64,000 bases of DNA. Source: Chrysoperla carnea (Eukaryota > Arthropoda > Insecta > Neuroptera > Chrysopidae). Position 1 is the stretch's first letter, and the number at the start of each line of letters is the position of its first letter. Positions 1-64,000 of this stretch are shown in pieces. The position numbers were made by a program, and so were the translations under genes. Location: positions 45,543,935-45,607,934 of the forward strand of contig NC_058338.1 of assembly GCF_905475395.1 (NCBI RefSeq), read 5' to 3'. Below the pieces are notes generated by a model. The model searched no databases and was not told the DNA's origin. It was given only the letters and a program-made list of their open reading frames with translations.

Positions 1-519
1 AACAGAATTTTTCGGCCGCTAATTTAAATTTTCATATTTTTATGATCAGATACAACGGCCCCAAAAATCCCCATATTGGTATTTTCATCTTTATTTATTA
101 TTTTTAGTACGTTTGGAGCACTTTGGGGAATAAAAGTCGAATTTTCGAAAAAAGGGATGGGAAGGTTCACAAAAATCAAAATCGTTTATTTGTCAAAAAA
201 CTTAGCTAGTCGGCCATGATTTTACATTCATTAACTGCACTAATTATTTAATTTGAATTACCCTACGGATTATGTGGTATTGAATCAGATAAAAATAGTG
301 AAGGTACTTGTTCAAAATTAAAAATATGAATGCTCCAGCCACTTCGCTGGTGCAGTTCTTTCGAAATTTTCTGTAGATATTATTGATATATTTTTTATGC
401 CTACATTATATTATTACAGGATGGGAAAAAGGACTGTCAAAAAATTGACATAATCAAATATTTGTTTTATTCATACATGTATATTGTATATATTTTTTCG
501 CATCTCTATCTCTATATAT

Positions 520-945
520 TATAAATGCGAAAGTAAGCAAGTTTGTTTGTTTATTTGTTTGTTTGTTACACTTTCACGCTTAAGCTAGCGAATGGTTTTT
601 AATGAAACTTTACAGCAATATACCTGATATATCAGAATAACACATGAACTATAATTTATAAAGATATATTAAAAAAATAAAAAAATTTAATTTAATTTGA
701 CATTTGAAATTACCATAAATTACAGATTTCTGTAAAAATACTCAATATAAAATATTTCAAGGCCATCTTGTCTGATATACTCAATGAATAATTACTATTA
801 TACATTTAAAAAAATAATATATTTTACATGTGTAAAACAATCCCCACCATTATTTCGAGTGTTATAGAGAAGGGATAAGCGGAAGCAATCTTTATCAATC
901 TTTTTTTAAACCCAGCGAAGCAGGTGGGTATCACTCTAGTTGACT
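520..945 (+). repeat. Non-autonomous interspersed element, likely full length
   Basis: It begins with a 'ATAAATGCGAAAGTAAG' type head followed by a TTTG-rich run and an ACACTTTCACGC block, and ends with a CCCAGCGAAGCAGGTGGGTA tail before a CTCTAGTT. This head and tail pairing is, from memory, characteristic of common arthropod non-autonomous repeats. No coding capacity is seen. Class (Helitron-like or retroposon) cannot be settled by eye. Confidence 0.5.
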
Positions 946-1391
946 ATAAACTACGTGCAAAAAGTGTTTTCATATCTATTATAATATATACACATATAAT
1001 TTTCTTTCTGGTTTGATTTCACTTTTTTATGGTTCAATAAATTTTGATTATTTTTTATCCAAATCAACTAGTAACCTTGACTTTAAAGTATGTAGAACGT
1101 ACAAAAATTGCAAATGTATTTTATTCAAAGAAAAATATCTTAAGTAATTTTGATGTATTGAAGTAATACCGATTTAATCAAAATAAATTACTTCAAAAAA
1201 GTTTTTTATAATCTTACGATTTTCATATACGAATTTTTATCAGATCAGGATTTAAAAATCTTTCTCAGATTTTTCCACAGAAAAAATAACATTTATATAA
1301 TTATATCGTTGAGCAAGACGCCGAAAAAAGAATCCACTTCCAAATCCATGTAAAAATTTTATGCGGGGGTATATTAATGAATTTATTTAAA

Positions 1392-1665
1392 TACTAGCTG
1401 ACTCAGCGAACTTCGTACCTCTTAACAGTAGTCAATGAATGTCGTGTTCCCTGGGTATTTTAAACTTTAAAAACAAATCTACCGCGATATAGTCTTCACT
1501 TTCCCTGCCCTCACTCATCTTCTCTTTTGTTCACAATTTTAATTTATTTGTGTAAAACCTTTTTTTAAGAAAATAAAATATAGCCGATGTTAATTGCGGA
1601 CAATGTATCCAGTGGCGGATTAAGTATTTTGCCGCCCTAGGCCCTGTGTGATTAGCCGCCTTTTT
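1392..1665. repeat. Cluster of interspersed repeat fragments
   Basis: Three pieces typical of insect repeats lie in a row: ACTAGCTGACTCAGCGAACT at about 1392, an 'AAATATAGCC...GATGTTA' piece at about 1573, and a 'GTGGCGGATTAAG...TTTGCCGCCCTAGGC' piece at 1612-1645. The first resembles the 3' end of RTE-type retroposons and recurs at 52944. The last resembles transposon ends widely seen in arthropods. They look like nested, decayed insertions. Confidence 0.4.
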
Positions 1666-1887
1666 TAAAAGATGAAATTTTTTTTTTTGAATCCGTTTAT
1701 ATTATTTATCCGTTTATAATACTTATATCAATTCATATATGAAACACCAGAATCATTGAAAACAAAATAAGAAAACATTGTGCAATTCTAGAAGCGGCTT
1801 ACATGTAAGATTAATTTTACTAAAGATACAAAAAATCAACAGAGCTTTGAAAATTCTTCAAAAAAAGCTTATCAATATTCAATTATT

Positions 1888-2625
1888 TCTGTGTATAATG
1901 TATACCGTGGACGAGACTATACCGCACACGGTATATTTCATTTGCTTCAAATAAGCCTTCCAATCTATATTGTGTATACCGTGGACGAGACTATACCGCA
2001 CACGGTATAAGGGCTGGACGGCATAAAGAGTATACCGTGAAAAAGTATACCGTGCACGGTATAAGGGCCCCACGGTGTAAAAGGGCAAAAATAATTTCAT
2101 ACCGTGTCTAAATAGACCGTATACGGTATACTGTGGGCGGTCTAGACCGTAGACGGTATACCGTATAGACGGTATACCGTATAGACGTATAGACGTATAC
2201 ACGTATAGACGTATACCGTATACACGGTATACCGTATAGACGGTATACCGTATAGACGGTATACCGTAGACGGTATCCCGTATACGGTCTAGACCGTCCA
2301 CGGTATACCGTATACGGTCTATTTAGACGCGGTATGAAATTATTTTTGCCCTTTTATACCGTGGGGCCCTTATACCGTGCACGGTATACTTTTTCACGGT
2401 ATACTCTTTATGCCGTCGAGCCCTTATACCGTGTGCGGTATAGTCTCGTCCACGGTATACACAATATAGATTGGAAGGCTTATTTGAAGCCAATGAAATA
2501 TACCGTGTGCGGTATAGTCTCGTCCACGGTATACATTATACAGATGGGAAAGCGTATTCTACAGAAATGTAACATACCGTGGGCGGTATACTCTCGTCCA
2601 CGGTATACATTATACAGATGGGAAA
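1888..2625. repeat. Large GTATACCG-rich palindrome with tandem core
   Basis: The left arm (about 1888-2150) and right arm (about 2285-2545) are near-perfect inverted copies around a centre at about 2217. Both contain ATACCGTG, GGACGAGACTATACCGCACA and a CCAATCTATATTG block in mirrored order. The core is a tandem array of a 16-base unit like TATAGACGGTATACCG, itself built of palindromes (GGTATACC, CGGTCTAGACCG). Beyond the right arm, a 31-base end segment (2522-2552) is repeated directly at 2595-2625. The two opposite-strand open frames give the same Tyr/Arg-rich peptide because the DNA is a palindrome, so I do not treat them as genes. Confidence 0.85.
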
Positions 2626-4679
2626 CTATGTATCATTCTATTGGCAAAATAATTTTTAAAATCGATTAATGGATTCAAAATTAATTTACGATCTATTCTC
2701 ATACCTACCTAAAATATACACACAAAAATCATTAAAATCGATAGAGCAGTTTTTGAGGAGTGTGACCACAAACACCGTGACACGAGATTTTTGTACAGTG
2801 AATGGCATTTAAGATGAAGACACCCTCATATTTTCGTCATTTATAGGAATATCGTTTTGAAATTCTACTCAGTCATACAGGGTGATGGGTCACATTTTTT
2901 TAAATACTTAACCAAAATTAGAACTTTAAACTCAGACAGCCTACAACAGATTGACAAATAGGGCCGGACCGATTCTTAATATTTCCTTCCTTTTATAATT
3001 TATATTCCCAAAACTTTTTTTTTTTAACTCTCGTAATAAATTTTTTTATTACCTTTAATCTATTTCGAAGTAAAATAATTGTATAAACAAATACATAACA
3101 GCATAGATTTGAGTTTCGGAGAATTGGTTTAGTTTTCGGCAATTGTTTGTTATGTAATTTGACACAAATTGAATTTCAAACGTTACAATAGCTAATAATA
3201 TCGATTACCTAACCATAAACAATTCAAAACGTTTATAATAATGTAATGGACATGTGCTGTTTAATTTTCGGAATTATAAAATTATACTTACAGCTTGAAA
3301 TTTATCGAGTATCTATTTCATTGAGTATCTATTGTTCATAGTGATTCATACGATCAACATATATTATCCATATTGGTCTATTATAGCCTAGGAAAGGGCA
3401 AAAAAATTCGATAATTCAAGTAATCGATTACTTTATATTTGATATTTATTAAAAATTACTAAAAAATTTTGAAAATGCAAGTTTTTCCAAAATTTGAATC
3501 TTCAATCCTATTAATTTTTTTAATCAAATTAATATCCTATATACACATTAATATCCTATATGTTATAAAAATGCTCAATTAATTTATTTCAAATATCTAT
3601 TAGTAACAACAATCTTCATGTTGTTGGCTCAATCACATATGGATATAGACATGATAGATATGTTGCGTAGGTACTAACCTAATTCTATATTTAAAGCAAA
3701 CATTTTAATTTGTATATTCGCTTTATTTACACGATTATATATTCTAAGTATAATTTTATTTTCCGTCAATAAAATGCATGACTTTAAACTAAAATCAATC
3801 TCTTCCATGTAATGATTTTGTTTTTTTTAATTTCAGTGATTTTGTATCAATGAATTCATATTTTAAATTTAATCCCATTCTATTCGTTGTGTGCGTAGTC
3901 ATGGTAGGGGCAATAAAATCGATGCCAGCGCTTCCAGTGGCGTTAAAGGGGGCTGTTATTACTAATTTGCAGATCTTTACATGTTAATGTTATAGAAATG
4001 TCAAATTAAAATTATTGTAAAACACGAATTAATTAAATTTAATGCATTAAAAATTGTGAAAATAAGAAATCAAATTGCACAAATATTATTTTTCAAATGT
4101 AAATTATCATAATTATTTATTTAAATTTGTGAGACAATAATAATAAATTTTCAATGTAAGTCTTAAATGCAATCCATACAATTATATATGCATCCATACA
4201 ATTCTATAATTAAAGTAGTGTATCGTTACCATGGAAACGAAACTCACGCACGGAGCGAATAGTAAATACAAATATTTAGCTGTAATTGTTCCAATCATTA
4301 GGAAATTATTTAAATTTTTTTTCAGTGTACTTTAATAAACTTTTTTAATATAGGTATAATTTATTTTTCACGTGTTGTCTGCGGTATATCGGTATTGTTA
4401 TTTTAAATAACTATGCCTCACTCAACTCGAAGTAAAAAAGTTAATTTTACTATTTAAACTCATTAAAAATTCATCATAAAATAATATAATATGAATACTT
4501 TGAAATATATATTTACTTCATAAGTACACCTACATACCATAAACGTTTCGTAAAATATATAATATTGGTTTTTGTTTTTAAATCCATACCTACTAAAATA
4601 TTATATAAATTTAATCTGTTATTATTTAAAAGTTTATCATAATTACTTTTTGCTTTCCTTTGATAAATATATTACAGGA

Positions 4680-5042
4680 TGTAATTTAAAAACAAGGCGA
4701 AACAAACAATTGAGTTCATTGTTGAAATACCCTGTATAGAAAGTGTTCAATGTCAGTGCTTGTATTATTTTTTTATAAATAAACACAATTAAGGCACCAT
4801 TTATTTGGTTTTCGAAAATTTCTAAATTTTTTCGTTTTACTTCTTTTCACAAGACCACTAGTTGAAACTACCTGGACATTTTCAATTCTCTATCTTTTAT
4901 TTATAGTTCTAAAGAAAATGGTCACCAAAGCTTTGCCGTAATTTTGCCCTAACGGGTAAACAGTGATGTTTATGAAAAAATGATTCAAACAAAAGTTTTT
5001 TTTTTTTTTTACATTTAAACTTTTGTTCTATCTCAACAAGAG
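4680..5042 (-). repeat. Interspersed repeat family, subfamily 2 copy
   Basis: The stretch shares the AACAAACAATTGA...GTTGAAATACC end and the GGGTAAACAGTGATGTTTA and ACTTTTGTTCTATCTC blocks with the abundant ~550-bp family seen at 8098-8645. Its middle (a TCACAAGACCACTAG and ATTTTCAATTCTCTATC part) differs and matches instead the copy at 58376-58810. These two copies therefore define a second subfamily. Confidence 0.65.
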
Positions 5043-7141
5043 AACAAAATATCATTTAAAAGCTTTTCATAATTTAGTAATTTTTTCCGATCTTACTCCA
5101 CACTCGTGCTCGTAATAAGGAATTGACGCAATCACTGTCTTTCGTATTCTATGGAGAAATGGTAATCCTAATTTTAACGTACTCGAACTTATACCGATTT
5201 TTTATTTTTAAACCTACACTAGTTTTTTAGGAATTAACGGTTATATAAAATTCAAAACTAAAATCACAAAAAAATTTAATAATTATTCAATAGAAAATAC
5301 ACGACACATCACAGTCTATACGAAATTTATAAGTCTAAAACATATATCCGTATGCGTTTTCGCAGATCTTGATACTGATTATCCATATCCGTATCCGAAT
5401 TTTTGCTGTTCTGACACCACACTACTAAAAACTGACAAATTTTATATTGTAGTAAATTTAAAAAAACCTAGACAATCTACAAACCTACAATCTCATTCTC
5501 GCTTATAGAGGTTTCTCACGAACCCGTGTTTCCGAGTTTTGGGAGCTTAAAATGACGGGTCCTGGCTTTTATTCTCACTTATAGAGTTTTCTCACTTACC
5601 CATATTTGACTATATTTATCAATACCGATTACTTACAGTGTCTTGACTAGACGTTACTGCTTTAAACAATAGAAACATTATTTGTTGTAATTAACGTACG
5701 TAAAAACGGAACCTACTTAAATTTATTCATTTTATGTAAGCGATCAATCTACTGAAATAAATTCATTCGAGTTTAGGTAGCCATAAATACAGGCCTAAAT
5801 TCCTTGCTGTTATGGACATTAAAAAGTGTTTGTATCTACTAGTACCCCCCTCCCCAAGCGCCAACCAAGTCCAAAAATTCTATGAATTTTAGGAAAAAAA
5901 GTCCTTATTAACGAAGTTAATAATGGATAAAGGTATGATTTTATAATTTTAAATTTAATTAACACTATTTTTTCAAAATAAAATTAGATTATTAGGATTT
6001 TCCCCTCAAAAATGATACGATATTTTATAATATTTTTCTATCGAACGCCCTGCCCTGTATGGATATATAATATACAATATAATATTCAAATATTATTTAA
6101 TATTTTAATATTAAAATGTATATATTAGATTAAAAACATTACTAAATAATATGTATGGCGGGGAAGGATAAATTGAATTTTATAAAATAAATAAATAATA
6201 TCAGTATATATAGAGAGTAAAGTAAATTGAAACTCTAGGTTCAAATGAATTCTGGGACGTTCAAATTCGCATTATCAATTTTTTATTCAAGCAACACCTA
6301 ATATAATAATGTTCTTATCGAAACTGTCTCTGATTTGGACTAAATTGAGTTAACAACGTAATTTTCAGCGATTTTAGACACCTCACTCCTCCAAGATGAG
6401 AAAAATGGAAATGATAGTTTATATATGGAAGTCTCATGTAATTAATTTTATGGACAAATATGGATCAGTGTTTCCTAAAATGTCAGGTTTTCTTAACTTT
6501 ATCTGGTTTATAATATTTACAAAAGAGAGTTCTTGTTATTCTTCTCACAAGCAGTATGTTAGGAATGTTTCTTTATAAATAGAAAATCAAAAACTTAACT
6601 AAATATTTTATCTAATTTTGTATATTTTATCATTATATGAACAATTGGAAACAATGGAAAGAAAAGTTCAAAACTGGCAATGTAGAGATTCCTTATATAC
6701 ACTGTATTAGTAAGAAAGTTATTTTTGCAATTCAACCCCTAAGCGACTAAGCGTGGGGTGTATAACGGGTGGGCTAATCTGGCAGGCTAAGCATAGTCTA
6801 AGCTATTAATTTGGTGGCGGAGCTGCAGTTGTTGATTTAGATTAATCGCAGATCAAAAATTATATTCAAATTAATTAATCATAGGTGAAGCGAAGTTCAA
6901 GGGCTCAGCTACGTATAAATTTAAATATTTAAAGGTTGTGTACACTGTAACCATAAAACCGAAAATTGGCGCTCGGTATTTATGAATAAAATGAAGTAAT
7001 AATATTAACATTTTTGTACCAGATTTTATAAATTAACTTTGGTATCAAGAATATTTCATCCGGCTCTGATTTTAATTCACTTCCGATTCTCTGTACGTAT
7101 ATTTCAAAAATAAAAACAAATTTTTTTCTTATTATTTACAG

Positions 7142-10100
7142 GCGGACTTACAATCTAGAACGCAACGACACAGTCACGTAAGACGTACAAATTCCGATCT
7201 TGGAGGGCAGAGATTATTGCAGTGGGATACTCGTGGATCATACAGACGAATGTTTTCATCACCATCACCTATAAAAATGCGTCCACAACGATTAAGTCCT
7301 CGGCATGCACCATCAAGTAATAATTCACCAGCTAATTCTGTATTAATGCGTCATAATCGACGAACACCAGGTCGACCACAATTACGACGATCGCTCAGCC
7401 AACCGTTGGATATTGATAAACTTTCACCATTAATGAGAACCAAAACAATGGGTAAGATTTTCATACATCATTGCACTTCCGATTTAATTATTATATACAA
7501 TGATTGGCAAAAAATGTGAAATAACTTTACAAAAATATATAAAATAGCTAATAGATAGTTGGTTTCTTTATACCAGTACTCTTAAAGTTGAACCTGGATT
7601 TTCATTTTTATACCTATCATGTATATATAAAATATATTAAGACATACTAAATTTAATCCCAAGTTTGTAGCGCTTATAAAATTATTGATGCTACGAACAA
7701 AATTTTGGTATAGGTCTTATAATCACCTAATTATTCCATTTCCGGTTGTCCGTCCGTCTGCCCGTTCGTCAATACAATAATTTAAAAACAAAAAGAGATA
7801 TCGAGTTGAAAATTAAATCAGCTAGAACTTTTACTTGAACTTTTTTCTTATTTAATGCATAGTTATTTTTTGTAATTTGTAAAAAACTGATTAAAACTCC
7901 CAATTACCTCCCAAAAAGGAGGTTGAGCACCCCCTAAGTGGCCTAATTTGTCATAACCTAATAGAATACTATGGAAAATTTCAAAGATGCAAAACTTTTT
8001 TATTTATTACCATGATTTTGTATTCAATTTTGTTGTGCTATAACTTTTGTTGTGCTATAACTTTTGTTGTACTATACAAAAATAACCTTAACAAGTTAAA
8101 CAAACAATTGACTTAATTGTTGAAATACCATGTTTAGACAGTGTTGATAACTCTATCACATTACACATACATACATGTCACACATACATAACTGATATTC
8201 CCATATAATACATACTATACAATTTGCGATTAATTTGCTCCCTCGTGGGTAAACAGTGATGTTTACGAAGAAATGTTTCAAACAAAAGTTGTTTATTTTT
8301 TTATAAGGAACATTTTTTACATTTAAACTTTTGTTTTATCTCTAACGGTTTACAAGATGGGTCCTACGGACCCAAGACCCAATTGACCTATGTTGCTCAT
8401 TTACGAACTTGACCTCACTTTTTACGTCCTGAGTACTCTGTACAAATTTCAGCTTGATATCTCTTTTCGTTTTTGAGTTATCAAGTTGAGAGGCGGACGG
8501 ATAACCGAAAATGGACTAATTAGGTGATTTTATGAACACCTATACCAAAATTTTGTTGCTAGCATTAATATTTTTAAGCGTTACAATCCTGGGACTAAAC
8601 TTAGTACACCTTGTATATTACATATATATAATATACATGGTATACAATTGAGAATTAATATGTGTTTTACAAAAATAAAATATTCATCCCCTTTTGAAGT
8701 TTAAAAATTCCCCCAAATAATGCACATGGTCATTACAAAAAAATCATTTAACGGTTTTTTTTTTTTCAATCCAAAATAAAAAAATTGTTCCGTGTTCTCT
8801 CTTCTTTAAATAGATAAAAATTTTAAATTTTAAATACATGGTTAATCAATATAGTGCAACAGTGAAACTTTTGTGTAATTAATTTTTAAAAATAAGATTT
8901 TTAATTTTTAAGAAACGTTTTTAATTAAACAAGTGGCACAGATAGACATTTTAAATTTAGAATATTTCTATTGATTAATTCGTAAAATTATAAACAAGTA
9001 CTTAATGTGGTAGTTTCAAGAATTTTCTGTTAAAAATAATACAAAAAATCGAAAATTTACTTAAACCTCAAACCACTTTTTGATCAAAATAATTGTTTCA
9101 TTTTATTTTATTCACTCATTTTATTCACATTTAATAAACATATCGAACTACCGATTAACATTCTTAAAAATCAACGAAAATAATTGATTTCCCATTTTCC
9201 GTGTCAATTAATATACCTACTATATTAAAGAAATATTCATTCAACCCAAAAATTTTTATAAAATAAACATACCGCACCTTTTAATGAATTTTCAAATAAA
9301 ATAGGAAAAAAACTGTAACGGAACAGGATGTTAACAAAATTTTTTAAGCTTGACATAAAAACGATGATATTGAAAAAAAAATTGTGGTTTATTTTCAAGC
9401 TTATCTTTCCATAAACTAATGCATTATTGTTAGTTTTTTTTTTTGTATCGTCTGCATATCAGTTTTTTTTATTAGAACACGCCCAACATTTGTAAAATTT
9501 CTGATTTAGTTTTTGTTTTATTATAATTTAAATGTTTTCAAAATGTTTCGACGCTGGATTTATTTTAAGTGTATTGAAATTTGTAGTAAGTTTAATAATT
9601 CTACAGTTTTTATTGATTATTAAAACTGCCATTTTCTATGACTAACAATTTATTTACGGCTTTCAATTATCTAGTAGGTCTTTTCAGAATATATTAATTT
9701 AATTTTTAAGTAAATACTGCATTTTAAATTAATTGAAAAGTTAATTTTTCTGCCTTTTGTATTACAGAAAATAATAAAAATGCCTGACAGGCCTTAGTTA
9801 GAGCTTTTGAAATAAATTTAAATATCAAAATAAATATCTCTTCCGGATGATTTCTGTGTTGATTGACTTCTCTGTTATTAGATACAAAAGACAATTCAGA
9901 AAACTTATAATATTCCAACCATTGAGTATCTACATTTATTATCCAAATTATAAAGGTGGCTATCTTAATTGTTATTAACATTTTGTTATAAAAATATTTA
10001 TTAACATTTTGTAATAAACTGCGTTGAAGCATCAACGTCTAGATATCAAGGCTAGATATCACCCACCAAATTCTTACGAAAGCTCTCCAAGCTCAAGGTA

Positions 10101-13100
10101 GATATCAATCAATACACATCCCGCTTTCCTGTATTATTACAAGATTTCATCAATTCATACAATATTACCATTATAGAAATTTTGAAATAATTAAAAAAAG
10201 ACACGACATAGGTATTCCACTACCGCCTCCTTCATTACCCTCACACTTGTTCAAACAAGAAGACCCATTGCCATGTACTCTATAGGCAGGGCCAGATTGT
10301 ACATTTGAGGGGCCCTGGGTCGGAAATCATACAGACCCAATGTAAATGCAGAAATTTCTTTAATTATTTCGACATCTGATTTTTACAGTAAATTTTACTT
10401 TGTGTTTATTAAAAGCACCTTGAGTTATGTAATTTTGGAGATCTACGATTGAAGTTCGCCTGCTCGCTTATTCCATCAGCCATTTGCTGAATGATTTTGT
10501 TGTACATTTTTTTAATTTGATTTTTGGGAGCCCTCAGAACACTCAGGGGCTTTAGTCCTGGATCCAGTCGGGTTCATGCATTAATCCAGTCCTGCCTATT
10601 GGTACTAAGCTTAGAAAATATAAGGTTTTGTAGACATTAAGAGGTACCAAAACGCCAAAAACATAGCTAAATTTTTTATAACGAGCTAAATAAATAAGCA
10701 TGTTGCTGAATATATAAATAATTAATACTTTCAAATTATTCAGGTTCAAGACCCCATGGTGCACATGTTTTTAGTGAAGATGAACATGATTGCCATGGTG
10801 GAACATCTGATGATGAGGAAATGTTATCAGATTCGGAATCATCGTTAACATCATTATCAGAACGAAAGCGATCATCTCTGGAAACTGGTATGGCTGATGA
10901 TATTGTGATATTGGCTGAGGCTGTTTGGGATCATATAGCAATGGAATCTGAGGAATTAGCTTTTCGAGCTGGTGATGTTATTGAAGTACTTGAAACTGTC
11001 GATAAAGACTGGTGGTGGGGTGCAACAAATGGATCAGTTGGATGGTTTCCAGCTGCATTTGTTAGGGTAAGAAAATGCTGTTTTAATTTGCTGTTTACAT
11101 TTTATAATTTTGTTGGTAATAATTTATATTTTTTTATATGCTTAGTTACGAGTCAATCAAGAAGATACTGTTGAAGATTGTTTGGCAGCAATGGCTTCAG
11201 GACAATCTTCTACAACGTCAATACGCCGCCGTACAAGTATATCTCTGCTCTCCAATGAACAAGTGCGTACAAGTGTAGTGCGTGAATTAGTGCATACTGA
11301 ACGTGATTTTGTGAAAGTGTTACGTGATGTTAGTGAAGGATATATATCTGAATGTCGAAAACGTTGTGAAATGTTTAGTGAGGAACAAATACAAACAATA
11401 TTTATTAATTTAGAGGAATTATTGGAATTTCAAACAGAATTTCTTAATGATTTAGAATCATGTATTGATTGGGATGCACCGCATCGTAGTTGTATTGGAG
11501 ATTGTTTTTTAAAGCATGTAAGTATTTTCTTATTTTCATAAAATGGTCTTCAGATTAATGACATTTAAGTAAATTAGACATTTTCTAGACTAGATTAGAT
11601 TTCACGGTTTGATCTGATATGCACATCCGTCTCGCTTGGAAAATATATGATTCATTGTACTACCCTTATTTCTACAAATCCAAACATCCCGAATTAAAGC
11701 ATTTTCAGCTTCGTGACTAGCTAATTGTCTACTTTGTCCCCTAAAAGTATCCCACTATAATGAATATTTATTTTTCCAATCCTTCATAACATAGTGGGTG
11801 CTTAATTGTTTTCTCTTGTTGTTGTATTTCCTGCAATAATTCATCTTCTTTCTGAAAATGTTCTACTGCAAAGTTTACATTATCATTATTCCAGCAGCTA
11901 AACTTAAATCTTAGCCACCTTTGTCTAAACTTATTAGTAATCATAGCGATTCTGTTATTCTTCATTGTCCGCTTCCGACTTTGTGCCTTAATATTCCTAG
12001 ATTGGAATTTATCACAATGCATTTTATCATCTAAGGAGGGTGACTCGCCAGTAATAAAAAACAATAAATTAGTATCTATAATGATCCAAATTGTCTTAGC
12101 TCATATTACAGATCGTTATGTAGCAGTCAAGATCATAACGTTAAAAATGACAGTAATAGGTTGAAGTAATGCCTTATCATGAGAAACTAAGCTCCAAAAG
12201 ACTATGTTGGATGTCGAAATACTGAAATCTGCATAATCATGTTAAGGAGGTCTAGCAAAGTCAGAAGCGGACAATGCAGTATAATAGAATCACTATGATT
12301 ACTAAAAAGTTCAGACAAAAGTGGCTAGTCACCCTCCTTAAGTACTCATAACTCAATAACAGTGACAGTTTTGATATCAAGCAAATAATTATTCGTTTTA
12401 ATCGATCCTTATGAATGTCTCTTTGTCATTTAATACTAAAATTTCCTTCCAATGTTTTATAGAAGGTTGTATAGTTGTCATTCTTTTTAAAAAAATTATA
12501 AAATAAATGTATTACCTTTATGTAGAAAGGCAGCTGTTAATAATGAGTAAATTGCGTACTAGAAAGACATAATCATCACTTCTAAATACAGGGTGGGCCA
12601 AAAGTCGCTACCCATGTTTATACTGTATTTAATTAAGTAATGGGTAGTGACTTATGACCCACCGAGTGTAGTAATATTTTATATAGTAGTATTATATAAA
12701 AAAAATTAGTGTCCGATGGGACACTAATAGACTTGGTAATAGGCGAGTACGCAACCTAGTCTAATCTTTTGCATGGAATTGAAATATTTCTAAATTTTGT
12801 TTTCTTTACAATAACAAAAGTTGAGTTTTATCTAATATTAAAATTTAATTTATATTATTTTCAGAAATCTGGTTTTCGAAAATATTCGGATTATTGTAAT
12901 AGTCATCCCATGGCAATAGCTACCTTACAAGAACTTTATCAAATAAACAGTTATAATAAGTTTTTCGAAGCATGTCGTTTAATGCGTGGTCTCATTGAAA
13001 TACCATTAGACGGTTATTTATTAACACCAGTACAACGAATATGTAAATATCCATTACAATTAGCCGAATTACTTAAATATACAAAATCTGATCATCCAGA

Positions 13101-16100
13101 CTATAGTAAAATACAAGAAGCATTAGAGACAATGCGTGGTGTTGCTGTATTAATAAATGAACGAAAACGTCGCATGGAAAGTTTAGAAAAATTAGCGGCA
13201 TGGCAACAACGCGTTGAAGGATGGGAAGGTGAAGATTTAATTGAAGTTAGTACACAGCTAATACATCAAGGTGATGTTATACGAGTGACGACAGGCATGT
13301 GGACAAATAATATTACATTATTTTTATTTGATCATCAAATTGTTTATTGTAAAAAGGTTTGTGAAAAATTATTTATTTTTCTATTTTCTCTCTTGAAAAA
13401 TTTAAAAAAACTAATGAACCTTGCAAGTGAAACGAAACAAATCAATAAAGCATGTTTAACGATGCAAATGATTAGAGAACGTAGTCTATAAATGAATGTA
13501 TCGAGTATGTTCAACAAGAATTAATAATCTATTTTCGTATTATTGTCTTTTATTAGCATGGAACTAACTAACTTTCTCGCAATATTTAATAGAAAACTGT
13601 GCGAAAATAAGGGAATCATTTGATAATTTGTCTTTGTTGTACCTAGAGGAGTTAATGTGAACCTACAGAGCCAAGATAATTTTTTCAAGCTTCTCTAAAG
13701 CAGATCATCAGACGGATAAACCCAAACAGACAAACTACGCGCAAACAAACGGTTGGAAATTAGTCCGACATGAGAGTACTTATCTTGCATGAGTAAAGAA
13801 AAAGTATTATTGCATTACATAATTTTTTTTCAATAACTAAGGCATAATGTTGATCAAACTTCACTTGGATTATACTTAAACATTTTTCCCATATGAATTT
13901 ATTTCAACCCCGATTTCATCCATGTGTGATATTCATTTTATCCACGCCCTTTTAATGTTATTTTTCATTTGTTTTCTAAATATAGCTTTGAATATATTCC
14001 TTTTTATTTCCAAATAGAAAGTTCTAGTACCTTCTGACAATTTTTTATCAATAATAGTAAATTGCGGATATGTTTGTTTTAGAATCGAGTTTCCCAAATT
14101 AGAAAAGTTTATTATCTCTACTACTTTGGTTGTAGGCAAAGTAAAACATTTTAGGTAATAATGTTATGTAAAGGTTGTTCCAATAAGAACGTCGGTTTTT
14201 AGTTTTAAACAAAACATGTATGTTTGTGGCATAGGCTTAAAATATTTATTGAATAATGAAGTGCACATCATAAGATTATGAATGGAATAAGGCATCTGAC
14301 AAATGACCGCCGCGGCTTTGCTGGCACAGGCATACTCTTTTCGTAAAATTTTCAGTAATATAGCGTTGAATTTTCTTTTTTAAGGCTTCAATCATTGTGC
14401 GTTTATTCACATAAACTTGTAGCTTGAAAAAAATACAAAGGCGTTAAATCGCTTGATCTGGGCAACCAATGCCGACTTGCAAAACGATAAATAATACGAT
14501 CATTAAATGACTCATGCAGTAATTTAACGGTTTCTCTGACTGTGTGGTATGTTGCACTGTCCTGTTGAAACAACATGCTGGCTTTTCAATCTTTTGTTAA
14601 GATTCGATGCATAGTGGTTATGAAAACACTAATTTTTCTGAGCTCTATGCCGAATTGATCTGTTGCAATATTTTGAGTAGAGCGACCAAGACGAGCGCGT
14701 GTTTCTGTTTTATCGTCATTTACAGACTTAGTTTCTGCTCATAGTGGCTTCATTTTGAGAATTTCGATGGCCATAATTGTACGCATTTTGCGAACTGTGG
14801 CTGCGAAATATTCAATTGTTGCACTCCATTTTACTTAACCTTCAGCTGTCAACTAACGAACGGCTAATTCTTTTTTAATATCAAATGATGACTGTTAATG
14901 GCGTACAATTCAAAACCGACGTTCTTATTGGAAGACCCATTATAAATCTATAATTCTATTGATGAAAAATCTAGCTACGATCTCTAATCATTAATAAAAT
15001 GATATAAAATATTAATTAACAAAAGGTTTTTTTTTTATCAAAAAGCTGGCTAAAATGATTTTCCTGATAAATCTTGGCTTAGCTATGAATAAAATTCCCC
15101 TTTTAATAATAGCATGTAAGTGTCAATATGTTTCTTTAAAATTAATCGTTTTGTTTGAATAATGTGCATTTTATAATATATGTATTTTAAATCTACGACT
15201 CAAGACATCTGGATAACTGCTCCATATTTACAATTCTCCAGAATTTTTCGAACTAAAATCAACTGTCTTATACCAAACTATTATATTACTTAGTATATAT
15301 TATAAACATTGTTTATAGGATTTATTAAAACGGAACACATACGTGTATAAAGGCAGAATTTGTTTGGATACGAGCGAAATAATAGATGTTCCCGATGGAA
15401 AAGGTAAATATCAAAATTATACTATTTAATGCTTTGAGCATGATTTTTTTCTAGAATTTGAATGATTGATGTTGAATGTCATTTCGATTTACGATAGTTT
15501 TAAATGTGAGCTAAATGTATGATGTGTTGAAAATCCCGCAAACTAATAAGACAGTGACTTGGGATCAAAAATTATTATTTTAAAATACTAAAAAGAAATA
15601 AATTTGCTTTATACCCAAGAGGATGAGACAACCCGTATTATTGAAAAAGTTGATGTTAATTTTTAAATTTCGTTGATTACGAATCCGAAGTCCAAGTTCG
15701 TTATCACATGCCTAACATGGCATATATAATAGGGATACAATTCTTAAGGTGAATTAATTTTTTAGAATAAAGGCACAGTAAATGGATTAATAAAAAAATC
15801 GAGAGCTACCAACAACACACTGACACGTAGCGCTTTAATTCTGACAAGATTATGCTACACAGTATGCATGTCTCATAATAGCGTCTCGCCAACTATAAAC
15901 ATCATTGACGGTTCTTCTTGTAAAATACAAGTACATCGTATATTTCGGATCTATATGAATCAAACACGGAATACAATCCAATAGGGAATATTCATGTATT
16001 TTTTTTATATTTTTAATTCATTGTTTACACCGTTATAACAAAGTAAAAAATATAAATACTGCTTAAAAATGCTGTATTTAAGTGTAAAAAAATATTTAAA

Positions 16101-18816
16101 ATACATTATAATTTTGAGATATTTAAAAGCAGTTTTTTGGCGCTCTCTGTTGATGACGTATAAGTACGTGATCTGTCAATTTTTGACAGTTCAATGTATA
16201 ATTTACACTTTAAAAAAATGAATTTACAACACAGAATTTACACGCGTTATTATTAAGTTTTCTAATAAAAAGTCATAGAATAGTATAATTTAATGAAATA
16301 CCATATAAAATGTAAATAATTAATATCATACAGTATGTCAACAAATTTGACAAGCCCGTACTTTGATGTCACGTCCGTATAAAAATTTAAATTTCCGTTT
16401 TAGAAATTTTTAAATGCCCTCACTGAATTTGTACTTTTATTAATTAATTTTAAGTAATTACAAGGATATTAATAACTAAAATAATGGTTTAGTTGAAATG
16501 TCCAGTCATTAAAGTAACAGAAGAAAAATATTTGAACCAAATTTAAATTTCATGAATATTCCCTATTTGAAATTTTTTTAAACCAAAAAGTTGATACTTT
16601 TTTGTGTTTAAAAACAAAACTATGTCTTTACTTTTCTTATTTCATGTTAAAAGTTGATGATCGCAAATTTTAAACAAAGGACACCGTAATAAATTTTAAT
16701 TGGGATCAAAGTACATGTTCAAAAATTTTTACCAGGACATTGGCATTTTCTGTATATCTATCTATGTACCAGATATATTTGGTACAATTGGTTTCTGTAC
16801 AATTGTATGGCATTTTCTATGTATCTATCTATGTACAAGATATACTTGGTGGTTGAGAAATAAGTGGTTGTGAAATAAGAGTGCCACCAAAAATATCTGA
16901 TATAAAGAGTTTTTATTGAACGTAAGATACATATAAATACGTCTATCAATTCGATGAATAGTATCTCGACAACGGTGAGCCTATAAACAACTTACAATTT
17001 ATATCAGCTACTCAAAATAATGCTATACTAGTTTTAAGAGGTAGAATTCAATGATTCACAAGTTGGAAGAGTCACTTATTACGTACGAAATTGCCTACGA
17101 AGAAGTAAAATTATTCTTTTTTATATTTTATTTTAAATCAAATTATTCAAAAATATTTGAAATAAAATTGCTTACTAATTTGATTAAAATCACCAAGTAA
17201 CTGTAACAAAAATAATCGAAGATTGTTAACTGGGAAACTTTGCAAAAAATCTAATACTATTTACCATTGCATGAAGAATGAGAGAGATAATAAAAAGTTT
17301 GTGCTATTTGCTAATGAAAATACTAATCAAATTAATCGTTGTTTTTAATGGCCGTTATTTTTTTTTTCTTGACAAAAGGATTAATTTCAGAACCTCAGGT
17401 TGGAGTTACTGTTAAGCATGGTTTAAAAATCTATAGTTGTGTGCGCGATAAATGGTTATTATTTTGTTGTCGTTCCGCTGCCGAAAAGGAATGTTGGCTG
17501 TCAGCGTTAGCTGAAGAACGTCGTTTAGTTGCAAGAGATCGTTTAGAAGGTTTAGATTTTCCACCAGCTGCGCGTCAATTAGCACGCATGGCTGCTAGAT
17601 CACATCGACAGCCACCACATAAACCACGAAGTAGGTTATCAAAATTTTTTTTAAATAAATAAAATATGCGATTCTGGCGAAATAAACAAATATAAAAGCA
17701 AAATTAAAGCAATCAATTTCGTGGCTAATTTACATTTTAACTACCAGAGCCGAGTTGTAATCATTACCAGGAAATCAGCAGGTCCAGGGTTCGAGTCTTG
17801 GTGCTGATGTGTAATGTTTTCATTTTTACTTTACCGTAATTTCGTAAATGAAATACTCTGAATAAAGTTACTATCATTTTAACCTAGGCAAAGTTATTAG
17901 CCAGCTAAAAATTTAGATTTAGCTAATTTTTAGTATGTTGCTAGATGCTAATCCTTAATTATCACACAATATTCAAGAATTTTAAGGGATGTAGTGAGTG
18001 GGCGAAAATCAATGTTCAACAATACCTTTTTTATAAAGCTTCCAGAATTATTAAAAAAATAGTACCCATAAAATTTTTCTTTACTACATTTTTTTAGAAT
18101 GACACTACTTTAAACCAGGGGTGTACTCAGAAATAATTTGAGAGGGGGTGATCCGTTAAATTTTTTAACGTATAACGCAGCTAACGTATATATTTTTTTA
18201 CCATTTTACATAATGCTATATGTAGATGATTGTTAATCTTATGCTAACTTTTCAAATCAGCAAAAACCAGCTGTACTGTCCAGTCTTCTAGTTTATAAAA
18301 TAGCTATCAAAAATCAATAGGATGATCATAGATGCCGAAACAACTATTTTGATGTACTTATCTATGTATTCAAAGCTATGTACGCGTCAGAAAGTCTGCG
18401 GCTTCAGATTTTTACTACATTCGTCTGGCTTTCGAAAAAAGCTTGGCACAAATTGTTCCAGCTCGTCCCCACTCACTATATTCTTTTAATATCGTGAATC
18501 AATTCAAGAATCAGGTTTTGCACACCAAAAACTATCTTAATTTTCAGCTGCTAGATTCTGACATTAGACCAACTAGATTCTGACAAATTTAATACAAAAA
18601 TAAAAATTGTTTACAGAATATGATGTATATAATAGTATGTTCTAATCACTTAATTTTCTTGCAGATGACAAATCATATAAACGTGATTCTGCGTACATGG
18701 GATCGTCACTTCAATTAAATACAACTAGTCATAACTCACTTGGTCGCAAAGTTGGTACATGGTTTACATTTGGGGGTAGCAAAAAAGGACGACATCATCA
18801 TCACGCTCCGTCATGA
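7142..18816 (+). CDS. Rho guanine-nucleotide exchange factor, collybistin/Asef family (5'-partial)
   Basis: Seven exons: 7142-7451, 10744-11066, 11146-11517, 12865-13356, 15319-15403, 17391-17630 and 18665-18816 (stop TGA). They sum to 658 codons. Order in the 657 visible residues: a Ser/Arg-rich N-terminal part with an acidic stretch, an SH3 domain at about 156-213 (AEAVWDH, DKDWWWG, WFPAAFVR), a DH domain at about 252-438 (ELVHTERDFV, LTPVQRICKYPLQL) and a PH domain at about 440-590. The tail ends in a basic, His-rich segment after VGTWFTFGG. SH3 before DH-PH, and the DWWWG signature, match ARHGEF4, ARHGEF9 and SPATA13. Such proteins load GTP onto Rac or Cdc42 and SH3 can autoinhibit the DH domain. 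The first visible exon begins at an acceptor, so the start codon lies upstream, possibly outside the window. Introns 1, 4 and 5 are long and hold transposons. Family is firm; the exact orthologue (Drosophila RhoGEF3 is my best guess) is not proved. Confidence 0.93.
7612..7840 (+). repeat. Truncated copy of the ~550-bp interspersed family
   Basis: Carries the family's left end: CCCAAGTTTGTAGCGCTTA, AAATTTTGGTATAGGT, TTCCATTTCCGGTTGTCCGT and AAGAGATATCGAGTTGAAA. It faces the full-length copy at 8098-8645, so the pair is head to head in intron 1 of the RhoGEF gene. Confidence 0.65.
8098..8645 (-). repeat. Full-length copy of the ~550-bp interspersed family
   Basis: This is the clearest complete copy, read on the minus strand from ATACCATGTATATTATATAT near 8645 to the AACAATTGTTTG end near 8098. 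It contains the blocks TTAGTCCATTTTCGGTTATC, CTCAGGACGTAAAAAGTGAG, GGGTCCGTAGGACCCATCTT and AAACATCACTGTTTACCC. There is no long open frame. Related copies lie at 4680, 7612, 27400, 28685, 36311, 43657, 46820 and 58376. Confidence 0.75.
10281..10600. mobile_element. Short inverted-repeat element in RhoGEF intron 1
   Basis: The ends are imperfect inverted repeats: ATAGGCAGGGCCAGATT at 10282 and AATCCAGTCCTGCCTAT at 10583-10599. Just inside are GGGGCCCTGGGT on the left and AGCCCTCAGAACACTCAGGG on the right. No coding sequence is seen. It ends only ~140 bp before the SH3-containing exon. Confidence 0.55.
11910..12335. repeat. Spaced inverted repeat, ~75-bp arms
   Basis: The left arm (about 11910-11983, with TTTGTCTAAACTTATTAGTA and CATTGTCCGCTTCCGACTTT) is mirrored by the right arm (about 12256-12330, with AAAGTCAGAAGCGGACAATG and AAAGTTCAGACAAAAGTGG). 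A GGAGGGTGACT piece at 12036 is mirrored by AGTCACCCTCC at 12327. It lies in RhoGEF intron 3 and probably represents two opposed or one foldback transposon. Confidence 0.6.
12591..12663. mobile_element. Miniature hairpin element
   Basis: The arms GGGTGGGCCAAAAGTCGCTA (from 12591) and TAGTGACTTATGACCCACC (to 12663) fold over a loop of about 24 bases. The whole is about 73 bp. The GGGTGGGCCAAAAGT end resembles ends of Tc1/mariner-type elements, so this is likely a minimal internally deleted derivative. Confidence 0.6.
14174..14937 (-). pseudogene. Decayed Tc1/mariner-type DNA transposon
   Basis: Both ends carry the inverted repeat TTCCAATAAGAACGTCGGTT (14178-14199 and, inverted, 14912-14933). 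On the minus strand, about 14410-14585 translates into a DDE-transposase segment with FQQDSATYHT and, 36 residues after that Asp, SSDLTPLYFF. These are the second and third catalytic-motif regions of IS630/Tc1/mariner transposases. A stop codon follows shortly after, the usual Asp in DLTPLDFF is Tyr, and only about 760 bp remain. The element is therefore a non-coding fossil in RhoGEF intron 4. Confidence 0.8.
15980..16567. mobile_element. 588-bp terminal-inverted-repeat element
   Basis: Exact 17-base terminal inverted repeats: AATAGGGAATATTCATG at 15980-15996 and its complement at 16551-16567. The interior is AT-rich and has no open frame of note. It is a non-autonomous DNA transposon candidate in RhoGEF intron 5. 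Confidence 0.6.
16735..16848 (+). repeat. Local direct duplication
   Basis: The unit TGGCATTTTCTATGTATCTA followed by TCTATGTAC(A/C)AGATATA occurs at about 16740-16775 and 16808-16843, with a TTTCTGTACAATTG spacer. It is a simple local duplication within intron 5 of the RhoGEF gene. Confidence 0.5.
17745..17815 (+). repeat. tRNA-like fragment (possible SINE head)
   Basis: An AGGGTTCGAGTCTTGG block at about 17790 matches the B box of RNA polymerase III promoters, and a GCCGAGTTGTAATCA block lies upstream. I could not fold a full cloverleaf with a clear anticodon arm, so a tRNA-derived SINE remnant or chance match is more likely than a functional tRNA. Confidence 0.25.
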
Positions 18817-19137
18817 GACCCAACTACCTTGCTGTAACCAGCAGCTTAAGTTGTACTGTACTTTTATTTGTTTTTTGTATTCAGTACAACTAGAAGTTAT
18901 TCATCTCTTTCAAATACATGTCATTAAATATTTAAGAAACCATAAATGTAGAAAACACATATTTATAAGATAAAAAAATTCTATTGAATCTTTTTGTGAC
19001 GATCAAACACCCTTCAATTCTAGAAAAGAACAAAATGACTTTCGATGTATAATTAAACTCAATTTAATCAACTGAAATTTCCTTTTTTTGTTTGTTTGAA
19101 AGTTAGACATCTTACTTTTGAGGAGTATCTAAATAAA
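18817..19137 (+). terminator. RhoGEF 3' UTR and candidate poly(A) signal
   Basis: After the RhoGEF stop at 18816 the first canonical AATAAA is at 19132-19137. It is the simplest candidate for 3' end formation, although later signals cannot be excluded. Confidence 0.4.
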
Positions 19138-22100
19138 TAGCTTTAAATTGGGTTAAGACTTTGCCAGAACTATTTTGCCTTGAAGACAAGCACAATAACT
19201 ACCTCCATGCCAAATTTCAATCCATGTGATATAGTTACCAAACAAAATATGGTTTTAGATAACAAAAGGTGCATTTTATTTTAAACTTTTCAAAGTTGAA
19301 ATACTTGCACACAGAACAGAATACGTGTAAACTAGCCTCAAACTTTGTGTCTTTAAAAAATGTTTTCAAAACTTAATTTTCTCAATTTTGGTCTAACTTT
19401 CAACAATAGGGTATTTGCCAGTTTGATAATAAATTTTTATGAAGTGGAAAACCAAAATCTAAAGATTTTTTTCGCAAAAATATGTGGTTCATCTAATTTT
19501 TATTTTATTTTTTTTCAAATAATTAAGTTCTCGCAAACAATAACATAATTCTTATGTTTTGTAAATATACAACTGTCATATTTTAAAAATTTTATATACA
19601 AAAACTAGCTACTAGACAGGCGTTATTCTACTCTTTACGGTAGGTGTCGCTGTGAGTTTAATTTTTGACGCTACTAAAAAGGTCTACCCAGGCTAGATCA
19701 ACCCAACTTAAGTAGCGTTAGATTAGTACGAATAAAATACACGCTTTACTCCTCAAATAGGCCAGCGACGTTTTGCTTTATCATATTAGAAATTTTAAGT
19801 ACTATTTTATATCTACAAGTGATTTTATTAAAGCAAAAAGAGTTTTAATATTGTATTACTAAAAATTTTGAGACAGTTTTCAAAAAAAAAAAAAAAAAAA
19901 GTGGAAAATACCCTATTTTTACAAACGAACACAATAAATCAAACATAATTTTAAAATATCTAAACTTTTAAATAAATTTCAATATATCAGTGTTTCTAAT
20001 ACACGCACAATTTTTTCTAAATAGCACAAATTTTTAATACCAATATTTAAAAAAGAAAAAAAAAGAAACATTTTACTTATTTATGTGTTGGTTTGAAACT
20101 ATTAAATTTGCACAGGGTATATTTATAAAGAAAAAAACAAAAATAATATTGGAAAAAATGAATTTTCAAATTCATTTCTCCAAATTTTAGTGTACATAAT
20201 AAAAACATATGAGGAAAGCTCTAGTATACTCATCTTTTTTATAAATTTTATTGTTATTGTTTTAAAACTCAACAAAATAATTTAAAAGTATTTAAAAAGA
20301 CGAAGTAGAAAATTACGAAAAAAAAAAACAAACATCAAATAATTATAAATGATGCTATTATTACTATATACAAAAAAGACTATACAATATTTCTTGTTCA
20401 ATCCAGTTTTTCAATAGGAAATAATATGGGTATTTAATGGGATCGTGTTTATTCGTCTGATTTTTGTTAGCCCAATAATGGCGCGGTTTTTATATCGTTC
20501 CACATTACTTGACTTCTAACTCATATTCCCAAAAACTACACGAGACTTTACATGAAGAACATTATGTTTTCAATCAAACTGTTAAGGTATCGTTCCTATG
20601 CGACGATAATTGTGATTCAAGTCATTCTATCAACTTTCGAGTCAATTTATCAACTTCCAATACTCTCGTATCACCTGCTCGAGCATTAAATAGGAGATGA
20701 ATTATCATTCGTCTAATTCGTGGTCAATTTAAACCTGCAATACTGTACTTTACATTGAAAAGAGACACTTTTTTAGATACAATGAAGTTATTTCTAATAA
20801 TGTATTGCTGGTATTTCATATTATAAATGCCTGTTCCGTTAAAGGCCCTATTAGTGACATCAAATGACTCATAAACTTGTTAGAGAAATGGTTTCGCTCT
20901 TTTTGGTAGTCTCATCGAAATCATATCTGGCGTTAGATCGCAAACGCTCATTTGGAAAGTATTTCATTAATGTACTCCGTCTCCATTTATATTCTGCAGT
21001 TATAAAGGAAAAACTTTTTAATAAAGATATAAATTGTTAGATTTTCCCACAAAAGAGGCTATACTAAACAGGAAATGTTTTAAACAGAGGCATGTCAACC
21101 AATTAGAAAGCAATCGCATTAAGAGGATACATTTTTATTTTAAGGCATACCGATTATATAATTATTTTCACGTCAAACAATTTTTCCAACAAAAAACTTA
21201 TTATGTTCGCTTTAAGTTAAGAAAAATTCAAAATAAAATGGGTGCATAAAAATAAATGAACAACGAATGAAATTCAATGAGTTTCATCGCCTGTTCTTAT
21301 AAAGACCAATTTTCAATAATTTTTAATGTTCAGAAACAATTTCAGACATTACATACAGACAAATGAGCCGAAACTTCGGGCGTGTTGAGACGAAATACGA
21401 TATTTCTAAAAATAATCAAATATTCAAATCACTACGGCTAGCGTACCGCCTTTTGTTTAACGCGTTTGATCAGGCCTCATCGTATTCATTACGTACATAT
21501 TTATTTATATGAAATGAAAAATCCGAAAAGTGGGGTAATGGATTTAAGCTTCAGAAACAGGATGCATTGAAAAATATACCGCTGTAAGAAAACTTTCTCC
21601 AATTAACTTTAAACCGATTCAAAAAGGTTATATTACTTTTTGTATTTGTATTTTAAGTAATTTTGCGTATAAATAAATACAATTTTCCCTAATAACTTAA
21701 TAATATTTTGTAATTGAACAAACTGGTCTCGTTTAAATGTTAATAAAAGACTTTTTTTAAATACCATTATGCATATCCGATAATTTAAAACGTATGTTTT
21801 AAGGAAAATTTCCACAAAAAATAATTCTATACAAATATATATATAAAATATAACACTGAAATAAAAAATATTAATATTTTATATATTCGACAAGTTTTAA
21901 AACTATGATGCAATAATTAATAATTATTACCACTTCCATGTTTTCAATAAATATTTTTAAAAATAAGCAATAAAATAATACTTTTTTTTTGTTATATCAG
22001 GTAAAAATAATTACAAAAAATGATATTATTCAATGAAATTTGACGAAAAGCAAATTATTTTTTACCAGATAGAGCAAAAATTATTATTAATACCTAGCGG

Positions 22101-25100
22101 TAAGCTATTTGATGTGCACAATTAAAAAACAAATATTATAATCTAAAATCAATTTTTTAAAACTGTAATTAGTGTCAAAATTATTTTTAAAAAATAAGCT
22201 GTTGTAACGTAAAAATAAAGATATAAATTATATATGTAAATTTTAAAATTGACACCCTGTATATAAATAATCACAAAAAATTTAGGCTCATATTCATACT
22301 TATGGATTAATTGGATCCGATAAAAAAATCATATCATTTCTTCTTTATGTCATGTTAGAATTTTTAACAAAGTAATGTAACAAGCGCGTAGAAAATTTTT
22401 TAAAAGAGGCAAAATAAAATTTCCAACAGCATTATTTTTAATTACTAATTGTTACGTTGTAACTTAATTTGTTTCTCTGCATACAAATTCTATACCTTCC
22501 ATTTATGTTGTTACTTGTTATTTCATTTCGGATATTACCCGACTGTCAATTGCCCCTATTGCCTCTCTCTGAATCCGCGCTTGGTGATGATACATAATGC
22601 GTCATAATGAACTCGTGAAAGAGGCATAATTTGAAAGTATTTATTGCTGATATTATTATGAGCTGAAAATGCCGCGACTGTTGGTCTGAAGGAAACTGAT
22701 ATACACCTATATGTTATCAACATTACAATTGATTAGAGACAATTGATGCATATGGCAGTTGATTCGCTGATATGTGGTTCACACACTTCATTGAGGATAA
22801 TTCAATTAAAATAAATTTTTAAAATATTACAATAACTTAGTCTTTTGCAGAAGAATGCAAAAACTTACCAATTCTAGTTGCTAATTTGCTTATGATTACG
22901 TTAGTTATACTGCTAACCGTCCAATCGTCAAGTGTCGTACAAAATAATTGTAATGGAAGCTGAAGGGAGAAGAATGAAAGGGCTTTATCCATTAAAAAAT
23001 CTTAAGAACCGAATCATATTTCTTACCAAAGCAGAATATAGTTGGCATTAAAAGTAAGACTACTCACGTCTATTTATTATCTGATTATTACCAATTCTCT
23101 ACACGCTGAATTATGTCTCTTTGAATCTGGGGAGATCATTATAATGCATCCTGTATTACTTGGAACAGTTGATCTACGATTATGTATATAAGATCCTGAA
23201 TCATGGCGTGTTTATCAATCTTCAATATGATTGGACCAAAATAAAACAATTAAACAAACAAAAAAATTCGTTAAATTCTTAGAAATTACTTATAAAAAAA
23301 AAGTTAGTGTGATAATATATTTTATAAACTTTATCAGTTGTGTTGCCACAGTGATTGTTATCGAAAGTTTTAAGAAAAATAAAAAGTATATTTGTATTAA
23401 GCAATTTAGAGCATACTGTTTACAATGAATGTAAAATTAATTGTTCATTGTAAACGAGGCTTCATTATAATATAATAATATTTGTAGTCAAAAAACAAGT
23501 CTAGCATTTTATCACTACATTTTAAAAATGAAAAAATTAAATGTTTTTATACAGTCTTATCAAACAAGTTTTAATTTTTCGGTAGCTTGTTCCTTAAAAA
23601 AAATTTGTTTTTAAAAACTGTAATCCTACAAAATGAGGAACCTTGATACTACAGTCCATTTAAAATGTATTCTCTATGAGAATTTATATCGATTCCTTTT
23701 TGTTTTACATAAGGCGTTTCAAAGCCTGCTCAAAGCTTTTTATTTGTAGATTTGAGTGTATTTTACTTGTTAACAATGTTTCAATTATTGATGTTGTAAC
23801 CTTTAACCATGGTTCTAATGAATATATTTAGTGGGAACACCATATTGTAGGATTATTCCTAATTAACGAATGTTTAAATGCTCAAAAAATATAATAAATT
23901 CGAAGTGTCAAATAATTAATTTACAGTATGCATACGTATCGAAGTAGAATTTTTTTTAAATTTTGATTCAATGTGTTTTTAACGAAAATTGAGGTTGTCC
24001 AGCAGTAATAACTGATTTAATGCGCATTTGCTTTTATGGGACTCACAAAAATATTCTGTGTCTAACAGAAAATTAAAAAGTGACCACACAAAATCGAATG
24101 CCCAATAAATCACCTATTTCGGCTGAACAAGCTCTGTCTCTTCTATTTGTTTATAAAACTATTCAAAAAATGTTGTGTTGAGAAGCTACTGTTAAAGATA
24201 GTCCAGAGCGATTATGAGTGATTCTAAAACTATTCGATTATCTTGGCTGATCCATTATTAGTAAATTGATTGAGGCTCGTTTTCCCATAAATAATGTTCC
24301 TAAATATATCAACGCTTATTAATTTTTTAAAGTGTTATTGAAATTTTTCTTTAAAAAAGTAATAACAAAATTTAGTTACAGTATAATTTTGGCTAAACTC
24401 TTTCATACTTTATGAATTATTATCGAAAAATAAAATTAATAATCCATGATGTATATCCGTCATGCGTATATGTGTTCATTAATTCTTTAAAATTTATAAA
24501 ATGCTTTTTCAAATCATAGATGCATATTTATGGTGCATTACTAGGCAAACATATACAAGCAAACTTTTGAATGGTTCGATAGGTTTAAATTACTGGCTTT
24601 ACCAGGACCGGAACTTGGCCTGAAGAATCCCCGGAGCAGATCAAAATGTGGAGGTCCATTAAAAAATCACTTTTAATAAAACATAAAGTATAAACAAAGG
24701 GTAGACATTACAATATTTTGTCAATTACTATATTTATTATTCACAATTCATACCAACTTTTAGAAATAGTAATAATAATAATATCGCAAGCTTTTACAAA
24801 TGCTCTTATGGCATTTTGTTACAAACCCAACGTATTACAAAAAGCTTTTTTTCTAGATTTTACATAAACAAATTCATTTATTATTATATTAAAGTCAGAT
24901 GGACAGTGGCGATTTTCAACTTTCGCAGTATTTCCATTTTACTTTCGTAGTAGTGACAGGGACAGTTACACTGGTAATTCTACTCTGTTCCGGTTTCCCC
25001 ACTGTAGTTCCGGCCTTTAAACTATAGTATGTTTTTGCAAATTGCTCTGGTGTAGCTAGGATTAAAGCACTATACCAAATAGAGTCTCACTAATTATTAT

Positions 25101-27399
25101 TATTTTTATATCTAATTATTTTAAATACAAATTTTAAACTTAATAATTCAACTTTACAACATAGGAAAATATACCTTGAAATGAATTCAGTCTAACGCAA
25201 GGAAATTATTGTTGGTTACGTAATATCTTAAGCTTTAAACATTCAGAAAAATTTCTCAAAAAGAAGAATAGAAGAAATGAAAGCTCCAGGGTATATAATT
25301 TTCCACAGTTTTCCTACTGAAATTAAGAACAATAAAAAATATAAATATACTTCATAACTATTATAAAAATTATTCACACTTGTTTTTGAGTAAAGTTTTA
25401 GTTTTTTTGTTTAAGTATTTTTTACTGAAATATAAAATTATTTTTCGGGTTATTAAGTTTTTAATTGAAATTATAATTTAGAGAAAATGTATTCAAAGAC
25501 GTGAGCCGAATTCATTCAAAAATATGCTGTAATATGGCCGTCAATTATCTATAAGCTTTACGTTTATTACGAAATACTCTTAATCATTCAGTGCTTTTTT
25601 TTAAGTATCTGTTGAAGTATAAAAAAAAACGCTAATAACTTTTCAAATTTTTTATACCCTTGTGTAGAAGTGTGTTGTTATCATAATTGCTATTATTAAA
25701 TAAACATTTTAAGACTATTTTTTTAGTCCAAAAAAAAAAAAGTTTTTAGATCCGAGCAGAAAGCTTGTTAAAAATAAAAGTTGTTGAGTAATTTTAAAAA
25801 AATTTTTGAAAACAAAATTGTACCAAGTATGAAAATTATGAATTTTAAATGTTTTAGATTTAAAAAATTTAATTTTTTTATGATAGTTTTAAATATAAAC
25901 TCACTCAATCGGATAAAACTTTTATTTACAAATACGATAATATTAGTGTACACGTAACGCGTTGCCAAATGTTTCATATTGTCACAATCATTTTGGGACA
26001 TCATTTTTCAAAAACTGTGCAAAAAAAATTCTGCTTATTTTAAAATATTTTTTAATATATATAAAAAAAGAAAACAATTTTGAACCAAAACGAGAAAATT
26101 TTAGATTTTCCATATCATTTTGTTGCCAACATTTTTTCTAGCAAAAAAAATCGAGCTAGTATTTTTTTACTGTAAATAACACAAGAAAAACTGTTAAATT
26201 ATATAAAAATGAAAAAAAAAATTAATAAAATTATTGTTAGTTGATAAATGTGAGCTATTTTCACATAAAAACAACTTCGTTTTATTATTTGTAAGTTAAA
26301 TATATTTTGTTTATCGGCTAGATATGTTTTCGACAATCTTGACAACTAAGATTTATAAAATTGACCAAAAAGTACATAGACTATTCAAATTGTCATTAAA
26401 TTAAATATTTTGCTCGCAAATAATGAAACTTGTAGTTTGTTGATATCTCTTATATTGTTAGAACAAAAAAAAAGTGATTTATGTTAATTATTATTATTAT
26501 TAATTATTTAATTAATAAATAAAAATATCATGTTAATAATTTCCTTTGTAAATAAACTTTTTACTTACTATACTAAATTACAAATCTGGTTGTTTTTTAT
26601 TTTATTACCGGCTTCAAATAAAGGTTTAGTGTTTCATATTTAAAAATGGGATTCTTTTATAATCTATAATGTTCTCTAGAGATAATTAACGTGAATTTTA
26701 GAAATTCGCCATACATCTTCTTTACATATAAATATATATAAGGCTGTAGTATAATAGTAGTATAATAAATGTAGTTTAATAAATAAAGTTTTTTTTAAAT
26801 GAGGATATGGGTGGCCTCTGTAATAGAAGTATATGCCAGAGAAAGCGAGGTTACACTCCATCATTATAATTATAAATAAACTTGCTGAATGGGGTTAGAA
26901 TGGGATGATGATGGATATGCGTAATTATTTGGTTTTGTACATTTCTGGTTAACGTAGCTTAAGGGGAGAGAGGGGTTTAAATGACAAAGTAGAATATCAT
27001 ATGGTGGTTTTTGTTTTGATAGTTTCTGGTAAAGAGAGCTTAAAAGGTGATTGGATAAAAAAGTTTTGAAGGGGGGGAGGGTTGGTGTAAGTGGAAATGG
27101 GAATATTAGGTGATCGTATAGTTTTTAAAGTTAGTACAGCGAAGCGGACGAATAAAGGCGAAGGAGTAAAAATTTAGAATATGTAGCAATATTTCATAAT
27201 AGTTTATTTAAAAAACAATTTCGGGAAAAAATAATTAAAAAATTGCTGTTTGTACTCACATAAAATTGTCAGAATCGAAAAATATAATTTGCATGGTATT
27301 GATGCCATTACCTTATAATTTTAAAAATGTGAAATATTTGAGAATCTTAAAACAAATAACTCGAGAATCGCTTCTTCATTTTTTCCTGGACGTGCTCAG

Positions 27400-27480
27400 G
27401 ACGTAAACAGTGAGTTTGAGTTCGTAAATTGGCAACAAAGGTCAATTGAGAGCGCAAATTAAGACTAAACTATGGTGTCC
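27400..27480 (+). repeat. Fragment of the ~550-bp interspersed family
   Basis: Contains only the middle of the family: GTGCTCAGGACGTAAACAGT, then GAGTTCGTAAATTGGCAACA and AGGTCAATTGAG. Both flanks are lost or diverged. Confidence 0.5.
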
Positions 27481-27963
27481 ATTTTGTCAAAAACTATAAA
27501 AGATAGGCAGTTGAAAATTGCAGGTAGATTTAGCTAGCGGTCTTGTGAAAGATTCTCGAAAAAATAAAAACGATAAAGAAAATACCAAAACAAAAGCTTT
27601 CTTTGTCCTCTGCTTTTTTGAATGAGACAATTACAATATTTTTATTTCTCAAACCATCTGACCGGGTACCAAATTCGATTCAGTGTGTACGGGAAATTTG
27701 TTTTTTTTAGTGATTAGTAAAGTGTTACACGAGCCTGGAAAGTATTTAAGGTAAGTGAAATTTTCATAATGAATAACGAGCTTTTTGAAAGCGACTAATG
27801 AGCTGCAGTTTTTCTTTTACATTTTTATTTACATAATCAAACCTTTTGCATGTAAGCAAAAATCCATGTTCCTAAAGGCTTATCAACGCTTGTGCAGCAT
27901 AAAGCATGATTGAATTAAAAATTCCCAGATAGATAGATTATAATTTTATAAAATTCGTAATTA

Positions 27964-28298
27964 GTAAAAGATAGAGGAAAATTTATTTCAGAACAACAAA
28001 AGAAACAAAGAAATCCAATGCGAAAAACAATATTTTTGCACTCAGTTCTATAAACATATTTAAGCTGCAACCAGACACGAAGGCGAACAACATACAACAA
28101 CAACAACAAAAAAAAACCATTCAATACAATACACATTCATTTCTTGATGTTATATACCCTGTTGATACTTGCCTATCTGTTGTTGTATGTTGTTTGCCTT
28201 CGTATCTGGCCGTGACTTTTCGGAAATATGTTTCGAAAAGTTGTTTGTTCTTTTACAAAGAACAATGCTATAATACAAATTTTCCTCTATCTCTTACC
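27964..28298. mobile_element. ~335-bp foldback element
   Basis: The outer ends GTAAAAGATAGAGGAAAATT (27964) and AAATTTTCCTCTATCTCTTA (near 28278-28297) are inverted. Inner arms are also mirrored, with ACACGAAGGCGAACAACATA on the left and ATGTTGTTTGCCTTCGTATC on the right. The short centre holds CAA repeats. No coding sequence. Confidence 0.65.
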
Positions 28299-28684
28299 AG
28301 CTATGAACATGAGTCATTTTCTACCCCCCCCCCTCCCTACATTATGTGACACATACGACTCCAAACAATTTTGCGTTCTTCATTAAGATCTTTCTATATT
28401 TTCAATATTCAAAAGGACACACTAAGTATATAAATAGTTCATATTTTTTATTTCTATTTAATTTTTTTTTTTTTTATTAAAATCGTGTGAACTGTTTTAT
28501 AAAATATCAAATGTGTTTTTTTCCACTCACCAAGCATTGTTGAGATATATTTTATGAAATCTGTAAAGTGCTTTTTTCTAAAATTTAATATTAATTAATG
28601 GTTCTTTAATTTACTCTCCGTTTTCTTATTTCTGATAAAAAGAAACAATAAATTAGCGAAATATTGGAAATAAAATTTCACAAT

Positions 28685-28883
28685 TTTATACCATGTATAT
28701 GTAATATACAAGGTATATTAAGTTTAGTACCAAGTTTGTAACGCTTAAAAATATTGATACTATGAACAAAATTTTGGTATAGGTGTTCATAAAATCCCCT
28801 AATTAGTCCATTTCCGGTTGTTTGTCTATCTTTTGTATTTCAACAATTAACTAACTCAATTGTTTGTTTTCACTTGTTGATTT
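28685..28883 (+). repeat. Internally deleted copy of the ~550-bp family
   Basis: Both ends of the family are present: TTTATACCATGTATATGTAA at the left and TCAATTGTTTGTTTTCACTT at the right. The central ~350 bp, including the GGGTCCGTAGGACCC block, are missing, so only ~200 bp remain. Confidence 0.65.
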
Positions 28884-29899
28884 TATTCTTAATATCCATA
28901 TTAATTAATTAATTGAATTTTACTTTATATTTTATCAAATTTACATTTCTTGTTACTTCTAAAGACATGTTTCGATCTAAAAGTTAGAAAGAATGAATAA
29001 TAGACTAAGTAGTAAATAAATCGGTAGTAGTTTGTTCTTCGATGAATGAAAAACAAAACATGAGGTCATTATATCTTTGGTTACGAATTTACATATCATG
29101 TAAATTGAATTTACACTTTGAATTAGTTGTTTTATAACAGCACTCCATAAGTGCATATTGAAAATGTTCATAAATTAAAACGGTCATACCGTATACCATA
29201 TTTAGCGGATTGGCGTAATAATAATATGTAGTAATAAAACTTCTAATTACTAAACATTTTAATATTGAGTTAAGATAAAGAAAATTATTCTATGTATTGT
29301 ATTACAACTATATACCTTATGTTTATTTGATATAATAAAAAATACTTTTTAAAGACAAGCTTTTATTGTACTAAAAATAGAAAGTAAATTTTTTTTTAGG
29401 AGTCACTTATGCATGACTATTTGTAAAAGGTTGAGGCCCTAAATATAGTGACTTTTCCTACATAAACATAAATTTGCCATTCATTTAGTTGACTAAGCAT
29501 GTGTTTATGTCAACTATTGATGAGAGATAAAAATAAATTTAATAAAGACAAAAATTGTTGAGTTGTCCCCTTCTAGGCCAAAAATTCCTGTTATGACCTC
29601 CCTAGGCCCAAAAGTTAGAAACGCCCAACTTATGCACTGTATCGAAGATCAAAGAGAGAGGGCGGGGTAAATTTAATGAGGTAGATTCATGTTTATACGA
29701 TCCAAATATTACACAGGGTATATAAATAAATGAGTAACAATGAATAACTAAATTTTTCATTCAAATTAGTATGGAAAAGTTTTCTTTTATTGCAAATTAA
29801 ATGGCGTTGGAAATTTACATAAACATTTATTCCAGTCCTATGCACAGGTAATAATATTTGTCCCTGTAGGTACATTTTTCCAAAATTACCCTGACGCTT

Positions 29900-30023
29900 G
29901 TATACTCAATGTCACAAAAAATGCTCGTTTTAAAACATTCTAAGTGTTACTATTATAACATAACATATGATGCGTACGCTTAGAATGTTTTAACTGTGGC
30001 ACTTTTTCTGACAGTGAGTGTAC
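29900..30023. mobile_element. 124-bp foldback MITE
   Basis: Nearly the whole element is an imperfect inverted repeat. The left arm starts GTATACTCAATGTCACAAAA and continues to AAAACATTCTAAG. The right arm carries CTTAGAATGTTTTAAC and ends TCTGACAGTGAGTGTAC. No coding capacity. Confidence 0.65.
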
Positions 30024-30744
30024 ATTCTTAATCTATCCTAAAATATACTTTTTGCATTGTGTCACACAGATTATGAATTGTTGTTACACAAATCGGGTTC
30101 ATTGCTCTATTGTATCTTTCTCCTACTGTGTGTTTAATAGTTTAATTACTTACTGTTGTAATTATCACGAATTATGAATTCCTTTACTAAAATTGCAAAT
30201 ACATATTTTATTTATGAATCAATTTTTCACTAGCCAAACCCAAGTTAATTGATCGAAAATATTCAGAACCTGTTTCATAGTGATACATTTTTCATTTTCC
30301 TTCACCTCAACCTCTGATTAAATATAATAAATCGGCCTGCTACCATTATTAATAAACCGGATAAACTCGTTCACCATTCTGTTCCTCGACTTTAATTGGC
30401 AAAGATAAATTTAATAATACAAACGGAAATTACCATATATATATAAAATTCACTCCAATAAAATTTTGTAGATAATAGAAAAAACTTAAGATGCGGTGAA
30501 CATGATATTTAGACTCAAGATCAACAAACTTTTTTTTGTCTTGCGGTATTTAATGCGAGATTTCATATAGATTTGATTTGTCATTTCAAATAGATTTTGA
30601 TATGCAGAAACCAAATTTGCACTCAAAAATTATATTTAATTCAGTGTCGAAACTACAATAAGGCAATCCGTATAGTGCTCTGGAGGTCCCAATCCGGGGT
30701 CCCCTGGCAAGGGATGGGTAATCATTCAGAATTCGGCTGAGTGG

Positions 30745-30925
30745 ATTTTCTCTAAATTTCAAATTTACATTGAAAACAAAGACTAGCGCGATGTAATTTC
30801 ACTTAATTTTTTGTGTGGAACCAAAATTATTTTGAAAATAAAATATAGCCCAGTCCATGTTACCCGCTGATAGTGTAGCTTTCTTTTGGTCTTAGAATTT
30901 TAAAAATCGGCCCAGTAATGAATTT
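30745..30925 (+). repeat. Interspersed repeat fragment (retroposon-like)
   Basis: Contains 'AATAAAATATAGCCCAG...CATGTTACCCGCTGATA...TGTAGCTTTC' and 'AATCGGCCCAGTAATGAA', which I recognise as a common insect repeat also represented by pieces near 1573, 33715 and 48121. The class is uncertain. Confidence 0.4.
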
Positions 30926-31237
30926 ATTCCAGTTCTTTATTAGGTTGTAATAAGTTCGTACTTAAAAGTCGACCTCTCAGTGGAAACAAAATTGTTGAAT
31001 GTGAAACATTATTTAATTGAGCCAAAATAATAATTTCTTTTTCGAGGTGATAACAAACACTTTCTACCAGAGAGTGGAAAAAGATCAGAAATTATAGGAA
31101 TGAATACTATTGAATAATATTTTCATGTTTTTAGATAGAATTTTTCTATAATTGAATATTATATCACTTTTTACATAATTTGTCCTTCAAACGGGATTTC
31201 TTTGATCGAAACATTATTAGTTATTTTAAAAAAATGT

Positions 31238-31246
31238 TATATATAG
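31238..31246 (+). promoter_or_regulatory. Candidate TATA box of the P450 gene
   Basis: TATATATAG lies about 100 bases before the P450 start codon at 31342, at a plausible distance from a short 5' UTR. In AT-rich DNA this can occur by chance. Confidence 0.3.
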
Positions 31247-31312
31247 AAGTTGTATACAATCAATATTTCCATTTGTCTATTGTGTTCGAAAAACTGATTA
31301 GTTGACTCATTT

Positions 31313-31339
31313 ATGTGGATTGTTTTTTGTTTGAGATAA
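31313..31339 (+). other. Eight-codon upstream ORF
   Basis: ATG at 31313 opens an out-of-frame eight-residue reading frame (MWIVFCLR) ending in TAA at 31337-31339, just 2 bases before the P450 ATG at 31342. If it is in the transcript, it could reduce P450 translation through reinitiation. Confidence 0.4.
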
Positions 31340-31341
31340 TT

Positions 31342-34300
31342 ATGATTGTTACGTATTTAATTCGAGGTGCATCGGCAATAATAGTTTTATTAGTAGTGAT
31401 CAAAATATTTTATCAATATGTGCAAATGAGGATAAAGCTATTTAAGCATGGTACGAAATTAAAAGGACCAACAGCATGGCCAATTGTTGGCAATGCATTT
31501 GATTTTATGGTACCCTCAAATCGTAAGTTGAAAATATTATCTTTAAATAAGACAATAATATTAAGAACGTTCCCAAAAAATCACGTTTTCTTAGGATCAT
31601 CTTTATAAACAGATAAATTTTTTAATACCCCTAACGGTGTTAAATTTATGGATTTTAGTATTAGTCTAGTCTACCTATTTTGAGCGCAATGTTAAATTTT
31701 CGTAATCGATATAAAAATTGCACTCTTTAGAAACGAAATTTAACCGAGAATTGTAATTTACCTACCAGGTTATGGCCTGCAGTCTCTTAAGACCCTTAAT
31801 CTGATCCCACACATGATTTGTCACTAAATTTTCCGATTTTCTCTAGCAATCACTCAATTCCACTTAAAATAATATTTATAGATCTTTCATACTTTTATTC
31901 TCCTATTATAATCTAAGATACAAATTAAGTAATGTAATGTCGGCTTTCACCCATCTGCTTGCGGAATGAAAGTTATTTTTTATGAAATATAAACTATTAA
32001 CAACCTACTATGGGTTGTCTTAAATGAAATTTACAAAATTTAAAAAACCTCCGACAAATGTTTTGGATACGGAACTGTAAACTCGCACCTGAAACATACC
32101 TAAGAACACTCTTCATTAAATTACCTATTTTCTTCTACCTCGCTCGAAACTGAGCCGGTTTTGAAGATCATCGCCTATTTTTTAGTTGTTTCGGGTACCG
32201 GAACTCTAAACTCTGGAACAGAGCTAAAAACACTTTTCAATAAATTACCTTTATCAAAACAAAAACAAAAAATCAAAATCGTTTCATCCGTGTAGGAACT
32301 ACGATGCTACAGACAGACACACATAGCGGTCAAACTTATAAAACTCCTCTTTTCGGTTCAGGAATATAAACAAGATTACTTTTAGTAAAAATATCACAAA
32401 TAAATTATTTCGCTGGCTTGCCTAACGAGTTTTGGGGTCCACCAAAATTATAAAGCATAAGAAATATGCAACTGCTGAGTTGCCTACCTTTTTTCGTTTT
32501 TCGTTGATAAGTTTAGAAAACTTTTGTTTCGCGGAAGAATATATAATAATCTATTGTTTTTAGAAATGATGTACAAATGGAGTTCCTTGAAAAAAATATA
32601 TGGTAGCCCGTATCGATTATGGGCTGGTTCACAGTTGATAGTGTTTGTGACTGAACCAGAACATGTGAAAACTGTTTTAATGAGTACAAAAGTTAAAGAC
32701 AAAGGAAGTACATATAAATTTTTAACACCATTTTTAGGGCATGGTCTATTTACGGGATCAGGTAAAACAAAATACATTATATCAATTTGAATTTATGATT
32801 ATAGCTATAAAAAAATTTTTAGGTGACCTTTGGAAAATGCAAAGACAAGCTATTTCACCAATATTCACACCAAAAATGATGACAGAATATATGCCAAGTT
32901 TTTCAAGTCACTGTGAATTATTGAATCGCAAATTGCAATCTATCCCTAATGGAAAATTAATTGATATATATGCGGAAATTGCCCCATTTACTTACGATAT
33001 AGTTTGCGGTAAATTATTTTTTTTTTTAAGTTTGATTTTTAAATTTTAACAAACAAATGAATTAATGTTGTTTTAGAAACATTACTTGGTACTAAAGTTC
33101 GGTTTGCACAAAATACATGGAAATCAGAATTTTTCCATTTGGCTGAATTGTAAGTTATAATATAAAATTTATATCATTGTATATGATGTAATCGCTTCTT
33201 TCATGTTTTTAGAGGATATGAAATTGTTTTCGAAAGAATGATCAAAAGTCTTTATCAAAGCGATGTACTTTTTTACTTCAGCAAGCGATATAACGATTAT
33301 GTAAAAATACAGAAATTAGTTGATAATTTTACTCGTACGGTAAGTAATTCGACAAATTTTCATTATTATGTATGAAATAAATAATTAATATTTAACGTGT
33401 CTAGTGGCTTGGTTTGTTAAAGAGTACCAATGTGAAGATAATTGGAATTGAATGCTATAACGTGGATAACTGCTAGTTATTTATATTGTTTTAACAAGTA
33501 TTTGTGCATCTTACAAGTACAATTAATATACCTAGTTGTGGAAAAAATCATGCATAATTTATATATAAGTTACACAAATTATTATAACAATATCAATAAC
33601 TAGCAGTTATCCACGTTATAGCATTTAATTCTCTTACCTTCACGTAACTCCCCTTTTGTTCACTATTTAATGGATTTTAACTTTCGGTGTGAAACCTTAC
33701 TTTTTTTGAAAATAAAATAAAGCCCATGTTACTTGCAGATAATGAGTAGTGAACTCAAAAATGATAGTTTTTATGTATTTTCTTACAAACTTCCACTCTC
33801 TATTTCACCCCTTTAGGTGATAAATTTCGAAAAATTCTTTCTCAAATGATACCTACAGTATAAAATAAATATCATTTAGACTGAGCGTTGATATATCAAT
33901 CGCGACCTTGCCTTTCCCCCTTCAGATTATTTACCACCTCTGAAAGGTTTCTGATTTTAAATAATATAATAAAAGAAATAATTTTAAAAAAATCATCCAA
34001 ATCGGAGCTGTTCTTGAGGGTTTCTTAAGAATGCCTTTTTTTATATATTAATTGATGCGATCTATATGCATATAGAGGTGCACTTAGTACCTCATCATAA
34101 ATGAGGAGCTTAAATAATCAGCGAATTAGTGGTAAAAATAAGCCATAGTTCTAAGCAGGGTATCCCTCGTGAAATGTCCACTATAATCAAACATTACATA
34201 GACTAGAAGCCCATGCTAAAATTTTTCGGGTGACATAATCCACCAGGAATTATGTTGAAAATGATAGCGAGAAGAAGGTACACGGCAGAGATAGAGAGAA

Positions 34301-36221
34301 AGTGCTATTTGCAATCTCATAACCTTCAGTATGGAAATATTCAGTGGAGCGAGTGGACATTATTTAAGTGGACTTTATTTGAAGGAAGGAGAACTCTAGT
34401 CTACCAATTTCAAGCCGGTAAACGTTAAAAATACGCGTTATAAATTAAAATAAGAATTTTCCTAAAAAAATATTTTCGAAAAAACTAGTAGGTCACCCAA
34501 TTCTTCGGTGCCTCAACTGATATTATCCAAAAATTTCTTAAATTCTAATAGGCCCAATTTGCCATGAAAGAAGGAGGAACAAAATAATATGTAGGCGTAG
34601 AAATTTATAATATAAATTACTTTTAAATTTTAGATTTTAAAAGACAAGCAAAGTGATACACAAAAACCTTTTGATACATGCTTAGATCGAATATTAAAGC
34701 ATGATTTGACAGAGAAACAACAAATGGACGCAACATATGTTATATTCACAGCGGTAAGATTCTTTTAAATATATGTTTAGAAATTATAAACACAAAACTA
34801 AAAATTAATTTATTTTCAGAGCCAAGAATCCATCACAACTATTATCAGCTTTGTGATATTAATGTTAGCCATTCATCCTGATATACAAGTTTGTATTTTT
34901 CAATATTATGTTTTTCTTCCAAGGGTGTCGCTTAGGGGAAAGCGAGAAGAAGCAGCTGCACCCACCTCCCTTTTGGTTATCGACGCCTTTGTTTTCCTTT
35001 ATGCAATCAAAATAATGTAAAGGGTATAAAGACGGTATTGGAACAGCATAATTTTTTGTATGTCAATTCTTATAATATAGTTCAAGACATTATCCTTTGG
35101 CAAGTTTGATCTTTTCTCTGAATTCATCGTTATTGTACGAGCTTTTTTGAATGAGTTATACTATCAAAGCGAAATTGACACTTTGGGACTTCAAATTATT
35201 GTATCTTCTGGAATAATGAGGACACAACTGTGGTCCGGTGGTCTTCTAGAAGAACATCGAGCATCATTCGAAAACTGAAACAGTCACTCTGTCCTTTTTT
35301 CCAAAGGAAATATTTGTTTATTCTTTTTTCCTTTCAAATTTCCATTAAAAAAATGTCAAAGCCAGTATATAACTGGAACAGAATTTGTACCAAACATAAA
35401 TAAATCGATAATTTCCCTACTGGATTTCGTGTTAATAACTAAAAAATGATGAAATAATGTTTAGCTTACAGTATGCCCCAAATCTTAGTTTTTCATATTT
35501 TTGGGGCTTTTGTTTTATTATCATCAAATTATCATCTTAAAAAAAATTGTGTGAAATGTATTTTTTTTCCAGCAAAAAGCACACGAAGAACTTGATCGAG
35601 TTTTGGGTACAGAAGACGACGAAATCCCTTTTACAATTGAATTACTAAACTCATTAGAATACTTAGACATGTGCATTAAAGAGGTATTGCGATTGTATCC
35701 AATTGGCCACATAATACAAAGAGAATGCAAACAAGATTTTCGTTTAAATAGTAAGTAAAAAGTTAGAGAACAAAAAATTTTTGAACAAAAAACTATTTAT
35801 GCCTTAAACATTTCTAGATGATGTTGTTTTGCCAAGTGGCTGTTCAATTGGTGTTGGAATATATGCAATGCATAGAGATCCAAATATTTGGCCAGAACCT
35901 GATAAGTTTATGCCAGAACGATTTACACGAGAAGCAGTATTAAATAGACATCCATATGCATATGTACCGTTCAGCGCAGGGCCAATGAATTGTATTGGTA
36001 AGAATTTGAAAAAAATTTTTACGTGTTAGTTTAGCTAACAAATTTTTTCTACGTTTTCAGGAAAAATCTATGCTGATTTATTGATGAAATCAGTAGCTGC
36101 AACTATTTTACGAAATAATCGATTCGAATGTGATTATAAACGTGTAGAAGAAATAACATTAAAGACCGATATATCAATTCGTCCACAAAAAGGTTATCCA
36201 GTTCGAATATATTCAAGATAA
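31342..36221 (+). CDS. Cytochrome P450, CYP4 clan
   Basis: Ten exons: 31342-31522, 32564-32761, 32823-33008, 33077-33149, 33213-33339, 34634-34753, 34820-34888, 35573-35750, 35818-35997 and 36061-36221. They give 490 aa. A hydrophobic N-terminal anchor ([13 protein letters not shown]) precedes the proline-rich [11 protein letters not shown], as in microsomal P450s. Family landmarks: W130-x3-R134 in helix C, a K-helix E355VLR358, the PERF motif (MPERFT), and [11 protein letters not shown] with the haem-ligand Cys436. The [13 protein letters not shown] and AMHRDPNIW stretches place it in the CYP4 clan. Two oddities: the haem-loop Arg is Met434, and the helix I signature is A295-S-Q-E-S299 rather than AGxDT. 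It would be an ER-anchored monooxygenase using NADPH-P450 reductase; the substrate is unknown. The frame is intact, and the first candidate poly(A) signal is ATTAAA at 36264. Confidence 0.95.
33418..33652. mobile_element. MITE in P450 intron 5
   Basis: Long inverted repeats include AATGCTATAACGTGGATAAC followed by TGCTAGTTAT (33451-33480) and its complement at about 33597-33626. Weaker mirroring extends outward through GTGAAG(A/G)TAA to about 33418 and 33652. The ~110-bp centre is AT-rich and non-coding. Confidence 0.7.
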
Positions 36222-36310
36222 CTATTATCGTATTAATTTAGACTAAATTCTTGTATTATAAGTATTAAAAATTACGTGTATTATAAGTTTACAAATTAAA
36301 AAATTATTAA

Positions 36311-36649
36311 ACAAGTGAAAACAAACAATTGGCTGAGTTAATTGTTGAAATACCATGTATAGACAGTGTTGATTCCTCTATCACATTACACATACATACA
36401 TGTCACACGTATATAACTGATATTCCCATATAATACATATTATACAATTTGCGCTCTCACGGGTAAACATTGATGTTTACGAAAAAATGTTTCAAGCAAA
36501 AGTTGTTTATTTATTTATTTTTATAAGAAACTTTTTTTTTACATTGTAACTTTTGTTCTATCTCTAACGGTTTACAGGATAGGTCCCACGGACTCAAGAC
36601 CCAATGTTGTTCATTTACGAACTCGACCTCAATTTTTACGACCTGAGCA
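36311..36649 (-). repeat. Interspersed family copy between P450 and DHTKD1
   Basis: The copy starts with ACAAGTGAAAACAAACAATT about 90 bp after the P450 stop and ends near the CTCAGGTCGT block (minus strand), so the left part of the family is missing. It sits between the convergent 3' ends of the P450 and DHTKD1 genes. Confidence 0.7.
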
Positions 36650-36866
36650 TATAAAAAAAGGAGACACTCAGATTTAATCGAAAATTAAAATTAATAAATA
36701 AGCAATCTATCATAGATTAAGTGTGTGAAAAAAGATTTATTTACAACATTCTGTAAAAATTTTATAATAATTTTTTCTTTTTTGTCAAAAATATCTTTTT
36801 TAGAAAAACAAATTTCTAAATTTTCCTTCCTTCAAAATATAAAATTTTATTATGAATAGAAAATAA

Positions 36867-39800
36867 TTAAGAAACAATTTCAAAAGGCTTTTTGATAACT
36901 TGTGTTGCTTGTAAACTATGAAGTTTTCCAACTCCAACTGCAACAGTACCGGCAACCTCCCTTCCAGTGTATTTTAACTGACGTCCTATCATATTCTCAA
37001 ATCTTGGTTTAACAAAACTCCAGGCGCCCATGTTTCGATGTTCTTCTTGACTCCAAATAAAAGCTAATAAACATCAGACAAACAAAATTAATAAAATATT
37101 TTGGTTATACCAAATAGAATAACATCAGACATTGCCCAATGGCATTTTAATTAAATATTATTCCGAATTTTATCAGTGAAATACAATTCCTACTTATACT
37201 TACTTTTTGCATTAACGTATTTTTCTAAGACTAATTGCAAATGATAAACAGGGAAAGGGCATAAACTTTCTAAACGAATTATGGCAACGTTATTTAGCTG
37301 CTGAGTCAATCGTTCTCTGTTAAGCTCATAGTAATGTTTCCCGCTAACTAAGATTACTTTTTTAACATTTGCAGGATTTGCCAGTGGATCGTCTAAAATT
37401 AAAAAATTACAAAATTATTTGAATAATTAGATTTATTAAAGGCATAACAAAATTTACCAAGTACTGGTTGAAAACTAGAACCAGGACCCATTTCTGATAG
37501 CGAAGATGTAGCATTCGATAAACGTAATAAAATTTTTGGAGAAATTACAATTAATGGCTTCCTATAATTTGGAATTATCTAGAAATAAATATAAAATTAA
37601 TATTTTATAAAAAGATTCGAAAAAATTTTCACATTACTTGTCTACGTAAAAGATGAAAATACTGAGCTGGTGTTGTTGGATTAACAACATGCATATTGAC
37701 ATCATCACCATCTGGTGATGTTTCTGATGAATCAGTCAATTGTAAAAATCGTTCCATTCTGCTTGATGAATGCTCTGGTCCAGCTCCATCATATCCGTGC
37801 GGTAATAACATCACTAAACCACTGGACGTCAACCATTTAACTGGAAGATTATTACAAAAACGTGAACTTTGTTAGGTAATTTTGAAAAATCTCTGGGCGT
37901 ATGAATATGGCTTTTCCTCATTATTATTAAGTACTAGCTACACCCCGCGGTGTTACCCGCGATTAAAAAAGAGTGGTGTTACACACGATTAAAAGAGATG
38001 TTAAAAGTTGACGAGGTAAAATATAAATTTGGTTAATTTTCCAACCGTCTTTTGATGCGGCTTATCTCCAACAAGTTTTTTGATCTTGTTGATACATGTG
38101 AGGTCGTAAACGTCCCTTTCACCTGAGCCTATATTGCCTTGGAAAGGTGCTTCGTAGTTTATCGAATCAATGAGTGGGTACGACAAGCCCACCTTGCTTA
38201 CGGACTTTTTACGCAGGACATTCGATAGACTATTTGCATAACCACAGTTAGATCGCTTAACTGTTCGATTGAAACAGTCAGTTTCACAGTTGATGCCCCT
38301 TACTTTATCTGGAATATCAGACAGTAACTCAAGATTTAAAATAATCTAAAAAGTTCTTACGTTCTCCTGATGTAACAAAAGTATCAATAATAATTTGAGC
38401 ACCATTAAAAAAATCACCAAATTGAGCTTCCCAGATAATTAAGTTATTTGGATTATCAATGCTCATACCATATTCATAACCAAGCACAGCTTCTTCAGAT
38501 AAAATACTATTTGCAATCTAGAATTTAAAAATTTTGAATAGTTTAACAAATATTTCTTCATACTGTAAATTACATTTGTTACTAGATTTACCTCAAGAAA
38601 ACCTTGTCCTTTCATTTCTAATTCGTTCAATGGAATGTGAATTTTATTAGTTTGTTGATCTACAAACATTGCATGACGATGTGAAAATGTACCGCGTCCA
38701 ACATCTTGGCCACTAATTCGAATATTGTGACCTAGAAAATGATTTTTTATTTCTAAAAACGTATTAAATTTTACCAGGATACGGAAACTCGCAATATAAA
38801 ATTTAATAGCAAAGTCTTTACTTCTCAACACAAAATTGGAATGACAATCTTACGTAAAAAGAGCTAATGTTTTAATTTTTATTGTCGAATGTCGGACAAA
38901 ATGGTTCTTTGCATTTATTATGCCGTTTTTGTCAGACCAAATGCTCTTCTTATTTGGATATCGGCCTAAACGTATATTAATCAATTTTTATCTTGGGACG
39001 AAATTAAAAATTTAGTTTCGCTAATTCCCAGCAAATTTTTTCAAAAAATAGCTTCTCAACCAGATCGCTAGTAAACATGGTATGGTTGTTTAATTTACAT
39101 CTTGGTATATTACATCCCCCATGAGTATGAGAGAGTACGTATGTATACATTAGCCAATGCGTACAAAAAAGACGTGTTATAGGCATGTTTTCTTGTTATG
39201 AGTTGAATGTAGCTTCAATAAGCGATAAGTTGTACACAGCATAATCAGCAGCAGTAGAACCATCGTACAGCTTAAAGGAAATCGAAGCTACAACACTTGC
39301 AAAAAACATATAACACCTCTTTCTTACACGCTTAACGTATGTACTCTGTCATACTCGTGGGAGATGCCTATGTCAAGATGTAAATTAAACACATGGTATA
39401 ATTATACATCATTACCTTGATATAGTAAAGAACCAAATGCCAAAGCTTCCGCTGTTGCCCAATCAATTTTTTGACCTTCGACTATTTTAGAAATCCTAGG
39501 TGAAACGTGAGTTTTGACTAAATGTGGATGAATGTTCTGGAATTTTTAGTTTTATAAATTTATTTTTTTAGATATTTAGAATCTTTAGATATTTAATTTT
39601 TTTTATTCTTACAAATTCAATAGGATAATTTACACTACGAAATCCAACATATTTCAAAATATCCAATGGAACACCAGTATCCCACATAGAAACTGAAGCT
39701 GGAGCTTGACTAAATCCTGCCCATTGCTTTTTAAAACATGGATCCTAAAATATATAATTTTTAACATTTTATTTTGCAAAGAACTTTATCTTTGGACTTT

Positions 39801-42800
39801 CATACCTCAGGTACATAATTTTCAATACTTTTTAATGATTCATTTAAAAATGTTGTACGTTCCGTGACAATTTTCTCAATTTCCAAATCAGTTATTAAAT
39901 TTTCACTTTTTAATTGGTCTGCGTACAAATTTGGCACTGTTCTAGAAAAAGCCAACCATAGTATACATTTAATTGATAATTCTTAGGTAGAAAGATATTA
40001 AACTTACTCCATTGATCGAATAAGACTATATTGTATTGGATTTGTAAATGTTGGGTCATCCAATTCATTATGCCCCCATTTTCGATAACAATTCATATCA
40101 ACAAAAATATCTTTTCTAAATTTTCTTTGATATTCAAAAGCAATCCGCGTTGCATGAACAACTTCCTAAATAAAAAAAATTATTTGTTTCAATTATAAAA
40201 TGGTCAATACTTTCCCCAAATTTAGCGACAGAACAATTAGAATTAACACATTCGTTATTCTTGATATTGATACTAATATTCAACCCCATATCTCAACTAA
40301 TGATCTGGGAACATCTTATCAATAACTACTTACTTCTGGGTGAAGACCATTAACATGAATAACTGGAGCGGATATGATTTTCGCTAAATCTGTACAATAT
40401 TTGGTAGACCGACCCCTATCTGGAGGTGTTGTAAAACCAATTTGATTATTCACAACCAAGTGTATAGTGCCACCAATTTCAAAATGTGGGACTTGCGATA
40501 AAACTAAACATTCTTGATCGATACCCTGACCAATATATGCTGCATCTCCATGAACCTATACAGCCATCAGAAGTTATCTGGGGTGAGTACACTAAGCTAA
40601 TATGTAGTGTAAAATCATGGTAAGCAAAAATATCAAACCTGAACATTTAAAATTCGATCACTAAATTGACCATTACCATCGCCATAACCACCTTCAGCTA
40701 TAGTTAATTGTTTTGAACGTGTTTTACCCATGGAAACGGGATTAACTGCCTCTAAATGTGATGGATTGTATAGCATTGTAATATGGACATTTTTGTTATT
40801 AATACTGAGATCCGCTGACGATACTAATAAAACAATTCGTTGTTTAAATTTCTATTAAAAAATAAATAAAAACATCGAAGGCACGTAGCATATTCCTACA
40901 AGAGTTTACCGTTTACCGAAAGATACATGTAATGAGGGCGTACATTCGTCAGTTGAAACAATGAGAGGGAGGGGGGCTATTCGCTAAATATTGAAGAGTA
41001 ATAGTAGCAGCTGAAGAGAGACGAAGATCAAATTAGTACATTAATGCATGGTGATCCTCGAGATTATAACGGAATCCTTAATTTTATAACAAATGACATT
41101 CCCAATGGTCCTTTAATCTAGCATCAGTGCAATCCCGGATCCAGAGTAAAGCTAAATGGAATTAAGGCTGCCACGCACATTCTTCCCGAGACTCAACATA
41201 ACTTACACATAAAGACTTCACCGTTTTCCCACTGCTACCATTACTATTAAGCCACTCCAGACACATTTTTGGCGAATACGTGGCAACTGAAGTGATTGCT
41301 GATATTCGATGTTTGGCAAATAAATAGCAACTGATAACCAAATAGAATATAATGTAGTTGAGTTGATTGCAATTTAGTATCTGCCCACCAAGAATTTTTA
41401 CAGTTATTACGGTGCCTCGGTCTTTTACCACATACAAATATTCAATTTGCATCCACATTAAGATTCTTTAAAATTTGTTTTTTTTAAAACAACAGTCTTT
41501 TGATAGATTAGCTACCTATCTTAAGCAAGTAAACATAATATATTATTGTTCATTACTTTTGCCATATTTGCCAACAATAAAGAAACTTTGCCAGCAATCA
41601 CGAAAACAAAATCAAAACGGTCAAGTGAAAAGGTGGCGAATAACTTTTTACGACAAATTTTTCTGTATCTAATTAAAAATAAAATTTTAACGTTTACCTA
41701 CGAGCCCTCGTTTAATACGAATTATTTTCGCTTACTTAAATGACTAATAACATCTCCGGTACATTTGAAACGCTCTGGAAAATCAGGTAAACCTCGTAGT
41801 TTACTAAAAATTTTCTCTACTGGCATTTCTAGCAATCCAGTTAATAAGTTTAAACGACCTCTGTGCGGCATTGCCAGCACAACTTCCTCGACTTCGGCTA
41901 AAAAAAATAATTGAATTGTAATTTGTACCAAATTTCTTTCATGTAAATAAAAAATTTGAATTTACATTTTGAGCATAATTTTAGAAACTCATCGAAAAAT
42001 GCGATCATGCTTTCAGCACCTTCGCCTCCGTATCTTTTAAATGAGGCAAATTTTGTTTGTAAAAAATTATCCAATACTTGTGAAGTTAGTAATTGCTTTA
42101 AAATATTTAATTTTTTTTCGTCGTTTATTTGATTTAAATGACGATTTTCCATTTGTTCCGCAAACCATTCAATTTCTTCTTCAGTCTAAAATCATTAAAA
42201 GTATAACCCGTAATTTATCCGTTTCTTCAACCTATTCTACCATGCCTTGTTATTTTCTTCTAGTTCTTAGTAACTTGTCAAACCTATCCGTCTAATTAAC
42301 GAATGGTAGGTCAGACTTTCACCTTAATTGTTTCAGATCAAGTTCGTACATTTCAGTCGAGTCTAAGGCTTATGTCTCATTCTGATTTTGCAGCGTACTA
42401 TACGTTTGATTCCAATCTGGACAATTGGCACTAACACAATGGCTAGTATGTACTTCAACTAGTACCTTTCGCAGTTTTTATCAATGACCCAGATCGGCCT
42501 TACGGCATTTCATACAGCTACAAAATCGTTGAGGGCGGAGGTAGTCTGTCTTCTAATAATTCCGACATGTGATTGCAGCCCCTAACACAGAAGCGGGACT
42601 CTTTGGCGAGTAAGTTCGTAAGTCGTTTCCTTACTTTAGACTACGCAGTATCTCAGTTCTTAATTCTCCCAGTAAATAATTCTGCGTATTTGTCAACCGG
42701 GGAAGAAATTATTTTGCTGGAGCAGATAGTTTTAAGAGCAACTTGACTACCCGGGCAAATATAGCCGCCACGCTCCGATAAACTTACTATTTTCTCCAGA

Positions 42801-44808
42801 TTTACCAATGAGTGTACAACATAAGCAAAACTTAGTTAATATTTAATTGACCACTTGCTTTATTGGCTTTTAAGAATCAAAAAGAAATTTATCTTTCCTT
42901 CTCTCTCACAGTCAATTATCTCATATTCTCAAATGGGCAGTCATAGCCTCATTTTCGTTCAGTAGTTCAACAGTCGGTAAGCTAAGAAGAATTTCTAGGG
43001 GGGCAGTGGGTGTTAGGCCTATTGAAATCAAATGCAATTGTAATTAATTAATTAATTATTTAGAAACGTACTCTGACGAGACACGGAACTTTGAACGTGT
43101 ATCATAACAATGCAGAGGTGAATACATTTTCTTTGTTACAATGCTTAAGTTACTTAAAAATTACCTCCAGATGCATAAACTCAGCTGAAATATGCTTACA
43201 ATAAACATTTTCTAAGTACTGTATAACATTGGATACTTTAACATCATTTTCTGCTTTGGTACTATATAAAAGATTTTTGGTACACACAGAATCATCCAAA
43301 TTGAAACCATATCGTCCTGGATTCAATTCTTTAATTACACTAAAACCAAAATGTAATTAGAATAAGCTAATAAATTTATAAAATTTTTTGAAATGCTTAC
43401 TCATTATTAACTTTATTTAACGCTATGGAATTAATATTTGCTTGGGTATGTCCATATTGTCTATACGCACTTATTAAACGATATAAATTACTATTGTTGA
43501 TTCTGGCATTAATAATGTCTTTCGATACTAAAAAATAAATTAAAATAATTATTTCATCTATCTTCTTGTATTTGGATTCAGTGATCTAAAACAATTTTTG
43601 TTTAATTATTACGGAATTGGATAACGTAAAAGTTGGATTTCACCAAAATCGGTTTTTATACCATGTGTATATGAAATATATCAAGGTATACTAAGTTTAG
43701 TCCCAAATTTTTAACGCTTTTAAACTTTTGGTATAGGTAATCATAAAATTGCCTAATTAGTCCATTTCCGATTGTCTGTCCGTCTGTAAACACGATAACT
43801 CAAAATCGAAAAGAGATATCAAGTTGAAATTTAAGCATGCTTAGGACGTTAAACGTGACGTCGAGTTCGTAAATGAACAACATAGGTCAATTGAGTCTTG
43901 GATCCGTAGGACCTATCTTGTAAACCGTTAGAGGATAACAAAATTATATGTTTGTTTATAGCATATAATATCTTCACTGAGGAAGTGAGAAGATACTTTT
44001 ATTACTTTTCGTGTAAGGGTCGCTATCTTCCTTTACTTACACTTACATGATGTTAAAAACAAACAATTGCCTAATCAACACTGTTTATACATGGTATTTC
44101 AACAGTTAACTCAGTCAATTGTTTGTTTTCACTTGTTCCAAAGTAGGATCTTTGGCTTATATAAAGTACACACAAATTTTTGATGAATGTAAAAAAGTTT
44201 CCTAATAAAATATGTAATTTGTATCACTTGCAACACTTGTATAACAGTGTAAAACGTTTGTGTGTTCTGTATAATATACAAATAGAACATAGACACGAAG
44301 ACATTACACATAATTTGTGTCACTCACATAGAACAATATTGAAAGAGTTTATTACGTCCTAGACCGGATATCTGGAAGACCCGGGTTCAAGTACCGGTTT
44401 CTGAAATGAAAATATAGAATGTGCGTTTTCCATCGAAATGCACAGCTGCACCCTCATATGTTAAGTGGTATAATGTTTAATTTATTACATAATAAAATTT
44501 TTCCAACAATTTTTCGAACAAATTTCCAAAAAAAAGTAATGAAACAAAAAATTAACTCTCTGTAAAAAAAACTGCATAAACTTAGCAGAACATCAACCTC
44601 TTAGATAAGAAACAATAAATTGATATTCTCGAAGCATATTTTTTGCAAACAATATTATTTCTCGATTCTCATATACCTACTTACCTTCAAATTCATTTTT
44701 CGATTTAAAATACTTGTATCCATACACATTATCAGTACGATAAAATCGTATATTATTAAATTTTTTCACTTTATTTAAATTCAATAATAAATTTTTTTTA
44801 AATAACAT
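36867..44808 (-). CDS. DHTKD1: 2-oxoadipate dehydrogenase E1 component DHTKD1, mitochondrial
   Basis: Seventeen exons in transcript order: 44685-44808, 43401-43527, 43165-43339, 41966-42185, 41736-41897, 40639-40823, 40334-40555, 40008-40165, 39806-39941, 39613-39744, 39416-39536, 38592-38731, 38361-38517, 37638-37840, 37458-37578, 37204-37392 and 36867-37063. Together they give 922 aa, close to the ~919 aa of human DHTKD1. The N-terminus ([20 protein letters not shown]) is a basic mitochondrial presequence. Thiamine-diphosphate E1 landmarks are [20 protein letters not shown] (225-234), [19 protein letters not shown] (from 334), NNQIGFTT (from 367), [23 protein letters not shown] and [15 protein letters not shown]. 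The enzyme decarboxylates 2-oxoadipate in lysine and tryptophan breakdown. VYGYKYF near the start and the length favour DHTKD1 over the longer 2-oxoglutarate dehydrogenase. The 3' end faces the P450; AATAAA (minus) lies at 36846-36851. Confidence 0.97.
37926..37990 (+). repeat. Retroposon-tail-like repeat
   Basis: ACTAGCTACACCCCGCGGTG followed by TTACCCGCGATTAAAAAA resembles the ends of arthropod retroposons. It adjoins, in antisense, the coding-like island at 38001-38347, so both may belong to one insertion in DHTKD1 intron 13. Confidence 0.4.
38001..38347 (-). other. Coding-like island of unknown origin in DHTKD1 intron 13
   Basis: Intron 13 (37841-38360) holds an open frame of about 115 codons on the gene's own strand, from just after a stop near 38348 to 38001. 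It has clearly higher GC and balanced amino-acid use, unlike the surrounding intron. Pieces read [56 protein letters not shown] and [20 protein letters not shown]. There is no obvious start or splice sites, and I do not recognise the protein. The neighbouring tail-like repeat suggests the 3' part of a transposon ORF, but a captured host exon is possible. Confidence 0.4.
43657..44136 (+). repeat. Interspersed family copy in DHTKD1 intron 1
   Basis: The left part (43657 to about 43940) carries ATACCATGTGTATATGAAAT, TTAGTCCATTTCCGATTGTC and TTGGATCCGTAGGACCTATC. The right end (about 44043-44136) carries GTATTTCAACAGTTAACTCA and TTGTTTGTTTTCACTTGTT. About 100 bp of unrelated sequence separates the two, and the family centre is lost. 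Confidence 0.65.
44345..44405 (+). repeat. Second tRNA-like fragment
   Basis: CCCGGGTTCAAGTACCGG at about 44380 resembles a polymerase III B box and is preceded by CCTAGACCGGATATCTGGAA. No complete tRNA fold is apparent. It lies in DHTKD1 intron 1 and is probably a SINE or tRNA remnant, if not a chance match. Confidence 0.2.
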
Positions 44809-45100
44809 AATAAATATTAAAAACACTTTTATTATAAACTGTTTTATTAGTATTTATGTATTTTACCACTTAAAATCATGAATTCTAATCAGAATCATAT
44901 GTAATTAAAAAATAATTATTATCAAGTTAAAAAATATATCATTACGAAAATGTTTACTGTTTATTTATGTAAATGAAACATTTATACATATATTGTGTTA
45001 CTATATGATGTCTCAAATCATAATAAAATGTTTTTATAAAGTTTGTTATCATTTTAAAGAATTACAGATAGATATTGAATACATTAATAATGCAATTAGG

Positions 45101-45617
45101 TACGGAAAAATCCGACAATGAGCAGGTTACTGGTGGGTAACCCGGTAGGATATAGTTTAAACTAATTTTTTTTAACAAAGTAATATTGACCGAATTGCTT
45201 CGTAAAAAATTTTATCAGATAATTTGGGTCAAAAGTAATAAAAAATGTTATTCAACATTTTTCTCTAAACCCTCGAATTTTCGAGTAAAAAATTGGTAAA
45301 ATTTAAAAAACGCGATTTTTACGATTTTTATCCCTCAAAAAGTCTATGAAAAAATCAGATTTTTAATATGTATAAAATTTGTATTTGTAGTGTAAAGCTT
45401 ACTCAACAACATAGCGCAAAAATTTTTGTCCTAATTGTATTTTAAGTGCATGATTGTTAATTGTTAAGAGAGCGTGCGAAAAATTAGTTTAAACAATATC
45501 CTAACGAGTTACACACCGGCAACCTGCACTTTTACGTTCAGGAGAATGTTTTAAACGGGATTTTGCAAAAATTTCTCATGAGAAAATTAGTCATACTCAA
45601 TGTCGGATTTTGCCGTA
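45101..45617. mobile_element. 517-bp foldback transposon
   Basis: The outer inverted ends are TACGGAAAAATCCGACAATG (45101) and its counterpart, read inverted, TACGGCAAAATCCGACATTG (to 45617). A second mirrored block follows inside the ends: GCAGGTTACTGGTGGGTAAC with AGGATATAGTTTAAACTAAT on the left, and ATTAGTTTAAACAATATCCT with GTTACACACCGGCAACCTGC on the right. The centre is AT-rich and non-coding. TA at both edges fits a Tc1/mariner-type target site. Confidence 0.7.
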
Positions 45618-46571
45618 TCTAAATACCCAAATATATTTACAAATGAATTTAAATAAATAAATAAAATATATACTGTTTAAAAAGTCGCTATACACTTTGT
45701 CTGAGTTTAATCATGTATCATTAAGTTCAGAATGAGCCTATCTTAGTTTTTTTTTTTTTTTTTTAATGATTTTATTCATTAGAAATAAATAAATAACCGG
45801 TTTTAAAAAAGAAGAAACTTTAAGAATTACAAATTGGCCAGAAATTAAATCCACCGGCACTAGGCTTATACACATGAGGTTGTACAATTTCAGCCACCAG
45901 TGTTGATAGGATGTGGCTTACATTTCTATGCAATACCACAGCTTCTTCTATAAAGACAAATAAGCGCCGCTACGTAGGGGCAGCCAATAAATGAGCAATT
46001 ATTTATGTGTAAGATAAAGACAGTCAAATTACGCTTGTTAGGGTCTTGGTATGTGTAAATAAGACTGCATATTTCAATATTTCAATAGACCAACGCACAT
46101 TTCGTTTTTTATTCAAAAAATTTTGACTTAGTATTGGAAACACCGGCCATATGGCTACTAAGTTGAATTGTTGTTCGATACACAATTCAGTGGTAAAAAT
46201 GGGATTAAGATAAATAAAGGCTTCATTTATTTATTGATCCAAATATACAGCTCATTTAGCTTCTATGGTTAGGATGATCTTACGAGTTCATAATATACGA
46301 ACAAGTACCTACCAACTAAAGAAAGTAATACCATAAGCAGGAGAGTTTTAAAACACTCTATATTTAAATAATGAATACATTAAGAGGTTAAAGATCATTA
46401 TTTTTTTTAAGCTGAATAGCATATAAGTAATTTTATTGAATAAAATCAATGATATTTATATGTATGTGCATTTTATTTGTAAAGCCTTTGATTCGGAGTA
46501 AGCGTAAAAACCAACCTCAGACGACATGAAATTTAGGTAGACATAGACATGGAGTTCATTTGTTCATGTCA

Positions 46572-46804
46572 GTTGATAGCCCAGTCCCAGTCTATGGGAA
46601 AATAGAAATTTAATCACTCTCCTTTCACTAGGAAATCGTTTTCAGGCAGGACCTCTCTGATGGTGCAAAGTTTTTGACCAATTGAAAATTCTAGATTTAG
46701 AATGAAAGAACATGTAATTGTGTTGATGGCCTAGTCCTAGTCTATGGGAAAATAGAAATTTAATCACTCTCCTTTCACTAGGATATCGTTTTCAGACAGT
46801 ACCT
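46572..46804 (+). repeat. Direct duplication of an ~83-bp unit
   Basis: Units at 46572-46653 and 46722-46804 share CAGTC(C)CAGTCTATGGGAAA and AATTTAATCACTCTCCTTTC with very few differences. The second abuts the interspersed repeat copy at 46820. Confidence 0.7.
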
Positions 46805-46819
46805 ATCTTTAAAAATAAT

Positions 46820-47311
46820 GATGATAGGAAAAAAATTCTGTCATAGGTGTTCATAAAATCACCTAATTAGTCCATTTCCGGTTGTCCGTCCGTCCGTCCG
46901 TCTGTGGACACGATAACTCAAAAACGAAAAAAGATATCGAGCTGAAATTTTTACAGCGTACTCAGGACGTAAAAAGTGAGGTCAAGTTCGTAAATGAGCA
47001 TCATAGGTCAATTTGGTCTTGGGTCCGTAGGACCCATCTTGTAAACCGTTAGAGATAGAACAAAAGTTTAAATGTAAAAAATGTTCCAAAAATCAAAATT
47101 TAACAACTTTTGTTTGAAACATTTTTTCGTAAACATCACTGTTTACCCGTGAGGGCGCCAATTAGGCGGAAATTTTATAATATGTACTATACTTGATTAT
47201 CAGTTATGTATGTGTCACATGTTTGTATGTGTAATGTGATAAAGAAATCAACACTGACTATGCATGGTATTTCAACAATTAACTCAGTCAATTGTTTGTT
47301 TTCACTTGTTT
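46820..47311 (+). repeat. Near-complete interspersed family copy
   Basis: Runs from ATAGGTGTTCATAAAATCAC through CCGGTTGTCCGTCCGTCCGT, CTCAGGACGTAAAAAGTGAG, GGGTCCGTAGGACCCATCTT and AAACATCACTGTTTACCCGT to TTGTTTGTTTTCACTTG. Only the extreme left end seen at 8645 and 28685 is missing. It lies ~550 bp before the NitFhit start. Confidence 0.75.
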
Positions 47312-47858
47312 AATATTAATATTATAACATCTTTTGAATAATGAAGTCCTGTTTAATTTACAATTACTTTTGAAGAATTTGTTAAAAAATATTCAAAGAA
47401 CATTCTTGGAATATTAAATTCTTTAGAATTGTCTTTCGATTTCCTTTTATTTTGGAGTTTTTTCAAAGATTAACTTGTTAGTTTGCTAAGAATCTCTGAG
47501 TTCTGATTAAAAAAACTAGACATTTTTAACTTTCGAAGCAGCTGTTTTATAATCGTTTTTCATAATTGGTTCTGATAATCGTTTTTCGAGTATTTTCATC
47601 CCAGATACAGATGTTTGAAATTTTAGACAAATTTTAAGTTTTTAAAAAGAAGCGATTTTTTAAATGGCTAGTGCTTTTAATATTTTTAGTTTTCATGCCT
47701 TTCTCTTCAATTGATTAGTTAGTTTTATTTAGTTATGCTTAAAATATCAAACTAAGAAAAAGAGTATTTAAATCTTATCAAAATCTAAATAAAAATTTCG
47801 TTAAGAGATAAACTATGTATATACGCATATAACAGATGATTAATTAATTTCATACAAA

Positions 47859-50800
47859 ATGCAACTGTTCATAAAAAGTACATGGAATGTTATGAAATTT
47901 GTTAGACCCATTACTAGTAAAATGAACCCAAAAGTAGCCGTTGGACAAATGACAGCAACAAGTGATTTAAATCATAATTTAAAACAAGTTAAATGTATTA
48001 TTGAAAAAGCTACCAAGGAAAATGCTCAGGTATTTTCTTAGTTATTAATAAATATTTGACAGACCCCATAACCTAACCTGTAAACAACTTAACAATAAAC
48101 ACTCACGTGACCTTGAAAAAAAAATAAAGCCTGTGTTAAATCGGCTACTAAAACTTTAAAACATTAAATTAAATGGTTTTGTTTAATTTTAATTATTTTT
48201 AGCCTTTCTTTTAAAATTCGTGTATAACAAATATCTTAACCAATTTTCTTTTTATATTTAAGATTGTTTTCCTCCCAGAAGCCTGTGATTATATAGCAGA
48301 AAATAAAGAGCAAGCTATCAAACTCGCCGAGCCGTTGTCTGGTCCAAGAGTTACAGAGTATAAAAATTTAGCAAAAAGTAATAATGTTTGGATATCGTTT
48401 GGCGGGATACATGAATTGGTAGGACTTAATTATTTTGAAAAAATGCGTTTACAATTGTCAATTTCAATTCTTAGTTTACTGTTTCCCTATATATTATGAC
48501 ATATTAATATTTTGGTTTTATTCATTTGATTAATTAAAATTCAATAAAACAATACTCAATACATATTATAATTGGGATCTTCTTTATATAGGCCCATAAA
48601 ATTGGCGAAGCCACTTAAAAATATTGAATTTTGATTAGGTGAAAATTAAGAGATAGTTGCGTAGAATTTAGGTGCGTAAACGATAAATTAGATGCACAAA
48701 CGATTTTCCAACAATTGATAAAAAAAGTTTTGCCAAGATTTAATAACTTAGCAGTCCGTCGTATAAAAGTAGGTATTTTCTTTATTCCTAGGCGTAACAT
48801 TTAAGTGTAAAAATTGTAAGTGCTAATTGAGTGCCCCCTGAAAACTTAAAAAAAAAAATTTTTTTTTAGAGAAGTTATTAAAAAAACTGGCTGCATTCTT
48901 TGGTGATACACATAATGAATGATTTTACACAATAATTTAATTACGTATATTACAGGAGTGGGCATTAACAGGGTGGATGCCATCACAGGCTGAACGCAAT
49001 GGCCCAAAAACTCGCAGACCCGTGCTAACTCGACCTCATTACAGGCATAGCCAATCCGTGCATTGCAGAGTGGATGCATATCCTTTAACAGAATGAACGC
49101 ACTAGTCTGCGACTTTTTACCCCGTGCGATTATCCTGTGATCCACGGGTTGGCCATGACTTTAATGGGATCGAATTAGCACAGGTCTGCGGTTTTATTTT
49201 ACCTTGCGTTCACTTTGTGATAGAGTTCACCTCATGTAGTGTATATTATTGAATTAATACATGAATTTTGATGTGAAATTATTTATTTATGAAAAAACAC
49301 TCAAAGAAAATAGTTAAATAGATTAATGCATTTTTTAAGTATATTTCTTTAAATTTTTTTTAAATACGCGCATATTGTGTAAAATCCCTAATTATGATGT
49401 GTATCACCAAAGAATGCAAGGCACACAGCCTGTATTTTTTGATATCACAGACTTAAAACAATTTCTATGTTGATTTTTCTAAGGTTTCGGAACAATAAAT
49501 TAGCACTTGCATTTTACGCCTCAAAAAAAATAAAATATCTACTTTTACATGACGGATACTAGGTTATTAAATTATGACAAATTTTTCATTTTTTTCAATT
49601 TTTGGAAAAACGTTTGTGTCCCTAATTTATACGTATCTATATTGTACCTAAAAGCTCCTAATTTTCACCTAATCCAAATTCGATATTTTTAAGTAGGGCT
49701 CGTCAATTTTATGAATCTTTTTTATACTATTAAAGACTGTTTTATAGTTATCAGACTGGCATATCAATATGTGCATCAAGTTGTCGCTAATTAGTCGTGA
49801 ATTAGTTGTGAAAATACCGATTTTGTCGTTTTTTGGTTTTTTTGTATATTTGGGTGCTTTGCTAACTCTTCTACGAAAACCCTAAAGTCATTTTATGTAG
49901 GCGTGCTCTGCTAACCCAAAAAAACGAAAAAAAAATTGATTTTGGAAATAATTCCTTCGAAACTAATTGGCGACTAATTAGCGGCAAATTCTTATTCTAT
50001 TCCCATACTTATACGAAACCCCTAAAATAATTCTATGGAGGCATGACAAGTGCTTAGCTAACTTGATGCACATCATATAATGCATTAGCCAGCGATACTA
50101 TTGCTCTTAACACTAATAATTTTTGTTTGTTTGTCTCTGCCATGAACACAAAGATTTTTTAAATAAGTGTACTTATTTAAAAAGTCTTTGTAAGAACAAT
50201 ATAATGAAAGTGGTCCTAGATCGAAAAAGGTTAGTAATCGCTGGCATTAGTTTTTTTTTTTAAATGAATGTAAACCATGTAAACGCATCAACAATAAACA
50301 ACTTCATTCTTAGGTTTCAAATTTGTATCTAAAGTGAAATATTTTTAGACCGCCAATAATAAAGCATTCAACACACATCTTGTAATTAATAATTTAGGTG
50401 AAATTGTTGGAATATATAGAAAATTACATTTATTTAATGTAAAAATACCAGAAGAAAATATATTTTTAGTTGAATCAAAAACAGTTGAAAGCGGCAAATC
50501 CATTGTACCTCCAATTGAATCACCAATTGGAAAGTTAGCATTATCTATTGTATCCTTTAAATAACTGATTTTTCGAAATTACACATTTAGAAATTTTTGC
50601 GATATTTTCTTTAATTAATCAATTTAAGTGTTACGATATGCGTTTTCCAGAACTAGCAATTGCTTTACGACAAAAAGGCGCTGAAATTTTAACATATCCT
50701 AGTGCTTTTACACACGCAACTGGTGCTGCGCATTGGGAAATTTTGTTAAGAGCACGAGCAATTGAATCACAGTGTTTTGTTATTGCAGCCGCTCAAATTG

Positions 50801-52131
50801 GACGACATAATGAGAAACGAATTTCTTATGGTCAAGCTATTGTTATAGATCCATGGGGTAAAATTATCGGAGAATGTGAAAAACACTCAGACTCGGATCC
50901 ATATGAACCGACAGTTTGTACAGCTGAAATTGATTTAACCAAATTAGAAACTGTTCGAAAAAAAATGCCAGTTATAGAGCATAAAAGAACTGATATATAT
51001 GGTTCAATAATAGAAAACAGTATTTTTGAGTTGCCTAAGGAAGTATCTACGTTGAATTTTGGAGGAATAAAAATTCCAATTGAAACAGTATTTTATAAAA
51101 CACCATATTCGTATGCATTTACGAATTTACGTTGCGTTGTACCTGGTCGTATCCTTCTTATCTTCAAGAAAATCAGAACTAAACTGAAATTCCCATTTTG
51201 TCCAAGATTTATAACAGCAAAAATAAGCGATTTGTAGTGCACTTTTTTATTATTATCAACGAAGAAAATTGATTTCCTAATTATTTCCAATAAAGGTCTC
51301 TCACGCATCGAAACGAAATATAAAATTAATTAAAGTATTCTGTATTTAATAAAAAAAGGCGTCTGTGAAATAAGAAATAATCAAAATGTGCATAATTAAC
51401 ATGCTGGAGGTAAATCGAGTGTAAAAAATAGATGAGACTTTTTTATATATCTCGAAAACGGTTATATTTTTTTCAAAAACAACGTATTAATTTATGACGA
51501 ATATTTGATATCAAGAAAACGGTTCTTACCCGACTTTTAAAAGCTAATAACAAAAAACCAACTTAACAAAGCAAAAGTTGAACCATTCTAAAGTGATATT
51601 ACTATAACGGTACATGTAATTCACATACATAATGTTATAGCTATATCACTTAGAGTGGTAAAACACGTGCATTTTTTGTGACCCAGAGGTACTTAAGTTA
51701 ATTATGATTCCTTAATGATTTTAATAGATGTTTTGGTATCATCTGTACGAGAATCAAAACGACTTAGTGATTTAACACCCACCGAAGTTGCTGATTTATT
51801 TAAAACTGCTATTAAAGTACAAAAAGCTGTTGAAGAAGTTTACAAAGCAACCTCGTCTACAGTTGTTGTACAAGATGGACCCGAAGCTGGACAAACAGTC
51901 AAAGTAGATTTCATTTAATTTATGTAAATTTTTTTTATTACTTATATTATAATTTTTCAGCATGTCCACATCCATATAATGCCACGCAAAGAAGGAGATT
52001 TTGTTTTTAATGATGAAATTTATAAACATATACAACAGCATGATAAAGAAGGTCCAAATATGAAACCACCAAGATGCCTTGAAGAACAGAAGGCTGAAGC
52101 AGATATTTTAAGAAAAATTATTTCCCAATAA
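47859..52131 (+). CDS. NitFhit: NitFhit: nitrilase/Fhit fusion protein
   Basis: Six exons: 47859-48029, 48263-48418, 50349-50549, 50629-51148, 51728-51903 and 51961-52131. They give 464 aa, close to the fly and worm NitFhit proteins. Residues from about 22 to 310 form the nitrilase domain with the catalytic triad Glu63 (FLPEACDY), Lys134 (YRKLHLFN) and Cys177 (CYDMRFPEL). Residues from about 322 form the Fhit domain ([24 protein letters not shown]) with the histidine triad H409VHIH413. Nit1-type enzymes hydrolyse deaminated glutathione; Fhit hydrolyses diadenosine triphosphate and acts as a tumour suppressor in mammals. The fusion is known from invertebrates, with separate genes in vertebrates. 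The first 21 residues are basic and amphipathic, and further Met codons follow at 12 and 22, so mitochondrial and cytosolic forms are possible. Intron 2 (1.93 kb) carries a large foldback. The frame is intact. Confidence 0.97.
48596..49719. mobile_element. ~1.1-kb foldback element in NitFhit intron 2
   Basis: Two arms of over 500 bp are imperfect inverted copies around a centre near 49157. Mirrored marks, left then right: CATAAAATTGGCGAAGCC with its complement at 49700-49719; TTAATAACTTAGCAGTCCGT against ATGACGGATACTAGGTTATT; GCATTCTTTGGTGATACACA against GATGTGTATCACCAAAGAAT; and an inner GC-richer block (48957-49245) with AACTCGCAGACCCGTGCTAA against TTAGCACAGGTCTGCGGTTT. No open frame with a recognisable product. 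Confidence 0.75.
49760..50090. repeat. Smaller foldback next to the 1.1-kb element
   Basis: TATGTGCATCAAGTTGTCGC at about 49778 is mirrored by AGCTAACTTGATGCACATCA at about 50056, and the centre has GTTTTTTGG opposite CCAAAAAAACG. A CTACGAAAACCCTAAA block at 49872 also recurs directly as TACGAAACCCCTAAA at 50013. Confidence 0.5.
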
Positions 52132-52254
52132 CAACAATCTTTTATTAGACAAATATAGAGGGGCTGCGCGTCCGCATACATTGTCTTTGATAAATATATC
52201 ACTAGAAATTCTTATATGGTTTAATTGTGCTTGGTCCAATAACATCATCTTTTA

Positions 52255-52260
52255 AATAAA
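52255..52260 (+). terminator. NitFhit poly(A) signal
   Basis: AATAAA lies ~125 bases after the NitFhit stop and before the convergent GPATCH11 3' end, a normal position for cleavage and polyadenylation. Confidence 0.5.
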
Positions 52261-52516
52261 TTATATTTTACGAAGCCCGAAAAATTTTGATTATGCTGAC
52301 AAAATTAAAATATTTCGGGTCCCGTGAAACCGAAGGTAAAGTTAGGCTAAGAATAATTAATTCAACAATTTTTAGAGGTGTATTTATCAACGATAATCTA
52401 TGCTGTCAAGCACTGGGGCTTATAAATCAATTTACAAAAAAAAATAAAAAATAAAAACTATAGGAAAATTAATAAAATTGAAGCTTTAAATTTTTTTAAA
52501 TTGGATTATACTTATT

Positions 52517-52522
52517 TTTATT
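52517..52522 (-). terminator. GPATCH11 poly(A) signal
   Basis: TTTATT on the plus strand reads AATAAA on the minus strand, ~62 bases after the GPATCH11 stop. Confidence 0.5.
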
Positions 52523-52583
52523 AGACAAAGCCATGTATACAGCGATCATGTAATCATAGGGGTTAAATAAATAAGGAATTATT

Positions 52584-54166
<1,583 letters not shown>

Positions 54167-54291
54167 TTTCGTTTTGCAAATTCTTTAGGACTGTTTTATA
54201 TTTTGAGGTTATGTGAGATTTCGCGCCACCAAATTTTGTTTACACCTGTTTTGTAAGTATTAAACCATTAAAACTTTTTTTTAATTGTAAA
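54167..54291. promoter_or_regulatory. Bidirectional promoter region
   Basis: Only 125 bp separate the ATG of GPATCH11 (minus) from the ATG of the 299-aa gene (plus). Both promoters and 5' UTRs must fit or overlap the neighbouring units. No TATA box is evident; a TTCGCGCCACCAAATTTTG patch is the only GC-richer part. Confidence 0.5.
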
Positions 54292-55191
54292 ATGGATTCA
54301 GAAGTAATTGAAAATTTATTTCAAAAATTAAAATTAGAAAATGAGAAATATCAAGAAATTGTTGAACAAGTTGAATCTGAGCGCAATAAAACGAGTACAA
54401 TTAACCTTTTAAAAAATGTAGATACTTTAAAACATTTAATTTCAATTAAACTTAAAATATTTAATACTTATAAGTTATTATTAGAAAATATTGATTTTGA
54501 ATATCATTGCCGGAACAATGATCCGAAAAATTATTTTGTATTAGTTGAAATTAATTTCAATGAAAAATTTTTTCAAAACATTTTAGTGCTAAATTCAAAG
54601 TTAAATATACGAATTAAAAGCAAATTTTGTATAAAAAATGAAAGTGTTTCACTCTCTAATCCATTAAATATTATAATTCCATATCCAAATACGCCAGTTA
54701 ATTCTGTATTAGACGTAAATTTATATACGAAATTCGACGATTTATTTTTTATAGTACCGGTGTACTCGAAAATATTAAATGTTTCATATTGTTTTCAACT
54801 AATTAATCGCCCAATAATTACAAGTGCGGACTATAATTTATCAGAAAAGTTAGTGAAAATTTGTAATTCAAGTGATAATAGTTTAGAAAGTGTAAGTGAG
54901 GAGCAAACTGAGGAAATTCAATTTAGTGATGGAATTAAGATTCAAGACATTTACAACATAATGTTAAAAAATTGTGCACATCAATCGGATATAACGATTT
55001 TAAATAAATATGTTTCAAATGATTTAAAAAGTAGACAAAATGAATATTTGCGTGTTGGTAAACATACTCAAGTTAAATGTATAATTGACATGCATAAAAA
55101 AACTTTAATAATAACCGGTGATCATGGAGAGTATGTTAAATATATAGTGGATTATTTTAATCAAGAATTTGGTTTATTTAGAAAAAATTAA
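54292..55191 (+). CDS. Uncharacterised 299-aa protein, intronless
   Basis: A single open frame from ATG to TAA, the longest uninterrupted one in the window. I do not recognise the family. Residues 1-70 are charged and predicted helical (KLKLENEKYQEIVEQVESER), probably a coiled coil. The middle is rich in beta-type hydrophobics (NPLNIIIPYPNTPVNSVL, FIVPVYSKILNVSYCFQ). An acidic linker follows (SLESVSEEQTEEIQFSDG) and the C-terminus is again mixed (KTLIITGDHGEYVKYIVDYF). No signal peptide or membrane span is obvious. The gene is divergent from GPATCH11 and 240 bp before MOCS2A. Its lack of introns stands out here and could mean a compact fast-evolving nuclear or kinetochore-type gene or a retrocopy, but nothing in the sequence decides this. 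Length, composition and clean borders support a real gene. Confidence 0.75.
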   Translation: MDSEVIENLFQKLKLENEKYQEIVEQVESERNKTSTINLLKNVDTLKHLISIKLKIFNTYKLLLENIDFEYHCRNNDPKNYFVLVEINFNEKFFQNILVLNSKLNIRIKSKFCIKNESVSLSNPLNIIIPYPNTPVNSVLDVNLYTKFDDLFFIVPVYSKILNVSYCFQLINRPIITSADYNLSEKLVKICNSSDNSLESVSEEQTEEIQFSDGIKIQDIYNIMLKNCAHQSDITILNKYVSNDLKSRQNEYLRVGKHTQVKCIIDMHKKTLIITGDHGEYVKYIVDYFNQEFGLFRKN

Positions 55192-55431
55192 ATCTAAAAA
55201 AACGTCGCGTCCTTGAAACATATATAAGAAGAATTAAACCAGTAATTTTTTTATCGAATTGATCGTGACGTATGCTATATAGTTATAAAATTATAATTAG
55301 ATAACATTTTTTTTTTTAAATATTTATGTGTGGTGGGGTTTTAAACTCTCCACATATTATGAAATACAAAGCACTTTACAGTTTACATTCATAAATATGC
55401 CGAGTTCATATCATGTTTATAATGATATGCA

Positions 55432-55692
55432 ATGCAACAGATTGAATTAAAAATATTATTTTTCGCAAGAGCGAAAGAATTGTCAAAAAAATCTGAAAGT
55501 AATTTAATTTTATCGTCAAATGAGTTAACATTTGATGAATTGTTAAATATTATTGTTTCAAAATACTCATTAGAACCAATTAAAAATATTTTGAATTTAT
55601 CATTGAATGAAAATTTCTGTGATAAAGATTCAAAACTTTTGCTTCGATCGGGTGATGAAATTGCTGTAATTCCACCGTTAAGTGGCGGATAA
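55432..55692 (+). CDS. Mocs2A: Molybdopterin synthase sulfur carrier subunit (MOCS2A, MoaD type)
   Basis: An 86-aa single-exon frame with the ubiquitin-like MoaD fold pattern: LKILFFARAKELS near the start, LTFDELLNIIVSKY in the helix, LLRSGDEIAVIPPLSGG at the end. The C-terminal Gly-Gly is the site adenylated and thiocarboxylated to carry sulfur for molybdopterin synthesis. The size matches the 88-aa human protein. Its stop is followed 5 bases later by the MOCS2B start, so both should come from one bicistronic mRNA as in other animals. No poly(A) signal lies between them. Confidence 0.95.
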   Translation: MQQIELKILFFARAKELSKKSESNLILSSNELTFDELLNIIVSKYSLEPIKNILNLSLNENFCDKDSKLLLRSGDEIAVIPPLSGG

Positions 55693-55696
55693 AATA

Positions 55697-58600
55697 ATGG
55701 ATCATTTAAAGTTAACGTATAACAAATTAGCTGTCGACGATATAGTTGAGCTAGTTTCGTCTCCATCATGCGGGGCAGTTTCAATGTTTTGTGGTACGAC
55801 GCGTGATAATTTTGATGGAAAAACTGTTGTGGAATTGGAGTATGAAGCATATGAAAGTATGGCATTAAAAGTTATGAAAGAAGTATGTGTAGAAATGAGA
55901 CAAAATTGGCCTTCAATTGAGAATATTGCTATCTATCACAGGTATATGTTAAATTTGTTTGTAATTAAATTTTTTTATTGTAATTAAATAAATAATACTT
56001 ATACTGTTTTTTTATCTTAAAAAAATAATTGCTTGGTAAATAATAACTTCTGTTATTGAAATTATTTTTCTGGGTGAATAATATTGTTACAAAATATCAT
56101 TAATATATATTGACAATATACAGTTAAACTTGTTTAAGTGGGTAACTTTTGCATTCTTAAATAGTTTTTGATTTTGAATCCCCGTTTTATTTATTTATAC
56201 CGAAAAGTATGAAAATATTAATTTGAATTCACTAGCAAATCCAGTCATTAAATAATTCTTTATAAATAAGAAATTCGTCGTTGGAATTTATATAAATATA
56301 AACAAAATCGATTGGGGCTTTTTTGGGAAAATTAATAAATTTTACGTAATTGAAGGGCAAGTACTACTCCTAAAATTTCCATAGATAACAATAAGTTTTG
56401 TAATTTTATAATTTTACTTATTTTATAAAAACTATGATAATTATAACTGGAATAAAAGTGAAGTGGCCTAATTTTAGAAACAATAACTTTTGTTAAAATT
56501 ATTAGTTTAAACTTTCAATCTAGATAAAATTAAAGCCTGGTAATTGATATAGCCCTCCCCTCCTTCTGAGTAGAACAACTTTTCCTTAGGTAATTTTTTT
56601 CAAAAACGTTTCATTGAAGAATCATTTAGCTAGGAAGATTAAAATGTGACATTTTATAAAATTGGCTGTAACTTGGAAACGACTTAAATTCGTGCCTTTA
56701 TTTAATCGTCATTCCAAATGTGAAATAGACAAATTTTTAGCCACAGTAATCGGTGGTTATCTTAAACTGTGCGATAAATTTCGGACACTTGATGTCCTAT
56801 TTAGCGAAAGAATATCATATATTCCCTTAAAATGATTCGGTGGAAAAGGGTTAAATATATCATTATATTTTTGTCGTCTTTTTAGTTAGTCTATTTCATA
56901 GTTAGAACACACGAACGGGTTTTTGTGTATTAAAGTTACTCGGGGCTTTATTTACTGATAATATGGCTAAACACTCAAATATTAAAGTGACAATGATTCT
57001 GAAGTACTCGGGTATCAACGTTATACTTAAAAAGAAATGAGTGAATGGGCCTATTTTGCATAAAAAAGCATCGTTATATACATTTTTTCCGTGGTTAGAA
57101 AGAGGTAGGTAATGTAAAGGGATGCCTTACTCGTTAAGAAGATTAAAAAAGAAAATATTGAAATGTTTCTTAAACAAATTTAACTGTTATTAATTTAATG
57201 ATGAAATATAGACGCAAAAAATGTAAATAACTTGAATGCATTTTGTTTCCTTGCCTAAACCACATGATCAGTAAGGTATCATATTAAAGTGCTTAAGTAT
57301 TCATACAATTATCTATTATGTTGGATTTGTTAAGCGTGTTGAACTTTGGCAAGACTTTCACATGGTAAATCTTCATCCAAAACTTTTGTTTTTAGCTTAT
57401 TATACCTATTATCTTTTTATTTTTAAACTCTTAAAGAGGGGTGTTTATCACGGTGTTCGGCGCTTAACTTTTTTTACAAAATTATTGTAGTCTAATAAAC
57501 AACTGTGCTAAGTTTTAAGAGGGTAGCAATTTTTTTTATAACGCTGATATTTTAATTAATTTTACTGTATCATTAAATAAAAATTATCAAGTGCTGATAA
57601 CAATTGATGAGAATCAAGTAGTATAGTAAGCCAAAGAGTAGATTTTACTTATTAAAACTTACTGTAAAATAATTTTTACTTCCTTATACTAGGTAAAGGA
57701 TGTATTGAAATCGCGAAAAAATATGTCTGTTTGTATTTTTTTTATAACCCAAATGCCCATTTTGATTAGCTTTGACGGGACGTCTGTAATATGTCTCACG
57801 TAACTAAAAAACCTTTGACCGTATAATGTTGTTTTTGATTCAAGCCTATTGTAACATCTAGTTAAACAACTCTTCTTATGAACAAAATTAAGACATATGT
57901 AAAGGCGATTTACTAGAAAACTAAAACACAAAATTTGAAATTTCTCGGAACATATAAGCAAAATACAATTTTTTAATATACAAAATTGTAGAAAATAATT
58001 TTTAATACAATTCACCAATCATTTTTTTTCAAAGACTGCTATTTACAGCTAATTATTTTGATCATCGGCTACTAGGTTTTTTTTACGTACAAGGAAATCA
58101 TGTGGTGCCATCAGACTTTTTTCTGTTTTTATGTAAACTAGCACAAATTTTATTGCTTACTCAGTTGTTTAAAGAAATACTCATCACTTGTTCAGAAAAT
58201 ATTTTTGTAAGATAGTAAAATACGCGATTCTAAAATTGACACGCCGCACTTATTTCAAGCTATTGTTGTCCGATCTCTTATTTCTCGGAAACGAACAAAT
58301 AACAATTTATTTATACAAACCCCAGAAAAATACATTCAATTTTTCAAAATTATCTTATACCACATAAAAAAGCTTTAAAACAAATGAAATTCAACAATTG
58401 ACTGAATTAATTGTTGAAATACTCTGTATAGAGAATGTTGAATATCAATGCTTGCATTATTTTTAATAAATTAGAGAAGCTTATATTTCCATTTGTTCTT
58501 GTTTTGAAAATTTTTCTAGAGAGTATTTTCTAGAAAACTTTTTTTATTATTTTTCGAAAACCTTTCATAAGACTCATTAGATGGATCTACTTACAAATTT

Positions 58601-59228
58601 TCAATTCTTCTGTCTTTTATAAATTTGGAGAAAATGGACACCAAAATTTTGCCTTAATTTGCTCCTTCATGATATTTACGAAAAAAATTTTCATACAAAA
58701 GTTGTTTATTTTTTAAAATAAGAAACATTTTTATATTCAAGTTTTCTTCTATCTCTAACGGTTTACAAGATTGGTCCTACGGATTCAAGACCCAATTGAC
58801 CTTATGTTGCTATAAAAATCTCGTTATTGTTTCCATAAAGTTCATTGAACAGTTTGTTTGTCATTATCAAGCAAGTGTGAAGGAGTGGTTATTCCGAAAA
58901 GATCTATAACTTCTTTGAAACTTCAACCTTAATATGAATGATAAATAATCAACGATAAAAGCAATAATTTCCAATAATTGAAACGAAAAATAAATTATTT
59001 TTTAGATTGGGTTTGGTTCCTGTAAAACAATCCAGTATTATCATAGCGGTATCGTCTCCACACAGAGAGGCAGCTTTATTAAGTACACAATATTGTATTG
59101 AAAATGTAAAAGGACGTATTCCCATATGGAAAAAAGAAAAATATGGAAAGGATGATGAAACGGCACCAGCTTGGAAAGAAAATAAGGAATGTCCTTGGTC
59201 AAGTAATAATCAATTTGTACTAAAATAA
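55697..59228 (+). CDS. Mocs2B: Molybdopterin synthase catalytic subunit (MOCS2B, MoaE type)
   Basis: Two exons, 55697-55941 and 59006-59228, giving 155 aa. The ATG at 55697 is the first in frame and lies 4 bases after the MOCS2A TAA; the frame is also open upstream. MoaE landmarks are GAVSMFCGTTRDN, VVELEYEAYESMALKVM, IAIYHRLGLVPV, SSPHREAALLSTQ and IPIWKKEKYG with the catalytic-region lysines; the domain ends at NKECPWSS. It binds the MOCS2A C-terminus and inserts two sulfurs into precursor Z. The intron is ~3.06 kb and contains a repeat copy. An in-frame alternative donor lies at 59203, eight codons before the stop, and could join the MBIP exon downstream. AATAAA at 59348 would end the unfused form. 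Confidence 0.95.
55942..59005 (+). other. MOCS2B intron 1
   Basis: A phase-2 GT-AG intron of ~3.06 kb. Apart from the repeat copy at 58376-58810, I find nothing but AT-rich sequence; the open frames on the minus strand near 57700-58018 are low complexity. Confidence 0.7.
58376..58810 (-). repeat. Interspersed family, subfamily 2 copy in MOCS2B intron
   Basis: Family ends AACAATTGACTGAATTAATT and ACGGTTTACAAGATTGGTCC are present. The middle (CATAAGACTCATTAGATGGA, ATTTTCAATTCTTCTGTCTT) matches the copy at 4680-5042 rather than the main family. Confidence 0.65.
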
Positions 59229-59347
59229 TTTTTTTGTAATTATAGTTAAGTTTTGAATATTATCTAGATATAAATTATTATATATATATTTTATGTAATT
59301 ATATAGATTTATTATATTATATTTAATGTTATTTCATTTGTTCATTG

Positions 59348-59353
59348 AATAAA
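59348..59353 (+). terminator. MOCS2A/B poly(A) signal
   Basis: AATAAA ~120 bases after the MOCS2B stop. If used, it ends a MOCS2A-MOCS2B transcript before the MBIP exons. Confidence 0.5.
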
Positions 59354-60021
59354 ATTATTATCGGAAGTTTGGGTAAATATTGTTAGTAATTGAAATTATA
59401 TATAATTATTTATATATAATTGAAGAGTATATTGATATGTATAATGTTGTAATATCTTAATTTTTTTGTTGTAAATGCATTGACGTAAAATTCCGGTACA
59501 GTAATATATGCTTAATTTTATAGGGACAGAGTGTTTATCTCCCCAGCTAAAATTAAAAAATATAAATTTAAAAAAAATATAATTTCCAAAGTTAGTTCTT
59601 TTAAAAACTAGCAACTTTTACTCAAAACATTTTTTCAAATGTTAGATTTCGTCGAAATCATACGCAAAAACAAGTATAGGGAAATTTGTGCATTGATTTC
59701 CATCGAATTTATTAGGTTAGCGAAAAAATGTTTCTACTCTCAAAAAATGTATCAAACAATAGTTGTTCGAAAATTTTATAAAGAACTCAATTTTCCATAT
59801 TTAAAATAATTATCTTGATTCTGAAAGTTAAAGCCTAATTCGAGGCATACGTGAGATATCCTCTTTTAAGTATATTAACTTTTACTCGGATCATTTTTTC
59901 CGATAAAGCTTAGTTGAAGAAAAATTTAACTGGGGAAATTTAAATGGGCCCAATATATAAACAAGATTTTTGTCCCTTTTCATTTTTAGATCGACTTGTA
60001 GACCGGTAGCTACTAACATAC

Positions 60022-60167
60022 TAAAGGTATGATTCCTATGCTGCGGCTGACGTAAGCGTCTGATGAACTATGCTGCTACTACTATTATTTTATCTATGGA
60101 TGCTACTATGAAATCTAATGCAAGCGTTATCTTAGTCGTCAGCCGCAGCATAGGAGTCATACCTTAA
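60022..60167. mobile_element. 146-bp MITE
   Basis: Terminal inverted repeats TAAAGGTATGATTCCTATGC followed by TGCGGCTGACG on the left and CGTCAGCCGCAGCATAGGAG followed by TCATACCTTA on the right. The arms also mirror GTAAGCGTC... and GCGTTATCTTAG. The centre has CTACTACTATTATT. It lies between the MOCS2B stop and the MBIP acceptor. Confidence 0.75.
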
Positions 60168-60935
60168 ATCGTAACCGAAGAATCAAATTTTTTGAATTGC
60201 GAATCGAACTTGGTATGTCTTGCACGCCAAAGTCAAAGCTAGTAGCTCCAGGCCCGTGCGAAAAAAAATTTACCTAAAGCTATCATTTCTTTAAGATCCT
60301 TTGGACATCGATAATAGAGACCTTCAGCATTATCATAAAAAAGTTACAATTATATAAGTAAATTTGGTATGCGTTATAAAATAATAATTTTCGCTGAAAA
60401 CATGCTTAGAAAAACTTTTATCCCAATCACAGGGGAGATTATTCCCCCAAAATTGACATAGTTCCGAGGAGACTTTTTCGACATGATTGCATTGCGGAAC
60501 AAACTTTACATTAAAAATTGAACAAAGAGGCATAGATGGGCCAATCAGCCACTCTGGATCAAACTATTTTACGAAACCCATGATTTTTTTAATGGCGTAT
60601 TTCTCGCCTCTGAATGAATGTGGTAGCATGATCTTTGTGAACATAGGCTCAATCGTTATCTATCTGTTAATCTTTCGCAATGCTTTCGAGTGGAAAAAGC
60701 CTCCTCGAAACTAGTACAAATTTAGTGATTTATATGTCGCCTTGATTGGTGTTAAGAAGTCGAATATTAGTGCAAAACGACAGATATGACGACTTTGGCT
60801 CAATAAAAACTAAAACAGTTAAAAATCGTTAAAACAGCCCTTTTGGGTACTTGTATTGTCTGTAGCTTTGTTCAGATTTTCACGACTAATAATTGGAAAT
60901 TATTTTTATAGACAGAGAGAGCCGCCTGTAACGAA

Positions 60936-63154
60936 ATGTCTTCCAATGAAACAAAATCGATACAACCTGAAACTGAAGATGATGATCTGGTTCAAATTAA
61001 AGCCTCAAATTCTGAAATACTTCGGCGTATCAATAGATTTATGGAACGCAAACGTGAAATGTTAAACATGACAAATGTTTTAGACTTCTGTGTCCCGAAT
61101 ACATCCAATATTGATTTACATACTGAAACAAATTCGTGTGCACGTATTGATGCGGTTTTAACTCGAAGAAAAGATTCGAAAAGTCATTTACGAGGTATAC
61201 AATTTATTATTACAAAGTATTTAAAAAAATGTTATTTATTTAAAAACCCATATATCAAAGTCCCAAAATATCAAAGTTTAATTATTTTAAAAATTATTTA
61301 ATTTTTTCTTATTTCTATCGAATAAAATAAAAACAATTTTGTGAACATGTTTGTTGTTTAAAATATTTACGATTATTATTATATATTATATAACTTACAC
61401 CTTATTATTGCAATAAAAAAGTCAGGAATAATTTATTGAAATCCGTACAACAATATTATTAATTAAAAAAATCACTTTAGTTAGTCATGAACGCCACCAA
61501 TATTTTTAAAAAGATTGATTAAGCACTAGTGCTAGCTAGCAATAGCGCTTATAGCCGTTTGGAGATATTTGAACGACAGAAGATTATTAAAAGCTATTAT
61601 ACTATAAAACTAATAAGGATATCACTGTAACTACAAGACTAGAGCCAATAGAATCTTTTGAACAAAAATTTTTAATGATTAGCAGTTGTTGCTAGCAAGC
61701 TTTAAAGAATTTTTGTGACACCCTATTAAGCTCATTAGCGTCGTGTGTAAATAGATCGGCGCCCTAATTGTTAACCAAAAAAGTTGTCAAATAAATATAA
61801 AATAAAAAAATTGGAAATTCGTACCACCATTTTTTTCGACAGGGCTTAATGTGAAGGTATCTCTCGATTCATTCTAGGACTATCTCTTATTTTTTGGTAA
61901 GAAACAACTTTACAATTTATACGAATTTTTTTTTCTAAAATGTAGTCAGCATTAGTATGAATCAAGTCAAAGTAATTATTGTGCTACTAGGGACGGTTAT
62001 TACTACATTGTATCCAATATGACTGAAATAATCTAAATATTTATGGCATAAAATAATCTTTCCAATAAAGCACATTATTATGTACATGGCAATGAAAATC
62101 ATTTCTATGTGTTTTGTTTTATTTTGTATACTTCTCATGTTAAAAAATACCCTATTGAATCGGGAAGATTTTAGAAGTCAAGAGGAGCCAAATGTCTCTT
62201 CTTACTCTCATCTCTAGACACCTATGATTGTAGATACATTTCAATTGTAAAAGAAGTGATTAATTTTATACCAATAGGTCAATTTATAATACATCATGTA
62301 GCTATAATGTAAATAGCCATAAAAAATTAATTTAATATCAATATACAAACAAGATATGGTTAATCTTATTTACTGAATAATTTATATTGAGTCTGAAATA
62401 CTAATCTGCATCTGTAAATATTATTTTGGATCCGAAATACTATATATCTGTAGTGGCGGTTGGTGTTAGGTTTTATTTCCTCGAATAAAATACCGATCAA
62501 ATTTCAGCAGAAACATTCACTTCTCCTCCCCATACCATATCGATTATTTATCTATTTATGAAATTTCGTTCCCATTTAGGCAAAAAAGTCTTTATTGTAC
62601 ACCCCCTCTCTCTGTTATTTTATCATCTGTTCGAAAAATTGTTAGCTTCTCTATATAAACAATTTACCTAATTTGCAAAAAATCAATGCTCTTTGTACGA
62701 GTTAAAAAAATTAATTTTAAATTTCAGTGCGACGTGTTCATAATGTTCAGGGTCCATTAACAATGCATTCGATGGAAGTTAATTCAATTTCAAACAATGA
62801 TGGAATATCTGAACGTCTTGCTAATGCTGAACAACATTTATTATTAAATAAACCAATACCAACTGATATATATGAAAGAATAAAACGTATTGAAGATCGA
62901 ATTTTGGAATTAGAAAGTTTATCACCTGAATATTGTCAATTTTGGGTAATATAAACTTGTAGATTGTATGAAAAATAAATTAATGAAGAATTTATTTATA
63001 TTTTCCTTTTCAGAAACATTTGCCATCAATGCCATTGCCACCTTTACAAAGATTACTTTCCACTTCGCAAAATTTAAAACGAAAAAGGGATAGTGATTCT
63101 CTAGTAGATATTGAAAAACGGATTGAACATCTTCAAAGAGAAGCTTTAGAATGA
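60936..63154 (+). CDS. MBIP: MBIP-like ATAC complex subunit (may be spliced to MOCS2B)
   Basis: Three exons: 60936-61194 (open back to the acceptor at 60911 or 60915), 62728-62945 and 63014-63154. From its own ATG the protein has 205 aa. Segments resembling MAP3K12-binding inhibitory protein 1 are IDAVLTRRKDSKSHLRG, NKPIPTDIYERIKRIEDRIL, LELESLSPEYCQFW and the C-terminal helix DIEKRIEHLQREALE, a leucine-zipper-like coiled coil; LKRKRDSDS may be a nuclear signal. MBIP is a subunit of the ATAC histone acetyltransferase complex and tempers MAP kinase signalling. In Drosophila MBIP is fused to MoaE in one gene, which fits the position and orientation here directly after MOCS2B. Intron 1 (61195-62727) shows nothing notable. 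The family call rests on the YERIKRIEDRI-SPEY region and on synteny. Confidence 0.85.
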
Positions 63155-63212
63155 CAACTGTATTAATTAGTGCTCCTACAGTGGGGCAATGTATTATTTT
63201 CGAACTCTTATA

Positions 63213-63218
63213 AATAAA
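63213..63218 (+). terminator. MBIP poly(A) signal
   Basis: AATAAA ~60 bases after the MBIP stop, a good distance for 3' end formation. Confidence 0.5.
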
Positions 63219-63805
63219 TACTTTATACTATTATTAATTATTACGTGTTGATTTTTAACAAACTCCAAATTTATTATCTCTTATTAGAAAAATTATGGTG
63301 TCAAAAATTTAGTTATTCTTATTAGTTCTGGTTTTCAATAAGCATGCGCGTTGCTGCAGGTAATAGTTAAGAAATTATAGATTCTACTGATAAAGTCATG
63401 GTAAAAATATTTCGAAAAATTTTAATATTATAGTGATAATTACTGGCCAAGTCAGAATGAGGTTATAATAGGTTTCGTCCCGACCGAAATGAGGTAATCT
63501 TGAGATTTGTGAGATGTACGTTCAACTGTGGCCAGTGGCCACAGAGCCAGAGGAAAAGAAACTGGTTTGGTAAGAGTGGAAGACATTGTAAGGTTCATTA
63601 GAGAGCGATAAAAAGGCTGATACTCTAATTTACAATATCTACTTTTGAACGCATTATACGCACATATTTATGTCTGGAATCGATAGAGGAACTAATTTTG
63701 GGGATAAAAGGCCATTTAATTAATTTTTTAACGCCTAGTTTTGTAGATGATACATTACATGCATTATGATGATTGAGACAAAACATTGGTTGGATTCAAT
63801 CTAGG

Positions 63806-63928
63806 TATAGATCGTTCAAACCTAAGTGGCACCGAACAAGAGAGAGTGTAGATTTTAGTGGACATAACATATACATCTACACTCTCTCTTTCTCTCGTTC
63901 GACATAACTTTAGTTTAAACGATCTATA
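63806..63928. mobile_element. 123-bp foldback MITE
   Basis: Outer arms TATAGATCGTTCAAACCTAA and TTTAGTTTAAACGATCTATA are inverted, as are the inner AACAAGAGAGAGTGTAGAT and ATCTACACTCTCTCTTTCTC. The loop is ~20 bases and non-coding. Confidence 0.65.
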
Positions 63929-64000
63929 TTATGTATATGGTTAATACATATTTGAAAAAATATCAATCATATATTCTATAAAAGTGCATCAGTTTTCGCG

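Follow-up and report, generated by a model that had tools for sequence, protein, structure and literature searches.

The lacewing Chrysoperla carnea carries a putative counterpart of the Drosophila Mocs2 locus, in which MoaE and MBIP coding parts lie in line on one strand and could be joined into a single fusion protein through a tandem splice acceptor with a 4-nt offset. We give this reading a probability of about one half, which makes it the likeliest of those considered, mainly on the precedent of Drosophila. The locus is thus a good candidate for a fusion and not a demonstration of one. The MoaE-MBIP fusion itself is already known: the Drosophila Mocs2B protein is a MoaE-MBIP protein that depends on its MBIP part to enter the ATAC complex (PMC9228816, PMC5817353), in agreement with what the first-pass annotation of this DNA had stated as known.

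The window, by which we mean the whole stretch of 64,000 nt that was analysed, occupies bases 45543935-45607934 of contig 2 and has a GC content of 29.4%, and the autosomes of C. carnea have a GC content near 29% (PMC10116181). Three genes follow one another on the + strand between positions 55432 and 63154, in the order MOCS2A, MOCS2B and a gene for the C-terminal MBIP part. Their components are as follows.

55432..55692, + strand: MOCS2A (MoaD-like small subunit of molybdopterin synthase), a single exon of 86 aa with the C-terminus PPLSGG
55697..55941, + strand: MOCS2B (MoaE) exon 1, from the MoaE match, with the intron boundary from spliced alignment
59006..59202, + strand: MOCS2B exon 2, coding up to the donor at 59203 (CAA/GTAATA, phase 1)
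59203..59228, + strand: read-through end of free MOCS2B, SSNNQFVLK and then a stop, if donor 59203 is unused
60912 (or 60916)..61194, + strand: MBIP exon 1 (or fusion exon 3), with an in-frame ATG at 60936
62728..62945, + strand: MBIP exon 2
63014..63154, + strand: MBIP exon 3, carrying the stop and followed by AATAAA at 63213

The identities of all three genes are supported by sequence similarity. MOCS2A matches the Pfam ThiS profile at 3e-10 (40.9 bits against a cut-off of 22.5) and the NCBIfam moaD model at 5.7e-14, with 52.7 bits that fall under the curated equivalog cut-off of 66.15; the ThiS/MoaD fold and the C-terminal Gly-Gly that mark membership are both present. In the joined protein, residues 7-118 match Pfam MoaE at 7.5e-37 (126.4 bits against a cut-off of 23.4), and MOCS2B matches human MOCS2B in PDB (5mpo_C) with an E-value of 6e-43. 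When aligned with five PDB chains, two human and three bacterial, MOCS2B shows the core motifs in place, namely the R of GTTRxNF, the HR of SPHR and WKKE near the end, individual residues of which presumably have catalytic roles. Spliced alignment of the human MOCS2B stretch from PDB 5mpo independently recovered the MOCS2B intron at 55942-59005. The gene at 60912-63154, which we take to be MBIP, is identified by its match to a provisional version of the human MBIP sequence, to which it is 47% identical across 154 aa (E 2e-35); it matched no Pfam family, and its search of PDB returned no convincing chain (best E 0.38).

These matches link both lacewing proteins to human ones, with the difference that human MBIP and MOCS2B are two separate proteins and that the N-terminus of vertebrate MBIP is MoaE-like but degenerate (PMC9228816, PMC5817353). 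The likeness to Drosophila Mocs2B (CG10238, dMoaE) and Mocs2A (CG42503) lies in the succession of MoaE and MBIP in the same direction, and also in size, given that the joined lacewing protein would have 359 aa and a provisional version of the fly protein has 367 aa. The lacewing locus differs from Drosophila Mocs2 in that the MoaE and MBIP coding parts are 1.7 kb apart, that MBIP has an early ATG, and that the in-frame splice is weak and rivalled by a stronger acceptor that is out of frame. Searches of the whole assembly (559,487,470 bases in 337 contigs), in which a degenerate MoaE-like domain could fall below detection, found one locus for MoaE and one for MBIP, and the two are the same. No relatives of the locus were found in the viral_contigs and genome_contigs collections. 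The case for a fusion draws on this single shared locus, with the order and strand of the Drosophila fusion (PMC9228816, PMC5817353), and on the observation that vertebrate MBIP has a MoaE-like part (PMC9228816), which the lacewing MBIP would lack if it were not fused.

According to the proposed mechanism, MOCS2A and MOCS2B would be produced from a dicistronic mRNA of one transcription unit, for which the open reading frames and their spacing are observed and the transcript and its translation are presumed. The MoaE exon would be joined from donor 59203 to the MBIP exon at 60912 or 60916, and use of the second AG (acceptor 60916) would yield the 359-aa MoaE-MBIP protein. By analogy with Drosophila, the MoaE part would serve molybdopterin synthase and the MBIP part the ATAC histone acetyltransferase complex. 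A free MOCS2B might be produced as well, either by intron retention (stop at 59226) or by use of the first AG, which shifts the frame to a stop at 60929. Three further features bear on these events.

59217..59218, + strand: second donor named by the first-pass annotation, TTT/GTACTA, -2.58 bits, with 1 of the 66 real donors scoring no higher
59348..59353, + strand: AATAAA, 119 nt past the MOCS2B stop
60910..60919, + strand: tandem acceptor cluster, with AGs ending at 60911, 60915, 60917 and 60919

A base-level check placed the stop at 59226-59228, the donor GT at 59203 and the acceptor AG at 60914-60915, exactly as first annotated. Recomputing the junction 59202 to 60916 returned the same single frame of 1080 nt and 359 aa, and the alternative junction 59216 to 60912 is likewise in frame (1098 nt, 365 aa), so that one open frame through the MoaE and MBIP domains is possible by either route. 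The annotation had also presented the kept frame as a sign of fusion. Although the frame is indeed kept, it carries little weight and we rejected it as evidence, because the AG cluster covers all three phases, so that some junction would almost certainly be in frame as long as no stop codon intervened. The fusion formed by 59203/60916 is predicted to give the peptides ECPWSK and AACNEMSSNETK, the out-of-frame splice 59203/60912 the peptide ECPWSNR, and the intron-retained form of MOCS2B (155 aa) the tryptic peptide ECPWSSNNQFVLK.

To score these sites, a splice model was derived from P450 and kinesin loci of this genome that were aligned to paralogues with an aligner that uses only GT, AG and protein similarity. 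The training set retained 66 of 119 aligned introns, those in which donor and acceptor were each fixed by the protein alignment; 34 introns with an alignment margin below 10 at the donor or acceptor and 19 duplicate donors were dropped. The 66 introns come from two families (41 P450 and 25 kinesin), with paralogous introns still included. Donor 59203 scores 5.06 bits, a value that 9 of the 66 real donors do not exceed, and lacks G at both -1 and +5, as do 6 of the 66. Acceptor 60912 (AG 60910-60911, TAG), which has phase 0 and so does not keep the frame of donor 59203, reaches 10.34 bits, and 47 of 66 real acceptors score at or below it. Acceptor 60916 (AG 60914-60915, CAG), which has phase 1 and is in frame with donor 59203, is weak at 2.26 bits (2 of 66 at or below).

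The same tension is evident when donors and acceptors are scored as pairs. The in-frame pair 59203/60916 totals only 7.32 bits, a value as low as which is seen in 1 of 66 real introns with leave-one-out scoring and in 0 of 66 without, and the in-frame pair 59217/60912 totals 7.76 bits (3 of 66 at or below with leave-one-out, 0 of 66 without). The better pair, 59203/60912, is out of frame and scores 15.4 bits (24 of 66 and 14 of 66, respectively), comparable figures for the remaining three introns of the locus being 18.7, 14.6 and 14.6 bits. An in-frame fusion therefore needs a weak site either way, and the splice scores lean against both in-frame pairs. An in-frame acceptor at 60916 would also be unusual in its surroundings, since a second AG never occurs in the 12 nt before any of the 66 real acceptors (within the last 20 nt, 6 have one); about 10% of human acceptors have another AG within 12 nt (PMC1431707). 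In favor of the fusion, closely spaced AGs compete and the base before the AG matters (PMC1431707), and here the second AG is preceded by C and the first by T.

The provisional Drosophila sequence adds leads on both sides. The joined lacewing protein is 40% identical to this version of Drosophila Mocs2B over 346 aa, which we treat as a lead only. Both carry 'AAC' just past the junction, ahead of the lacewing ATG, and on this lead the stretch between the junction and the MBIP ATG might be coding. Against the fusion, spliced alignment with the provisional fly sequence, by an aligner that has no splice consensus built in, chose 59217 to 60918, which is neither of the proposed junctions.

Signals were also compared with their frequency by chance. 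A score as high as that of acceptor 60912 is reached 16 times in 64 kb; 0.6% of random points have one within 24 nt, and 7 of 1111 ATGs have one shortly before them. This acceptor is far above chance, which counts for the fusion, and some upstream exon is very probably joined to it. Donor 59203 could be a chance occurrence, as a donor equally good is present in 9.6% of random 24-nt windows. A phase-1 stop within nine codons followed by AATAAA within 125 nt accompanies 45 of the 262 GT sites in the window that resemble donors. The annotation had pointed to the stop and poly(A) signal of MOCS2B; both are present, with AATAAA after 119 nt, but they are what AT-rich sequence ordinarily offers and were rejected as evidence. 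Two other candidate signals were set aside. The CTAAT motif that resembles a branch point has little discriminating power, because CTRAY occurs in 9 of 66 training introns and in 9.4% of random 33-mers, and a bacterial promoter scan, with a model unsuited to an insect, found 13 hits against a shuffle mean of 11.4 and hence no excess.

If an exon is joined to 60912, it need not be the MoaE exon. MBIP could instead be transcribed separately from a promoter of its own, with a noncoding first exon within 59229-60911 or no upstream exon at all, in which case MOCS2B would simply end at 59228. A noncoding upstream exon would place no frame demand on the strong acceptor, the first in-frame ATG (60936) lies 24 nt inside the MBIP exon with G at -3, AATAAA follows the MOCS2B stop at 59348, and the interval holds donors stronger than 59203, such as 60213 (TTG/GTATGT, 6.91 bits). 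The presence of this early ATG also weighs against the fusion. The interval itself contains stretches that resemble sequence elsewhere in the genome (370 matches), many of which, among the matches listed, fall in its AT-rich first 230 bases. It also includes one discrete element.

60024..60165, no strand assigned: short inverted-repeat element with 29-nt arms that are 97% complementary

Parts of this element match other chromosomes at 84-95% identity among the matches listed, and the top-scoring alternative donor, 60027, lies inside it. Both of the two best noncoding donors of the interval, 60027 and 59591, are in repeated stretches, which speaks against a separate MBIP gene and for the fusion. 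Donors 59373 and 59716 are also within repeated stretches among the matches listed, and donors 60213, 60006 and 60358 are outside them. With the best donors borne by repeats and others outside, MBIP may or may not have a noncoding first exon. The stop and poly(A) signal of MOCS2B, being at chance level, lend a separate gene little help, and such an MBIP would lack a MoaE-like part, unlike both vertebrate MBIP and the Drosophila fusion (PMC9228816). On balance we consider a separate MBIP gene somewhat unlikely. The fusion draws further support from a search for an internal exon of 12-400 nt that would restore the frame from 59202 to 60912, which found none with an acceptor of at least 5 bits and a donor of at least 4 bits.

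The strong pair 59203/60912 could also be taken at face value. As the main splice it would create a polycistronic MOCS2A/MOCS2B/MBIP mRNA in which MOCS2B gains NRESRL, ends in ...KECPWSNRESRL-TAA and has 153 aa, and in which the TAA lies 4 nt before the ATG of a 205-aa MBIP that is translated by reinitiation or some other internal start. This arrangement pairs the best acceptor with the best donor of exon 2, at 15.4 bits, and makes the MOCS2B/MBIP joint identical to the MOCS2A/MOCS2B joint, where TAA and ATG are also 4 nt apart. The spacing is suggestive at most, and taken alone was rejected as evidence, because it is common: of the 1110 ATGs in the window, 82 have a stop exactly 4 nt ahead of them, and the first stop in the corresponding frame lies within 20 nt of 49% of 1108 ATGs. 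Reinitiation would probably be inefficient past a 153-codon open reading frame, and such a message would probably be subject to nonsense-mediated decay. MBIP would, moreover, be separate from MoaE.

Features of the upstream joint also speak for such a message. No acceptor of at least 2 bits is present in 55200-55700, and a MOCS2B-only splice form was accordingly not found there; four ATGs separate the start of MOCS2A from that of MOCS2B, which disfavors simple leaky scanning. A dicistronic message with reinitiation therefore fits better than leaky scanning. The two open reading frames share a dicistronic message in Drosophila (PMC4528330, PMC2276209, PMC5817353), where Mocs2/CG42503 is reported to be a strongly conserved dicistronic pair and FlyBase lists seven tricistronic loci (PMC4528330). 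For the human MOCS2 pair, however, the mechanism described is leaky scanning and not reinitiation (PMC9607355). We regard the polycistronic arrangement as quite unlikely.

A reading that overlaps with the fusion holds that free MOCS2B, made by intronic polyadenylation, and a spliced fusion are both produced in a regulated manner. Weak donors favor intronic polyadenylation, and donor 59203 lacks G at -1 and +5. Additional encouragement comes from MOCS1 in the same genome. The only genomic match to MoaC (MOCS1B) is a locus at which the last exon of MOCS1A ends RPMILIGG-stop, with GT donors that overlap the two glycine codons, and acceptor 1382 of that locus would allow MOCS1A to continue in frame into MOCS1B. 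The two fusing pairs total 8.03 and 11.3 bits; without leave-one-out, 0 and 3, respectively, of the 66 real introns score no higher. Their use is a candidate only, but because this junction is also weak, the weak in-frame junction between MOCS2B and MBIP may still be used. Alternative splicing of human MOCS1 gives either a bicistronic mRNA or a fused form (PMC9607355), and Drosophila Mocs1 has short and long forms (PMC5817353). The free-or-fused layout of MOCS1 may therefore be a precedent from the same pathway, in which a stop is likewise bypassed by splicing. The parallel is incomplete, since MOCS1 joins two enzymes of one step rather than an enzyme and a subunit of a chromatin complex, and its donors overlap the terminal GG codons. 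The chance-level frequency of the stop with AATAAA (45 of 262) again counts against regulated production of both forms, which we judge unlikely. The first-pass annotation had proposed both products; a Drosophila-like fusion is possible, but production of both is a conjecture, and the two in-frame pairs score near the bottom of the real range, with 1 and 3 of 66 real introns at or below them.

A still bolder conjecture, which we hold to be distinctly improbable, is that 60912/60916 acts as a frame switch, with one AG giving the MoaE-MBIP fusion and the other a tricistronic message for MOCS2A, MOCS2B and MBIP. If this were true, an enzyme and a chromatin subunit would be made joined or separate through a 4-nt change in splicing.

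Vertebrate MBIP has a MoaE-like N-terminus and Drosophila has a MoaE-MBIP protein (PMC9228816), so that MoaE followed by MBIP appears to be the ancestral order, and separate genes in the lacewing would rather reflect a fission than a fusion in progress. The suggestion that this species occupies an intermediate stage is unsupported. Among the matches listed in a literature search, no insect survey of the MoaE-MBIP fusion was found, and one review introduces the Drosophila fusion of an enzyme with an ATAC subunit as exceptional (PMC5817353). The lacewing MoaE and MBIP genes, in line, each matched at a single locus and joinable, would extend this arrangement beyond flies, and the locus would make the direction of evolution, by fusion or by fission, testable across insect orders. 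If the choice within the tandem acceptor does determine whether the products are joined or separate, this would represent a compact coupling of metabolism to chromatin.

Two coding sequences recognized with Pfam, a G-patch domain ORF and a nitrilase-like exon, are both situated close to the MOCS2A-MOCS2B-MBIP locus. The features in this part of the window are as follows:

50569-51237, + strand, carbon-nitrogen hydrolase (nitrilase-like) exon (Pfam)
53548-54066, - strand, G-patch domain ORF (Pfam)
54217-55191, + strand, ORF of 324 codons from stop to stop
60024-60165, short inverted-repeat element, arms of 29 nt, 97% complementary

The 324-codon ORF, which encodes 299 aa when counted from the ATG used, ends 240 nt before the start of MOCS2A on the same strand, and a Pfam scan of it returned 0 families above the cut-off. 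The inverted-repeat element, located between MOCS2B and MBIP, is perhaps a miniature transposon; similar copies of parts of it were found elsewhere in the genome.

Near the window start (2143-2625), TATACCGT/ACGGTATA units are abundant in tandem arrays, and the stretch holding them has open frames on the + and - strands. These frames look repetitive rather than genic, and the one scanned against Pfam was without a match.

The same genome carries a MOCS1 locus (L066:1060-1956; G000:C5, near 21431601). There, MOCS1A terminates in RPMILIGG followed by a stop, GT donors overlap its GG codons, and an acceptor leads in frame into MOCS1B. This arrangement is the one known for free-or-fused MOCS1.
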